A stretch of 50,380 bases of DNA from Sulfurimonas sp. SAG-AH-194-C20 (GTDB lineage: Bacteria; Campylobacterota; Campylobacteria; Campylobacterales; Sulfurimonadaceae). The stretch is taken from assembly GCF_029215975.1 (NCBI RefSeq), contig NZ_JAEMVD010000006.1, positions 1-50,380 of the forward strand, read 5' to 3'. Within the stretch, counting starts at the first letter, position 1, and the number at the start of each line of letters is the position of its first letter. This document shows positions 1-50,380 of the stretch, piece by piece. Under the pieces are notes generated by a model. It was not told where the DNA came from, made no database searches, and worked only from the letters and a program-made list of their open reading frames with translations. Position numbers and translations under genes: made by a program.

Positions 1-28
1 CAAGAGAGTTTAAAAATTCTACATCCAT
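1..28 (-). CDS. Start of an unidentified gene (partial, cut by window edge)
   Basis: An ATG at 28-26 on the minus strand opens a frame that stays open to the window edge and begins MDVEFLNSL. It starts five bases after the pyrB stop codon, so it would be the next gene of the same minus-strand transcript. A component-I-type aminodeoxychorismate synthase is one possibility because such proteins can open with a similar short N-terminus, but nine residues cannot settle it. Confidence 0.4.
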
Positions 29-33
29 TTGCT

Positions 34-903
34 TTAGGCTATAAGTTTCTTTAGAATTGCCATACGAATATTTACACCATTTGTTACTTGGTCTAAAATC
101 TTACAGCGCTTATCATCAAGTAGTGCATCTGTTATATCTATGTTTCTATGAACAGGACCAGGATGAAGCAGTACTATATCTCTACTCCCGAGTAGCTCCT
201 CCGTTATACAAAAGTCACTTGCATAGTCTTTGAGAGAGGCATAGCTCTGAGAAGAGTGGCGTTCAGTCTGTGTTCTAAGACTCATAATTGCATCAACTTC
301 ATCTATAATCTCACTTAAAAAATGTGTCCAACGCAGTGAAGTCTTTGGTAGAAAATGTGGAGGAGCAACGAGAATCACTTCCATACCAAACCTAGAGAGC
401 AGTTCTATGTTTGAGTTAGCTACACGAGAGTTTTTAATATCTCCAACTATCGCTATCTTTTTACCCTTTAAGTCTCCAAAATGCTCTTTAAGAGTATATA
501 AATCAAGGAGTGCTTGAGAAGGGTGTGCATGAGCACCATCACCTGCGTTTAGTATGCTTGCGTTTGTGTGTTTTGAAAGTATCTTTGGCACACCAGCATT
601 TTGATGACGGACGATGATGGCATGCGGGCCCATAGCATCTAGGTTCATAGCCGTATCTACTAAAGTCTCACCTTTTTTAGTTGAACTTTGTGCTACATCT
701 AAGTGAACTATTTCAGCACCAAGTCTTTTAGCTGCTATCTCAAAAGAGCTTTTTGTTCGTGTAGAGTTTTCAAAAAAGAGAGTAATTATAAGTTTATCAT
801 GAAGGATTCTATCAAAATGACCATCACTAAACTTTTTTGCATCGAGTAGTATCTCGTGTATCTCTTCTATGCTAAAGTCATCAGTACGAATCATATGTGC
901 CAT
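34..903 (-). CDS. pyrB: Aspartate carbamoyltransferase catalytic subunit
   Basis: The protein joins carbamoyl phosphate to aspartate in the second step of pyrimidine synthesis, in the cytoplasm. The 289 residues match the usual catalytic chain. The carbamoyl-phosphate loop is seen as STRTKSSFE at about residues 47-55, the substrate-binding [11 protein letters not shown] segment lies in the middle and [10 protein letters not shown] near the C-terminus. The start at ATG 903 follows a good AAAGGAAA ribosome site; a second ATG three codons in is less well placed. No regulatory chain (pyrI) is in the window. The gene lies 21 bases downstream of bioD on the same strand, so the two are probably cotranscribed, although their pathways are unrelated. 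Confidence 0.96.
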
Positions 904-924
904 GAAGTTTCCTTTATAAACATT

Positions 925-1572
925 TTAGAGATTATACAAGACATCGCAGATTGTGTCAATGTCATCATCTACTTTTAGGATTTCTATATCTTTGCTTGAA
1001 AAATATGGCTGACTTATAGTAGTAAAATCACCATCTTCTTCTCTTTGATTAAAGACCATCATCGCATCAATGTTCCTACTTTGAAGTGCTCCTAAAGAGA
1101 GCATACTATCATTAATGCATCCAAGTGCACAGTGTGTTACAAGAAGTCCTACTGCATTAAAAAATGGTATTAAATCTATCATCATAAAGTTTCCATCTAC
1201 TGGAACGAGTAGCCCGCCAGCCCCTTCTATTATAAGGATATCACACACTTTTTCTTGTTTGTCGATGGCATTGTTTAAAAGAGTAAAATCAAGTGCCTTT
1301 CCTTGCGAAGCGATAAAAGGAGCAGCAGGAAGTTCATAAGAGATAGGAACAACATCTTCTATAGTAAACTCTTTGCAAGCACCGTTGCACTCTTTGAGTT
1401 TTTTTAAAAGTAAGTCACCATCAGGATAAAGACCATCTTTTACACCTGTTTCAATGAGTTTAATAACCCCAACAGCTATACCCTTTGAAGCATAAGTCTC
1501 CATGAGCTTTAAAGTTGTGTATGTTTTACCAATGTCTGTATTTGTTGCAGTTACAAAGATTCTTTTTTTCAT
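925..1572 (-). CDS. bioD: Dethiobiotin synthetase
   Basis: BioD is the ATP-dependent carboxylase that closes the ureido ring of dethiobiotin from diaminopelargonate, the penultimate step of biotin synthesis. The N-terminus carries the family P-loop (TNTDIGKT, about residues 10-17), and the EGAGGLLVPV segment in the middle is the second conserved signature. At 215 residues it is a normal length. No other bio gene is near. No Shine-Dalgarno sequence precedes the ATG; instead a TATACT box ends exactly six bases before it, suggesting a leaderless transcript. pyrB follows closely. Confidence 0.93.
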   Translation of the reverse strand: MKKRIFVTATNTDIGKTYTTLKLMETYASKGIAVGVIKLIETGVKDGLYPDGDLLLKKLKECNGACKEFTIEDVVPISYELPAAPFIASQGKALDFTLLNNAIDKQEKVCDILIIEGAGGLLVPVDGNFMMIDLIPFFNAVGLLVTHCALGCINDSMLSLGALQSRNIDAMMVFNQREEDGDFTTISQPYFSSKDIEILKVDDDIDTICDVLYNL

Positions 1573-1578
1573 AAGAGA

Positions 1579-1584
1579 AGTATA
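1579..1584 (-). promoter_or_regulatory. Probable -10 box of bioD (leaderless arrangement)
   Basis: TATACT on the minus strand is followed by six bases and then the bioD ATG, with no Shine-Dalgarno sequence between. With normal sigma70 spacing the transcript would begin at or within the start codon. This is read from spacing only. Confidence 0.45.
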
Positions 1585-1658
1585 GCAATTTATAATTAAA
1601 AAAAAGAAAAATATCTATCTAGTGTAAAAACTTTGGATTTTTATTTATGGGTGTTAGA

Positions 1659-1768
1659 TTTGGATGTTTTTAGGAAGGAGCTTATGCGAGTGAGTGACTG
1701 AGTAAATCATCCAAAGACATCTGGCACTAAATGCCGATACCCCCGTCGCTAAAGCGAAAGTGGGGTAC
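1659..1768. repeat. Structured intergenic element, possible dispersed repeat
   Basis: This stretch lies between bioD and ilvC and is visibly more GC-rich than other spacers. It contains three nested or consecutive inverted repeats: TTTGGATG (1659-1666) with CATCCAAA (1708-1715), GGCA with TGCC (1723-1735, loop CTAAA), and TACCCC with GGGGTA (1738-1767), the last enclosing a TCGC-TAAA-GCGA hairpin. It sits immediately downstream of the ilvC stop codon. On the minus strand one frame is open through most of it but lacks a start. It may be a mobile repetitive element, a structured RNA tail of the ilvC message, or a remnant gene. No second copy was noticed in the window. Confidence 0.5.
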
Positions 1769-1783
1769 AAGAAATGAAAAATA

Positions 1784-2824
<1,041 letters not shown>

Positions 2825-2854
2825 TTAAGAACTTTGTCTTAAAAATTTTGTGGC

Positions 2855-2860
2855 ATTATA
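2855..2860 (-). promoter_or_regulatory. -10 box of the ilvC promoter
   Basis: A perfect TATAAT on the minus strand, in the context GGCTATAATGCC, lies about 49 bases upstream of the ilvC start. The predicted leader is about 40 bases and ends with the AAGGAAA ribosome site. No attenuator-like leader peptide is seen. Confidence 0.6.
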
Positions 2861-2943
2861 GCCAATTATATGTAAAACTTTCATTAGTTTTTCCTTATAT
2901 TTTTTCCTTGCTTTATATATTTAATCTCATCCATGTATAATAC

Positions 2944-3729
2944 TTGAAAATTTCCCTTGAACTTCAAGGTATAGGTGGAACAGTTTTCTCAATGTCACTA
3001 CATAAACAACAAATAAGTATAGAGCATAAATACCGAGGTAGTGTCATACTACCAGACAATACAGAAGCAAAAAATGTCTTTTTTCGTACAAAACAGGCCT
3101 ATGCAAACCACGAGAAGATGTGTGTAAACATTCTCTTCTCAAAAGCAAAGTTAGCAAAGCTTAAGCGCTATCAAAAAGGCTCATCAGAAACAGAACTAGA
3201 AAACTTAGAACTTTACATCCAAATGGGAGAGATTTTAGATTTTAACACTGACGATGCTCTCAAAGTTAAGAATGCTATTCTCTTTACAAATGACAGTGCT
3301 CATACTAGTTTTAACATTACAAAACGACTCAAACTTATCAACAAAAAGCATCGAAGTAAGACTAATGCAAACTATCTTTTTTGGGATATCGAAAACTTTT
3401 CAAGCATAAGTTCTATTTTTAATGACATTATAGATAAGTACGAGATAGATGATGACTTTATCTACATGGCTGCAAACCCTGACTCTTTGTACCTTAAACG
3501 TGCAGAATGGGAAGCAAACCTTTATGACTATGGTAAAACGCTTAACTCTTTTAACTTTATAAAATGTGACCATGGAAAAGATGTAGCAGATGATGTTCTT
3601 TTAGGAAAATTCATAGATGCAAAAATCACAAATGCAAATGTTTTTATACTCACATTTGATAGAGAATTAAAAGAGCGTTTCACTGATGCAACAAACCAGA
3701 GCAACAACCTCTTTATACTGGGAAAATAA
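2944..3729 (+). CDS. Unknown protein with NYN/PIN-like C-terminal domain
   Basis: I do not recognise a named family for the whole 261-residue protein. The C-terminal 125 residues look like a NYN/PIN-type RNase fold: an opening strand with DIENF, a central KDVADDVLLGKFID helix with acidic residues, and a strand ending in FDRELKERF, similar to the spaced acidic residues of NYN domains. The first half is rich in strands and unassigned. The start shown is TTG with no ribosome site; a stop lies two codons upstream, and a TATAAT box at 2936-2941 sits almost on top of it. The next in-frame start is ATG 2992. The 3' end overlaps the convergent FIST-EAL gene by 17 bases. Confidence 0.7.
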   Translation: MKISLELQGIGGTVFSMSLHKQQISIEHKYRGSVILPDNTEAKNVFFRTKQAYANHEKMCVNILFSKAKLAKLKRYQKGSSETELENLELYIQMGEILDFNTDDALKVKNAILFTNDSAHTSFNITKRLKLINKKHRSKTNANYLFWDIENFSSISSIFNDIIDKYEIDDDFIYMAANPDSLYLKRAEWEANLYDYGKTLNSFNFIKCDHGKDVADDVLLGKFIDAKITNANVFILTFDRELKERFTDATNQSNNLFILGK

Positions 3730-6238
3730 ACTCTTCAAGTACTTCTGCCTCGGGTTTACCTAAGTAATACCCTTGTGCATAGTCAATACCTAACTCTTCG
3801 ACTACTTTGTATACGGCTTCATTATGTACAAATTCTGCAACAATTTTTTTACCAAGTTTTTTAGCAAATACAATAATCGTTTCAACAACAAGTCTAGCAT
3901 TTTGATCTGTATCTATATTTTTTATCAAACTTCCATCTATTTTCATAATATCTGAACGCATAGTTGTCATATGCTCAAAATTTGCAAATCCCGAACCAAA
4001 ATCATCAATAGCTATAGATGCACCTAATATATAAATATTTTCTATAAATTTGGTAACAAGTTCTGCATTATCATTTTCTTGAGTTTCTAAAATCTCAATG
4101 GTAAGCTGTGAAGCGATACTGTACTCTTTAATCTTATCAAAAATAAATTGTCTTGTTTGGTTATTTGTGATATCACTAAAAGAGAGGTTAACACTAAAGT
4201 CAAGTCTATTCTTTTTAAAATAACTAAATGATTTTTCTATCATAATTTCAGTTATCTGAGGATAAAGTTTTATCTTTCTACTAACATCTAAAAATGAAAA
4301 TGGTGAGAGGAGTGCACCTTCATCATTAACTAAGCGCACTAAAGCTTCATATTTTGCCACTTTGTTTGTTTTAACATCTACGATAGGTTGAAAATATGGG
4401 AATATTCTATCGCTGAGCATTGCATGTTTTATTGTGTTTGCCATGTTAATATTTGACTCATATTGTCTCGCAAGTTGTAAATCTTCATTAAACACTAGGT
4501 ACTCATTACCAGAGCGTTTAGCTAATTTCAATGTCATGTCTGCATTTACTAAACCAGTTTTTTTATCATTAATTAATGCAGCAGAAACCGTTACTGACAC
4601 GTGTGCCAGGTGTCCATTAGCAACAAAAAAATCTTCTGATTCTATAACTCTAATACAGTTTCTAATTTTTTCATGAATTGCTTGGGTATTTGATGCTACT
4701 TTGACGATAATAGCAAACTCGTCAGAAGGGAGTTTAAAAACTTCTGCATCTTCTTCCTTTCCTAACATTTGCAGTATAAAAGCTAGTTTTTTAAGTACTT
4801 CATCGCCAATCTCATGTCCATAAAAGTCATTTATCATTGTAAAGTCATCTATATTTACTAGAATAAGCATTTTACCCAAATTCGTATTAAGTTTTTTTAT
4901 CAAACTAAGTCTATTAGGTAAACCAGTCAACTTATCATAATATGCTTGCTTGTAAATATAATCTGCACTCTCTTGTATCTTCATTTCTAAATTAGAGTTT
5001 AGTTCTTCTAGTTCAACGGATACAGCATTTGCTAAGTGTGCCATTACATGATGTGCATCTATATTAAATTCCTGTTGCTCAAAATACTCCGTATTATCTA
5101 AAACAGGAGAGGAAGAAGTATCCTCACTTAAAATTAACATTGTCGTTGTTTCATTAAGAAGTTGATTGCACTTATCCTGATGATAAAATTCTCCGTATGT
5201 AAAAAATCCAGAAACACTTCCAATACTTGAAAGATTTTTGAGTTCATCGCTCATATACTCTTTTAAAAAACGTCGTCTTGCCATGCATGAATAAATAAAT
5301 ACAGCCTCAGGTTTATACTCAAGCTTATTAAGGATTTTTTTCGTTTTATAATTACTATTTTTTAAAATTTCACCTATCTCTCCAACCCCAAAACGAACCT
5401 TTGTCCCTTCTTTAATGTTTCCAGCAAAAGTCAATGAACCATCATCATGTTTTAGCAACACGGCACGTCCAATTAAGACATCATCTACTTTAAAAATTAA
5501 AGGAAATTCTATACCAATTTGTGGGAGCCTTGCTGCTAATTCTTTACCCATATATTTTGCATATATATCAACTGTACTAATTCCATCTATTTCATACACG
5601 CGATTGTGTATTGATTTTGTTACTTTTAGCTCTTTTCCAACAGGTAACCAATCAAAGGAATAGTCCGTTGTAATATTTAATGTTTTGGAACTCAAAGAGA
5701 CCCCAACTGCACCTTTATCTGTAATCTCCTTATTCGTAAAAACATACGTTTTAAAAAGTTTACCGTTGTCTCCTGCAAGCCCACCTGAAAGAATTACACT
5801 AGAAGACACATGGCTAATACCTTTGGCAAATTCTTCTCCATTTGTATGTAATCCGTCAGTAAAACTTATAATTAGTTTTGTTTCATTTTCAATTAAACTT
5901 TGCCCCATGAGTATACCGGTATCATAGCTAGCATTAAGTGCATTTTCATGTAAGACAAGTATCGACTTTAATACTGTTTGGTTGAATTTTGTAAATGTAA
6001 CTATATTGGTTTTTTCTATATAGACTTGTGTCTTGTTAATGATTCCATCAGTAGTTGTACCTATTATAATAGAGTTGGGAAAAGTATTGGAAAAAAAAGT
6101 CTGAATCTCTTTTAACTCTTGAAAATTTGTCGTTGTACAAAATAGTTGTATGAGTGTTTGAGATGAATCAATTGATTCAACATTTAACTTATTTAATATT
6201 TCTGCTGGCTTAATAAAATCAAATGTTAAATTTATCAT
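3713..6238 (-). CDS. FIST-domain sensor with degenerate GGDEF and intact EAL domains
   Basis: This 841-residue cytoplasmic protein probably breaks down cyclic di-GMP in response to a small ligand. Residues about 25-225 form a FIST N domain and 235-370 a FIST C domain, a pair thought to sense small molecules such as amino acids. A GGDEF-like domain runs from about 435 to 585, but its signature is LPSDEF (503-508), so cyclase activity is unlikely. The EAL domain (about 612-838) keeps the key elements: EALVR at 631, VNLS at 683, EILE ending at 716, DDFGSG at 745, K766, E802 and AQGYYLGKP at 821. There is no signal peptide or membrane segment. It has no ribosome site; TAGAAT lies five bases before ATG. 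Confidence 0.9.
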   Translation of the reverse strand: MINLTFDFIKPAEILNKLNVESIDSSQTLIQLFCTTTNFQELKEIQTFFSNTFPNSIIIGTTTDGIINKTQVYIEKTNIVTFTKFNQTVLKSILVLHENALNASYDTGILMGQSLIENETKLIISFTDGLHTNGEEFAKGISHVSSSVILSGGLAGDNGKLFKTYVFTNKEITDKGAVGVSLSSKTLNITTDYSFDWLPVGKELKVTKSIHNRVYEIDGISTVDIYAKYMGKELAARLPQIGIEFPLIFKVDDVLIGRAVLLKHDDGSLTFAGNIKEGTKVRFGVGEIGEILKNSNYKTKKILNKLEYKPEAVFIYSCMARRRFLKEYMSDELKNLSSIGSVSGFFTYGEFYHQDKCNQLLNETTTMLILSEDTSSSPVLDNTEYFEQQEFNIDAHHVMAHLANAVSVELEELNSNLEMKIQESADYIYKQAYYDKLTGLPNRLSLIKKLNTNLGKMLILVNIDDFTMINDFYGHEIGDEVLKKLAFILQMLGKEEDAEVFKLPSDEFAIIVKVASNTQAIHEKIRNCIRVIESEDFFVANGHLAHVSVTVSAALINDKKTGLVNADMTLKLAKRSGNEYLVFNEDLQLARQYESNINMANTIKHAMLSDRIFPYFQPIVDVKTNKVAKYEALVRLVNDEGALLSPFSFLDVSRKIKLYPQITEIMIEKSFSYFKKNRLDFSVNLSFSDITNNQTRQFIFDKIKEYSIASQLTIEILETQENDNAELVTKFIENIYILGASIAIDDFGSGFANFEHMTTMRSDIMKIDGSLIKNIDTDQNARLVVETIIVFAKKLGKKIVAEFVHNEAVYKVVEELGIDYAQGYYLGKPEAEVLEEFIFPV

Positions 6239-6280
6239 TTTTTATTCTACCATAAACTCTAGTCAATAGTCTTAAACTGC

Positions 6281-6988
6281 TTAGAGAATAATTTTCATAC
6301 AGTAAAATAAAGAAAATAAAGCTATTTGATGTGATAAATATATCACAAAAGAATGTCTTCCAAAAAAAGACAAAGTGTTATTTACTATATGTTTAGTTTT
6401 AAATATTCTAAGCTGAAATAATCTATTATGAATTCTATAATATGCAAAAACAATACCAAAAAGATAAGCACTGAACCATGGGATTATACTGATTAAGTCT
6501 TGCGTATAACCTATGGGTAAATAGAAAGGTTTTTGTAAAAAATTATATAACCAGTGCATATTTATCCACGACATGTTGTACCCAAGGATGATAAGTATTG
6601 CTAAGAATAGAGATATTTTTGGTGATTTTAACAGAGGTAAGCTCATTACTGTAACAATAAGAAAGAAATGCAGTACTCCAAAGTATATCCATGTAGCTGG
6701 AAATTGTGTATAACTTCCAAGGCTCACACCTAAAGAGGCTATACTTAATATCAAAACTTTTTTAACTAACTTTTTTTTATTTATACCATTTTCATGTGTC
6801 AGCTGTGTACTAATCCCTGCTGAAAATATAAACATACTCACTATCAGATAACGAAAGTATCTCCAAAAATCATCATGTTTTAAATCAAAATCAGCATATC
6901 CAAAATGTTTTAAATCAAAACAAAAGTGAAAGATAACCATAAGGACAATAGCTACACCACGAAAGATATCTAAACCTTGTAGTCTCAT
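6281..6988 (-). CDS. DUF1624-type membrane acyltransferase-like protein
   Basis: The 235-residue protein has about seven hydrophobic segments and opens with RLQGLDIFRGVAIVLMVIFH, the hallmark of DUF1624, a family related to heparan-alpha-glucosaminide N-acetyltransferase and other integral membrane acyltransferases. The charged R and D of the first segment and the following HFCFDL are visible. Substrate is unknown. Its start overlaps the end of ruvX by four bases, so it is translationally coupled to that gene and probably the last gene of the mnmE-ruvX transcript. Confidence 0.8.
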   Translation of the reverse strand: MRLQGLDIFRGVAIVLMVIFHFCFDLKHFGYADFDLKHDDFWRYFRYLIVSMFIFSAGISTQLTHENGINKKKLVKKVLILSIASLGVSLGSYTQFPATWIYFGVLHFFLIVTVMSLPLLKSPKISLFLAILIILGYNMSWINMHWLYNFLQKPFYLPIGYTQDLISIIPWFSAYLFGIVFAYYRIHNRLFQLRIFKTKHIVNNTLSFFGRHSFVIYLSHQIALFSLFYCMKIIL

Positions 6989-7386
6989 TTTTGCTGTTTT
7001 TTCTTATAGAGATAGCGTTGTAAAATTATCATAGCAGAGATAGAGTCTATCCTTCCATCTCTAATGTATTTTATTTCACCTTTCATCAGGCTCTCAGCTT
7101 CAAGTGAACTTCCAGCCTCATCTTGGTAAAAAATCTCGCCCTTAAAATCTACAAGGTTCATAAAATGCTCGATTCTTCTTCGCATCTCATCTTCGCTACT
7201 GCCACCAAGAGGGATACCAATAACAACAGTATCTATCTCCCACTCTTTAATAGCTTTGCGAACTTCAGCAGAAGCTTGGTTACGATTTTTTCTTATAACG
7301 GCTGGAAGAGGAGTAACTAAATCTTTATGAGCAGAGTACGCAAGTCCTATGCGTTTAAGCCCAAGGTCAATTGCAATGTATTTCAT
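6985..7386 (-). CDS. ruvX: YqgF/RuvX-type nuclease
   Basis: The 133-residue protein belongs to the YqgF family of RNase H-fold nucleases, which act as putative Holliday junction resolvase and in pre-16S rRNA 5' processing. The first acidic residue sits in AIDLGLKRIGLA near the N-terminus, followed by VVIGIPLGG and the YQDEAGSSLEAE segment, which supplies a second acidic group, and by DGRIDSISAMIIL, which supplies the last. Length is normal. It starts one base after the mnmE stop and overlaps the DUF1624 gene by four bases. Confidence 0.9.
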   Translation of the reverse strand: MKYIAIDLGLKRIGLAYSAHKDLVTPLPAVIRKNRNQASAEVRKAIKEWEIDTVVIGIPLGGSSEDEMRRRIEHFMNLVDFKGEIFYQDEAGSSLEAESLMKGEIKYIRDGRIDSISAMIILQRYLYKKKQQK

Positions 7387-7387
7387 A

Positions 7388-8728
7388 CTATTTTCCTAAA
7401 CAAAAAGAGCCAAACATCTTGTCTAACATCTCATCATTCTCAAAAGGTCGTGTTATACTCGACATCTCTTTTACAGCTTCGTTTAAATGAAAAGAAAATA
7501 TTTCTAACTCCTGAGTCTCTAGCGGGAAGAAGGCTTCTTCTATGTTTTTCATAGTCTCTTCTACTGCGTTTATCTGGCGTGCAGAGATAAGCATAATTTC
7601 ATCACTACTATTACTTGTGTCCATTATTGCCTCAAGTGACACAATCAAACTACTAACATCCTCTTTAGAGTTGAGTTCTAAGTCAAATTTTAGTGATTTG
7701 TGTGAGAACTTTTGAGGTAAATCTTTTTTATTTTTTATTACTATGATTTTTTTTGATTCTTTTGCTGTATCTAAAAGTTTTATAATCTCTTTATCTTCAT
7801 CATCAGCTTCTCTTGAGCTATCAAAAAGGGCTACAACGATGTCGCTTTGTTCTATCGCTTCTAAACTTCTTTGGATACCTATTTTTTCTATCTCATCATT
7901 TGCTTCACGAATCCCTGCGGTATCTACCATACGAATGAGATGTGTACCGATTTTCACTTGTTCTTCTATGGTGTCACGAGTCGTTCCTGCTATCTCACTA
8001 ACTATCGCTCTATCAAAGTTTAGGAGTGCATTTAAGAGTGAAGATTTACCAACATTTGGTTTTCCAACGATAGCTACACGAAAACCTTGCATCAAACCTT
8101 CACGAGACTTTGAAGCTTGAAGGGTTTTGTTTAGTAAGATGTAGAGTTCATCAAGTTTAGACTTTATCTGAACAACTAAGTCCTCAGGTAAATCCTCTTC
8201 AGCATAATCAATAGTCACTTCGCTAAATGCCAAGATATGGATAATCTCATCTCTAACATCTTCTATAAAGTGTTTGAGTGATCCCTTCATTTGAGCTGCT
8301 AAAATTTTTGCAGCATCTTCACTTTTAGCTTCGATAAGTTGGGCGATAGCTTCCGCCTCACTTAAATCGATACGACCATTAAAAAAAGCACGTTTGGAAA
8401 ATTCTCCAGCAGTAGCAAGTCTTGCTCCTGCGTTTAGAGTAGCTTTAAGTATGCTTTGTGCCACTATAAAACCACCATGACACTGGATTTCTACTACATG
8501 TTCTGCTGTAAAAGAGTGCGGTGCCTGAAAGTAAATAATGATAGCTTCATCTATCAGAGTATCTTGTGCATCATATATAGTACAAAGTGCTGCATATCGA
8601 GGTTCTAGTGTTTTGTTATGTGTGAGTTTTTTTACTATCTCTAAGGCATCATCACCACTTATACGGATAATTGCTATAGAGCCTATGCCATTAGCTGTTG
8701 CAATGGCACTTATAGTATCTGAGTGCAT
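7388..8728 (-). CDS. mnmE: tRNA uridine-5-carboxymethylaminomethyl GTPase
   Basis: MnmE works with MnmG to modify the wobble uridine U34 of several tRNAs. The 446 residues show the family layout: an N-terminal folate-binding domain, a helical domain, and an inserted G domain with P-loop GKPNVGKSSLLN, the TTRDT switch I and DTAGIRE switch II. The protein ends in FCLGK, the conserved C-terminal Cys motif. The gene begins one base after the jag stop, in the conserved order rpmH-rnpA-yidD-yidC-jag-mnmE. No strong ribosome site precedes it, so it is probably translationally coupled. Confidence 0.96.
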   Translation of the reverse strand: MHSDTISAIATANGIGSIAIIRISGDDALEIVKKLTHNKTLEPRYAALCTIYDAQDTLIDEAIIIYFQAPHSFTAEHVVEIQCHGGFIVAQSILKATLNAGARLATAGEFSKRAFFNGRIDLSEAEAIAQLIEAKSEDAAKILAAQMKGSLKHFIEDVRDEIIHILAFSEVTIDYAEEDLPEDLVVQIKSKLDELYILLNKTLQASKSREGLMQGFRVAIVGKPNVGKSSLLNALLNFDRAIVSEIAGTTRDTIEEQVKIGTHLIRMVDTAGIREANDEIEKIGIQRSLEAIEQSDIVVALFDSSREADDEDKEIIKLLDTAKESKKIIVIKNKKDLPQKFSHKSLKFDLELNSKEDVSSLIVSLEAIMDTSNSSDEIMLISARQINAVEETMKNIEEAFFPLETQELEIFSFHLNEAVKEMSSITRPFENDEMLDKMFGSFCLGK

Positions 8729-8729
8729 T

Positions 8730-9662
8730 TTAGTTGTTATAATCGTTTATGATTATGTATTTTAACCCATCGCGAGTTGAGCGAATGACTACATACTTCT
8801 GAGGATATTTTGCACGTAGCTCTTTGAGTGCTATTTGTACTAAAACACCATCAAGAATTTTTGTTTGTGCCCTGCCATCTCTGTCAATGTTTTCATATAC
8901 ATTTATTAAGTAGCGCCCTATGGACTCTTCTTGGTTTTGTAAGAACTCTGCTATCTCTAAACGCAGTTGTACTTCATACTTAGAGTTAATCCAGTTAAAA
9001 ATCATATAAGAGAGTGCTTTATACCTATAACCTTCTTTACCTATAAGAAGAGCCGCATCATCACCTTTAAACTCTATCAAAAGTGTTTCACTATCATAAG
9101 TACTTACTTCAATCTTATCTATTGCAAAACAGGTGAGTTTAAAAAGAGCATTTATTTTTATCTGTACTTCTTCTACAATTGAGTCTAAGTTTGTACTATT
9201 TTTTAGTTCTTCTTCTGGTTCATTACCCTCATCATATTCATCATCATAATCAGCAGTATAATCAAGTCCATTCATCAAGTCATCATCTTCGTCATCTTGA
9301 TCACTTACAAAAGATGCTGGCATTATAGTATCGTTTAAAACTGTTTGTGCCTTAGGCTTTTTAGCAGGTTTATCTTGAGGAACAGTTTGAGTCTTTTTTC
9401 TTTCATTCTTTTTTCTTTCATTCTTTTTAGCAGTTCTCTCTATCTTTTTATTCTTTTGTTTAGGCTCTTGTGTAGACTTTTCTTCTAGCTCTTCCTCATC
9501 CAGGCGTAGTGCAACAATTATCGCACTCTTTTTAAAGAAACCCAAGAAACCTTTACTTGGGACTTGAATAACTTCAATTTTGAGTTGTGTAATAGAACAC
9601 TCTAGCTCTGTTGCAGCATTTTGATATGCTATTTCAAGTGTAGTTGCTTCAATTTTTAACAT
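8730..9662 (-). CDS. jag: Jag/KhpB-type RNA-binding protein
   Basis: The protein (310 residues) begins with a Jag_N domain (about 1-52, including the GFLGFFKKSA segment typical of the family). A long linker of about 110 residues is first strongly basic, with KKNERKK repeated, and then acidic. The C-terminal half has a KH domain with the GxxG loop IGKEG and a region in the position of an R3H domain, where the usual arginine-histidine signature is weak. Jag/KhpB proteins bind RNA and affect cell envelope growth. It lies two bases after yidC, the standard neighbour. Confidence 0.88.
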   Translation of the reverse strand: MLKIEATTLEIAYQNAATELECSITQLKIEVIQVPSKGFLGFFKKSAIIVALRLDEEELEEKSTQEPKQKNKKIERTAKKNERKKNERKKTQTVPQDKPAKKPKAQTVLNDTIMPASFVSDQDDEDDDLMNGLDYTADYDDEYDEGNEPEEELKNSTNLDSIVEEVQIKINALFKLTCFAIDKIEVSTYDSETLLIEFKGDDAALLIGKEGYRYKALSYMIFNWINSKYEVQLRLEIAEFLQNQEESIGRYLINVYENIDRDGRAQTKILDGVLVQIALKELRAKYPQKYVVIRSTRDGLKYIIINDYNN

Positions 9663-9664
9663 AC

Positions 9665-11269
9665 TTACTTCTCTTCTTTAGCTGCTTTGAGTGCATCTTT
9701 AGCATTTTTAAATTGTTGGTTCACAATAAACTGCTGTAAAATTGAGAAAAGATTGTTTACAAACCAGTAAAGGACTAAACCTGATGGAAAAGTTACAAAG
9801 AAAAATGTAAAAATTACAGGTAACCATTTCATAACTTTTTCTTGCATTGGATCGGTAAAATTGTTTGGAGTCATACGTTGTTGCAGAAACATTGATCCAC
9901 CCATAAGAATTGGCATTATATAGTATGGGTCCATACGTGAAAGGTCATTAATCCATAACATCCAAGGAGCACCCTGAAGTTCCACTGCATTTAAAAGAAC
10001 ACGGTAAATCGCGAAAAATACAGGAATTTGCATCAGCATTGGAAGGCAACCACCAAGAGGATTTGCACCATTCTTTTTATACATATCCATAGTCGCTTGG
10101 TTTAAACGCTGTGGGTCACCTTTGTATCTCTCTTTGAGTTCTTTTATTTTTGGTGCAAGATCTTTCATCTTCTGCATAGAAACCATACCTTTGTATGTTA
10201 ATGGGTATAGAACAAATCTAATGATAGCAGTAAGCGCAATAATAGACCATCCCCAGTTTCCAAAAATTCCATGTAACCATGAAAGTAGTGCGAAAAGTGG
10301 TTTTGATGCAAATGTAAACCAACCATATTCTATTGCATTTGTAAGTACAGGGTTAATAGACTCAAGTGTTTTATAGTTCTTCTCACCTATGTAGGCACTA
10401 AAGTTTAAGTTTTGAGTCCCATCAAAATATACTACAGGATTATCATCACGATCTCTTTCAACTACAATCGTTCTGTCTTTAGAGAGTCCGTACATAATAG
10501 TTGCAGTGTATTGATCAAATGCAGAAAGAAGTTCAACTCCTGAAAAAGATTGTCTCCCCTCGGCATCTCCATCAGCGATAATAGTTACGATTTCATCATC
10601 AGTATAAACCATAGCACCAACAACTGTCATCATCTGCTCATCTTCATTTACACGAGGACGTTGCCCCAAGTAAACGAAATAACGCTTATCTTCACTCAAA
10701 GAAATATCTACATCATAATGACCATCTTCGAAAAATGTTAACTTTTTACTTACTGTTAGTGATGAGAGTCTTTGAGTAAGTGTTACAGTTTTTGCACTAC
10801 CATCAACATTTATCTCATTTACATCTGTGGTATATGCCACAGAAGATGCTTCTTTATTTAAGTTCTCATCCATAAATCTAATATAAAGTGGTTTAGTTCC
10901 AGAAGAAGGAATAAGCTGTGCGTGATTATCTTCTTTATCTCTAAACTTCTCTTCGAGTAACTCTTTAGAAGAAATGCGCCCAAGTGTATCTAGCTTAAGT
11001 ATGAAGTTTTCATTTGTAACAGTTACAAGGTTACTTGAACTTGTTCTCTCGGCGGCCACTATACTATGTCCCGCTTGTGCTTCTACATTTATATTAGTAT
11101 CAACTCTACTTGCATCTCCAACATTACTGTTTTGTGCTACTTCAACTTTAGCATCTTGTGGTACTTCTGGCGTTACTGGTGGAAAAATTGCTGTATACCC
11201 TACGAAAAAAATTACTGATAATAGTACAGCTACTATTAATCTCTGATTTGGTGACATTTTGTCTAACAC
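9665..11269 (-). CDS. yidC: Membrane protein insertase YidC
   Basis: YidC inserts and folds inner-membrane proteins, alone or with SecYEG. The 534-residue length is that of Gram-negative YidC: an N-terminal signal-anchor (about residues 10-29), a large periplasmic P1 domain, then the conserved core beginning near WSIIALTAIIRFVLYPL, which holds the groove arginine, followed by a cytoplasmic helical hairpin and the remaining transmembrane segments. A short lysine-rich tail ends the protein. It starts four bases after the yidD stop, within the rpmH-mnmE block. Confidence 0.97.
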   Translation of the reverse strand: MLDKMSPNQRLIVAVLLSVIFFVGYTAIFPPVTPEVPQDAKVEVAQNSNVGDASRVDTNINVEAQAGHSIVAAERTSSSNLVTVTNENFILKLDTLGRISSKELLEEKFRDKEDNHAQLIPSSGTKPLYIRFMDENLNKEASSVAYTTDVNEINVDGSAKTVTLTQRLSSLTVSKKLTFFEDGHYDVDISLSEDKRYFVYLGQRPRVNEDEQMMTVVGAMVYTDDEIVTIIADGDAEGRQSFSGVELLSAFDQYTATIMYGLSKDRTIVVERDRDDNPVVYFDGTQNLNFSAYIGEKNYKTLESINPVLTNAIEYGWFTFASKPLFALLSWLHGIFGNWGWSIIALTAIIRFVLYPLTYKGMVSMQKMKDLAPKIKELKERYKGDPQRLNQATMDMYKKNGANPLGGCLPMLMQIPVFFAIYRVLLNAVELQGAPWMLWINDLSRMDPYYIMPILMGGSMFLQQRMTPNNFTDPMQEKVMKWLPVIFTFFFVTFPSGLVLYWFVNNLFSILQQFIVNQQFKNAKDALKAAKEEK

Positions 11270-11273
11270 TGGT

Positions 11274-11597
11274 TTACCCTTTATATGAAAAATTTTTTAT
11301 TATGTAATAACGGTTCGTTTTGTCTGGAACCAGCCAATATTTTATAGTTTCAACCTCTAATTTTACAGGTCTACATCGAAGGGTTTTGAGTAACGGATAC
11401 TCAATCCCTCCATCAAATAATTGATTACAACGTAGTATTCTAGTAAAAGAGTGGTAAAACGCACTTGAAATTGAGTTATTTGTGAAATGTAATCGTGCAT
11501 ATTCACTACAAGATGGGTAATATCGACATGATCCGAAGCCAATGAGTGTAAAAAACTTCTGATAAAGCCATAAAAGTTTAAGTAAAAGTTTTCGCAT
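11274..11597 (-). CDS. yidD: Membrane protein insertion efficiency factor YidD
   Basis: The 107-residue protein matches YidD, a small membrane-associated protein that helps YidC-dependent insertion. The family core is visible: a hydrophobic/amphipathic start, CRYYPSCSEYA at about residues 24-34, then RILRCNQLFDGGIEYPL, corresponding to the RLLRCNPFxxGGxDPV region of the family. The tail is longer than the shortest homologues. It overlaps the 3' end of rnpA by 20 bases in another frame, so its translation is probably coupled to rnpA. Confidence 0.94.
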   Translation of the reverse strand: MRKLLLKLLWLYQKFFTLIGFGSCRYYPSCSEYARLHFTNNSISSAFYHSFTRILRCNQLFDGGIEYPLLKTLRCRPVKLEVETIKYWLVPDKTNRYYIIKNFSYKG

Positions 11598-11916
11598 TTC
11601 TAAGTACTTTTATAAAATCATTTTGAAGTTTTTCATGAGATGAATCAAAGAGACCTACTTTTGCAACAAATACATAAGAGCCATCTTTGAGCTTTGGAGA
11701 GTATTCACGCCATAGTGCTCGCATACGACGTTTCGCTCGGTTACGCCGTACAGCATTTCCTAACTTTTTTGTCGCAGTAAAACCTACTTTGTGAGTTCCA
11801 TTTTGAGGAAGGAAGAAGAGGACAATACCGTTAGAGTGTTGATTCTTTCCTTTGTTATATACATATTGAAACTCTTTGTGGAGTTTCAGTGTGTAAAATC
11901 CGCCTAAACTGACAAT
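11578..11916 (-). CDS. rnpA: Ribonuclease P protein component, non-canonical start
   Basis: RnpA is the protein subunit of RNase P, which trims 5' leaders from pre-tRNA. The frame contains the family's central RNR signature ([14 protein letters not shown]) preceded by [10 protein letters not shown], and an N-terminal [12 protein letters not shown] like other RnpA proteins. There is no ATG, GTG or TTG in the frame before the middle of the protein. I chose ATT at 11916 because it gives 112 residues and an N-terminus aligning in length with other RnpA proteins; the alternative is CTG at 11889 behind AGGCGG. A stop lies two codons upstream of the ATT. It overlaps rpmH by 13 bases (with ATT) and yidD by 20. 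Confidence 0.9.
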
Positions 11917-12038
11917 CTTTTACGACCTTTAGCTCTACGACGGTTTAAAACTCTACGACCGTTCTTAGTAGCCATACGTGCTCTAAAACCGTGAGTTCTT
12001 TTTCTTGGTGTTGAATGGGGTTGGTATGTTCTTTTCAT
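11904..12038 (-). CDS. rpmH: 50S ribosomal protein L34
   Basis: The 44-residue product opens [18 protein letters not shown] and continues with [12 protein letters not shown] and a basic [12 protein letters not shown] tail, which is a complete and typical L34. It is the first gene of the rpmH-rnpA-yidD-yidC-jag-mnmE series. An AAGGA ribosome site lies just upstream of ATG 12038, and an AT-rich promoter region (TATTAT on the minus strand) separates it from clpB. The gene is too short for many ORF callers. Confidence 0.97.
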
Positions 12039-12074
12039 GACATATCCTTATATAAAATTAAGTTCGAAATAATA

Positions 12075-12103
12075 CAAAAAATTTACTTAAAGTGTTGTTA
12101 AGT
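12075..12103 (-). terminator. Probable intrinsic terminator of clpB
   Basis: Reading on the minus strand, ACTTAA, a seven-base loop and TTAAGT form a weak 6-bp stem that includes the clpB stop codon, followed by AAATTTTTTG. The U-run is good but the stem is AT-rich, so strength is doubtful. Confidence 0.45.
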
Positions 12104-14677
12104 GACAAGAACTTCTATCTCTTCACCTGTTTTTACAAACTCTACATTTGATCCTTCAACAACTTCTCCCCCTAAAATCAAGTCAGCTAATTTGTCCTCA
12201 ACTATCTCATATAGGGCACGTTTAAGAGGTCTAGCACCATACACAGGATCAAATCCTGCCTCAGCTATATACTCTTTTGCCTGAGAACTTAGAGAAAGTG
12301 TAATATCTCTGTCTTTGACTTTTTTTACTATATCTTCAAAGAAAATATCAACAATTCCAACAATATCTTCTTGACCAAGCGCATTAAAAATCACTACATC
12401 ATCAAGTCTATTTAAAAATTCAGGCTTAAATGCTTGCTTTAATTCATTCATAACCATCTCATCAAGCTCTTTACTTGGCTCATTTGCAATTATCTTGTCA
12501 CTTGCAAGATTTGATGTGAGTATGATAATAGTGTTTGAGAAGTCAACTGTTACACCTTTGTTGTCTGTCAAACGTCCATCATCTAAAACTTGAAGTAAAA
12601 TGTTAAAAACATCAGGATGTGCTTTTTCTACCTCATCAAAAAGAATGACTGAGTAAGGTTTTCTTCGTACAGCTTCTGTCAGTTGTCCACCCTCATCATA
12701 GCCTACATAACCAGGAGCAGCACCTACTAAACGCGATACTGAATGTTTTTCCATATACTCACTCATATCAATACGGATAAGAGCATCTTGGCTATCAAAC
12801 AAAAACTGTGCTAGTGTTTTTGCAGTCTGAGTTTTACCCACACCCGTAGGTCCTAGAAAAAGAAAACTACCAATAGGCGAGTTCTCATCACTTAAACCTG
12901 CTTTGTTGCGTTTAATAGCGCGAGAGACGGCATGAGTCGCCTTAGACTGACCAATAACTGTTTTGTTTAACTCATCTTCTACATGGAGTATCTTTGTCTG
13001 CTCTGATTGAAGCATTTTACTTACTGGTATATGTGTCCATCGTGACACTACACCCGCGATTGAGTCTTCATCTACACTGTTTTTAAGAAGAGTTCCCTCC
13101 GCTTGTAGTCTATCCCAGTTCTCATTTATAGTTTTTTCTTCTTCTAAAAGTTTTGGAATATCTCCATACTCAATCTCTGCTGCTTTGTTAAAGTCACTAG
13201 AACTTTTTGCAAGCTCTGCTTCTCTGCGTTTACTCTCTATCTCACCTTTTATAAAAGATATTTTCTCAAAAACTTCTTTTTCTGTTTCAAACTGTGAAGT
13301 AAGTTTTTGCACCTCTTCACTAACATCTGCTAACTCTTTTTCTATCTCAAGTAGACGTTTCTCATTAGCAGGAGTCTTCTCCATCTTGAGTGCTTCTTTT
13401 TCTACCATCAGTTCAGAGTGCTGACGTTTTGCACGGCTTAATACTGTAGGTTCTGATTCTATTTGCATTTTTAGTTCAGCTGCTGCTTCATCTATAAGGT
13501 CTATTGCCTTATCTGGTAAAAATCTATCTGCAATATATCTATCACTTAGTTTAGCAGCGGCAACAAGTGCACTATCAGTTATTGTAACATTATGGTGAGT
13601 TTCTAAACGCTCTTTTATCCCACGAAGTATCTGAAGCGACTGATTTACAGTAGGCTCATCAAGGTTAATAGGTAAAAAACGACGCTGAAGAGCTGTATCT
13701 TTTTCAAAATACTTTCTATACTCTTTAAGTGTAGTAGCTCCTATTGTATTTAACTCACCGCGAGCAAGTGCTGGTTTTAGAATATTTGCAGCATCCATAC
13801 CACCCTCGCCTGCTCCCGCACCAACGATAGTATGAATCTCATCAATAAAAAGAATAATTTTACCATTCTCTTTTACTTCTTCTATAACAGCTTTGAGTCT
13901 ATCTTCAAACTCTCCCCTGTACTTTGCTCCGGCTATTAAAGCACTCATATCAAGTGCTATTACTCGTTTGTTTTGCAAAGAAGTTGGAACATCACCTGCA
14001 TGAATCTTTTGTGCAAGACCTTCGACCAAAGCTGTTTTACCAACACCAGGTTCACCTAAAAGTAAGGGATTATTTTTTGTTTTACGGATGAGAATCTGCA
14101 TCATGCGAGTTATCTCTTCATCTCGTCCTATCACAGGTGAGAGTTTTCCCTCTGCTGCCTCACTTGTTAAGTCTATTCCATACTTAGAGAGTGAGTCTAA
14201 TGTTTCATCTGCACTTTGAGAGTCAATTTTTACACCACCACGAGATGCTTCTATATTTTTACTAAGTTCAAGCATATCTATGTACTTAGGAAGTATGCTC
14301 GAATAAGGCTCAGAATTTAGATTTGCTAAAACATAGGTATCAACAGCTAAAAATGAGTCTCCATTTTGTGCCATTAGTCCAGCACCTTTTTCCAATGTCT
14401 CTACAAAATCTTTAGAGAGTTTTATGCTCTCTTTTGTAACTGATGAAGATTTTGGTAGTTTCTCCGTTAGACTTTTTATATCTAACTCCATTGCTATCTT
14501 ATCCACATTCATTTTTCTCAACATCTGATTTAAAATAGAATCAGAGTTTGTAAGTAGTGCCCATAAAAAGTGTCCACTCTTTACCTCTTGGTTTTTGTTA
14601 TGAAGTGCTAATGATATTGCACTCTCAATTGCCTGTGTTAAATTATGTGTTAGTTTTTCAAAAATATTATTATTCAT
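12098..14677 (-). CDS. clpB: ClpB protein disaggregase
   Basis: ClpB is a hexameric AAA+ chaperone that works with DnaK to pull proteins out of aggregates. All 859 residues of the standard layout are present: a Clp N domain with two repeats, AAA domain 1 with Walker A GEPGVGKT near residue 205 and Walker [10 protein letters not shown], the long coiled-coil middle domain (about 410-525) that distinguishes ClpB from ClpA/C, AAA domain 2 with Walker A GPTGVGKT near residue 605, and the D2 small domain. It has an AAGGAGATACAA ribosome site. No HrcA/CIRCE or HAIR sequence was recognised upstream. Confidence 0.97.
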
Positions 14678-14813
14678 TTGTATCTCCTTTTTGTATTTCT
14701 AATTATATCAAGTTGAGTCACTCTTTGTCAAGTTAGTTATGTAATTACATTCATATCTAGCTTTTATAAATTTCTTACTATTATTTCACTATAATTTCAT
14801 CAAAGGATTGTAT

Positions 14814-15494
14814 ATGCCAACTGTTTTAGAAGTTTTAAAAAATCGTTCTTCAAAAAGAGCGTACAACGATAAGAAAATACCTCAAGAAACATTAGAAGAA
14901 ATACTTACAGCTGCGGGGATGACACCAAGTGGAGCGAATATGCAACCGTGGGTGACATATGCTGTAAGTAATGCTGAAACGCTCAAGCGTGTTGGTGATG
15001 CAGTTATCACTAAAATGGATGAGGGCATAACAAACGATCAGTTTATACAGTACTATCCTGTAAAATGGACAAATCCTTATAAAAAGCGTCGAATTGTTAC
15101 AGGTTCAGGTCTTTACAAACTTATGGAAGTTGATAGAAAAGATAATGACACTCGTATAGAGATGTGGAAAGACAATTTTCGATGGTTTGGTGCGCAGACT
15201 GTAATTTTTGTGTTTACAAATAAGGCAAATATTGATGGTTCTCAAGGAGCACTTATAGATTGTGGTGCTTATATGCAAAGTATTATGCTTGCAGCTCAAG
15301 AGTTTGGCATAGACTCTTGTCCTCAAGGCTCGACTACTGAGTTTGGTAGAGTTGTTGCGGCGGCACTTGAAGTTCCAGATAATTTAGCGCTTCTTTATAG
15401 TGTAGTTCTTGGCTACTCTGATAAAGATGCGAAGATAAACTCTTACCAACCAAAACGTGTAGAGTTAAATGAGTCTGTTACTTTTATAGACTAG
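14814..15494 (+). CDS. Nitroreductase-family flavoprotein
   Basis: The 226-residue protein belongs to the NAD(P)H-dependent nitroreductase family, FMN enzymes that reduce nitro compounds, quinones or flavins. The N-terminal FMN-phosphate motif is visible as RSSKRAYNDKKIP, with TPSGANMQPW following and a GxCPQGS-like segment (SCPQGSTTEFG) in the C-terminal half; VVLGYSD ends the fold. I place the start at ATG 14814, preceded by AAAGGA at proper spacing, rather than TTG 14808. The physiological substrate cannot be told from sequence. Its end overlaps the convergent PLP-enzyme gene by four bases. Confidence 0.87.
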   Translation: MPTVLEVLKNRSSKRAYNDKKIPQETLEEILTAAGMTPSGANMQPWVTYAVSNAETLKRVGDAVITKMDEGITNDQFIQYYPVKWTNPYKKRRIVTGSGLYKLMEVDRKDNDTRIEMWKDNFRWFGAQTVIFVFTNKANIDGSQGALIDCGAYMQSIMLAAQEFGIDSCPQGSTTEFGRVVAAALEVPDNLALLYSVVLGYSDKDAKINSYQPKRVELNESVTFID

Positions 15495-16357
15495 TGTCTG
15501 CGTTTATAGCGCTCAAGCATACTTGCATTTCCACTCAACCCTCCACTATGTACATACAGAACACTCTCTTTAGTCTGAGCTAAGAGAGTCAACCACATAG
15601 CAGGGGCATACAAGAGGTCAAACTTCACACCACTTCGCTCTAACTTTTCATATATCTCCAAAAACTCATCATATAGTTTAGCAAAATGGTACTTTTTTTT
15701 AGACTCTAAAATGATTAAGTTACTCGGAATTTCGTCTAAAGCTTGCATCTGCTCTTTTAAATAACTAACACTTCCTATGCATGGAGTTGTATAAATGGTG
15801 TACTCGGGTAGAGAGAGTGCAAGGTAAAGTGCAGTAGTTCCTGTTCCTGAAGGTGTAGCAATAGCTTTAATCTCTGAGAACTCTTCAAGTTTGAATTGCT
15901 CTCTCAACTCACTTGCTAAGACTTCTAAGCCTTCTCGTGCCTTAACATCTGCTCCACCTTGGTCTATAAGTAAAGTTTTTTCATCTAAGTTTAAACGCAG
16001 CCCCGATACATACTCTTTATATAAGTCATTTTCTAGCTCTACTATCTTCATTCCAAGAGAGAGTGCATCATAATAGTTTCCAACTTTTTGTGTTTTTATT
16101 ACAGGTGTGATTTTTTTTGTGTAGTAGATAAACTCCCACTCTTTCTTTTTACAAATTGCTGTAAGTGCGAGCATTGCGTTTGATTGAGTACCACCATAAG
16201 AGATAACTTTCGTAAAAGTATTTTTGGGAGTTTGAAGAAGAGCATAGAGTTTTCTATATTTATTTCCAGAGAGATAAGGGTCTATAGTCTCATCTCTCTT
16301 TATATAAAAATCTCGTCCATCTAGAGTAATTTTAGAGATGGGGGAGAGTATAAACAA
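15491..16357 (-). CDS. PLP-dependent ACC deaminase / D-cysteine desulfhydrase-like enzyme
   Basis: This 288-residue protein has the fold type II PLP architecture. The PLP lysine is in GNKYRK (about residues 31-36), preceded by IKRDETIDPYLS, and the SYGGTQSNA segment resembles the asparagine loop that binds the substrate. TPSGTGTTALY is the phosphate-binding loop. Family members either deaminate 1-aminocyclopropane-1-carboxylate or release sulfide from D-cysteine; in a bacterium of this type D-cysteine desulfhydrase is the likelier activity, but this is inference. The start is TTG 16357 with no clear ribosome site. It is shorter than typical (about 330 residues). Confidence 0.82.
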   Translation of the reverse strand: MFILSPISKITLDGRDFYIKRDETIDPYLSGNKYRKLYALLQTPKNTFTKVISYGGTQSNAMLALTAICKKKEWEFIYYTKKITPVIKTQKVGNYYDALSLGMKIVELENDLYKEYVSGLRLNLDEKTLLIDQGGADVKAREGLEVLASELREQFKLEEFSEIKAIATPSGTGTTALYLALSLPEYTIYTTPCIGSVSYLKEQMQALDEIPSNLIILESKKKYHFAKLYDEFLEIYEKLERSGVKFDLLYAPAMWLTLLAQTKESVLYVHSGGLSGNASMLERYKRRH

Positions 16358-16367
16358 AGGAGGATAA

Positions 16368-17198
16368 CTATTTAATTACAGCTTTTTTCTGAAGTCCTTG
16401 CATCTTTTCTTGCATCTCTGATTTGAATTTTTCCATCTTTAAACGCTGCTCTATAATCGACTTCACTTCTTTAAAACTTCTTGTAGCTTTTTCTTTTTTC
16501 TCTTGAAGATATATAACATGATATCCAAACTGAGTCTTTACAGGTTCCATAGTAACAGTACCAACTTTCATACTAAATACTTTATCGTTAAACTCAGGTA
16601 CCATCTGTCCTTGAGCAAAGAAACCTAAGTCTCCACCTTTTGGTCCACTAGGTCCTGTTGACTTACTCTTTGCAAGTTCTTCAAATTTTGTTAATAGTTT
16701 TTGACCACTTAAAGGTTTTAACTCATTTATAATAGCTTTTGCATCTGCTTCTTCTTTTACTAATATATGACGAGCACGAACTGCCTCTTTTTGGTTGTAT
16801 TCTAGTTTATTTTTATTGTAGTAGTCTTTGAGTGTTGCCTCAGAAATCTTAATACCATCAACAACTTTTTTTTGCCATACTTGAATAGCAAGTTCTTTTT
16901 TCATACGCTCTTCAAGTTTTTTATATTCTATTTTATACTCTTTGGTTTTTAAAATACCTGTTTTTTGTGCATCATCATAGATAAGTTCTTTACCTATGAG
17001 TTGCTGGAGTACTTGCTGTCTAAAAGCAGCTTGCTTTTCAGCAGGAACTTGATTGAATCTTCCTTGAGTCGCATTCATAAGTTCCATATCAACTTCTTGT
17101 TGTGTAATCGCTTTTCCATTTACGGTTACAAGAGTATTAGCGGAGGCAATAACTCCTGTCATCAACACCACAGATAAAAGTTTTTTAGTCAGTTTCAT
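16368..17198 (-). CDS. Periplasmic parvulin-type peptidyl-prolyl isomerase (PEB4-like)
   Basis: The 276-residue protein has a Sec signal peptide (KKLLSVVLMTGVIASA), a SurA-like N-terminal helical region and a PpiC/parvulin domain at about 140-245, with RHILVK, GPKGGDLGFF and QFGYHVIYL. It resembles Campylobacter PEB4, a SurA-like periplasmic chaperone for outer-membrane proteins. In Campylobacter the order nth-peb4-fba is conserved; here nth (19281) and fba (21388) are close but separated, which fits a loosened version of that cluster. The downstream PLP-enzyme gene begins within 11 bases. Confidence 0.9.
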   Translation of the reverse strand: MKLTKKLLSVVLMTGVIASANTLVTVNGKAITQQEVDMELMNATQGRFNQVPAEKQAAFRQQVLQQLIGKELIYDDAQKTGILKTKEYKIEYKKLEERMKKELAIQVWQKKVVDGIKISEATLKDYYNKNKLEYNQKEAVRARHILVKEEADAKAIINELKPLSGQKLLTKFEELAKSKSTGPSGPKGGDLGFFAQGQMVPEFNDKVFSMKVGTVTMEPVKTQFGYHVIYLQEKKEKATRSFKEVKSIIEQRLKMEKFKSEMQEKMQGLQKKAVIK

Positions 17199-17262
17199 TC
17201 ATATTCCTTTGTTTTATGCCAATAAGTTTAATATGAATTAATTAATAGTTATTAAACAGTAA

Positions 17263-19215
17263 TTATTCTGAAGTGTTTTTTAGATACTTACTGAGCATGA
17301 AGTTTAAGTGTTCTCGAGTTAGCGGCTTAGCCATATAATCATCAAGCCCATTCTCAATAAGCATCTCCTTATCACCTTCCATAGCCATAGCAGTCAATGC
17401 TACAATAGGTGTTAATTTATTCATATTCATACTTTCTTTAATTTCTTTTGTCGCTTCAATTCCATTTTTTTCCGGCATATCAATATCCATAAAAATAATA
17501 TCAAATTTATTTTTACTACACTGATAAACAGCTTCAATACCATTAGATGCAGTCGAAACAGAAATATCATAACCTTCTAAGAGTATCTGAATAAGTCTCT
17601 GGTTAATTAAGTTGTCCTCAACTACAAGGGCATTAACCTTTTCTTTAATTTCAACAGACTTTTTACTCTTATCAGCGATAACCATAGCATTTGCTGAATA
17701 CAAATGTTTTGCAACATCGCTAGGAAGAAGAGGTTTTCTAATAACCTCAGTTACTATATGATTTAATTTTGTTTGTAGCTTTTCGTTTTCTCCAAGTAGC
17801 AAGATAATTGGCACTTTTTTAGAGTATGAACCTAACTCTAACATCCACGAAGAATCTTTTTGATTAGCTACAACATATAGAGTGTCTATTCCATCATAGA
17901 CATTTTTATCAAGTTGATTTGACTTGACAACATCTAATGCAAATGAACGAAGATATATAGTTAAGAAGTTTGCTTCTTCAACTTTCTTTTGGTCAAGTAA
18001 AAGAACTTTTACTCTGCGTTTAGGCATCATTTTATAGTTTTGCCCTTTTGCAGCTTTAAAATCAAGTACAAAATTCACATAAGTTCCTTCGCCCTCTTTT
18101 GATTTTATACGAAGATCAGAACCGAAGAGTTCAACTAAACCATGCGATAGTGCTAGTCCAACGCCTAATCTTTCATCTGCATGTGCACCGGCTGTAAAAG
18201 GCTCATTAATAAGTGCTATTTGTTCTAAAGAGATTCCTTTACCATTGTCCCTTACACCAAAGCCAATACTACAATCACCATTCTTCAAACGCTTTAGTAG
18301 CTTAACTTCAATAATAACCTTACCACCTTTAGGTGTAAATTTAATGGCATTTTGGATTAGTGAAAACATAATTTGATTGATTTTTTTTGCATCAGTAGAG
18401 AGTTCTTGTGGAAGTTTTGGATCTATAAATGTAAGTACTTTTATTCCCTTTTCTGTTCCACTCTGATAAAAAGTATAGGCTAATTTTTCCATCTCTAGTA
18501 AAATGTTAAATTCATATGAATCAATTTCTAAACGACCACCTTGAAGTTGAGATAATTCTAGCAGTGTTTCTATATTATCCATTAAGTTTTTAGAGGACTT
18601 ACTTATCATGCTTATATATTCTGTTTGATTTTTATCTAAGGGAGTCTGTCCAAACAACTCAATAAAACCTAGGATGCCATTCATCGGAGTACGAAATTCA
18701 TGTCCAATATTGGCTAAAAAACGAGTCTTTAATTTTTCAACTTCTAAGGTTTTCAATTCAGCATTATGCAATGGCGTAACATCCTCAAGTTCTAAAATAT
18801 AAAAATTTTTATTTGAACTAGAACTATAACATTTAGCATTTATAATAGAAACGGCACCTCTCTCCCCTGCAATACTAACTCGGTACCCTGAGCTTTGATA
18901 TTTTTTTATATAATCCAACCAAGACTTATCAGATTCGGTAAATATCTCTTCACTTTCACTTAAAAACAGATCTCGTACACTGTCATTTTGTGATATAAAT
19001 TCATCAATGTTTTTATACTTCATTATTTCAAAAAAAGTTTTATTTGCACCTATCCAGCCTTGACCTTGAAAAAAGTATAGTATCATTGACTTAGAATTAT
19101 CAACAATACTTGAGTAGAATGTACTATCTAAATACTGTTCAAATAAAAGTTTAGTATCTTGAACCTTAGGTTGGGGAGTTGTTGACTTTGATGAAAATAG
19201 TGAAAATATACCCAT
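17263..19215 (-). CDS. Hybrid sensor histidine kinase with C-terminal receiver
   Basis: The 650-residue protein has no clear membrane segment and probably senses a cytoplasmic cue. A PAS-like region covers about residues 35-150. The HisKA domain has phospho-His172 in ANIGHEFRTPMNG; the ATPase domain has an N-box asparagine at 289, DNGKG at 323-327 and GVGLAL at 351-356. Residues about 400-508 look like a receiver fold that has lost its acidic pair and phospho-Asp. The final receiver is intact: E533/D534, phospho-Asp577 in FMDIDMP, T608 and K630. No cognate response regulator gene is adjacent. The hybrid layout is common in signalling to c-di-GMP or taxis, but the output here is unknown. Confidence 0.92.
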   Translation of the reverse strand: MGIFSLFSSKSTTPQPKVQDTKLLFEQYLDSTFYSSIVDNSKSMILYFFQGQGWIGANKTFFEIMKYKNIDEFISQNDSVRDLFLSESEEIFTESDKSWLDYIKKYQSSGYRVSIAGERGAVSIINAKCYSSSSNKNFYILELEDVTPLHNAELKTLEVEKLKTRFLANIGHEFRTPMNGILGFIELFGQTPLDKNQTEYISMISKSSKNLMDNIETLLELSQLQGGRLEIDSYEFNILLEMEKLAYTFYQSGTEKGIKVLTFIDPKLPQELSTDAKKINQIMFSLIQNAIKFTPKGGKVIIEVKLLKRLKNGDCSIGFGVRDNGKGISLEQIALINEPFTAGAHADERLGVGLALSHGLVELFGSDLRIKSKEGEGTYVNFVLDFKAAKGQNYKMMPKRRVKVLLLDQKKVEEANFLTIYLRSFALDVVKSNQLDKNVYDGIDTLYVVANQKDSSWMLELGSYSKKVPIILLLGENEKLQTKLNHIVTEVIRKPLLPSDVAKHLYSANAMVIADKSKKSVEIKEKVNALVVEDNLINQRLIQILLEGYDISVSTASNGIEAVYQCSKNKFDIIFMDIDMPEKNGIEATKEIKESMNMNKLTPIVALTAMAMEGDKEMLIENGLDDYMAKPLTREHLNFMLSKYLKNTSE

Positions 19216-19268
19216 TTGTATTCCTTTAATTTCAATATAATTTTAGTTGATTATATCATAAACAATGC

Positions 19269-19274
19269 TAGAAT
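19269..19274 (+). promoter_or_regulatory. Probable -10 box of nth (leaderless arrangement)
   Basis: TAGAAT, preceded by TGC, ends six bases before the nth ATG and no Shine-Dalgarno sequence intervenes, so transcription would start at the A of the start codon under usual spacing. Confidence 0.45.
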
Positions 19275-19280
19275 AGCGTT

Positions 19281-19934
19281 ATGATTAAAAAAGTAAAAAA
19301 AGCTACAAAAAAAGAGATTTTAGAAATTCACCAACTCTTTATAGAGCGTTATGATGATGCTGTTACAGAACTTTCATATACTAATGCTTACGAGCTAGTT
19401 GTCGCAGTCGCACTCTCAGCACAGTGCACAGATAAACGTGTAAACATCTTAACTCCAGCCCTGTTTGAGAAATATCCCGGCACAAAAGAGTTGGCAAACG
19501 CAGAGCTTGATGATGTCAAGTCTTTTATCAACTCTTGTTCATTTTTCAATAATAAAGCCAAAAATATTATAAAAATGGCACAGAGAGTCCAAGAAGTTTA
19601 TGATGGAGAAGTTCCTCTTGATGAAAAAGAGTTACAAACACTAGCAGGAGTTGGTCAAAAAACTGCTAATGTTGTAATGATTGAGTATACAGGTGCTAAC
19701 CTTATGGCTGTTGATACACATGTATTTCGTGTAGCCCATCGTCTTGGTTTGAGTGATGACAAAACTGCAATAGCAACCGAAGCTACACTTGTAAAAAAGT
19801 TTAAAAATGACCTTCATGCCCTGCATCAAGGCATGGTCCTTTTTGGTCGTTATATATGTAAGGCTAAAAATCCAGACTGTGAGAAATGTTTTTTAACAGA
19901 GTTTTGTAAAACCAAAGAGACCTTTAAAGTTTAG
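19281..19934 (+). CDS. nth: Endonuclease III
   Basis: Nth is a DNA glycosylase and AP lyase that removes oxidised pyrimidines in base excision repair. The helix-hairpin-helix is LAGVGQKTANVV with the catalytic lysine, followed by VDTHVFRVAHRLG, which holds the catalytic aspartate. The C-terminal iron-sulfur site is complete with the C-x6-C-x2-C-x5-C spacing (CKAKNPDCEKC then FLTEFC). The 217 residues are standard. It begins at an ATG placed six bases after a TAGAAT box. Two small genes for a lipoprotein and a one-helix protein follow in the same direction. Confidence 0.97.
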   Translation: MIKKVKKATKKEILEIHQLFIERYDDAVTELSYTNAYELVVAVALSAQCTDKRVNILTPALFEKYPGTKELANAELDDVKSFINSCSFFNNKAKNIIKMAQRVQEVYDGEVPLDEKELQTLAGVGQKTANVVMIEYTGANLMAVDTHVFRVAHRLGLSDDKTAIATEATLVKKFKNDLHALHQGMVLFGRYICKAKNPDCEKCFLTEFCKTKETFKV

Positions 19935-19943
19935 GTATAAAAG

Positions 19944-20177
19944 ATGCTAGAAACAAATATGATAAAAATAAGCCTATTTATAATGTTAAGCATACTTTTT
20001 AGTGGCTGTTTAAACAAACATGGAATATCTGCAAAGTACTATAGTGATTGTAAAGAGTATTACGATTTACAAGGCTATTACCATAAAGAGTGTGGCGAAG
20101 ATGATATAATTACTTACAAAGAGATAGGTGAAGCACTAAAGAAAAAAGAGCCTGAACCTACTTCAAATGTTTACTAA
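19944..20177 (+). CDS. Small predicted lipoprotein
   Basis: The 77-residue product has a hydrophobic N-terminal segment ending in LFSGC, a fit to the bacterial lipobox, so it is probably a membrane-anchored periplasmic lipoprotein of roughly 50 residues after cleavage. The mature part has three more cysteines and many Tyr, Glu and Lys residues but no recognisable domain. It begins ten bases after the nth stop; ATG 19959 is an alternative start that would leave a shorter signal sequence. Cotranscription with nth and the next small gene is likely. Confidence 0.7.
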   Translation: MLETNMIKISLFIMLSILFSGCLNKHGISAKYYSDCKEYYDLQGYYHKECGEDDIITYKEIGEALKKKEPEPTSNVY

Positions 20178-20188
20178 AGGAAGATAAT

Positions 20189-20314
20189 ATGAGTACAGGA
20201 TTAATTCTGTTTTTTGTGATAACAACTGTTATAGGGATTGGAGTAGTTGTAGTATTTAGTGTAGATAGCATTGGAGCTAAGATCTTTAACCCTGAAGATA
20301 AGAGAGAAAAGTAA
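20189..20314 (+). CDS. Very small single-helix membrane protein
   Basis: An ATG behind a good AGGAAG ribosome site opens a 41-residue frame. It encodes a hydrophobic stretch of about 20 residues (LFFVITTVIGIGVVVVF) followed by a hydrophilic C-terminus rich in charged residues. It is in line with nth and the lipoprotein gene, 11 bases apart. It resembles small helper or assembly subunits in topology, but no family is identifiable. It is too short for most ORF callers. Confidence 0.65.
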   Translation: MSTGLILFFVITTVIGIGVVVVFSVDSIGAKIFNPEDKREK

Positions 20315-20334
20315 GCTCACTTATCTTTTAAAAG

Positions 20335-21042
20335 CTATTTTATAGCTATAAAAGTTGCAAAGTTAGCCCAACGAAATAGTACTTCACAGTGTTTAAAACC
20401 TGCATTTTTTGCCATTTTTATGTTTTCATCTTCACTATAAGGAACAAGAACATTCTCTAATGCTTCTCTCTTTTGCATTATCTCATACTCTGAATAACCC
20501 TGTGTTTTTTTAAAACCATAGTAACATTCTATGAGGTCTTTGTTAAGTTTAGGTTCATGACTAATCACCTTTTCACTAAAGATAAAAACACCCTCGTCTT
20601 TTAAATTAGCAGCTATTTTTTTTACAAGCTCCTCACGTACAAGCGGTCTAATGAACTGCAAAGTATAGTTACTGATAAAAACATCAGCCTCTTTATACTT
20701 ATACTCTAAGATATCTGCGTTTACTACTTCTATGTCAGCACCATAAGCTTCACACTTACGACGAGCCTGTTTGAGCATAGCTTCTGAATTGTCAAGTCCA
20801 ATTAAGTTTGCACTTACATTCAAGTCTCTATGTATGTTTAAAAGAAGTGAAGCTGTTGAGCATCCTAGGTCATAAACTATACCACCCTCACTTAGATTTT
20901 TATGTGTAAAAAACTGTGTGATTTTTTGGCTCTCTTTATAAAAGGGAACACTCCGTTCTAGCATATCGTCAAAAACAGCTGCTACCTCTTCATCAAATTC
21001 AAACTGTTTTTTTATCGGTTTTGTAAATACTTTGTCATTCAT
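20335..21042 (-). CDS. cmoA: Carboxy-S-adenosyl-L-methionine synthase
   Basis: CmoA converts SAM and prephenate into carboxy-SAM, used by CmoB for cmo5U34 in tRNA. The 235-residue protein shows the SAM methyltransferase fold: [13 protein letters not shown] (motif I), [14 protein letters not shown] and then SNYTLQFI. The N-terminal [20 protein letters not shown] segment is diagnostic of CmoA rather than a generic methyltransferase. cmoB is not in the window. Its start overlaps the far 5' part of the frame on the opposite strand, so 21092 is a better start for that neighbour. Confidence 0.93.
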
Positions 21043-21091
21043 AATGCAATTTTATCTAAATTTGCATATAATTAAACAAAAAAGGCTACTC

Positions 21092-21391
21092 ATGAAGCTA
21101 GATATCTCTACACTGATGATGATTTTTTTTCTTCTTGCACTGAGTGTTAGTATCTGGAAAATCTATGCTTTTTTACCCAATAAACAACTTGAAGATGATG
21201 ATAGAACTCCAGAAGCACAAAAAGAACTAGAAAGAATAATGTCAAAAGTTTTAAAACAAAGGATAGATACGATAAGTAATAAAGAGTTATATGTAGCGAT
21301 AAAAGAGGATGAAAGTTTTGATGATAAACGATTCTGGCGTTTCAACCAAAATCGTTTAAACATCATGAGAGGTAATTTGAAAAAAGTTTAG
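21092..21391 (+). CDS. Small membrane-anchored protein of unknown function
   Basis: The 99-residue product starts at ATG 21092 behind an AAAAAGG ribosome site; upstream in-frame codons would run into cmoA and lack support. It has one N-terminal hydrophobic helix (about residues 8-24, MMIFFLLALSVSIWKIY) followed by a charged, helical cytoplasmic or periplasmic tail. No domain is recognised. Its 3' end overlaps the convergent fba gene by four bases. Confidence 0.7.
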   Translation: MKLDISTLMMIFFLLALSVSIWKIYAFLPNKQLEDDDRTPEAQKELERIMSKVLKQRIDTISNKELYVAIKEDESFDDKRFWRFNQNRLNIMRGNLKKV

Positions 21392-22467
21392 TTTCTATCC
21401 ATCGCGTTTAGGTCTTTAAAAGCTTGAACAACTCTATCTACAAGAGTTTCTTGACCTGCACGAAGCCATTTACGAGGATCGTAGTACTTTTTGTTGGGCT
21501 TATCTTCACCCTCTGGATTTCCTATTTGAGCTTGGAGGTAAGCATTGTTTTTTTCAACATACTTCTTTGTTCCTAACCATGTTGCCCACTGTGTATCAGT
21601 ATCGATGTTCATTTTGATAACACCATAACCGATAGCTTCACTAATCTCACTAGGCGCAGAACCTGAACCACCATGAAATACGAAGTTTACAGGTTTATCT
21701 TCCCCTCCATGTTTAGCAGTAATAAACTTTTGAGAATTATCTAAAATCTTTGGCGTTAAAGAGACATTTCCTGGCTTGTAAACACCATGAACATTTCCAA
21801 ATGAAGCTGCAATTGTAAAGTGTGGAGAAACCTTGCCTAAAACTTCGTAAGCTTCACAAACATCTTCTGGTTGAGTATAAAGAAGTGAGTTGTCCATATC
21901 TGTGTTATCAACACCATCTTCTTCCCCACCAGTACAGCCGAGCTCTATTTCTATGCTCATGCCGATTTTACTCATGCGTTCTAGGTATGCTTTACACGTA
22001 CTGATGTTCTCTTCTAAAGGCTCTTCTGAGAGGTCTAACATGTGAGATGAGAAAAGTGGTTTTCCCTCTTTAGCAAAGTATGCCTCACCTGCGTCAAGAA
22101 GTGCATCTATCCAAGGAAGGAGTTTTTTTGCAGCATGATCAGTATGTAAGATGACTGCAACACCATAAGCTTCAGCCATCATGTGTGTATGAAGTGCACC
22201 AGAAATGGCACCAACAATCGCTGCTTTTTCATTCTCATTACTCAGACCTTTACCTGCATAGTACGATGATCCACCGTTACTAAACTGAATGATAACAGGA
22301 GAGTTTACTTTTGCAGCAGCCTCTATAACACCATTGATAGAGTCTGTACTCACAACATTTACAGCAGGTATGGCAAAACCAACCTTTTTAGCATGTTCAT
22401 ATACTTTTTGTACATCTTCCCCAAAAAGAACTCCAGGTTTTACAATATCTAAAATACCATTACTCAT
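21388..22467 (-). CDS. fbaA: Fructose-bisphosphate aldolase, class II
   Basis: The enzyme interconverts fructose-1,6-bisphosphate with dihydroxyacetone phosphate and glyceraldehyde-3-phosphate in glycolysis and gluconeogenesis. The 359-residue length fits class IIA. Zinc-binding histidines are visible in LHTDHAAKK and in the later AKHGGEDKPVNFVFHGGSGS segment; TGGEEDGV is the family's second signature. In this physiology it would mainly serve gluconeogenesis. It has a GAGGTG ribosome site. PEB4, nth and fba neighbour each other in Campylobacter, and remain within 6 kb here. Confidence 0.97.
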   Translation of the reverse strand: MSNGILDIVKPGVLFGEDVQKVYEHAKKVGFAIPAVNVVSTDSINGVIEAAAKVNSPVIIQFSNGGSSYYAGKGLSNENEKAAIVGAISGALHTHMMAEAYGVAVILHTDHAAKKLLPWIDALLDAGEAYFAKEGKPLFSSHMLDLSEEPLEENISTCKAYLERMSKIGMSIEIELGCTGGEEDGVDNTDMDNSLLYTQPEDVCEAYEVLGKVSPHFTIAASFGNVHGVYKPGNVSLTPKILDNSQKFITAKHGGEDKPVNFVFHGGSGSAPSEISEAIGYGVIKMNIDTDTQWATWLGTKKYVEKNNAYLQAQIGNPEGEDKPNKKYYDPRKWLRAGQETLVDRVVQAFKDLNAMDRN

Positions 22468-22567
22468 AAAAACTCACCTCTGAAAATTTAATTTTCTTAT
22501 TATATTTAAAAGTTCATTTAAAAGAACTTTATGCTAAAATGCTCATAAAAATGAAGCTGAAAATACA

Positions 22568-23209
22568 ATGACAAAAGCATTAATCACGGATATCGTTCTT
22601 ATAGATATAATAAACTTTTCACAACTTTCATCCGCTCAACAACTTGAAATAGTAGTGTTTTTAACAAAAAGTTTTAAGAAGATGATAGAGAAAATGCTAT
22701 CTAATTCAAATACACCATTGTCTAAGTTTATCATTGGCTATGTTTCAACTGGCGACGGATTTTACTGTATTTTAAATCCAAGGTTGAAAGGTTTTGGACC
22801 TATACTTGGTCTAAGCTTCAACCATTTTTCAGAACAGGTTTCAAAAAAATATAATTATTTTCAAGGTATTAAAATTGCTGCACATACAGGTGAAGTTAAT
22901 GAGTTTGAGGACATACTGGGTACAAAGAACTTTATAGGTGATGGTCTCAATGACTGTGCGAGGTATTTAGAGATAAAAAGTTTTGCAATTTCTACCGTTA
23001 TGGTCTCAAGTGAAGCATATGCTAATTTAAAAATATTTTTAACACTACATAAGGACTTTAACACTCTTCTAACAAAAAGAGAGCTAAAAAAATCAACTAT
23101 TCAGCACTTTAAAGATAAACATGGCTATGAAAAAGAAGGCTGCTTAATATGGTTGAGAAAGTCTGGGATTATTAACCCTCCAAATATTAACTATAACTCA
23201 ATTATATAA
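22568..23209 (+). CDS. Class III nucleotidyl cyclase-like protein
   Basis: The 213-residue protein is unusual because it is little more than a catalytic-type cyclase homology domain. The first metal Asp fits D13 in LIDIINFS, the second lies in GDG at 62-64, and N128 and R132 in DGLNDCARYLE match the transition-state-binding Asn and Arg pair of class III cyclases. The IKIAAHTGEV strand is in the right position. No sensor, membrane or HAMP region is attached. Substrate and product are unknown; no CRP-like receptor is next to it. The neighbouring coiled-coil gene begins 11 bases downstream. Confidence 0.72.
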   Translation: MTKALITDIVLIDIINFSQLSSAQQLEIVVFLTKSFKKMIEKMLSNSNTPLSKFIIGYVSTGDGFYCILNPRLKGFGPILGLSFNHFSEQVSKKYNYFQGIKIAAHTGEVNEFEDILGTKNFIGDGLNDCARYLEIKSFAISTVMVSSEAYANLKIFLTLHKDFNTLLTKRELKKSTIQHFKDKHGYEKEGCLIWLRKSGIINPPNINYNSII

Positions 23210-23220
23210 AAAGGAACAAA

Positions 23221-23889
23221 ATGAGATTAACATTAGATGAGTACTCTAAGCACTTTAAAATGTCAAAAGAGATGATAAACTCCAAACTTCGTAATAAAAA
23301 GCTCAACTACATTATCGAAGATAGTGTTACGTATATTATAGTTACACGTAGTTCATTAGACTCTGAGTTGAGAAGTGAAATTCATAATGACAAGAAAGAG
23401 CCACGAACACAAGCAAAAGCTACACAAAATGTTGTTGTACCTGTCAAACAAAAAACAACTGTTGCAATGGTACTAGGTCTTTATCAAAAAGAGAACCTAC
23501 AACTCAAAGAAAAAATTCTGCAACTTGAGACGAAGATTGACAAACTCATAGATGACAAAGAGCAGATGTTACGTGACGAGATGGCAAAAATAGAGCAAGT
23601 TTATAGTTCTAAAGATGAACAGTTAAAAAATATTTTAGAACTTATCAATGCTAAACTTGCAGCTGAAGCATCTCACACAATTCATGAGATAGAAACTATT
23701 GAGACTCAAGAAAGTATCATAGAACTCAAACACTACCTCAAAACACTTGATTTAGAGAACTACCAAAAAAAGGTTATTAAAAAAAGATTTTTAGCTGTTG
23801 GAGGCAAAGATGTGCGTGTTATCAAACAAAATGGAAAAATATATCTAGACTTTTCAAAATACGACTATAGCGATTTACTAGAATACTAG
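23221..23889 (+). CDS. Coiled-coil protein of unknown function
   Basis: I do not recognise the family. The 222-residue protein begins with a helix-turn-helix-like stretch (TLDEYSKHFKMSKEMINSKL), then a coiled coil of about 80 residues rich in Lys, Glu and Leu with heptad-like spacing (about 85-165), then a C-terminal segment of mixed helices and strands ending in LDFSKYDYSDLLEY. The start has AAGGAACAAA before ATG. The pairing with the cyclase-like gene, 11 bases apart, suggests a functional link that is only inferred. Confidence 0.7.
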   Translation: MRLTLDEYSKHFKMSKEMINSKLRNKKLNYIIEDSVTYIIVTRSSLDSELRSEIHNDKKEPRTQAKATQNVVVPVKQKTTVAMVLGLYQKENLQLKEKILQLETKIDKLIDDKEQMLRDEMAKIEQVYSSKDEQLKNILELINAKLAAEASHTIHEIETIETQESIIELKHYLKTLDLENYQKKVIKKRFLAVGGKDVRVIKQNGKIYLDFSKYDYSDLLEY

Positions 23890-23997
23890 TAAATTCACTA
23901 TCCCCTAAACACTAACTTCCCCTTTCTACTTTCTCTACACCCATTACAAGTTACTTTTAAAATTTTTATATCCTAGTCAAGATTCTTATTTGTATTA

Positions 23998-24023
23998 ATT
24001 ACACACGGTAAACCGTGTATAAT
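23998..24023. promoter_or_regulatory. Palindromic operator-like site upstream of the HTH gene
   Basis: The site has perfect 7-bp arms, ACACGGT (24003-24009) and ACCGTGT (24012-24018), around AA, and pairing extends outward four more bases on each side after one mismatch. It stands out as a GC-containing patch in a very AT-rich 240-bp spacer, and a TATAAT (24018-24023) overlaps its right edge. Such a layout fits an operator at a promoter, perhaps for the HTH protein encoded 110 bases downstream. Confidence 0.5.
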
Positions 24024-24120
24024 ATATCTTATAAAATATATTACATCAATAATATTTTATATAGTACACAATTTTGATACTATTTTATATAATTAAATGT
24101 ATATTTAAGTATTTTATCCG

Positions 24121-24126
24121 TATAAT
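24121..24126 (+). promoter_or_regulatory. Probable -10 box of the HTH gene (leaderless arrangement)
   Basis: TATAAT ends seven bases before ATG 24134 and no Shine-Dalgarno sequence intervenes. With sigma70 spacing the message would begin at the start codon. It is a second possible promoter besides the TATAAT at 24018. Confidence 0.4.
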
Positions 24127-24133
24127 TCTTTCA

Positions 24134-24382
24134 ATGCAAATCAATGACTTATTTAATATCCTTCATAACTCGCTAGAGTCTCAGAACAATGGAAAAAAAA
24201 TATCTTTAAAAGATATGGCTTCAAAGTTTGGGATTTCTATGCGTACATATCAAGACTGGAAACTTGGGCGTGCAAAACCACAAGCGGCAGCTACAGTTAT
24301 GAAAATGTTAGGAAGTTTAGAAGATGATGAAATTATTAGAACTGTAAGAAAAATAAATAAACTTGAGGGGTTAAGTAGATGA
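24134..24382 (+). CDS. Small HTH DNA-binding protein
   Basis: The 82-residue protein starts at ATG 24134; the frame is open further upstream but those codons are hydrophobic AT-rich read-through and lack a ribosome site. The core is ISLKDMASKFGISMRTYQDWKLGRAKPQ, a helix-turn-helix like that of small Cro/XRE-type regulators, with a helical tail. It is probably a dimeric repressor that may act at the palindrome upstream. Its stop overlaps the next ORF's start by four bases, the arrangement seen in two-gene toxin-antitoxin or regulator-partner operons. Confidence 0.75.
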   Translation: MQINDLFNILHNSLESQNNGKKISLKDMASKFGISMRTYQDWKLGRAKPQAAATVMKMLGSLEDDEIIRTVRKINKLEGLSR

Positions 24383-24612
24383 GTGCACTTACAACAAATG
24401 AGAGGGATGGTCTTGATGAAGTTTTTCTATCCATACATTCACACACAGATAAATATAAAAAAATAAAAGAAATTTCTATTTTAATTATGTCACATACACC
24501 TAAGCTTAACATAAAAAAGCTCATTAAAGTGGCTAAATATGGACTAAATGAAACAAAAAAATCACGATTTATACTCAATTTCACTAAAAAGAAGAAAAAT
24601 TTAAGCAAATAA
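24379..24612 (+). CDS. Small basic protein coupled to the HTH gene
   Basis: The 77-residue product is not recognised. It is lysine-rich, most of all at the C-terminus (KKKKNLSK), and shows a helical middle (LNIKKLIKVAKYGLNETKKS). The four-base overlap with the HTH gene means translation is coupled. It could be a partner of the HTH protein, an antitoxin/toxin member or an RNA-binding protein; nothing in the sequence decides. Confidence 0.6.
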   Translation: MSALTTNERDGLDEVFLSIHSHTDKYKKIKEISILIMSHTPKLNIKKLIKVAKYGLNETKKSRFILNFTKKKKNLSK

Positions 24613-24638
24613 AGTATAAAGTGTCTCTAGCTGAATTA

Positions 24639-24655
24639 TTTCGTTCTCTACGAAA
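24639..24655 (+). other. Short inverted repeat upstream of hup
   Basis: TTTCGT and ACGAAA form a 6-bp inverted repeat with a five-base loop in the 75-base spacer between the basic protein gene and hup. It lacks a following U-run on either strand. It could be a weak terminator or a protein-binding site for hup control. Confidence 0.3.
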
Positions 24656-24687
24656 GTTCGGAAATATTTTAATCCAAGGGTAAATTT

Positions 24688-24972
24688 ATGAATAAAGCTC
24701 AATTCGTTGAATTAGTACAAGCAAGTGGCGAGTACAAGACTAAAGTAGAAGCAGAAGCTGCTATTAAGGCATTTACAGAAGCAGTTACAACTGCATTAGT
24801 TAAAAAAGAAGATGTTTCTTTAGTTGGTTTTGGTAGTTTCACTGCTGCTCTTCAAAAAGGAAAAAGTGGTAAAGTTCCTGGTACTGATAAGACTTATACT
24901 ACTCAAGATAAAATGGTTCCTAAGTTTAAAGCTGGTAAAGGTCTTAAAGACCGTGTAGCTTCAGGCAAATAG
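24688..24972 (+). CDS. hup: HU-family DNA-binding protein
   Basis: HU bends and compacts DNA and takes part in replication and recombination. The 94-residue protein is complete: N-terminal dimerisation helices (MNKAQFVELVQAS), the VSLVGFGSFTAA strand region and a DNA-binding arm, here ALQKGKSGKVPGTDKTYTTQDKMVPKF. The arm carries GTDKTY where most HU proteins have NPRTGE, so the proline-tip motif is altered. An intrinsic terminator follows directly. The gene is preceded by CAAGGG at a suitable ribosome-site distance. Confidence 0.93.
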   Translation: MNKAQFVELVQASGEYKTKVEAEAAIKAFTEAVTTALVKKEDVSLVGFGSFTAALQKGKSGKVPGTDKTYTTQDKMVPKFKAGKGLKDRVASGK

Positions 24973-24978
24973 TAACTT

Positions 24979-25012
24979 AAACAATGCCTTCTTCTAAAGG
25001 TATTGTTTTATC
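24979..25012 (+). terminator. Intrinsic terminator of hup
   Basis: The stem AACAATGCCTT pairs with AAGGTATTGTT (one G-U pair) around a six-base loop, with one more A-T pair outside, and is followed by TTA. It lies seven bases beyond the hup stop. The next gene starts only seven bases after the terminator. Confidence 0.75.
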
Positions 25013-25018
25013 ACTGTA

Positions 25019-26518
25019 ATGAATATATCTTCTCTCATATCTTTTTTTCAAAAGAAACCTACACAACTTACTTCTCTCGATACAATTTTAATAAAAAAAC
25101 TCAAAAACCTCTCCTATGAAAGTAATCTACTTGTTTTTAAAGATGTTAAAATTTACCATCATACATCAGTTTATACTATTAATCTCATCGTCTTGGATAG
25201 CTTACGTGGACTTTACCTTTTTGAATCAAAAGAATGGACATATGATGAGTTGAAAAATGCAGATATTCAAAAAGCTCAAAATCAAGAAAACTCCAATGAC
25301 ACACTAGCTTATGAAAACACACAAAGTATAATTAAAAACAAGTTTAATGAGCTTACCCATAATGATGGAGTACCCATTTTCAACTACCTAATGATGGAAA
25401 ATTTAAATGCTGATGAGTATGAGCACTTAAATGATTCATTTAAATCCTTGCTTCCCCAAGAAAAGATTATCTTTAGTGATTCAAACCAGGCTGATATTTT
25501 AAAAAAACTGCACAACTCTTGTGAAGAGAGAAATGATTTACAGAGTATCGACAATATTATGGGGACACTTTTTATTCAGTATAGTATTTTAGATACAAAA
25601 GGTGATATTCATTTATGCACCGATGAACAAAGAGCTTTTATCGACACACCTTTGCAGCCAATAACGCACTTAACAGGGCAACATGGAAGTGGAAAGAGTA
25701 ATCTTTTACTTTTAAAAGCTATAGTTGAACTCCTTAACAAAAGCAGCAAAAGAGTACTTATACTCAAACCAACAGCATTAGCCTGTGATATTTTTAAAAA
25801 GAAGCTTTTAAATATTATTGAGCATGCTATTATTGAAATAGACTTAACAAGTATAGAGATTATCACCCCTGTAGAACTTCTCAATAAGCACATTTTAAAA
25901 CTAGGGAAAAAGCTTGTATCACATATTGAAATCGATTCTAAACTTATGAAAAAAAGTTATAATGTAGCTGATACAATTATGTGTGATGATTCAGATCAAC
26001 TTCCCAATGAGTTTATTCTTTACCTGAATTTTTTACAAAAAAAATCAACTTTACTCCTGGTGAGTACACTTCACGATAATGCGAATCTCAGTAAAAACTT
26101 TAGAAATATTAATAAAAAAATTAATTTCTATAAGCTCCATCCTCATGCTAAAGCACTACAACTTATATCTAAGTATATGGCAAAAAAAGCAAAAAACATT
26201 CTCCTTGTGAGCAACTCAATGAGTAGAGAAAAGCTAAAAGAAGACCTTAGTTCATTTATAGTAGGTTCACCTGAAGTTATAAATAGTTCTGAAGCACTCA
26301 TAAATCAAAACTTCAATAATTTACTCTTTTGTAATTATTCAGATATCAATGAACTAAATGCGAATCATGTTATTCTAATGGATTTATGTTTTACAAGCGA
26401 AAATGAGATAGAATATGCCTTTAATTTAGCACAAACTTCAGTTGATATACTGTATGAAGAAGAGTGTGATGAGATTACACAACTAAGGAATAGATATGAG
26501 CAAGGTCCAAAAGAGTGA
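25019..26518 (+). CDS. NERD-like / SF1 helicase-like NTPase
   Basis: The 499-residue protein has a NERD-like nuclease domain at about 20-80: INLIVLD at 54-60 and FESKEW at 68-73 match the IDhvv and ExK signatures, except that the conserved Asp is Asn55. The ATPase half opens with TDEQRAF (201-207), in the place of the UvrD Q motif, then Walker A GQHGSGKS at 220-227 and Walker B-like [10 protein letters not shown] at 319-328. Later helicase motifs are weak, and the protein is shorter than usual NERD-UvrD proteins. It may be a DNA repair or defence protein, but that is inference. There is no ribosome site; its end overlaps msrB by 23 bases. Confidence 0.72.
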
Positions 26519-26888
26519 TGAAGAGTGGAGAGCACAGTTAAGTCCACAGGCATATTTAGTATGTAGAGAACATGGGACAGAAGCACCTTTTTCGGGTGAA
26601 TATAATGACAACAAAGCAGATGGAGTTTACAAATGTGTATGTTGTGACACTCCACTTTTTGAATCAGATACTAAATTTGATTCACGAACAGGTTGGCCAA
26701 GTTATTTTGAAACCATAGAAAATGCTGTTACTGAGATAAAAGATGGTACTCTTGGTATGATGAGAGTTGAAGTTGTATGTAGTACTTGTGATGCTCACTT
26801 AGGACATGTTTTCCCTGATGGCCCTGAGCCAACTGGTCAAAGGTATTGTATTAACTCTGTTTGTTTGACATTTCACGAGGATGTATAA
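26496..26888 (+). CDS. msrB: Peptide methionine-R-sulfoxide reductase
   Basis: MsrB repairs methionine-R-sulfoxide in proteins. The 130 residues contain the two zinc Cys pairs (CVCC and CSTC, the latter in [16 protein letters not shown]), the [10 protein letters not shown] substrate pocket and the catalytic RYCINS near the C-terminus. It begins inside the last codons of the NERD-helicase gene (23-base overlap) in another frame. The cyclophilin gene follows directly. Length is standard for a single-domain MsrB; msrA is not in the window. Confidence 0.95.
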
Positions 26889-26889
26889 T

Positions 26890-27492
26890 ATGTATAAGTT
26901 TCATTCACTCTTTTTAGTGCTTCTTTTAAGTCTAGGTTTTCTTTCATGTAGTGCGGAATCTACACAGGTAGATAAGCAAACTTCGACCCTTATAGATAAA
27001 GCGACAACAACTAACCCTATAATAATTTTACAGACAACAAAAGGTGACTTAGAAATTGAACTTTTCCAAAAAGTTGCTCCTTTAGCAGTTGAAAATTTTA
27101 TGATTCATATCAAAAATGGCTACTATGATGGCATCGCTTTTCATCGAATTATCAAAGACTTTATGATTCAAGGTGGTGACCCAACTGAGAGCGGTGCTGG
27201 TGGAGAATCTATCTGGCACAAAGACTTTGAAGATGAGTTTGTTGATAAAACATTTAACAAAGCAGGTATATTAGCGATGGCAAACCGTGGTCCAAAAACA
27301 AATGGTAGCCAGTTTTTCATAACAACAGCTCCAACACCATGGCTCAATGGGCATCACACTATTTTTGGACAGATAACACCAGAATCGTTTGTAACACTCG
27401 AAAAACTCAATAACATTTCAACTCAAAGAGGTGATAAACCTACATCAAGAGTTGAAATAATCAAAGCAACTATAAAAAGCGAAGGGAAATAA
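26890..27492 (+). CDS. Cyclophilin-type peptidyl-prolyl isomerase, predicted lipoprotein
   Basis: The product catalyses proline isomerisation, probably in the periplasm. The signal segment ends in LGFLSC, a lipobox. The cyclophilin core follows: HRIIKDFMIQGGDPT, NGSQFFITTAPTPWLNGHHTIFGQ and a C-terminal strand. The active-site arginine lies in FHRIIKDF. I place the start at ATG 26890 because the GAGG sequence is spaced nine bases from it; ATG 26881 would sit on the ribosome site. The gene overlaps the pit gene at the stop/start (TAATG). Confidence 0.92.
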   Translation: MYKFHSLFLVLLLSLGFLSCSAESTQVDKQTSTLIDKATTTNPIIILQTTKGDLEIELFQKVAPLAVENFMIHIKNGYYDGIAFHRIIKDFMIQGGDPTESGAGGESIWHKDFEDEFVDKTFNKAGILAMANRGPKTNGSQFFITTAPTPWLNGHHTIFGQITPESFVTLEKLNNISTQRGDKPTSRVEIIKATIKSEGK

Positions 27493-29135
27493 TGGAAATT
27501 CAAACAATGCAAAAACTTCAAGAAGAAGCTTTAAAGAAGAGCGGTACTGATTTTACACGCTTAGGTTTCGCACTATTTTTTATGATAGGTGTTCTTACTT
27601 TTAGTTTTTTAAGTAATGGAGGAATCCCTAATAATATGTTCTTAGCAGTAGCAGCACTTATCGGTGCTTATATGGCTATGAATATCGGAGCAAACGATGT
27701 AGCAAACAATGTAGGTCCAGCAGTTGGATCTAAAGCTATGACTATGACAATGGCAATTATGATTGCTGCTGTATTTGAAGCAGCAGGTGCTCTTATCGCT
27801 GGTGGAGAAGTTGTTAAAACTATTAAAAAAGGCATTATTGACATCTCTGCCTTTGGTGGTAATGCTGATCCTTTTATCTGGGCTATGATGGCAGCACTCT
27901 TAGCAGCTGCACTTTGGCTAAACTTCGCGACGATGATGCGTGCTCCAGTATCTACAACACACTCAATCGTTGGTGGTGTTATGGGTGCAGGAATCGCTGC
28001 TGCTGGTTTTAGCATAGTTGATTGGGGGACAATGGCCAAGATTGCAGCGTCATGGGTAATCTCACCTGTTCTTGGTGGTGTAATCGCTGCTGCATTTCTT
28101 TACTCCATTAAAAAGTCTATCGTTTTTCAAGATGACAAGGTCGCTGCAGCAAAAAAATGGGTTCCTGTTTTTGTCTCTATCATGTCATGGGCTTTTGTAA
28201 CATACCTTACACTCAAAGGTCTTAAAAAGATATGGCCACAGATAGTTGAGATACTTAACTACTTGCCACTTGTTAGTATTGAAATGAGTCAAAAACCTTC
28301 TTTACTGACTGCTCTAGTTATGGGTGGAGTAGTTGCTTTAATTGTTTACATATCGGTTAAAATAAAGTTAACATCTAACACAACAGCAATCGAAAACTCA
28401 AAAGCCTCAGTTAATGCTCTTTTTACTATTCCTTTAGTCTTTGCAGCAGCTCTTTTAAGTTTTGCTCACGGTGCAAATGATGTTGCAAATGCAATTGGTC
28501 CCTTAGCCGCTATAAACGATGCTGTTGTAAATGGTGGTATCTCTAGTAAAGCAAGTATCCCTTTATGGGTTATGGGTGTTGGTGCTTTGGGTATCGCTCT
28601 TGGTCTTGCTCTTTATGGACCTAAACTTATCAAAACAGTAGGTACAGAAATAACAGAACTTGATCAAATAAGAGCTTTTTCTATCGCAATGGCTGCTTCT
28701 ATTACAGTTATTATCGCTTCACAACTTGGCCTTCCCGTTAGTTCAACTCACATCGCCATTGGTGGAGTTTTTGGTGTTGGGTTTTTAAGAGAGTATATGC
28801 ATTTAAGTGATACAAACTCTATTGAAGAAGACAAAAGCATTATAAAAGATGAAAAGTCAAATCTTCATGCATACAAAGCTGAACTTACTACACTAGAGAA
28901 AAAAGATGATAAAAGTACTTCACAATACGAAAGAGTAGTTGAACTTTACAAGTTAATCGCAGATGAAGAAAAAATCATCAAGTCAACTAAAAAACATATA
29001 AAACAGACTAAAAAAGTAGAGTATGTCAAACGTGATGCTGTAAAGAAAATAATCGCAGCATGGCTAATCACAGTTCCTGCAGCTGCTACCTTAGCTGGAT
29101 TATTATTCTTTATGATTAAAGGTATTATGCTTTAA
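27492..29135 (+). CDS. pit: PiT-family inorganic phosphate permease
   Basis: The 547-residue inner-membrane protein belongs to the phosphate transporter PiT family, a proton- or sodium-coupled low-affinity phosphate carrier. Both internal repeats carry the family signature: GANDVANNVGPAVG (about 62-75) and GANDVANAIGPLAA. There are about ten hydrophobic segments. A cytoplasmic loop of about 75 charged residues (around 440-515) separates the last two segments. It starts one base inside the stop of the cyclophilin gene. Metal phosphate uptake is possible but cannot be judged here. Confidence 0.93.
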   Translation: MEIQTMQKLQEEALKKSGTDFTRLGFALFFMIGVLTFSFLSNGGIPNNMFLAVAALIGAYMAMNIGANDVANNVGPAVGSKAMTMTMAIMIAAVFEAAGALIAGGEVVKTIKKGIIDISAFGGNADPFIWAMMAALLAAALWLNFATMMRAPVSTTHSIVGGVMGAGIAAAGFSIVDWGTMAKIAASWVISPVLGGVIAAAFLYSIKKSIVFQDDKVAAAKKWVPVFVSIMSWAFVTYLTLKGLKKIWPQIVEILNYLPLVSIEMSQKPSLLTALVMGGVVALIVYISVKIKLTSNTTAIENSKASVNALFTIPLVFAAALLSFAHGANDVANAIGPLAAINDAVVNGGISSKASIPLWVMGVGALGIALGLALYGPKLIKTVGTEITELDQIRAFSIAMAASITVIIASQLGLPVSSTHIAIGGVFGVGFLREYMHLSDTNSIEEDKSIIKDEKSNLHAYKAELTTLEKKDDKSTSQYERVVELYKLIADEEKIIKSTKKHIKQTKKVEYVKRDAVKKIIAAWLITVPAAATLAGLLFFMIKGIML

Positions 29136-29136
29136 C

Positions 29137-30282
29137 TCAAACTCTATTTAGAGCCTCTTGAATCATAATAGCTTGGGAGTGCTCTTTTACATCATGTACG
29201 CGAAGCACAGAAGCACCATTATTAAGTGCTTCAATATGCAGTGCTAATGTTCCGGCTAACCTATCTTTTACTTCAACATTATTATCTACTTTAGCAATCA
29301 TAGATTTTCTAGACGCACCAACTAAGAGAGGTTTTCCTAAACTCATAAAATGTTCCAAATGCTTTATTAGCATTAAGTTATCGTCTAAAGTTTTTCCAAA
29401 ACCGATGCCTACATCTAATATAATATTTTGTATGCCATAAGACTCTGCTTTTTTCACTCTCTCTTGAAAAAATGTATATACATCATCTAATATATTTGTA
29501 TATTCTGGTTTGTTTTGCATGGTCTGAGGTGTACCTTGCATGTGCATGATTACAACAGTTGCATTATGCTTAGCACAAAGTTTACAAAGCTCATCGTTAG
29601 CTAAACCTGTTATATCGTTGAGTATTTTAAACCCTGCGTTTAATGCATACTCAACAACTTCTGGCTCATAACTATCTATGCTAAAATCAACCTGTTTATA
29701 AAGTTTTTTCTCTTGTATCAAGTCTATAATAACTCTAACCCTAGAGAGTTCTTCTTCAACACTTACTTTTTTTGCATTCGGTGCGGAAGAAACACCACCT
29801 ACATCAATTATGCTAGCACCCTCTTCAATCATAGACTCTATTTTTGTTAGTGCTTCTTGTGTATTAAAACGGCTATCGGCATAAAAACTATCATCATTGG
29901 CATTTATAACACCCATTATCTGCACCGTTTTAGGTCTTTTAGCAGAGACTATCTCTTTTAACTTAAGTGCTAACTCTTTTAAACCAAAAGGCTGTGCCAA
30001 CTCTTTTCGTGAGAGTGTTTTTAGTTGTGAAGTTGTTGCGATGAGAAGACACTCTACAGTAGGAGTCTTTGCCAGAACTGTCCCACGGGGCACAGCTAAG
30101 TCAGCACCGATGGAGAGTGCATCTTGTTTTAAGATGTTTGCACCACCAACATTAAGTTCTTGAATTTTTATGATGTGAGTTTTAGCTTTAGCACTTAAAA
30201 TGTTGACACCACCAGAGTCTACATTTATATCTTTTAAATACTTTTTTATGTCTATAGTATTACTTAAGTGCTCAACTATCAT
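29137..30282 (-). CDS. folP: Dihydropteroate synthase with divergent active-site loops
   Basis: FolP joins para-aminobenzoate to dihydropterin pyrophosphate in folate synthesis. At 381 residues it is long because of an N-terminal extension of about 115 residues. In the DHPS core, DVGIGFGKT and GASRKSMI are normal, but loop 1 reads INANDDSFY (126-134) where NxTPDSF is usual, and loop 2 reads GGVSSAPNA (162-170) where GGESTRPGA is usual, so the sulfonamide-contact Arg is Ala. The gene overlaps the holB stop by one base. Such short-holB, hobA, lysC neighbours are the Helicobacter and Campylobacter arrangement. Confidence 0.93.
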   Translation of the reverse strand: MIVEHLSNTIDIKKYLKDINVDSGGVNILSAKAKTHIIKIQELNVGGANILKQDALSIGADLAVPRGTVLAKTPTVECLLIATTSQLKTLSRKELAQPFGLKELALKLKEIVSAKRPKTVQIMGVINANDDSFYADSRFNTQEALTKIESMIEEGASIIDVGGVSSAPNAKKVSVEEELSRVRVIIDLIQEKKLYKQVDFSIDSYEPEVVEYALNAGFKILNDITGLANDELCKLCAKHNATVVIMHMQGTPQTMQNKPEYTNILDDVYTFFQERVKKAESYGIQNIILDVGIGFGKTLDDNLMLIKHLEHFMSLGKPLLVGASRKSMIAKVDNNVEVKDRLAGTLALHIEALNNGASVLRVHDVKEHSQAIMIQEALNRV

Positions 30283-30902
30283 TACTTCTCTCTTGCAAAA
30301 CTCATCAGTAGCATCGCTAAAACACTCTGAGGTCGTGAGTTAAGACTTAGGAGTCTATATGCCATGTCAAAATTGTCTAACTGCAAAGGTGATAGGATAA
30401 GCATATCAACAACAGTTGCTCTATGAAAAAGTGCTTGGACTAACTCTTTTGCATCTTCTTTTTTTACCCGTGAATGCTCTTTTAAAAAACTAAAAACATC
30501 TTTGTAATCAAGTCTTGCTAAGTTTAATTCCAGCTCATGAACTACATGGTGGTTGTTTATTTTTAGTATTGGAAGGCGTGAACGAACAGTTCTTAAAAGA
30601 TTTGATTTTGTTGGGCTTATGATAATAAATTCTATATTTTTTGGTGGTTCTTCAAGTAGTTTAAGAAGAGAGTTTTGTGCAACATCGGAGAGGTCGCTTG
30701 AACCTATAATGATGTACTTTGTAGTAGACTCACTAATGTAAGACTCTGCTAAAACAGCTTTTGCATGTTCTAGCTTAAATACCTCACCAATCACAACGAA
30801 CTTCACAACACGAAAAGGTTTTAACTCCCCTTCTAGTCGCGTAACTTCTGACTCTATATCATCAGAGATGACAATATGACCCTTTATGTTAAGAGCTTGC
30901 AT
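30282..30902 (-). CDS. holB: DNA polymerase III delta-prime subunit, short form
   Basis: This is a clamp-loader subunit of the replicative polymerase. The 206-residue protein matches the short HolB of Campylobacterota: it keeps the SLLKLLEEPPKNIEFIIIS region and a VRSRLP segment in the SRC-like position, but has no Walker A sequence, as in other delta-prime subunits, which are ATPase-inactive. Its start overlaps the hobA end by 14 bases and its stop overlaps folP by one base, so the three genes are tightly coupled. Confidence 0.88.
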   Translation of the reverse strand: MQALNIKGHIVISDDIESEVTRLEGELKPFRVVKFVVIGEVFKLEHAKAVLAESYISESTTKYIIIGSSDLSDVAQNSLLKLLEEPPKNIEFIIISPTKSNLLRTVRSRLPILKINNHHVVHELELNLARLDYKDVFSFLKEHSRVKKEDAKELVQALFHRATVVDMLILSPLQLDNFDMAYRLLSLNSRPQSVLAMLLMSFAREK

Positions 30903-31452
30903 CTACCTCTCCAAACATACTTGCGTTTAGTGATGCATCAAAAAGACGATAGAGTTGGAGTAGTTTTATGTCTAGGTCTTTATCATAAGACTTTAGAGTA
31001 AAAGCATTGTTAAAATCTTCATCAAACATCCAGTAGTAACTGTTATCTTTTCTTTTTGCTATATCACAGCGTTTGTCATTACCCTTGCCTATGTACCAAA
31101 AGAAACAACCCTCTTTATAAGAAAGGGAAATCATGTCATCAACTATATCTATCATCTCCCCACCATTTACACTGTTATAGTGAACACAGATGTTATCTAT
31201 ACTTACTATAGGGATAAGTGGGCGTTCTAACTGAGGGGTATTAAGAGAAGATAAAATATATGTCTCAAGCCATTTATGTTTTTCATCAGTGATAAGAATA
31301 ATAGTCTTACCTTGAAGAACCTGTTCTAATGCATAAGCAGTTGTTTTAGACCATTCAAACCGCTGTTCTTCGAGCCATGAGAGACTAGTACCTTCTTCTC
31401 GAATCGCGTCTAAAGTCCACTGAGCAAAATCAGGTGCATAAGAACTAGACAT
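30889..31452 (-). CDS. hobA: HobA, DnaA-associating replication factor
   Basis: HobA is a Campylobacterota-specific protein that binds DnaA and promotes its assembly at the origin; it is structurally related to DiaA. The 187-residue length is normal. Position is strong support: in Helicobacter pylori the genes lysC, hobA, holB and folP run consecutively (HP1229-HP1232), and here the same order is kept on the minus strand. The sequence is otherwise not rich in recognisable motifs. The lysC stop is four bases upstream. Confidence 0.85.
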   Translation of the reverse strand: MSSSYAPDFAQWTLDAIREEGTSLSWLEEQRFEWSKTTAYALEQVLQGKTIILITDEKHKWLETYILSSLNTPQLERPLIPIVSIDNICVHYNSVNGGEMIDIVDDMISLSYKEGCFFWYIGKGNDKRCDIAKRKDNSYYWMFDEDFNNAFTLKSYDKDLDIKLLQLYRLFDASLNASMFGEVDASS

Positions 31453-31456
31453 TAGC

Positions 31457-32668
31457 TTACTTATCTAACTCATAGGCATCGTGTAGTCCACGAACTGCGA
31501 GTTCTGCATACTTCTCATCTATAACCATAGAAATTTTTATCTCAGAAGTTGAAATCATATTAATGTTGATGTTATTATCTGCCATCGTTGAGAAAGCTTT
31601 CGCTGCAACACCTGTATGACTTCTCATACCAACACCAACAACAGATACTTTACAAATATCTTCATTATAAGAGTCAGCCTGAATCTCACCATTTTTTACA
31701 AATGTATCAACTATTGACTTAGCATCAAAAAGATCATTTACAGGAACCGTAAAGTCAATGTTTGTAGCACCATCATGTGCCTTGTTTTGGATAATCATAT
31801 CAACATTTACTTCAGATACTGCAAGGCGGTTAAAGATGTCAGAAGCTATTCCTGGTCTATCTTTTACACCCATAAGTGAGATACGTGCTTGGTTTCTGTC
31901 TAATGCTATTCCGCTTACTAATGGTGCTTCCATAATGTTTTCCTCTTTTGTTATTAGTGTACCCTCTTCATTTGAAAAGCTTGTACGTGTTACTAAGTTT
32001 ACATTTAATTTTTTTGCCATTTCTACTGAACGATTTTGAAGCACTTTCGCACCCAGAGATGCAAGTTCTAACATCTCATCATAAGAAATCTTATCAAGTT
32101 TTTTCGCTTTTGGCTCAATACGTGGATCAGTAGTATAAATACCACTCACATCAGTATATATCTCACAAAGGTCAGCTTTTAATGCACCGGCTATAGCTAC
32201 AGCTGAAAGGTCACTTCCACCACGACCAAGTGTTGTTACATCTCCAGACTCATTTACACCTTGAAAACCAGCAACTACGATGATTTTACCGCTCTTTATC
32301 GCTTCAAACATCACATCTGTTTCTATACGCTCTATTCGAGCTTTGGTATGGTGCACATCTGTTACAATTCCAGCTTTACGCCCAGTCATTGCCGTTGCCT
32401 CATGTCCCATCTCTTGAAGTGCTATGGCAAGAAGTGAAGCCGTAACTCTCTCACCAGCACTCAAAAGCATATCCATCTCAGCAGCTGCTGGGTGCGAAGA
32501 AAAATGTTCTGCATACCCAACAAGCTTATTTGTCTCTCCACTCATTGCAGAAACTACAACTACTACATCATTACCGTCTTTAACAGTAGCACTCACACGA
32601 TTAGCTACATTTTGTATGCGGTCTAAATCACCAACACTCGTTCCACCAAATTTTTGAACTATTAACAT
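31457..32668 (-). CDS. lysC: Aspartate kinase
   Basis: LysC phosphorylates aspartate, the first step to lysine, diaminopimelate, methionine and threonine. The 403-residue protein has the FGGTSVG kinase signature at the N-terminus, the TLGRGGSDLSA segment and two C-terminal ACT domains (near GVKDRPGIASDIF and VVGVGMRSHTGVAAKAF), which give feedback control by amino acids. No leader regulation is visible; rppH lies immediately upstream with no gap. Confidence 0.97.
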   Translation of the reverse strand: MLIVQKFGGTSVGDLDRIQNVANRVSATVKDGNDVVVVVSAMSGETNKLVGYAEHFSSHPAAAEMDMLLSAGERVTASLLAIALQEMGHEATAMTGRKAGIVTDVHHTKARIERIETDVMFEAIKSGKIIVVAGFQGVNESGDVTTLGRGGSDLSAVAIAGALKADLCEIYTDVSGIYTTDPRIEPKAKKLDKISYDEMLELASLGAKVLQNRSVEMAKKLNVNLVTRTSFSNEEGTLITKEENIMEAPLVSGIALDRNQARISLMGVKDRPGIASDIFNRLAVSEVNVDMIIQNKAHDGATNIDFTVPVNDLFDAKSIVDTFVKNGEIQADSYNEDICKVSVVGVGMRSHTGVAAKAFSTMADNNININMISTSEIKISMVIDEKYAELAVRGLHDAYELDK

Positions 32669-33139
32669 TTACAACAGCCCCTCATCTTTAAAATAATTTA
32701 TCACTTGCTCATATACAGATTTTTTAAAATGTGCTGTATGATTTAAAATTTCTTCTGCGCTCACAAACTTATGTGCACAAAACTCTGGATGCTCAGTCTC
32801 TAAGTTTATCTTTGCATCTTTAGAAAGTTTCATTAGAAAGTATCTCTGTGTTTGCCCCTTGTATGGCTTCATCTTTTTCGCAATTCTACTTGGAAAATCA
32901 TAAGAAATCCACTCAGGGTACTCTGCAATTATCTCAGCATCTTTTGTCCCTATCTCTTCTTCCATTTCACGAAAAAGAGCTTCTTGAACCTCTTCACCCT
33001 TGTCAATTCCACCTTGAGGGAACTGCCAGACATCAGTTAAATCACTACGCTCTGCGATGAAGATTTCTTTTTGCTCTGGATAGTTGCTTGAAACGATAAT
33101 CATCGCCACATTTGGACGATACTCATTTTTTATACTCAT
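32669..33139 (-). CDS. rppH: RNA pyrophosphohydrolase
   Basis: RppH removes pyrophosphate from 5' ends of mRNA and so begins RNase-dependent decay. The 156-residue protein has the Nudix box GGIDKGEEVQEALFREMEEEIG. The start is set at ATG 33139, which follows AGGT seven bases upstream; the longer in-frame start at 33175 would place a basic, low-complexity stretch before the conserved YRPNVAMI. lysC follows without a gap. Confidence 0.92.
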   Translation of the reverse strand: MSIKNEYRPNVAMIIVSSNYPEQKEIFIAERSDLTDVWQFPQGGIDKGEEVQEALFREMEEEIGTKDAEIIAEYPEWISYDFPSRIAKKMKPYKGQTQRYFLMKLSKDAKINLETEHPEFCAHKFVSAEEILNHTAHFKKSVYEQVINYFKDEGLL

Positions 33140-33154
33140 ATATGAACCTGTATT

Positions 33155-33173
33155 ATAATTATCGCGATTATAC
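33155..33173 (-). promoter_or_regulatory. Promoter region of rppH-lysC
   Basis: Two TATAAT-like boxes on the minus strand flank a perfect ATCGCGAT palindrome (33161-33168) just upstream of rppH. The nearer box would give a very short leader carrying the AGGT ribosome site. The palindrome could be a binding site. Confidence 0.4.
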
Positions 33174-33213
33174 AAAAATAGTGATTAAAGTAAGATAACT
33201 TCTATATTTTTGG

Positions 33214-33219
33214 TACAAT
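33214..33219 (+). promoter_or_regulatory. -10 box of the DUF2628-like gene
   Basis: TGGTACAAT is an extended -10 box; with a leader of about 15 bases it runs into AAAAAGGAAACACT, a good ribosome site for ATG 33238. Confidence 0.5.
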
Positions 33220-33237
33220 AAATAAAAAGGAAACACT

Positions 33238-33720
33238 ATGATTCAAGAGGAAAACAGAGAATATCATGAGAGAATGATTGAAGCTTTTATTAACAAGCCT
33301 GAAGTTACACTCTGGTACCAAATGGCTTTTTCTAAGTTCAACATAAATGGTGTGGATAACCTGACATGGAACTGGTCTTGGTGGGCTTTTGGTGGAAGTT
33401 TTTTGTTTTTACTTTATCGTAAGGCATACATAGCTGCATTTGCTCTTTTTTTCTTGTCAATGACTTTAGGCATGATACCTTTTGTAAGTCTTATTTTTAT
33501 GATTCTTTCAGGTGGATATTCTACATACTTTGTCTATAAAGTTTATAGAACTAAGTTGCAAGAGGTTGAAGAAGCCATAGAAGATGTACAAACAAGAGTA
33601 GAGACTATGCGAGAGCTTGGTGGATATAACCAGTGGGTTGTTTGGGTCTATGCTGTTTTCATAAGTTTTGTATTTGCAGGTATCTTTTTAACAATTATTC
33701 CATTTTTAAGTGCCTCATAA
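33238..33720 (+). CDS. DUF2628-like membrane protein
   Basis: The 160-residue protein resembles DUF2628 inner-membrane proteins: a hydrophilic N-terminus, the WNWSWWAFGGSFLFLLYRK motif at about 43-61, two closely spaced hydrophobic helices, a charged segment and a C-terminal hydrophobic helix. Function is unknown. It has its own promoter, and hemW starts 23 bases after its stop. Confidence 0.75.
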   Translation: MIQEENREYHERMIEAFINKPEVTLWYQMAFSKFNINGVDNLTWNWSWWAFGGSFLFLLYRKAYIAAFALFFLSMTLGMIPFVSLIFMILSGGYSTYFVYKVYRTKLQEVEEAIEDVQTRVETMRELGGYNQWVVWVYAVFISFVFAGIFLTIIPFLSAS

Positions 33721-33730
33721 ATTAATTCGT

Positions 33731-33736
33731 TATACT
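33731..33736 (+). promoter_or_regulatory. Probable -10 box of hemW (leaderless arrangement)
   Basis: TATACT ends seven bases before ATG 33744, and no Shine-Dalgarno sequence separates them. It lies in the 23-base gap after the preceding gene. Confidence 0.35.
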
Positions 33737-33743
33737 TCGCTTA

Positions 33744-34799
33744 ATGTTATTATATATTCACATACCATTTTGCGATTCTAAATGCTCTTACTGTGCGTTT
33801 AACTCTTATGTCGATAAGTTTCATCTCAAAGAGCAGTATATGTCTGCACTTTTCATTCAACTTAAACATGAACTCCTGCGTTTTAATGCACAAAAAAAAT
33901 CTATTGAGACTATTTTTATAGGTGGAGGAACTCCTTCTACTGTTGCACCTGAACTTTATACAGAGATATTTGAGTACATACAACCTTATCTCAAAGAAAA
34001 CATAGAAATTACAAGTGAAGCAAACCCTAATAGTGCTACTTATGAATGGCTTGAGGGAATGTATAGTCTTGGTGTAAATCGTATCAGTTTTGGGGTGCAA
34101 AGTTTTGATGAGAAAAAGCTCAAAGTTCTTAACCGTGCACACTCTCCACAAATGGCCAAAGATGCCATAAACAATGCAAAAAAGATAGGCTTTAAAAACC
34201 TCTCTCTTGATTTAATTTATGCAACATTAGGCGATACAAAAGAACTCATCCAAAATGATATAGACACTGCGTTTTCCCTCCCCATAAACCACATAAGTGC
34301 CTATGCTTTAACTATCGAAGAGGGTACTGCGTTTGAACATAAACCACAAATGAGCTCTGAACAACTAGAGATAACATCTTGGATATTTAAGAGCATCATT
34401 GAAAAAGGGCTTCCTCAGTATGAGATAAGCAACTTTGGAAAGTACCAATCTTCTCATAACCTTGGTTATTGGAAATATAAAGACTATATGGGAGTTGGTG
34501 CGGGTGCAGTTGGTAAACTAGACCTTAAACGTTTCTATCCAAATCCAGATATAGAAGAATATATAGAGAACTCTTGTATTATAAGAGAAGAGTCTTTAAC
34601 TTCAGAAGATAAAAAGATAGAACAATTTTTTCTTGGTATGCGTTCATGTGTTGGTATTCATGCAGACCTATTTAGTTTAAATGAGAGGAAACAGGCTAAT
34701 ATACTGGTAGAAGAGAATAAACTAGACCTAAAAGCAAATATATTTTATAACAAAGATTACCTTTTAGCAGATGAAATAACTCTGTTTTTAACTTCATAA
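33744..34799 (+). CDS. hemW: Radical SAM HemW, heme chaperone
   Basis: HemW is a heme-handling radical SAM protein related to coproporphyrinogen oxidase HemN. The 351 residues hold the cluster motif CDSKCSYC (CxxxCxxC) at about 10-17, FIGGGTPS near 55 and the SFGVQSF segment. HemN-type proteins carry an extra Cys after the cluster (CxxxCxxCxC); here the residue is absent (CAF), as in HemW. A TATACT box seven bases before the start suggests a leaderless message. tatB follows by 58 bases. Confidence 0.92.
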   Translation: MLLYIHIPFCDSKCSYCAFNSYVDKFHLKEQYMSALFIQLKHELLRFNAQKKSIETIFIGGGTPSTVAPELYTEIFEYIQPYLKENIEITSEANPNSATYEWLEGMYSLGVNRISFGVQSFDEKKLKVLNRAHSPQMAKDAINNAKKIGFKNLSLDLIYATLGDTKELIQNDIDTAFSLPINHISAYALTIEEGTAFEHKPQMSSEQLEITSWIFKSIIEKGLPQYEISNFGKYQSSHNLGYWKYKDYMGVGAGAVGKLDLKRFYPNPDIEEYIENSCIIREESLTSEDKKIEQFFLGMRSCVGIHADLFSLNERKQANILVEENKLDLKANIFYNKDYLLADEITLFLTS

Positions 34800-34857
34800 C
34801 CACACTTTAATCATACTTTCGCTAAAATCTCAAGAATAAAATAACTAAAGGTTTCAT

Positions 34858-35265
34858 ATGTTTGGTATGGGTTTCACCGAAATACTTATAATAGCGGTAA
34901 TAGCTATACTCTTTTTAGGTCCAGATAAGCTCCCTTCTGCAATGGTAGATATCGCTAAATTTTTTAGAACTGCTAAAAATGCCATAGGAAGTGTTAAAGA
35001 TACTCTTGAAGAAGAGATGAATGTAAGTGACATTAAAAAAGAGGCATTGGCATATAAAACACAACTTGATAATGCTAGCTCAAAACTAAGTAAAGTCACA
35101 GATGTAAAAGCACAGATTGGCTCACAGATAAAATCTGTCTTAGATGATGACTCAACTCAAGTACAAGAAGAGACAATTCAGGTAGAGCAAAATGCAGCTC
35201 CTAAAGAGTCTCAAGAAGTAACCTTTAAAAAGAAACCTAAAAAAGAAGAAAACATAGATGTTTGA
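34858..35265 (+). CDS. tatB: Sec-independent translocase subunit TatB
   Basis: TatB is a receptor subunit of the twin-arginine translocase for folded proteins. The 135 residues show the family opening MFGMGFTEILIIAVIAILFLGPDKLP, an amphipathic helix and a charged C-terminal tail. It has an AAAGG ribosome site. tatC overlaps its end by eight bases and queA follows, the order seen in Helicobacter (tatB-tatC-queA). A tatA gene is not in this window. Confidence 0.95.
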   Translation: MFGMGFTEILIIAVIAILFLGPDKLPSAMVDIAKFFRTAKNAIGSVKDTLEEEMNVSDIKKEALAYKTQLDNASSKLSKVTDVKAQIGSQIKSVLDDDSTQVQEETIQVEQNAAPKESQEVTFKKKPKKEENIDV

Positions 35266-36055
35266 TGAACTCCGCCCTCACCTCGTAGAACTAAGAAAAA
35301 GACTTGCTATCTCAGCCGGAAGCCTAATCGTTATGTTTTTTGTGATGTTTTATTTTCATGAACCTATACTTAACTGGATGGTAGAACCTCTTAACATTGC
35401 ACTTATTGAAGTGGGTAAAAAGTCTGTTCATGCAGCAGACGGGATGATCACTACTTCGCAAGTCGGTGGTGCATTTTTTGTAGCACTAAAGGTTGCATTC
35501 TTCGCAGCGATAATGGGTGCACTACCTATCATACTTTCACAAATATGGATGTTTATAGCGCCAGGGCTTTATGCAAATGAAAAGAAGATGATTATTCCTT
35601 TTGTAGTTGGGGGAACTGTTATGTTTGCAAGTGGTGTTTTGTTTGCCTACTATGTCGTAACTCCTTTTGGATTTGATTTTCTCATTACTTTTGGTAGTTT
35701 TAAATTTACTCCTCTGATAAATATCGAAGATTATGTCGGCTTTTTTACCAAAATTATGTTTGGTTTTGGTTTGGCATTTCAACTTCCTGTATTTGCTTAC
35801 TTTTTAGCACTTTTAGGGCTTATTAACGACAAACAGATGATAGCATTTTTCAAATATGCCATCGTTATTATCTTTATAGTTGCAGCACTTCTCACACCTC
35901 CCGATGTGCTTACTCAACTACTTATGGCTGGTCCACTAATCATTCTGTATGGTGTTTCTATCCTTATAGTGAGAATGGTAAATCCTGCCGAGAATGAAGA
36001 CGAAGATGATGATGAAGAGATAAATACTCAAGATAAACTCGAAGAATCAAAATAA
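35258..36055 (+). CDS. tatC: Sec-independent translocase subunit TatC
   Basis: The 265-residue protein is the multi-pass Tat core. The conserved N-terminal LRPHLVELRKRL, then six hydrophobic segments with FFVALKVAFFAA, are visible. The acidic C-terminal tail (ENEDEDDDEE) is longer than in many TatC proteins. Its start overlaps tatB by eight bases, and queA begins 26 bases after its stop. Confidence 0.97.
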   Translation: MFDELRPHLVELRKRLAISAGSLIVMFFVMFYFHEPILNWMVEPLNIALIEVGKKSVHAADGMITTSQVGGAFFVALKVAFFAAIMGALPIILSQIWMFIAPGLYANEKKMIIPFVVGGTVMFASGVLFAYYVVTPFGFDFLITFGSFKFTPLINIEDYVGFFTKIMFGFGLAFQLPVFAYFLALLGLINDKQMIAFFKYAIVIIFIVAALLTPPDVLTQLLMAGPLIILYGVSILIVRMVNPAENEDEDDDEEINTQDKLEESK

Positions 36056-36081
36056 AAAGCTTTAAAAGTTTAAATAAAACA

Positions 36082-37110
36082 ATGCAAAAAGAATACCTCA
36101 CACAAAGCTATGACTTCACACTTCCCGATGAACTCATAGCCACACACCCAGCCTCACCTCGTGACCATGCAAAACTTTTAGTATATGACAGAAAAACAGA
36201 TACAATCACTCATACATATTTTTATGATTTTGAAAAGTTCATCCCTAAAGATTGTGCTCTTATATTTAATGATACTAAAGTGATAAAAGCAAGACTTTTT
36301 GGCCTTAAACCAAGTGGTGGAAAGTTAGAACTACTCATAAACCGTGCACTAAATGCACATGACATAAATGTCTACATTCGTGGAAAAGTAAAAATAGGCA
36401 CACTAATAGTATTTGATGAAAACCTAAATGCGAGAGTTACAAAACTTAACGAAGATGGAAGCCGAGAAGTAAATTTTTATAAAGATGAAGTTCTCCTGCG
36501 TTTTGAAGATATACTTCCTATTATCGACATCATCGGACATATTCCACTTCCTCCATATATACAGAGAAAAGACAATAAAGAAGATGAGAATGAATACCAA
36601 ACTGTTTTTGCTCGTGAGGAAGGTGCAGTTGCAGCCCCTACGGCATCACTTCATTTTACAAAAGAGCAACATGATAGAGTATGTCAAAACTTCAAACATG
36701 CCTATGTCACACTGCATGTAGGGAGTGGTACCTTTAAGCCCGTAGATGTAGAGATAATAACACAACACCCAATGCATTCTGAGTACTATGATATCTCAAA
36801 CGCAGCCAAAAAGTTACTCGACTCAACAACTCCTATACTAAGCATAGGCACAACATCAACACGGACTATAGAGTTTTATGACAAACATGGGAAAGTCCAG
36901 CGCGGTGAAGCAAATCTTTTCCTGCATCCAAACAATAAACCAAGTAGAGTGAACCACCTACTCACAAACTTTCATCTACCAAAATCAACACTTTTAATGT
37001 TAGTCGCTTCTTTTGTAGGCTTAGAAAAAACTCAAGAGTTATATGCAGAAGCTATTAAAGAGAAATACCGCTTTTACTCTTATGGAGATGCGATGCTACT
37101 CATCAACTAG
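36082..37110 (+). CDS. queA: S-adenosylmethionine:tRNA ribosyltransferase-isomerase
   Basis: QueA transfers and isomerises ribose from SAM to 7-aminomethyl-7-deazaguanine in tRNA, making epoxyqueuosine. The 342-residue protein shows YDFTLPDELIA at the N-terminus, FNDTKVIKARL, GAVAAPTASLHF, HVGSGTF and NFHLPKSTL near the C-terminus, all typical. There is no good ribosome site; translation may be coupled with tatC. It ends eight bases from the convergent dprA gene, with no terminator hairpin seen in the gap. Confidence 0.96.
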   Translation: MQKEYLTQSYDFTLPDELIATHPASPRDHAKLLVYDRKTDTITHTYFYDFEKFIPKDCALIFNDTKVIKARLFGLKPSGGKLELLINRALNAHDINVYIRGKVKIGTLIVFDENLNARVTKLNEDGSREVNFYKDEVLLRFEDILPIIDIIGHIPLPPYIQRKDNKEDENEYQTVFAREEGAVAAPTASLHFTKEQHDRVCQNFKHAYVTLHVGSGTFKPVDVEIITQHPMHSEYYDISNAAKKLLDSTTPILSIGTTSTRTIEFYDKHGKVQRGEANLFLHPNNKPSRVNHLLTNFHLPKSTLLMLVASFVGLEKTQELYAEAIKEKYRFYSYGDAMLLIN

Positions 37111-37118
37111 TGCGAATA

Positions 37119-37898
37119 CTATAAAAGTTTACAAATTCCATTTATAATTTCTATCTGACCACTAAGTTCAGCTTCAAATACTCTAGACGGGTACTTTTGT
37201 AAGGCTTCTTCATAACTTGGATGCAAGCTACAAAACTCTAAAAAATCATCATGGACTAATTCTTTTTCTTTTGATTTTCCTGCAAACTCATTAACAAAAG
37301 TATCTATGTTATAAATAGCTTTGGCTTTTCCTTCTTGTAAGAGTCGATTTGTCGCTTCACTCTCCCCTATTCTGTGAGGAAGTACATATATCTCTTTTCC
37401 CATTTTTAGTGCATACTCTACACTTCTCATACTTCCTGAGTTTAAATCTGCATATGTAACAACAAGTACCTCACCAAGAGCGACAACTAGTTCGTTTCTT
37501 AGTACAAAATTATATCGTGTTGAGGGGGAGCCTTCGCTAAATTGACTCAGAACTAAGCCTTTATCTTCTATTTCAGTTATAAGATTTTTATTTATTGAAG
37601 GGTAGTGTTTGTCCAGACCTGTGGCTGCAACCATGATAGTGTTTTGAGTACCCGCTGATTTATGAGCTATTGCATCTACACCTATTGCTCCACCACTTAC
37701 TGTACAGACACCTCTACTAGAAAGTTTTTGTGCTAATTCTTGTGTTTTATGTCGAGCATATTGATTTGGTTTTCGACTTCCGATTATAGATATTTTTTTA
37801 TTTTTTAGAAGTGCCCTATTTCCAAGAAAGAAAAGAGGCTGAGGATACTTTTTCATATCCTCTAGTTCTCTTATATGAAACTCAGCTATCTCAATCAT
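37119..37898 (-). CDS. dprA: DNA-processing protein DprA
   Basis: DprA protects incoming single-stranded DNA and loads RecA in natural transformation. The 259-residue protein is a minimal form made almost entirely of the Rossmann-like core: IIGSRKPNQYA, VSGGAIGVDAIAH, VLSQFSEG and RNELVVALGEVLVV are in order. It lacks the C-terminal winged-helix domain found in longer DprA proteins, which is usual in Campylobacterota. The deacetylase-like gene is six bases upstream, so they are likely cotranscribed. Confidence 0.94.
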   Translation of the reverse strand: MIEIAEFHIRELEDMKKYPQPLFFLGNRALLKNKKISIIGSRKPNQYARHKTQELAQKLSSRGVCTVSGGAIGVDAIAHKSAGTQNTIMVAATGLDKHYPSINKNLITEIEDKGLVLSQFSEGSPSTRYNFVLRNELVVALGEVLVVTYADLNSGSMRSVEYALKMGKEIYVLPHRIGESEATNRLLQEGKAKAIYNIDTFVNEFAGKSKEKELVHDDFLEFCSLHPSYEEALQKYPSRVFEAELSGQIEIINGICKLL

Positions 37899-37904
37899 AC
37901 TAAG

Positions 37905-38894
37905 TTATAGTCTATTAATATAGACTAATTCCACATCTTTGAGTAGTTCTTTTGACTCATAAAGTGCCTGAAGAGTGTTTCGGTGAGGATGACCTATTGC
38001 TATCGCTGTTCCATGGCTTTTAGCAACATCTATAGCTTTTTTTATCTGTGCTAAGACATACGGTTTATCCATATGGTGATCTAAAAAAACATCACGAGCA
38101 ACATACTTTAATCCAAAGTTTTTAAGAACCTTAGGAGCTTTAGTTTGGGCTGTTGTTCTGCTGTCTATAAAGTGAATATTATTTGTATTTAGTGCAAAAA
38201 TCAGCCTATTCATAGCAACTTCACTTGCTGTGAATTTACTTCCGGTGTGGTTATTAATATATGCAACTTTTGGGAAGAGTTTTTTTATCTCTTTTATTCT
38301 TGCAGATATTACACTTTGCTTATCATGAATACGAAGTGTATTTGGCTCTTCAGCACTCCAGTTTTGTGCTTCCATAGGTAGATGGACCATATATATGTTT
38401 TCAAGTTGTGCTAGTTTTTGTGTATTTGGTCGCGCCTTACTTGGAGGCAAAAAAGACATGGTAAGAGGAAGTCTCAAGCTTTTAATCGCTTTAACTTGAG
38501 AAGAAGTCCCTACATCATCAATTATTATCGCTAAAAGTGCTTTATGAGGAGTAATGACCTTTTTTCTTTGCGCCATTTTAGGTACATTTGCTAAAGATGT
38601 TCCATCAATTTCATGTGATGCAGATATGTACTGTTTTGTATCTTTTTTCAGTACACTTTTTAATCTTTTGTTTACACTTATAGGTTTTTTGGCTAGCTTT
38701 TTATCTAACTTATTTAAAAGTTTTTTTTCTTTAGTGTATGTTTTTTCCACTTTACTTTTTCCATCAGAAAAACCTATATAGTAACCCGCTAAAAGTGCAC
38801 TTAGTACTAAAGCTACGAGGGATAAGAACCATGCTATATAGGTAAGTATTTTACTGTTAGTGTGAGTTTTTTTACTTCTTTTTCGTTTAGCCAT
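37905..38894 (-). CDS. Divergent polysaccharide deacetylase-type periplasmic protein
   Basis: The 329-residue protein has one N-terminal membrane helix (about residues 15-36) and a periplasmic domain similar to the divergent polysaccharide deacetylase (YibQ) family. The core includes ALLAIIIDDVGTS, PLTMSFLPPS, YMVHLPMEAQ, YINNHTGSKFT, HFIDSRTTAQ and AIAIGHPHRNT. Members of this group probably act on cell-wall or capsule polysaccharide, but the activity is not established. The linker after the helix is very lysine-rich. dprA lies downstream. Confidence 0.85.
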   Translation of the reverse strand: MAKRKRSKKTHTNSKILTYIAWFLSLVALVLSALLAGYYIGFSDGKSKVEKTYTKEKKLLNKLDKKLAKKPISVNKRLKSVLKKDTKQYISASHEIDGTSLANVPKMAQRKKVITPHKALLAIIIDDVGTSSQVKAIKSLRLPLTMSFLPPSKARPNTQKLAQLENIYMVHLPMEAQNWSAEEPNTLRIHDKQSVISARIKEIKKLFPKVAYINNHTGSKFTASEVAMNRLIFALNTNNIHFIDSRTTAQTKAPKVLKNFGLKYVARDVFLDHHMDKPYVLAQIKKAIDVAKSHGTAIAIGHPHRNTLQALYESKELLKDVELVYINRL

Positions 38895-39016
38895 TTTTCT
38901 TTATTCTTTATGTTGTTTTTGAAACTATACCCTCTTAAATATTAATATGGAATTTTTATTGCAAATTGACATACAATTATCAAAATATAATAATAAACTT
39001 TTAAGCCACTTTTATG

Positions 39017-39142
39017 TATAATCGCGGTTCCTTTCTCTTTGTAATCTCTTAATACTAAGATATTATAGACAAAGCAATCGTGCTTCGATCCGAGGGGGAA
39101 ACATACGCCATAACGGCAAATACCAAGAGGAGATCATACTAT
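39017..39142 (+). promoter_or_regulatory. Promoter and structured 5' leader of rpsF-ssb-rpsR
   Basis: TATAAT at 39017-39022 gives a start near 39029 and a leader of about 114 bases. The leader can form a long hairpin (39037-39074, stem parts CTTTG/CAAAG, TAAT/ATTA and TCTTA/TAAGA), then ATCG/CGAT (39077-39089) and GCC/GGC (39107-39117). S6:S18 feedback leaders occur upstream of rpsF in many bacteria; I cannot match the exact binding motif here. The ribosome site is AAGAGGAG. Confidence 0.5.
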
Positions 39143-39601
39143 ATGAGAAACTACGAAAACTTAGTAATCGTAAAACCTACATTAACAGCTGAAGAAATTC
39201 AAGCAAGCGTTAAAGCAATCGAAGAAGTTATTACTTCTAACGGTGGCGAGATCGCTGCTACAAGTCCAATGGGAATGAGAAAACTCGCATACCCAATTGA
39301 AAAAAACGAACGTGGTTATTACCATGTTATCTATTCATCAATTGCTCCATCAGCAATTACTGAAATCGAAAGACGTTTCCGTATTAACGAAGATTTACTT
39401 CGTTTTGTAACTATTAAGTACGATACAAATCGTGAAATAGCTGCATTTAACGGTATGGTTACAAAAGCTAAAAAAGCAGCAGAAGCTCCAGCTAAAGTTG
39501 AGACTCCAGTAGTTGAAACTCCAGCAGTAGAAGAAGCTCCAACTGAAGCACCAGCAGTAGAAGCAGTAGCAGAGAAAGCTCCTGAAGCAGCAGCTGAGTA
39601 A
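39143..39601 (+). CDS. rpsF: 30S ribosomal protein S6
   Basis: The start is ATG 39143, with AAGAGGAG upstream and the typical opening MRNYENLVIVKPT; a longer frame back to 39080 runs through the leader and is not real. The 152-residue product has the S6 fold for about 110 residues, including RKLAYPIEKNERGYY and RFRINEDLLRF, plus a C-terminal extension rich in alanine, proline and glutamate. ssb and rpsR follow on the same transcript. Confidence 0.97.
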   Translation: MRNYENLVIVKPTLTAEEIQASVKAIEEVITSNGGEIAATSPMGMRKLAYPIEKNERGYYHVIYSSIAPSAITEIERRFRINEDLLRFVTIKYDTNREIAAFNGMVTKAKKAAEAPAKVETPVVETPAVEEAPTEAPAVEAVAEKAPEAAAE

Positions 39602-39638
39602 TATACTCTTTTAAGAGTAGAAAATTGAAGGAAAACAC

Positions 39639-40217
39639 ATGTTCAATAAACTAATTTTAGTTGGCAACCTTACACGCGACATCGAACTTAGATACTCACA
39701 AAGCGGAACCGCTATAGCAAAAACCGCTATAGCAACTTCTAGAAAATTCACTAGCAATGGTGAGAAGAAAGAAGAAGTATGTTTTGTTGATGTAACATTT
39801 TTTGGTAGAAGCGGTGAAGTTGCTAACCAGTATCTTCGAAAGGGAAGTAAAATTCTTGTTGAAGGTAGATTAAATTTTGAACAATGGGTAGACCAAAATG
39901 GACAGAAACGTTCTAAGCACTCTGTGATAGCAGAAACTATGCAAATGCTTGACTCTAAAGGTGACAATCAAGGTAGCACTTATAATGCTCCTTCAGGTGC
40001 TCCGACAGAAGATGCAAATCAAGGTGGCGGATACAATGCTCCAGCACAAGGTCAAGGTCAAAGTTACCAACAGCCTCAGCAACAGCAGTCGTATCAAAAA
40101 CCAGCTCAGCAGCAAAGTTATAACAATAACCAAGCAGCTCAGCAGCAAAGTCGTCAAATGCCTAGTCCAGACACTGTACCATCTTACGATATTAACGAAG
40201 ATGAAATTCCATTTTAA
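39639..40217 (+). CDS. ssb: Single-stranded DNA-binding protein
   Basis: SSB coats single-stranded DNA in replication and repair. The OB-fold of about 108 residues begins MFNKLILVGNLTRDIELRY. A glutamine-, glycine- and asparagine-rich linker follows, and the protein ends in the acidic tip DINEDEIPF, which binds partner proteins. Length is 192 residues. It has AAGGAAAACAC before ATG and is inside the rpsF-rpsR operon, where ssb often lies. Confidence 0.97.
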   Translation: MFNKLILVGNLTRDIELRYSQSGTAIAKTAIATSRKFTSNGEKKEEVCFVDVTFFGRSGEVANQYLRKGSKILVEGRLNFEQWVDQNGQKRSKHSVIAETMQMLDSKGDNQGSTYNAPSGAPTEDANQGGGYNAPAQGQGQSYQQPQQQQSYQKPAQQQSYNNNQAAQQQSRQMPSPDTVPSYDINEDEIPF

Positions 40218-40241
40218 TAGATAACAAATAAAGGAAATACC

Positions 40242-40505
40242 ATGGCAGAAAAAAGAAAATATAAAAAAAGATATTGTAAATACTGTGAAGCTAAAGTAGA
40301 CTTCATGGATTATAAAGATGCAGGAGCACTTCGTTTCTCTCTTTCAGAGCGTTATAAAATCATGCCAAGACGTTTAACAGGTAACTGTAAACGCCACCAA
40401 GACATGATAAGTATCGTAATCAAACGTGCTCGTGCAGCTGCACTAGTACCATATACTGTAACTCGTAAACAAGTTGTAGTAGCTCCATTCGAAAATCTTA
40501 AATAA
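40242..40505 (+). CDS. rpsR: 30S ribosomal protein S18
   Basis: The 87-residue protein carries the S18 core with [16 protein letters not shown] and [14 protein letters not shown], here with the CxxC-type cysteines preserved (zinc-binding type S18). It has an AAAGGAAA ribosome site. A hairpin is found 12 bases after its stop codon. Confidence 0.97.
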
Positions 40506-40516
40506 GATTTTCTTTT

Positions 40517-40535
40517 ACTCCCATTTCTTGGGAGT
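40517..40535 (+). terminator. Possible terminator of the rpsF-ssb-rpsR operon
   Basis: ACTCCCA and TGGGAGT form a perfect 7-bp stem with a five-base loop 12 bases after rpsR. The sequence after it (AATCTCTC) has no strong U-run, so it may stop or only stabilise the 3' end. Confidence 0.55.
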
Positions 40536-40592
40536 AATCTCTCTATACTATTTAGGAATATTTTTTGCTTTACATAGTTAAAAAGCGAAGCA

Positions 40593-42314
40593 ATGAAAAA
40601 CACTCTACTTCTACTACTACTATTAACATCTCTTTATGCAACTCCATCTAACTACTCTATCATCGTAAAAAAGCCATTTAATTCAGCTCTTTTTGACATT
40701 ACTCAAGATTATGATAGAACACTCAGTGCTGTAGGTTTCTCAAAAAACTATAAAAACAACTCCAATACAGCTCTCTCTTACACTAATGCCTTTGATTATT
40801 TAGCAAGTACCTCACAAACATTTGGCTCACAAATGCATATAATGAAAGTAGATAAAACTGCTAAAATAATTCTCTCCAAAGTATCAAACCTTCCAAAGTT
40901 TAATGAAGCAATCGCAGTTGTAAAGACTCCTGCGAATGGCTACTTTATAGGTGGGTATACACTTAATGGTTCACTTCTTGTTGTTAAACTAGATGCAAGA
41001 GGTAACCTACTCTATTCTAAAACATTTGGCACAAAAAACTACGATAGAATGAATAATTTAATTTTGATGAGTGATGGTGGTGTTCTAGCTATTGGTTCTT
41101 CCATAACTTCTCGTTCAAATAGTGACAACATCTTTAATAGTGGACTAGGTAATAATGATATTTTTATCACCAGATTTAGTAAAAATGGGCAAAAACTTTG
41201 GAGTAAAAAGTATGGTACGATGTATGATGATAGAGGTATAGATGCTGTAGAAGCAAGAGATGGTTCAATTATAGTTATTAGCACTACATCATACGAGAAA
41301 AACAGAGATGTAAGTATCATGCGTTTAACAGAAAATGGGAATCGTGTCTGGCTTAAACATTATCAAGAAAAAGGAAATGATGATAATACTGTTATTCCTA
41401 AGAAAATTATTCGACTAAAAGACAATAACTTTGTAGTAGCTCTAACACAATACAACCACATGAGAAAAGAGCATATCCGTCTAATCAAGTTTGATCTTTA
41501 TCAAAACATTCTTATAGACAAAGAAATATTTACTACTTACCCTAGTGAAATAAACGATATAAAAGAGTACTCGGATGGTAAATTTATCGCTGTTGGTTAT
41601 GTAAAGGACTCGTTTAATACCGATGGGCTAGCAATGATTTTAGACTCAAACTTCGTACTTTTAACACAAGAACATTATGGTCAAGAGAATTATGATGTTT
41701 TTAACGGCGTAACTATTATGCATAATTCTCAAGCAGCTATAGCAGGTGTCCATACAGACAATGCTTCACAAGAGACAAATATGTGGATAACAAAACTCAA
41801 CCGCGATGCTAGCATGGCTCAAGTATCAACTAGTGCAGATAGTATTTATGAAAAACTTCGTGAAATATTTAAAGATGAACTCAAATCAAAAAAAATAGAG
41901 ATTAAAAAAGATTTAAGTATTAATGTTATTGACTCTGAACTTTATTTTGAAGCAGGAGCATATAAACTTACAAGTAAACAAAAGTCATTCTTAAGCCTAC
42001 TCTCTTCAAAACTCATGCCATTTTTGTATGCTAACAAAGAAGATATCCGTACATTAGAGATAAATGGTCATACTTCTAGTGAGTGGGGAAAGTCAAACTT
42101 TACAGATACTTACCTCAACAATGAAAAGCTCTCACTCAATCGTTCATATGAAACAATGAGTCATATCTTTAAAAAACAGAACAAGCATACACAAGTATGG
42201 CTATCACAAGTACTTAGAGGAAGTGGTTATAGTTCTTCTCAACATATAAAGTATAGCAATATAGAATCTAAGAAAAAGTCTAGAAGAGTAAGTTTTAAAG
42301 TGGTTTTGAAATAA
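40593..42314 (+). CDS. Secreted repeat protein with OmpA-like C-terminal domain
   Basis: The 573-residue protein has a signal peptide (NTLLLLLLLTSLYA). The middle consists of strand-rich repeats typical of a beta-propeller, with recurring blocks such as GxYFIGGYTLNG, GGVLAIGSS and SIIVISTTS, about 45-50 residues apart. The last 130 residues resemble an OmpA/MotB peptidoglycan-binding domain, with LYFEAGAYKLTSKQ, INGHTSSEWG and a final SKKKSRRVSFKV. It is probably an outer-membrane or periplasmic protein held to the cell wall. Ligand unknown. Confidence 0.78.
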   Translation: MKNTLLLLLLLTSLYATPSNYSIIVKKPFNSALFDITQDYDRTLSAVGFSKNYKNNSNTALSYTNAFDYLASTSQTFGSQMHIMKVDKTAKIILSKVSNLPKFNEAIAVVKTPANGYFIGGYTLNGSLLVVKLDARGNLLYSKTFGTKNYDRMNNLILMSDGGVLAIGSSITSRSNSDNIFNSGLGNNDIFITRFSKNGQKLWSKKYGTMYDDRGIDAVEARDGSIIVISTTSYEKNRDVSIMRLTENGNRVWLKHYQEKGNDDNTVIPKKIIRLKDNNFVVALTQYNHMRKEHIRLIKFDLYQNILIDKEIFTTYPSEINDIKEYSDGKFIAVGYVKDSFNTDGLAMILDSNFVLLTQEHYGQENYDVFNGVTIMHNSQAAIAGVHTDNASQETNMWITKLNRDASMAQVSTSADSIYEKLREIFKDELKSKKIEIKKDLSINVIDSELYFEAGAYKLTSKQKSFLSLLSSKLMPFLYANKEDIRTLEINGHTSSEWGKSNFTDTYLNNEKLSLNRSYETMSHIFKKQNKHTQVWLSQVLRGSGYSSSQHIKYSNIESKKKSRRVSFKVVLK

Positions 42315-42333
42315 TTTAAAGAGGATTAAAGAG

Positions 42334-42369
42334 AAAAAGTAAACCTAACTCATAAAGAGTTTAGGTTTA
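42334..42369 (-). terminator. Intrinsic terminator of the small Cys-containing periplasmic protein gene
   Basis: On the minus strand a stem with one bulged base (the arms pair TAAACCTAACTC with GAGTTTAGGTTTA) encloses ATAAA and is followed by CTTTTTC. It lies 12 bases after the stop of the 42381 gene and faces the convergent OmpA-like gene, for which it lacks a U-run. Confidence 0.72.
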
Positions 42370-42380
42370 AAAGTTATAGA

Positions 42381-42719
42381 TTAACCACAAGATGGTACTT
42401 CACCATCAGATGCATATTTCCATACAAAGTCATAAAGGTTGTTAATATCTTTTTCTTTCATTTTGTTAATTTTCTTTACACCATGAGAACAGATGCTTTT
42501 CCATTCGTCTTGAAGCTTTCCGGTATCTTTGATTCCAGCCCATTCTTGACGAGAATGCTTAGTTGCAAAAACTGCACCATTTTTAAGACCATCTTTTTTA
42601 CAAACTTTTAGTTTCTTAAGATAGTATTTTTGACCTTTTTTTGCATCAGCAATCGCACTTGTAGTGAAAACTGATCCAGCTACCATTGCAGCTAATAATA
42701 ACGAAGTTGTTTTTTTCAT
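42381..42719 (-). CDS. Small periplasmic protein, cytochrome-like without CxxCH
   Basis: The 112-residue product has a signal peptide (LLLAAMVAGSVFTTSAIA) and a mature part of about 88 residues with four cysteines. Helical spacing (KKGQKYYLKKLKVC, then TKHSRQEWAGI, then YDFVWKYASD) is reminiscent of small class I cytochromes, but no CxxCH heme-binding motif exists; VCKKDG and ICSHGV are the closest. The cysteines may instead form disulfides. I do not know its function. It has AAGGAAA before the start and its own terminator. Confidence 0.7.
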   Translation of the reverse strand: MKKTTSLLLAAMVAGSVFTTSAIADAKKGQKYYLKKLKVCKKDGLKNGAVFATKHSRQEWAGIKDTGKLQDEWKSICSHGVKKINKMKEKDINNLYDFVWKYASDGEVPSCG

Positions 42720-42832
42720 TTAATTTCCTTTTTGTTTTTGTAATAAGTCTGTGGTATACTACACTCAATTATATAAATAATAGATTAATCTTATGTACTG
42801 AGAGAATAAATTAAACTTTCTACTTTCTTTTG

Positions 42833-43153
42833 TTACGCTTGTCTATCTCTTGAGGACTCTTTAAATTCAAGTCTTGTTTTATCTTGTTTGAGTTTTTTGT
42901 AAAGTTTAAACTTTGCTTTTTCTAATTCTTTATCATTATAAGAGAACTCTACTTGAAGTTTATCATCTGAAATCTTTGCACTATCCATCGCAAAAAGTTT
43001 CAACTCTTTTTTTGTAAGTTTCGCTTTTAAAATGCCATATAGCTCTTTATCTTCTACTATGAGGTCCATAGAATCTAAAACGCAGTACTCCGCTAGCCTT
43101 TCTCTAAATGTATTTTCTTTGTGGTATTGTCTCCACACTGTATTTTCTAACAT
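42833..43153 (-). CDS. Hypothetical small cytoplasmic protein downstream of serB
   Basis: The 106-residue product is set to start at ATG 43153, immediately after the serB stop, with GGAG 11 bases upstream; a longer frame would overlap serB and has no support. It is charged, helical and Lys/Glu-rich, especially at the C-terminus, with no recognised domain or membrane segment. Operon position after serB suggests cotranscription only. Confidence 0.6.
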   Translation of the reverse strand: MLENTVWRQYHKENTFRERLAEYCVLDSMDLIVEDKELYGILKAKLTKKELKLFAMDSAKISDDKLQVEFSYNDKELEKAKFKLYKKLKQDKTRLEFKESSRDRQA

Positions 43154-43155
43154 AA

Positions 43156-43779
43156 TTATATTTTCTCCAGTATTAAAGTTAAGTCTTTGTCTTTTATGAT
43201 GATATTTGCCTCTGCTTCTAAAACAGGTCTCGCACAAAATGCGATACGAGTTCCTGCATGTTTAAACATGCTCAAATCATTTGCACCATCACCACATACT
43301 AATGTTTCCTCTGCATTTACACCTAAGATGTTTTGTAGACGCTCTAGCATATCACCTTTAGAGTGAGAAAACATCATATCTCCGCCTACTAAACCAGTAA
43401 GTTTTCCGTTCTTTTCATGCAAGACATTAGAAAAGTCTGCATCGTAACCTAGTATATCTTTTGCATATCCAGTTGCAGTTCTAAAACCACCAGAAAAGCA
43501 TACAACTGTCATGCCTTTTTCTTTAAGTGCTTTTATCGTCTCTTTTGCACCAGGCATAAAAGGAAGGTTTTGGCTTATTTTTTCAACTACAGAAAAATCA
43601 AGACCTTTTAAAAGTCCAACTCTTTGTTGTAGTGACTCAAAAAAATCAAGTCTTCCACTCATCGCTTCTTCAGTTATCGCGGCTACTTTTTCACCGATTC
43701 CAAGCTCGGTCGCAAAGAAATCTATAGTCTCTCCATCCATAAGTGTAGAATCAAAATCAAATACAGCTAGTTTTAGCAT
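43156..43779 (-). CDS. serB: Phosphoserine phosphatase
   Basis: SerB makes serine from phosphoserine. The 207 residues show HAD motifs: VFDFDSTLMDGETID (nucleophile Asp), VVCFSGGF (motif II), and VCGDGANDLSM (motif IV). The cap domain is the short C1 type, and the protein lacks the N-terminal ACT-like extension of longer forms. Transcription starts from the palindromic promoter shared with metF. Confidence 0.95.
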   Translation of the reverse strand: MLKLAVFDFDSTLMDGETIDFFATELGIGEKVAAITEEAMSGRLDFFESLQQRVGLLKGLDFSVVEKISQNLPFMPGAKETIKALKEKGMTVVCFSGGFRTATGYAKDILGYDADFSNVLHEKNGKLTGLVGGDMMFSHSKGDMLERLQNILGVNAEETLVCGDGANDLSMFKHAGTRIAFCARPVLEAEANIIIKDKDLTLILEKI

Positions 43780-43796
43780 TAAATCTTCTCTCTTTT

Positions 43797-43818
43797 GTTA
43801 TAATTGCATCATTATAAC
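43797..43818. promoter_or_regulatory. Perfectly palindromic divergent promoter of serB and metF
   Basis: GTTATAAT and ATTATAAC are exact inverted repeats separated by TGCATC. Each arm carries a perfect TATAAT, one for metF (43799-43804, plus strand) and one for serB (43811-43816, minus strand). With normal spacing, transcripts would begin about seven bases apart and run in opposite directions, each with a leader of about 25 bases and a ribosome site. Confidence 0.6.
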
Positions 43819-43834
43819 TAAAGAGGACTTTTAT

Positions 43835-44746
43835 TTGTTTGATACTTTAATAGAAAAGTTAAATACTAGCACATATATAACTTTAGAAACAACTCCAGGG
43901 CACTCCCCTCTTTTTGCTCCTACTATAGAAAAAATAGCAGAGTTAGAACTTGACAAATATGTAGATGGGTTTTCAACAACAGACAACCCCCTAGCAAAAC
44001 TAAAATACAATGCACTTTTTGCAGCAAAAATGCTACAAGATAGGTTCAAAAAACCGGTAATAGCAACAATGGCAATGCGTGATAGAAATAAGATAGCACT
44101 TCAATCAGACCTTCTTGGCTCAAACGAAGTTGATATTCGTGCTATTTTAGCACTGACAGGTGATCCTGCAACCATGAGTGATCAACCTCATACAAAAGGT
44201 GTTTTTGAGGGTGATAGTACACTTCTGCTAGACATCATCTCTGCATTTAATGCAGGAATGGACCATGCAGGGAAACCTTTAACACATCAACCTAAGCATA
44301 TCTCTGCGTTTGCAGTAGTTAACTCTTATGCTAAGAATCCTAAAACACTACAAAAGAAGATACAAAAAAAGATAAAGCATGGTGCCATAGGAATCATAAC
44401 GCAACCCGTATATGATTTAGAGAGTGCAAAACTTTTACTCGAGCTCCGTGACAATGCAAATGCAGAGTGTTGTCCTGACAAGAAAAAAGCTGAACTCATT
44501 TTTGGAGTTTTTCCTATCACTAAACTTCGTACCGCTCAGTTTCTTTCGGCACATGTTCCAGGTATAAATGTTCCTGACATCTGGTTAGAAAAGCTACGTA
44601 TTGCACATGCTAAAGGTGTAGAAGAAGAGTATAAAGTAGGATTTGAGTTAAGTAAAACTCTATTTGATGACTTAAAGACACTCCATCCAAAAATCCACTT
44701 AATGACTGCAAACCAGTTTCAAGTGGCTAAAGATATACTCGTATAA
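43835..44746 (+). CDS. metF: Methylenetetrahydrofolate reductase
   Basis: MetF reduces methylene-THF to methyl-THF for methionine synthesis. The start is TTG 43835, seven bases after AGAGGA; the frame is open upstream into the serB region but that is antisense. The 303-residue protein has YITLETTPGHSP, ALTGDP, and GIITQPVYD, which match MTHFR. The serine and methionine/one-carbon genes face each other from a single palindromic promoter. Confidence 0.95.
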   Translation: MFDTLIEKLNTSTYITLETTPGHSPLFAPTIEKIAELELDKYVDGFSTTDNPLAKLKYNALFAAKMLQDRFKKPVIATMAMRDRNKIALQSDLLGSNEVDIRAILALTGDPATMSDQPHTKGVFEGDSTLLLDIISAFNAGMDHAGKPLTHQPKHISAFAVVNSYAKNPKTLQKKIQKKIKHGAIGIITQPVYDLESAKLLLELRDNANAECCPDKKKAELIFGVFPITKLRTAQFLSAHVPGINVPDIWLEKLRIAHAKGVEEEYKVGFELSKTLFDDLKTLHPKIHLMTANQFQVAKDILV

Positions 44747-44766
44747 TATAAAGGAAATAAATAACT

Positions 44767-46017
44767 ATGATAGATTTAAAATTATTACAAAAAGATTTTG
44801 AGAGTGTTAGTGCAAAACTAACTCGTAAAGGTGTAAGAACAGACCTTTTATCATCACTCAAAGAAAAATTTGAAGCACTTAAAGAAGCAAAGGCTGTGTT
44901 TGAATCACTTCAAGCAGCACAAAATGCTATGAGTAAAGAGTTTGGTGTTTATAAACGCGAGGGAAAAGATATATCTGAGCTTAAAGCGAGAGTTGATACG
45001 AACAAACTAAAAGTAAGTGATGCCATAGAAATTCAAAGAGAACGTCAAGAAGAGTTAGAAGCATTAGCTATGACAGTACCAAACATGCCAGACGACACTG
45101 TTCCAGATGGTGCAGATGAAAATGATAATGTTGTGATAAGTAAAGTTTTAACACCAAAAGAGTTTAACTTTACACCAAAAGAGCACTGGGAACTAGCAGA
45201 ACAAAATGGATGGATAGACTTTGAACGTGGTGTAAAAATCGCAACAAGTCGTTTTTCTGTAAGTTTTGGAATGGGTGCAAGACTAGAACGTGCACTTATA
45301 AACTTTATGCTTGACTTTAACCGTGAGAGAGGATTTGAAGAGGTAAGTGTTCCTGCACTTGTAAACCGTCAATCACTAGAAGGGACAGGACAGCTTCCCA
45401 AGTTTGAAGACGACTTATACAAGATAGAGGGTCAAGAGCTTTTTCTTATCCCCACGGCAGAAGTTCCAGTTACAAATCTTTACTCGGATGAGATACTATT
45501 GTCAGATGAGCTTCCAAAACGCATGACTGCCTATACATCATGTTTTAGAAAAGAGGCAGGAGCAGCAGGACGAGATACACGTGGCATGATTCGACAACAT
45601 CAATTTCACAAAGTTGAACTTGTTGCCATAACCACACCTGATACTAGTGAAGCTGTATTTACTCAGATGGTTGCTTGTGCATCAGACATCCTCACAGCGC
45701 TTGAACTTCCGCACCGTCTCGTAAACCTATGTACTGGAGACTTAGGCTTTGGAGCAGCACACACAACAGACTTAGAAGTGTGGTTACCAGGACAAAACCA
45801 GTACCGCGAAATCAGCTCTATCTCTAACACAAGAGATTTCCAAGCAAGACGAGCAAAAATCCGTTATAAAAATGGTAAGAAAAATGAGTTTGTAAATACA
45901 CTAAACGGTAGCTCTTTAGCAGTAGGTCGTACACTTGTAGCTATTATGGAAAATGGGCAAAATGAAGATGGTAGTATAGATATTCCTGAGGTTTTAAAGC
46001 CTTACTTAGGGATGTAA
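44767..46017 (+). CDS. serS: Seryl-tRNA synthetase
   Basis: SerS charges tRNA-Ser and tRNA-Sec. The 416-residue class II enzyme has an N-terminal tRNA-binding coiled coil (about 30-100), motif 2 in [17 protein letters not shown] followed by RQHQFHKVE, and motif 3 in [10 protein letters not shown]. The stop codon is inside a very long terminator hairpin. In Campylobacter serS is followed by pflB, and here the PflB-like gene is only two small genes away. Confidence 0.97.
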
Positions 46018-46048
46018 ATTAAGAGTGCTAAACACTCTTAATTTACAT
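46012..46048. terminator. Bidirectional 16-bp hairpin between serS and the convergent gene
   Basis: The arms 46012-46027 and 46033-46048 are perfectly complementary (16 bp), with loop CTAAA. The left arm includes the serS TAA. The core TTAAGAGTG/CACTCTTAA is a standard stem, with AATTTAC after it on the plus strand. It should stop both the plus-strand serS message and the minus-strand 46053-46256 message. Confidence 0.8.
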
Positions 46049-46052
46049 ATGA

Positions 46053-46256
46053 CTACTTATTCTCTTCACTTTTCATTAAAAATGCAGTTTCATCAAGTAA
46101 CTCATATATAGTTGCTGTCTCTTTATCTGAGAGAGAAACACCTTCAAATAAATCCATTTCTCTTAAAGCATCTAAAATTTGTTTTTTTGCCGTAACATAA
46201 GCATTTTTCCCTTGAGGGCTTAATGCTTCTAGCTTTATATGATTTTCTTTTGTCAT
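46053..46256 (-). CDS. Small hypothetical protein, MarR-tail-like
   Basis: The 67-residue product is mainly helical and charged, with no signal peptide or membrane segment. It opens MTKENHIKLEALSPQGKNAYVTAKKQIL and contains VSLSDKETATIYELLDE, a layout that resembles the C-terminal helices of MarR-type regulators, though no DNA-binding helix is present. TAGGAG precedes ATG. It ends at the shared terminator hairpin with serS. Confidence 0.6.
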   Translation of the reverse strand: MTKENHIKLEALSPQGKNAYVTAKKQILDALREMDLFEGVSLSDKETATIYELLDETAFLMKSEENK

Positions 46257-46312
46257 GATATAACTCCTATTTTAAGATTTAATATTATACTAAATTAATA
46301 GATAATATTTGT

Positions 46313-46639
46313 TTAAGCACAACCACAACCACTACCACAGCCTTCAGTTTCAGTGTTTTCTAGTGCCCAGTCATCAGTGGAATCACAGCCAACATCACAA
46401 GTAACACCAGTACTACATCCAGAAGCAGCTTTAGCATTTAGAGCAACTCTTATAACAAAGCAATTATCCTGTGCTATTTCAGATTCAAAAGTATGTTTTC
46501 CACAAAACTCGTCATTCATGAGCTCTGCTACGGTTTTTGCATAACTATATGCTTCCCTCTGTGTTTTAAATGTATTATTATTTGTGTATTCACTTTTTAC
46601 AAAGCAGGCACATTCATGTTCCATTAGCACTGTATACAT
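46313..46639 (-). CDS. Hypothetical protein with cysteine-rich C-terminal tail
   Basis: The 108-residue protein has no recognised family. The N-terminal 75 residues look like a small alpha/beta domain with HECACF near the start and a further Cys. The last 36 residues hold seven cysteines in short spacings: GCSTGVTCDVGCDSTDD and then GCGSGCGCA. This tail could bind a metal ion or cluster. A good AAGGAAA ribosome site precedes ATG 46639. It stands alone on its strand. Confidence 0.65.
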   Translation of the reverse strand: MYTVLMEHECACFVKSEYTNNNTFKTQREAYSYAKTVAELMNDEFCGKHTFESEIAQDNCFVIRVALNAKAASGCSTGVTCDVGCDSTDDWALENTETEGCGSGCGCA

Positions 46640-46778
46640 AATTTATTTCCTTTTGTATCATTAAATTATGAAAGTATAGTTAGTATAAGCAAAATTAACT
46701 TATTGTTAAATAAGTAGTTTTTCTTTCTAAAAATTTCTTTACTTTTGAAACTAAAAGCTATATAGGTACTATTTTTGC

Positions 46779-46784
46779 TATAAT
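46779..46784 (+). promoter_or_regulatory. -10 box of the PflB-like gene
   Basis: TGCTATAAT at 46776-46784 is an extended -10 box, followed by a leader of about 20 bases with AAGG before ATG 46812. This looks like a sigma70 rather than a sigma54 or sigma28 promoter, because no GG-N10-GC or TAAA-GCCGATAA element is seen. Confidence 0.5.
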
Positions 46785-46811
46785 TAAGTAGTAAAATAGA
46801 TAAGGTTTTTA

Positions 46812-49142
46812 ATGGCAGAGCTAGAAGAAGAGATAATAATTATTGATGATAGTGAAGCTATTGAAGATTCAAATTCAATCAATGATAATAGTAAGGGAAA
46901 AGAAGAAGGTTCCAAACAAAAAAAACCAATTATCTTCGCTATTTTAGCAATAGTTCTCATAATAATAATTATAGTTACTTTTTTGAGCTTAAATTCTCAA
47001 GAAGAGGAGAGTATTCCTTTTGATGTTGACTTTCTAGAAGAAAAACTTGCAAAACCGAACACACCTGTTGTCCAACCTAGTAAACTAGAAAATATGATAG
47101 CAAAAGCAAACTACTTGTATACAAATGGGTCAAAAGAAAAAGCACTCTCTTTATATGCAAGTATTGCACACTATAGTGAAGCCATTTCTCAGTACAATCT
47201 TGGAGTAGCCCAACTCAAAAATGAACAGTATCAGCAAGCCTTTAATACTTTCTCAAAAGCCATCAAAAATGATGAAAAAAGATGTGTTAGTGCTATCAAT
47301 GCTGCTGTTTGTGCACTACATTTAAAGGATAATAAAAGTTTTGAGTACTATATTGGTCTTGCTTATGCATATCTTCCTTATGAAGTGAACTCTCCTCTAT
47401 ACTCATACTACTTCACACTCATAAGCTACTATCAAAAAGATTATCTCAATGCACTAAACTCACTAAAAAACTCTACTTCAAATGAGTACCCAAATGTTCA
47501 AAAAAACCTTAGTGCAAAGATAAATGCACTATATCAAAACGATTACATCGCGATTGAAGCGATGGAGGCGAACTTTGATGATTTAGATGACTTCAGTTTA
47601 GCTCTGTTATATGCAAGAGTAGGCGATTTTACTCTTGCTATCAAGCATTTTGATGAGTCTATCATTAAAAATATTCAACCAGTAAAATCACAACTCGCAC
47701 TTGGACTTATAAATATAAAACTAGGAAATCTGCAAAAAGCTGCAAGTCAGATAAAAAATATTACTGATATGTATCCAGATGAAGTTTACACTCATTATCC
47801 GATAAAAGTAACACTTAAATCCTCACTTTTTGATGTTGAAAAAGCACAAGAACATTACAGACATAAAATTTTAAATAGCAAAAACACTATTTACCAAAAA
47901 ATATTTTCATTTTCTCCCTATAAGATATTTAATGCGAACCAGACTATAAGTTATATTCGCAAAGGAAATGCAAATATATACATAGACAATATTCAATCTG
48001 CAAAAGAGTACCTAAAAACAGGTTCTGCCGCATCAAATGTAAATATTGGAATCACAAAAGCAATAAGAAAAGCTCTCAACTTAAAAATCCGAAATGCGAA
48101 TAAAGACCTACTTGCTTTAGTAAAAATACAACCAAAACACTCTATTTTACAATATAATCTTGCTTTAACTTATGCACAGATGGGAAATATAAAAAAAGCT
48201 AATGAACACTTTTTACGTTCTTACTACTTAGATGCAAAAAATTATCTATCTGGTATTTATGCAATAATGACAAGCCAGTTAATGAACAAAGATTCTAAAA
48301 AAATTCGTTCGATGATTACAAATGCAGTAAATGATGAAAAATCTAGCGAAGAAAAAGAATTATATAAGACACTTTTATTTCTCAGTAATAATAACTATCT
48401 ATCCGCTGTGGATTGGCTAGACCATGATTACCAAAAAAGACCATTATACCTTTTGCTAAACACTATAATCGCGCTGAAGCTCAACAAACCAGAGCTCGCT
48501 AAAAAAGCAAGTACAACACTGACCATATTACTTCCAGATGAAATACTTCCTCATTTACTCTATATTGATTCGCATTTTTCTAAACTCAAAACAAAAGAGT
48601 ATGCATTTAGTGTTTTAAACTATTTAAAAAATGTAAAGTTTAGTTTTAATGATTTATATTATGGACCTTATATTACTCGTTATTTATACATACAAGAAAA
48701 CCTTATTATAGGACGACTTTATTTCTTAAGACAACAACTAAAACAAGTTCTTGCTAGTACTAGTTATGAAACATATGAGATTGAGAGTGCCCTAGCAATG
48801 GCATCACTTTTTGATAAGCAATTTGAAGAGTCATACACTCTGTACAATCATCTCATTGATGAGCTGAAAGTACAAGACTCTTATACATTGTTCTTAGGTG
48901 CTGTTGCGTCTACTGTAGCCTCACATCATGAAAATGCAATAGCACTACTTGAGTTATCAAAGCTTAAAAATGGTAACTTTTATGAAAATCGTTACGCACT
49001 TGCACTACTTTATTTGGAAGCAAAAAATAATAAGGGTGCAGTGATTCAGTTGTCTAGAATTGAGAGGGATGGTTTTATATCAAACTTCTTTGACTTTGAG
49101 ATCAATACAAATGAGTTGTTGTTTAAGAAAAATAACCCATAA
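46812..49142 (+). CDS. pflB: PflB-like TPR protein (flagellar motor disk)
   Basis: The 776-residue protein has a short acidic cytoplasmic N-terminus, one membrane helix (about 39-60) and a large periplasmic region of TPR-type helical repeats (about 85-770). This is the layout of PflB, which forms the medial disk around the flagellar motor in Campylobacter. Gene context supports it: serS is directly before pflB in Campylobacter jejuni (Cj0389-Cj0390), and it is 795 bases upstream here. The identification is by layout and position; only a search can confirm it. Its 3' end overlaps the convergent PSD-related gene by 20 bases. Confidence 0.72.
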   Translation: MAELEEEIIIIDDSEAIEDSNSINDNSKGKEEGSKQKKPIIFAILAIVLIIIIIVTFLSLNSQEEESIPFDVDFLEEKLAKPNTPVVQPSKLENMIAKANYLYTNGSKEKALSLYASIAHYSEAISQYNLGVAQLKNEQYQQAFNTFSKAIKNDEKRCVSAINAAVCALHLKDNKSFEYYIGLAYAYLPYEVNSPLYSYYFTLISYYQKDYLNALNSLKNSTSNEYPNVQKNLSAKINALYQNDYIAIEAMEANFDDLDDFSLALLYARVGDFTLAIKHFDESIIKNIQPVKSQLALGLINIKLGNLQKAASQIKNITDMYPDEVYTHYPIKVTLKSSLFDVEKAQEHYRHKILNSKNTIYQKIFSFSPYKIFNANQTISYIRKGNANIYIDNIQSAKEYLKTGSAASNVNIGITKAIRKALNLKIRNANKDLLALVKIQPKHSILQYNLALTYAQMGNIKKANEHFLRSYYLDAKNYLSGIYAIMTSQLMNKDSKKIRSMITNAVNDEKSSEEKELYKTLLFLSNNNYLSAVDWLDHDYQKRPLYLLLNTIIALKLNKPELAKKASTTLTILLPDEILPHLLYIDSHFSKLKTKEYAFSVLNYLKNVKFSFNDLYYGPYITRYLYIQENLIIGRLYFLRQQLKQVLASTSYETYEIESALAMASLFDKQFEESYTLYNHLIDELKVQDSYTLFLGAVASTVASHHENAIALLELSKLKNGNFYENRYALALLYLEAKNNKGAVIQLSRIERDGFISNFFDFEINTNELLFKKNNP

Positions 49143-49758
49143 GTGACTCTGAAGCCTTTAACTCAGAACCAATACTAGTGTTAACTCTAAAGTTCTGAGG
49201 TAAATAAATACTTGTAGAACCATTGAGCATAAGTCCATATCTAGCAGTTTGAATCAATGTTTTTTTAGCATAGAGGTCTATAAAAAGTGGAGCAAAACTC
49301 TTCTCGAGTCTATGAATTAGTTTAAATTCATTTTTCTCTTGTGTTATAAAAGATATTTCTGCATTTTCATTAAGATTAGAAAATAGTTTTGAGTTTTTGG
49401 TAACTCGTGTTCCATTTATTTTAAGTACTTTATCTACTGTTACATTTGCTGGGATTCTTAAAACTGAAACATCTCGGTAAGAGCTCTGTATTTCAATTCT
49501 ATATGCGAACTTATGATTTTCCAACTCTTCAATGCTCTCCACAATACCATCAACAGGAGAGAGAAAACTTGCAGTCTCAAAGACACAAAGTTCTCGCTCA
49601 GGATTTCTAAAAGAGTAAGCAATAAAAAGTGTACTTACAAAGGCAAAAAAAGCTAGAAAAGCAAAATCTAAAATTATAAAGAGTACAAACAGGACTAAAC
49701 TATAAAGTAAATAGCTTATGCCCTCTTTAGATAATGGAAGTAAGTTACTCTCCATCAC
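49123..49758 (-). CDS. Phosphatidylserine decarboxylase-related membrane protein
   Basis: The 211-residue protein has two N-terminal hydrophobic segments (about 14-48) and a domain like the type A phosphatidylserine decarboxylases: SPVDG at 67-71 and a C-terminal YGLMLNGSTSIYLP (174-187), whose GS is the self-cleavage site. The region that normally reads DVHVNRxP reads DVSVLRIP here, so the conserved His is Ser98. It may not decarboxylate. It starts 14 bases inside the ftsH end; ftsH-psd-related-pssA is the Campylobacter order, and pssA would lie beyond 49123 in another direction or elsewhere. Confidence 0.8.
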   Translation of the reverse strand: MMESNLLPLSKEGISYLLYSLVLFVLFIILDFAFLAFFAFVSTLFIAYSFRNPERELCVFETASFLSPVDGIVESIEELENHKFAYRIEIQSSYRDVSVLRIPANVTVDKVLKINGTRVTKNSKLFSNLNENAEISFITQEKNEFKLIHRLEKSFAPLFIDLYAKKTLIQTARYGLMLNGSTSIYLPQNFRVNTSIGSELKASESLMGYFS

Positions 49759-50380
49759 TCTTCGCCTGAGAATTATCTATCATAGAGGCATCGACTTTTA
49801 ACTCTTCTGATATTTCATCTAATGTGTTATCTACTTTTGAGTCCATATTATTTTCTTTTTCAAAATCAATAAGAATCTCACGTACTTCTTCACCTGTTAT
49901 GTTTTCTTTTTTATACAGAAGTGTCACCATATTTTCTATCGCACCTCTGTACTCTTCAAGTCTTGCTACCACAACTTCATAATGTTCTTGGAGTGATGAC
50001 TTGATAAACTCATCCATGTTCTCAGCCATTTTATCACTGTACTCACGAGCAGGAGCTTGGCCTCCTCCTAAAAACGATTGGCGAGATTTCTCAAGAACCA
50101 TAAGTCCTGCTATGTCACTCATGCCGTATGTCTGAACCATAGACTTAATGATGTCGGTTGCACGTTCGAGGTCATTTCCAGCACCTGTAGAGATTTCACC
50201 TATGAAAACTTCTTCTGCTGCACGTCCACCTAAAAGAACATCAACTTCGGCCCACATTTCATGGCGTTGCATCATAAAACGATTTTCTTCTGGTTTATTA
50301 AGGGTATAACCAAGTGCTGCTAGTCCACGAGGAACGATAGAAACCTTAGATACTTTTTTAGCGCCAACTGTTGTTTCTGC
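49745..50380 (-). CDS. ftsH: ATP-dependent zinc metalloprotease FtsH, C-terminal part (cut by window edge)
   Basis: FtsH is a membrane-anchored AAA+ protease. The window holds the last 211 residues of the frame, which continues beyond 50380. The visible sequence begins AETTVGAKKVSKVSIVPRG, then LGYTLNKPEENRFM, and LLGGRAAEEVFIGEISTGAGNDLERAT, the M41 peptidase domain with the third zinc ligand Asp in GND. The AAA domain and HEAGH zinc motif lie outside. The C-terminal tail is acidic. Its end overlaps the PSD-related gene. Confidence 0.96.
   Translation of the reverse strand, partial: AETTVGAKKVSKVSIVPRGLAALGYTLNKPEENRFMMQRHEMWAEVDVLLGGRAAEEVFIGEISTGAGNDLERATDIIKSMVQTYGMSDIAGLMVLEKSRQSFLGGGQAPAREYSDKMAENMDEFIKSSLQEHYEVVVARLEEYRGAIENMVTLLYKKENITGEEVREILIDFEKENNMDSKVDNTLDEISEELKVDASMIDNSQAKSDGE

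Follow-up and report, generated by a model that had tools for sequence, protein, structure and literature searches.

Integron attC sites fold from the strand antisense to the gene and lie against a stop codon. The small dispersed repeats (SDRs) of cyanobacteria are very short hairpin elements located in the loops of structured RNAs and within other repeats. Mitochondrial hairpin and double-hairpin elements, also very short, occupy loops of structured RNAs and other repeats as well (PMC2800124). The palindromic elements of Rickettsia are dispersed, and many of them are inserted in frame in genes, where they encode a conserved peptide (PMC10969869); they are about 150 bp long and several are CGTC-tagged (PMC3733652). 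REPs of the GTAG and CGTC types, small palindromes too, frequently lie downstream of genes and in some cases within them, and have been reported in Sulfurovum NBC37-1 (PMC3733652).

We analysed a window of 50,380 nt (the term denotes this whole stretch of DNA) from Sulfurimonas sp. SAG-AH-194-C20, contig NZ_JAEMVD010000006.1; the contig belongs to a 1.63-Mb genome that is 66% complete. The spacer between ilvC, encoding ketol-acid reductoisomerase (1784..2806, minus strand; Pfam KARI_N/KARI_C and NCBIfam), and a bioD-like gene with an AAA_26 domain downstream on the same strand (925..1572, minus; Pfam) very likely holds two nested elements: a mobile 48-nt element, B, inside an older element, A, anchored at the stop codon. 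An earlier note made from the sequence alone had described 1659-1768 as one compact element with three inverted-repeat units. All three units are present, and the interval folds at -39.3 kcal/mol versus -24.2 +/- 3.2 in 200 dinucleotide shuffles (z -4.8, none equally stable); the TCGC-TAAA-GCGA hairpin described between TACCCC and GGGGTA arms is found at 1746-1757, and the open minus-strand frame also exists (1654..1770, 38 aa, with TTG as the only start). What does not hold is the single unit: the interval spans parts of two elements and leaves out the 5' arm of A (1635-1658) as well as its interrupted 3' arm (1768-1783).

BLAST of 1640-1783 against 60 relatives, a check proposed in the note, matched the repeat in 32 of them, and the query broke near its position 78. 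The halves matched separately, with some genomes carrying the first part only and others 78-130 only, often in several places. The query was split in this way because, as the reading of flanks indicated, the 48-nt B sits inserted in A, a second conserved element. B (1720..1767, plus strand; TCTGGCAC...GGGGTA; flank reading, covariation) is a dispersed repeat with two hairpins seen in both fold and covariation: hairpin 1, GGCA-CTAAA-TGCC, at 1723..1735 (plus), and hairpin 2 at 1738..1767 (plus), with arms TACCCCC (1738-1744) and GGGGTA (1762-1767) enclosing CGC-TAAA-GCG. A is a rod-shaped hairpin of about 107 nt, interrupted by B in the window. Its 5' arm, apical domain (GGAG-stem-GTGAC) and the first part of the 3' arm span 1635..1719 (plus strand; alignment, fold) and include the central helix TTTGGATG/CATCCAAA with inner loops and apical hairpin (1659..1716, plus; fold), the arms of which were located by inverted-repeat search at 1659-1666 and 1709-1716. 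The remaining 3' arm (CAAGAAATGAAAAATA, 1768..1783, plus strand) follows B, as defined by comparison with the B-less loci L014, L054, L055 and L039; the ilvC stop codon (1784-1786, minus strand) lies directly against it. Folding z for 1640-1783 is -4.9 on the plus strand and -2.7 on the minus strand, and in the predicted fold the outer stem is retained, with B as an additional branch. Insertion of B here would have split the 3' arm of A, the outer stem still being able to form.

The B copies read with their flanks have the 48-nt consensus TCTGGCACTAAATGCCGATACCCCCGTCGCTAAAGCGTAAGTGGGGTA. A MAFFT alignment of 18 copies, with the two-hairpin structure, gave the covariance model R1, whose match in the window is 1719-1770; 96.6% of cells at paired positions were paired and 10 of 14 pairs had changed on both sides, which was equalled in 0 of 500 shuffles. 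For A, 13 copies were aligned by MAFFT without structure after B had been cut out, and model R2 (match in the window, 1635-1739) was built; 23 of 39 pairs were doubly changed. With 107 distinct copies fitted to the model, covariation was seen at 35 of the 39 pairs, with 981 doubly changed cells versus 288 in shuffles. The covariance analysis that the earlier note had suggested thus gave compensatory changes in both elements, and the sequence is neither single-copy nor lacking in such changes, two of the observations named in the note as speaking against its proposal. At gathering score no Rfam family matched in the window or at A or B in six other loci, where the only Rfam match was RNase P, ~200 nt from a B copy; searches at gathering and loose thresholds together yielded nothing credible. 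No earlier account of B or A came up in a literature search conducted mostly outside subscription papers.

The suggestion that the locus contains a dispersed repeat is borne out for 1720-1767, by BLAST and by R1 matches across Sulfurimonas (45/135 genomes) and Sulfurovum (40/78 genomes). Matches occurred in these two genera and a few other genera of the order; in a class-wide sample B was present in only 4 of 68 genera. The source genome has two strong copies and one weak copy, and the same repeat is present in the record of Sulfurimonas sp. SAG-AH-194-L11. We take genus g60 to be Sulfurovum; a B copy in G573 (contig 168, 3409-3460) matches CACVAS010000168 of an uncultured Sulfurovum. As genomes carry few copies (1-11 each), B may be largely inactive. 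We examined 155 distinct copies with their flanks, most of which begin with TCTGG and end with GGTRY. The repeat had no match in the phage records searched; three IMG/VR stretches classed as viral (L130-L132) carry a B variant in which the second hairpin is longer (TACTAAACCTTAAAAGGTTTATGTAGTG). B may therefore perhaps be transferred by viruses. Among plasmids B was found on only one, from Sulfurovum mangrovi, in the intergenic region between glyQ and a Nif3-like gene.

Comparison of empty and filled sites showed how precisely B is inserted. At ilvC the empty sites were L014, L054 and L055 and the filled ones L038 and L150; L014 reads ...GAAGATGAGTG|CTAGAAATTAAAAA, while L038 reads ...GATGAGTG, then B (ACTGGCAC...GAGGGGTA), then CTAGAAATTAAAAA, a gain of 48 nt with no target duplication. 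Over ilvC and A-internal sites the gain was 48-49 nt, without the target-site duplication expected of a MITE. Within A, B was found in both orientations; in Sulfurovum copies of A (L171, L235) it is reversed and lies between GTAAGTG (or GTATGTG) and ACTGCAC. Other copies are intergenic, at hairpin apices or inside genes, and some are in the 23S-5S spacer (L036, from the source genome, and L040-L043), identified via the downstream 5S sequence. Flanks pairing at -10 kcal/mol or better were seen at 12 of 62 non-redundant sites, versus 2.9% for re-paired flanks (p 2e-7). Hairpin apices formed by the flanking sequence thus hold B more often than expected, an excess that may in part reflect selection against insertions elsewhere. 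B itself receives small palindromes, in loop 2 (L081, L046, L084, L185, L208, L216; also L205, L206, L196) and in loop 1 (L053, L217), such nested inserts being detectable solely in B copies still recognised by the model. One loop-2 palindrome was found again next to B in L037/L007, and the loop-1 insert in a different hairpin element at L440.

B was also found in frame within genes for GDP-L-fucose synthase, RmlD, RfbB, UGDH, GMP-PMI and an integron integrase. Its 48 nt make 16 codons, and the plus-strand peptide is LALNADTPVAKAKVG. The plus-strand frame was open in 16/16 coding copies versus 17/85 other copies of the same length, a contrast that is only supportive and partly circular because the choice of coding copies drew in part on open frames. 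UGDH with B has 406 residues versus 388-389 (a difference of 17-18 residues), and at the insertion site other genomes have different inserts. In the integrase (TIGR02249, E 3e-113, an assignment made for L138) the in-frame B is near the C-terminus, beside what we take to be the catalytic-tyrosine motif. Several Sulfurimonas genomes have such an integrase (L138, L047, L137 and L018, a minus-strand ORF); in L047, L137 and L018 the expected catalytic-tyrosine motif is altered. Hypervariable loops of UGDH (L048, L242-L270) and GDP-fucose synthase (L271-L300) gather many unrelated short in-frame inserts, B among them; these include RHSELDSES-type (CGTC-like) palindromes, and the UGDH gene of L251 has a separate CGTC-type repeat (CGTCATTCTGAACTTGATTCAGAATC).

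Element A has a different distribution. R2 detected it in 31 of 37 Sulfurovum genomes, with 1-9 copies each, some in tandem; strong matches in Sulfurimonas were mostly one per genome and, where examined, next to ilvC. In families f9, f11 and f14 the matches were weak, at 35-45 bits, and were discarded as probable chance. In L391, L403, L407, L397 and L406 tandem copies have the same orientation and are about 110-145 nt apart; in L150 and L020 the 5' arm is duplicated beside a complete A at ilvC. In the single-contig genomes G266, G307 and G107 strong A copies are on the minus strand in the first chromosome half and on the plus strand in the second, as expected if A follows leading-strand genes.

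The right-hand end of A is at most 5 nt from the stop codon of the adjoining gene in 75 of 96 copies, the gene being antisense to the structured strand of A. The adjoining genes are unrelated and number about ten: ilvC, rplS, fusA (EF-G), guaA, thiG and others, with rplS, guaA and thiG named from C-terminal sequences rather than by family search. Pairing between the two flanks of A averages -4.7 kcal/mol versus -1.2 in cross-gene shuffles, and at many sites the outer helix consists of the gene's last codons and stop codon; in the window's own A the outer helix from the flanks is weak. Of the 96 copies, 70 are closest to the copy at the same gene in another genome, and A is therefore old and mostly inherited.

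Three features lead us to assign the structure to the plus strand, antisense to the adjacent gene: its energy of folding, its wobble pairs and the G-A oppositions in its internal loops. Mean folds are -44.7 for the plus strand and -27.5 for the other, the plus strand being stronger in 94 of 96 copies; wobble pairs favour it as well (U-G at 24-186 in 69 copies, G-U at 59-147 in 86), and two internal loops have G-A facing G-A, which suits an RNA-like structure on this strand. Of the proposal that a structured RNA ends the ilvC message, then, a conserved structure adjoining the ilvC stop codon stands, but the structured strand appears to be antisense to ilvC.

At ilvC genes that lack A, the gene end is occupied by other hairpins. 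Where A is missing, L431-L441 show a second multi-hairpin element after ilvC (AATAGCGACGCA...TGCGTCGTTAC...CTCTTTTAGTTTTT), which has the apical GTCAC/CTCC motif of A. The frequent hairpin of L431 and its relatives has outer flanks as in A and a weak R2 score at the same place, which suggests that it could be a diverged relative of A.

B is, by observation, dispersed, patchy, precisely inserted and tolerated in genes in frame, and the best explanation is a small non-autonomous mobile palindromic element with two hairpins. A degraded gene between bioD and ilvC, another idea of the earlier note, has virtually no chance of being correct: in its favour is a single open minus frame, but 67 of the 85 other full-length B copies have the same frame (f0) open, Pfam gave no family match, and the sequence is dispersed and covarying; this candidate was rejected. 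A REP/REPIN identity for B, or an origin as the remnant end of an IS200/IS605-type element, with mobilisation by a Y1 (RAYT) transposase, is a minority possibility to be taken seriously, given its hairpins, its sites 3' of genes and inside them, its REP-like G-T pairs and the GTAG and CGTC REPs known in Sulfurovum NBC37-1 (PMC3733652). Its ends, however, are TCTGG/GGGGTA instead of GTAG or CGTC, its two hairpins are unlike each other instead of forming an inverted REP doublet, and its copy number is low. Spread independent of a dedicated enzyme, with copies entering hairpin loops through template switching or at the RNA level in the manner of mitochondrial hairpins, we consider a little less probable still; it would agree with the preference for hairpin apices, the lack of target duplication and the nesting of palindromes in loops, but no intermediates were seen and the constant 48-nt unit points to a defined reaction. 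On the preferred reading, a non-autonomous mobile element, B would move in folded form as a single DNA strand, with a candidate hairpin-recognising enzyme acting in trans, and would tend to enter the loops of other hairpins.

For A, mostly vertical in inheritance, the best-supported form is either an RNA from the antisense strand or a hairpin of single-stranded DNA, and it is in one of these forms that A would act at gene ends, if it acts at all. The main rival, an intrinsic or bidirectional transcription terminator that overlaps stop codons and was merely enlarged by B, we put at about one chance in a handful or slightly better. No U-run follows the stem itself immediately, but at many genes the outer flanks are A-rich and U-rich and the resulting outer helix includes the stop codon; other ilvC genes likewise end in hairpins. 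Yet the weaker fold of the mRNA-sense strand in nearly all copies and the wobble pairs and G-A loops conserved on the antisense strand argue against a terminator, as do the T-run at the 5' end and A-run at the 3' end of A (not the reverse), and the absence of the outer helix at the guaA and thiG copies. An attC-like single-strand recombination site would also fold from the antisense strand and adjoin stop codons, and an integron integrase is present in the genus; nonetheless this is improbable, as A has no constant R-box-like ends, its ends follow the last codons of the neighbouring gene, its neighbours are core genes and its copies are mostly vertical.

More tentatively, with rather less than even confidence, we propose an undescribed community of tiny loop-seeking hairpin elements, of which B, at 16 codons, passes through genes, together with an undescribed antisense-strand class represented by A. 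If this is true, hairpin elements of Sulfurimonas and Sulfurovum target hairpin loops, even those of one another; the 48-nt (16-codon) length lets B traverse genes; and A is anchored at core-gene stop codons, its outer helix being made of the gene's last codons. Given filled and empty sites and the apex preference, the movement of tiny palindromes becomes testable in culturable Sulfurimonas. The fixed and odd geometry of A, with its antisense strand and zero distance to stop codons, is hard to reconcile with a standard terminator.

In comparison with known systems, A resembles integron attC sites in the folding of the antisense strand and the position against the stop codon, and differs in the absence of constant end boxes (the R boxes RYYYAAC...GTTRRRY are not found at its ends), in its core-gene neighbours and in its mostly vertical inheritance. 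B shares with GTAG/CGTC REPs the small palindrome located downstream of genes or inside them, but has neither terminal tetranucleotide, most of 155 distinct copies having the TCTGG and GGTRY ends instead; with the tag and target duplication both absent, we do not class B as a REP or a MITE. Like Rickettsia palindromic elements, B is a dispersed palindrome inserted in genes in frame with a conserved peptide; unlike them it is 48 nt long, has two separate hairpins, is untagged and belongs to Campylobacterota, and so falls outside a family of about 150 bp confined to Rickettsia. With cyanobacterial SDRs and mitochondrial double-hairpin elements it has in common very short length, hairpin formation, dispersal and precise gain, whereas its lineages and sequences are different and in-frame coding insertions are prominent. 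By analogy, B seems to work like all three, Rickettsia palindromic elements, SDRs and double-hairpin elements, and to be of the same kind; it would give a clean example, from outside Rickettsia, of a very small mobile palindrome that is inserted in frame.
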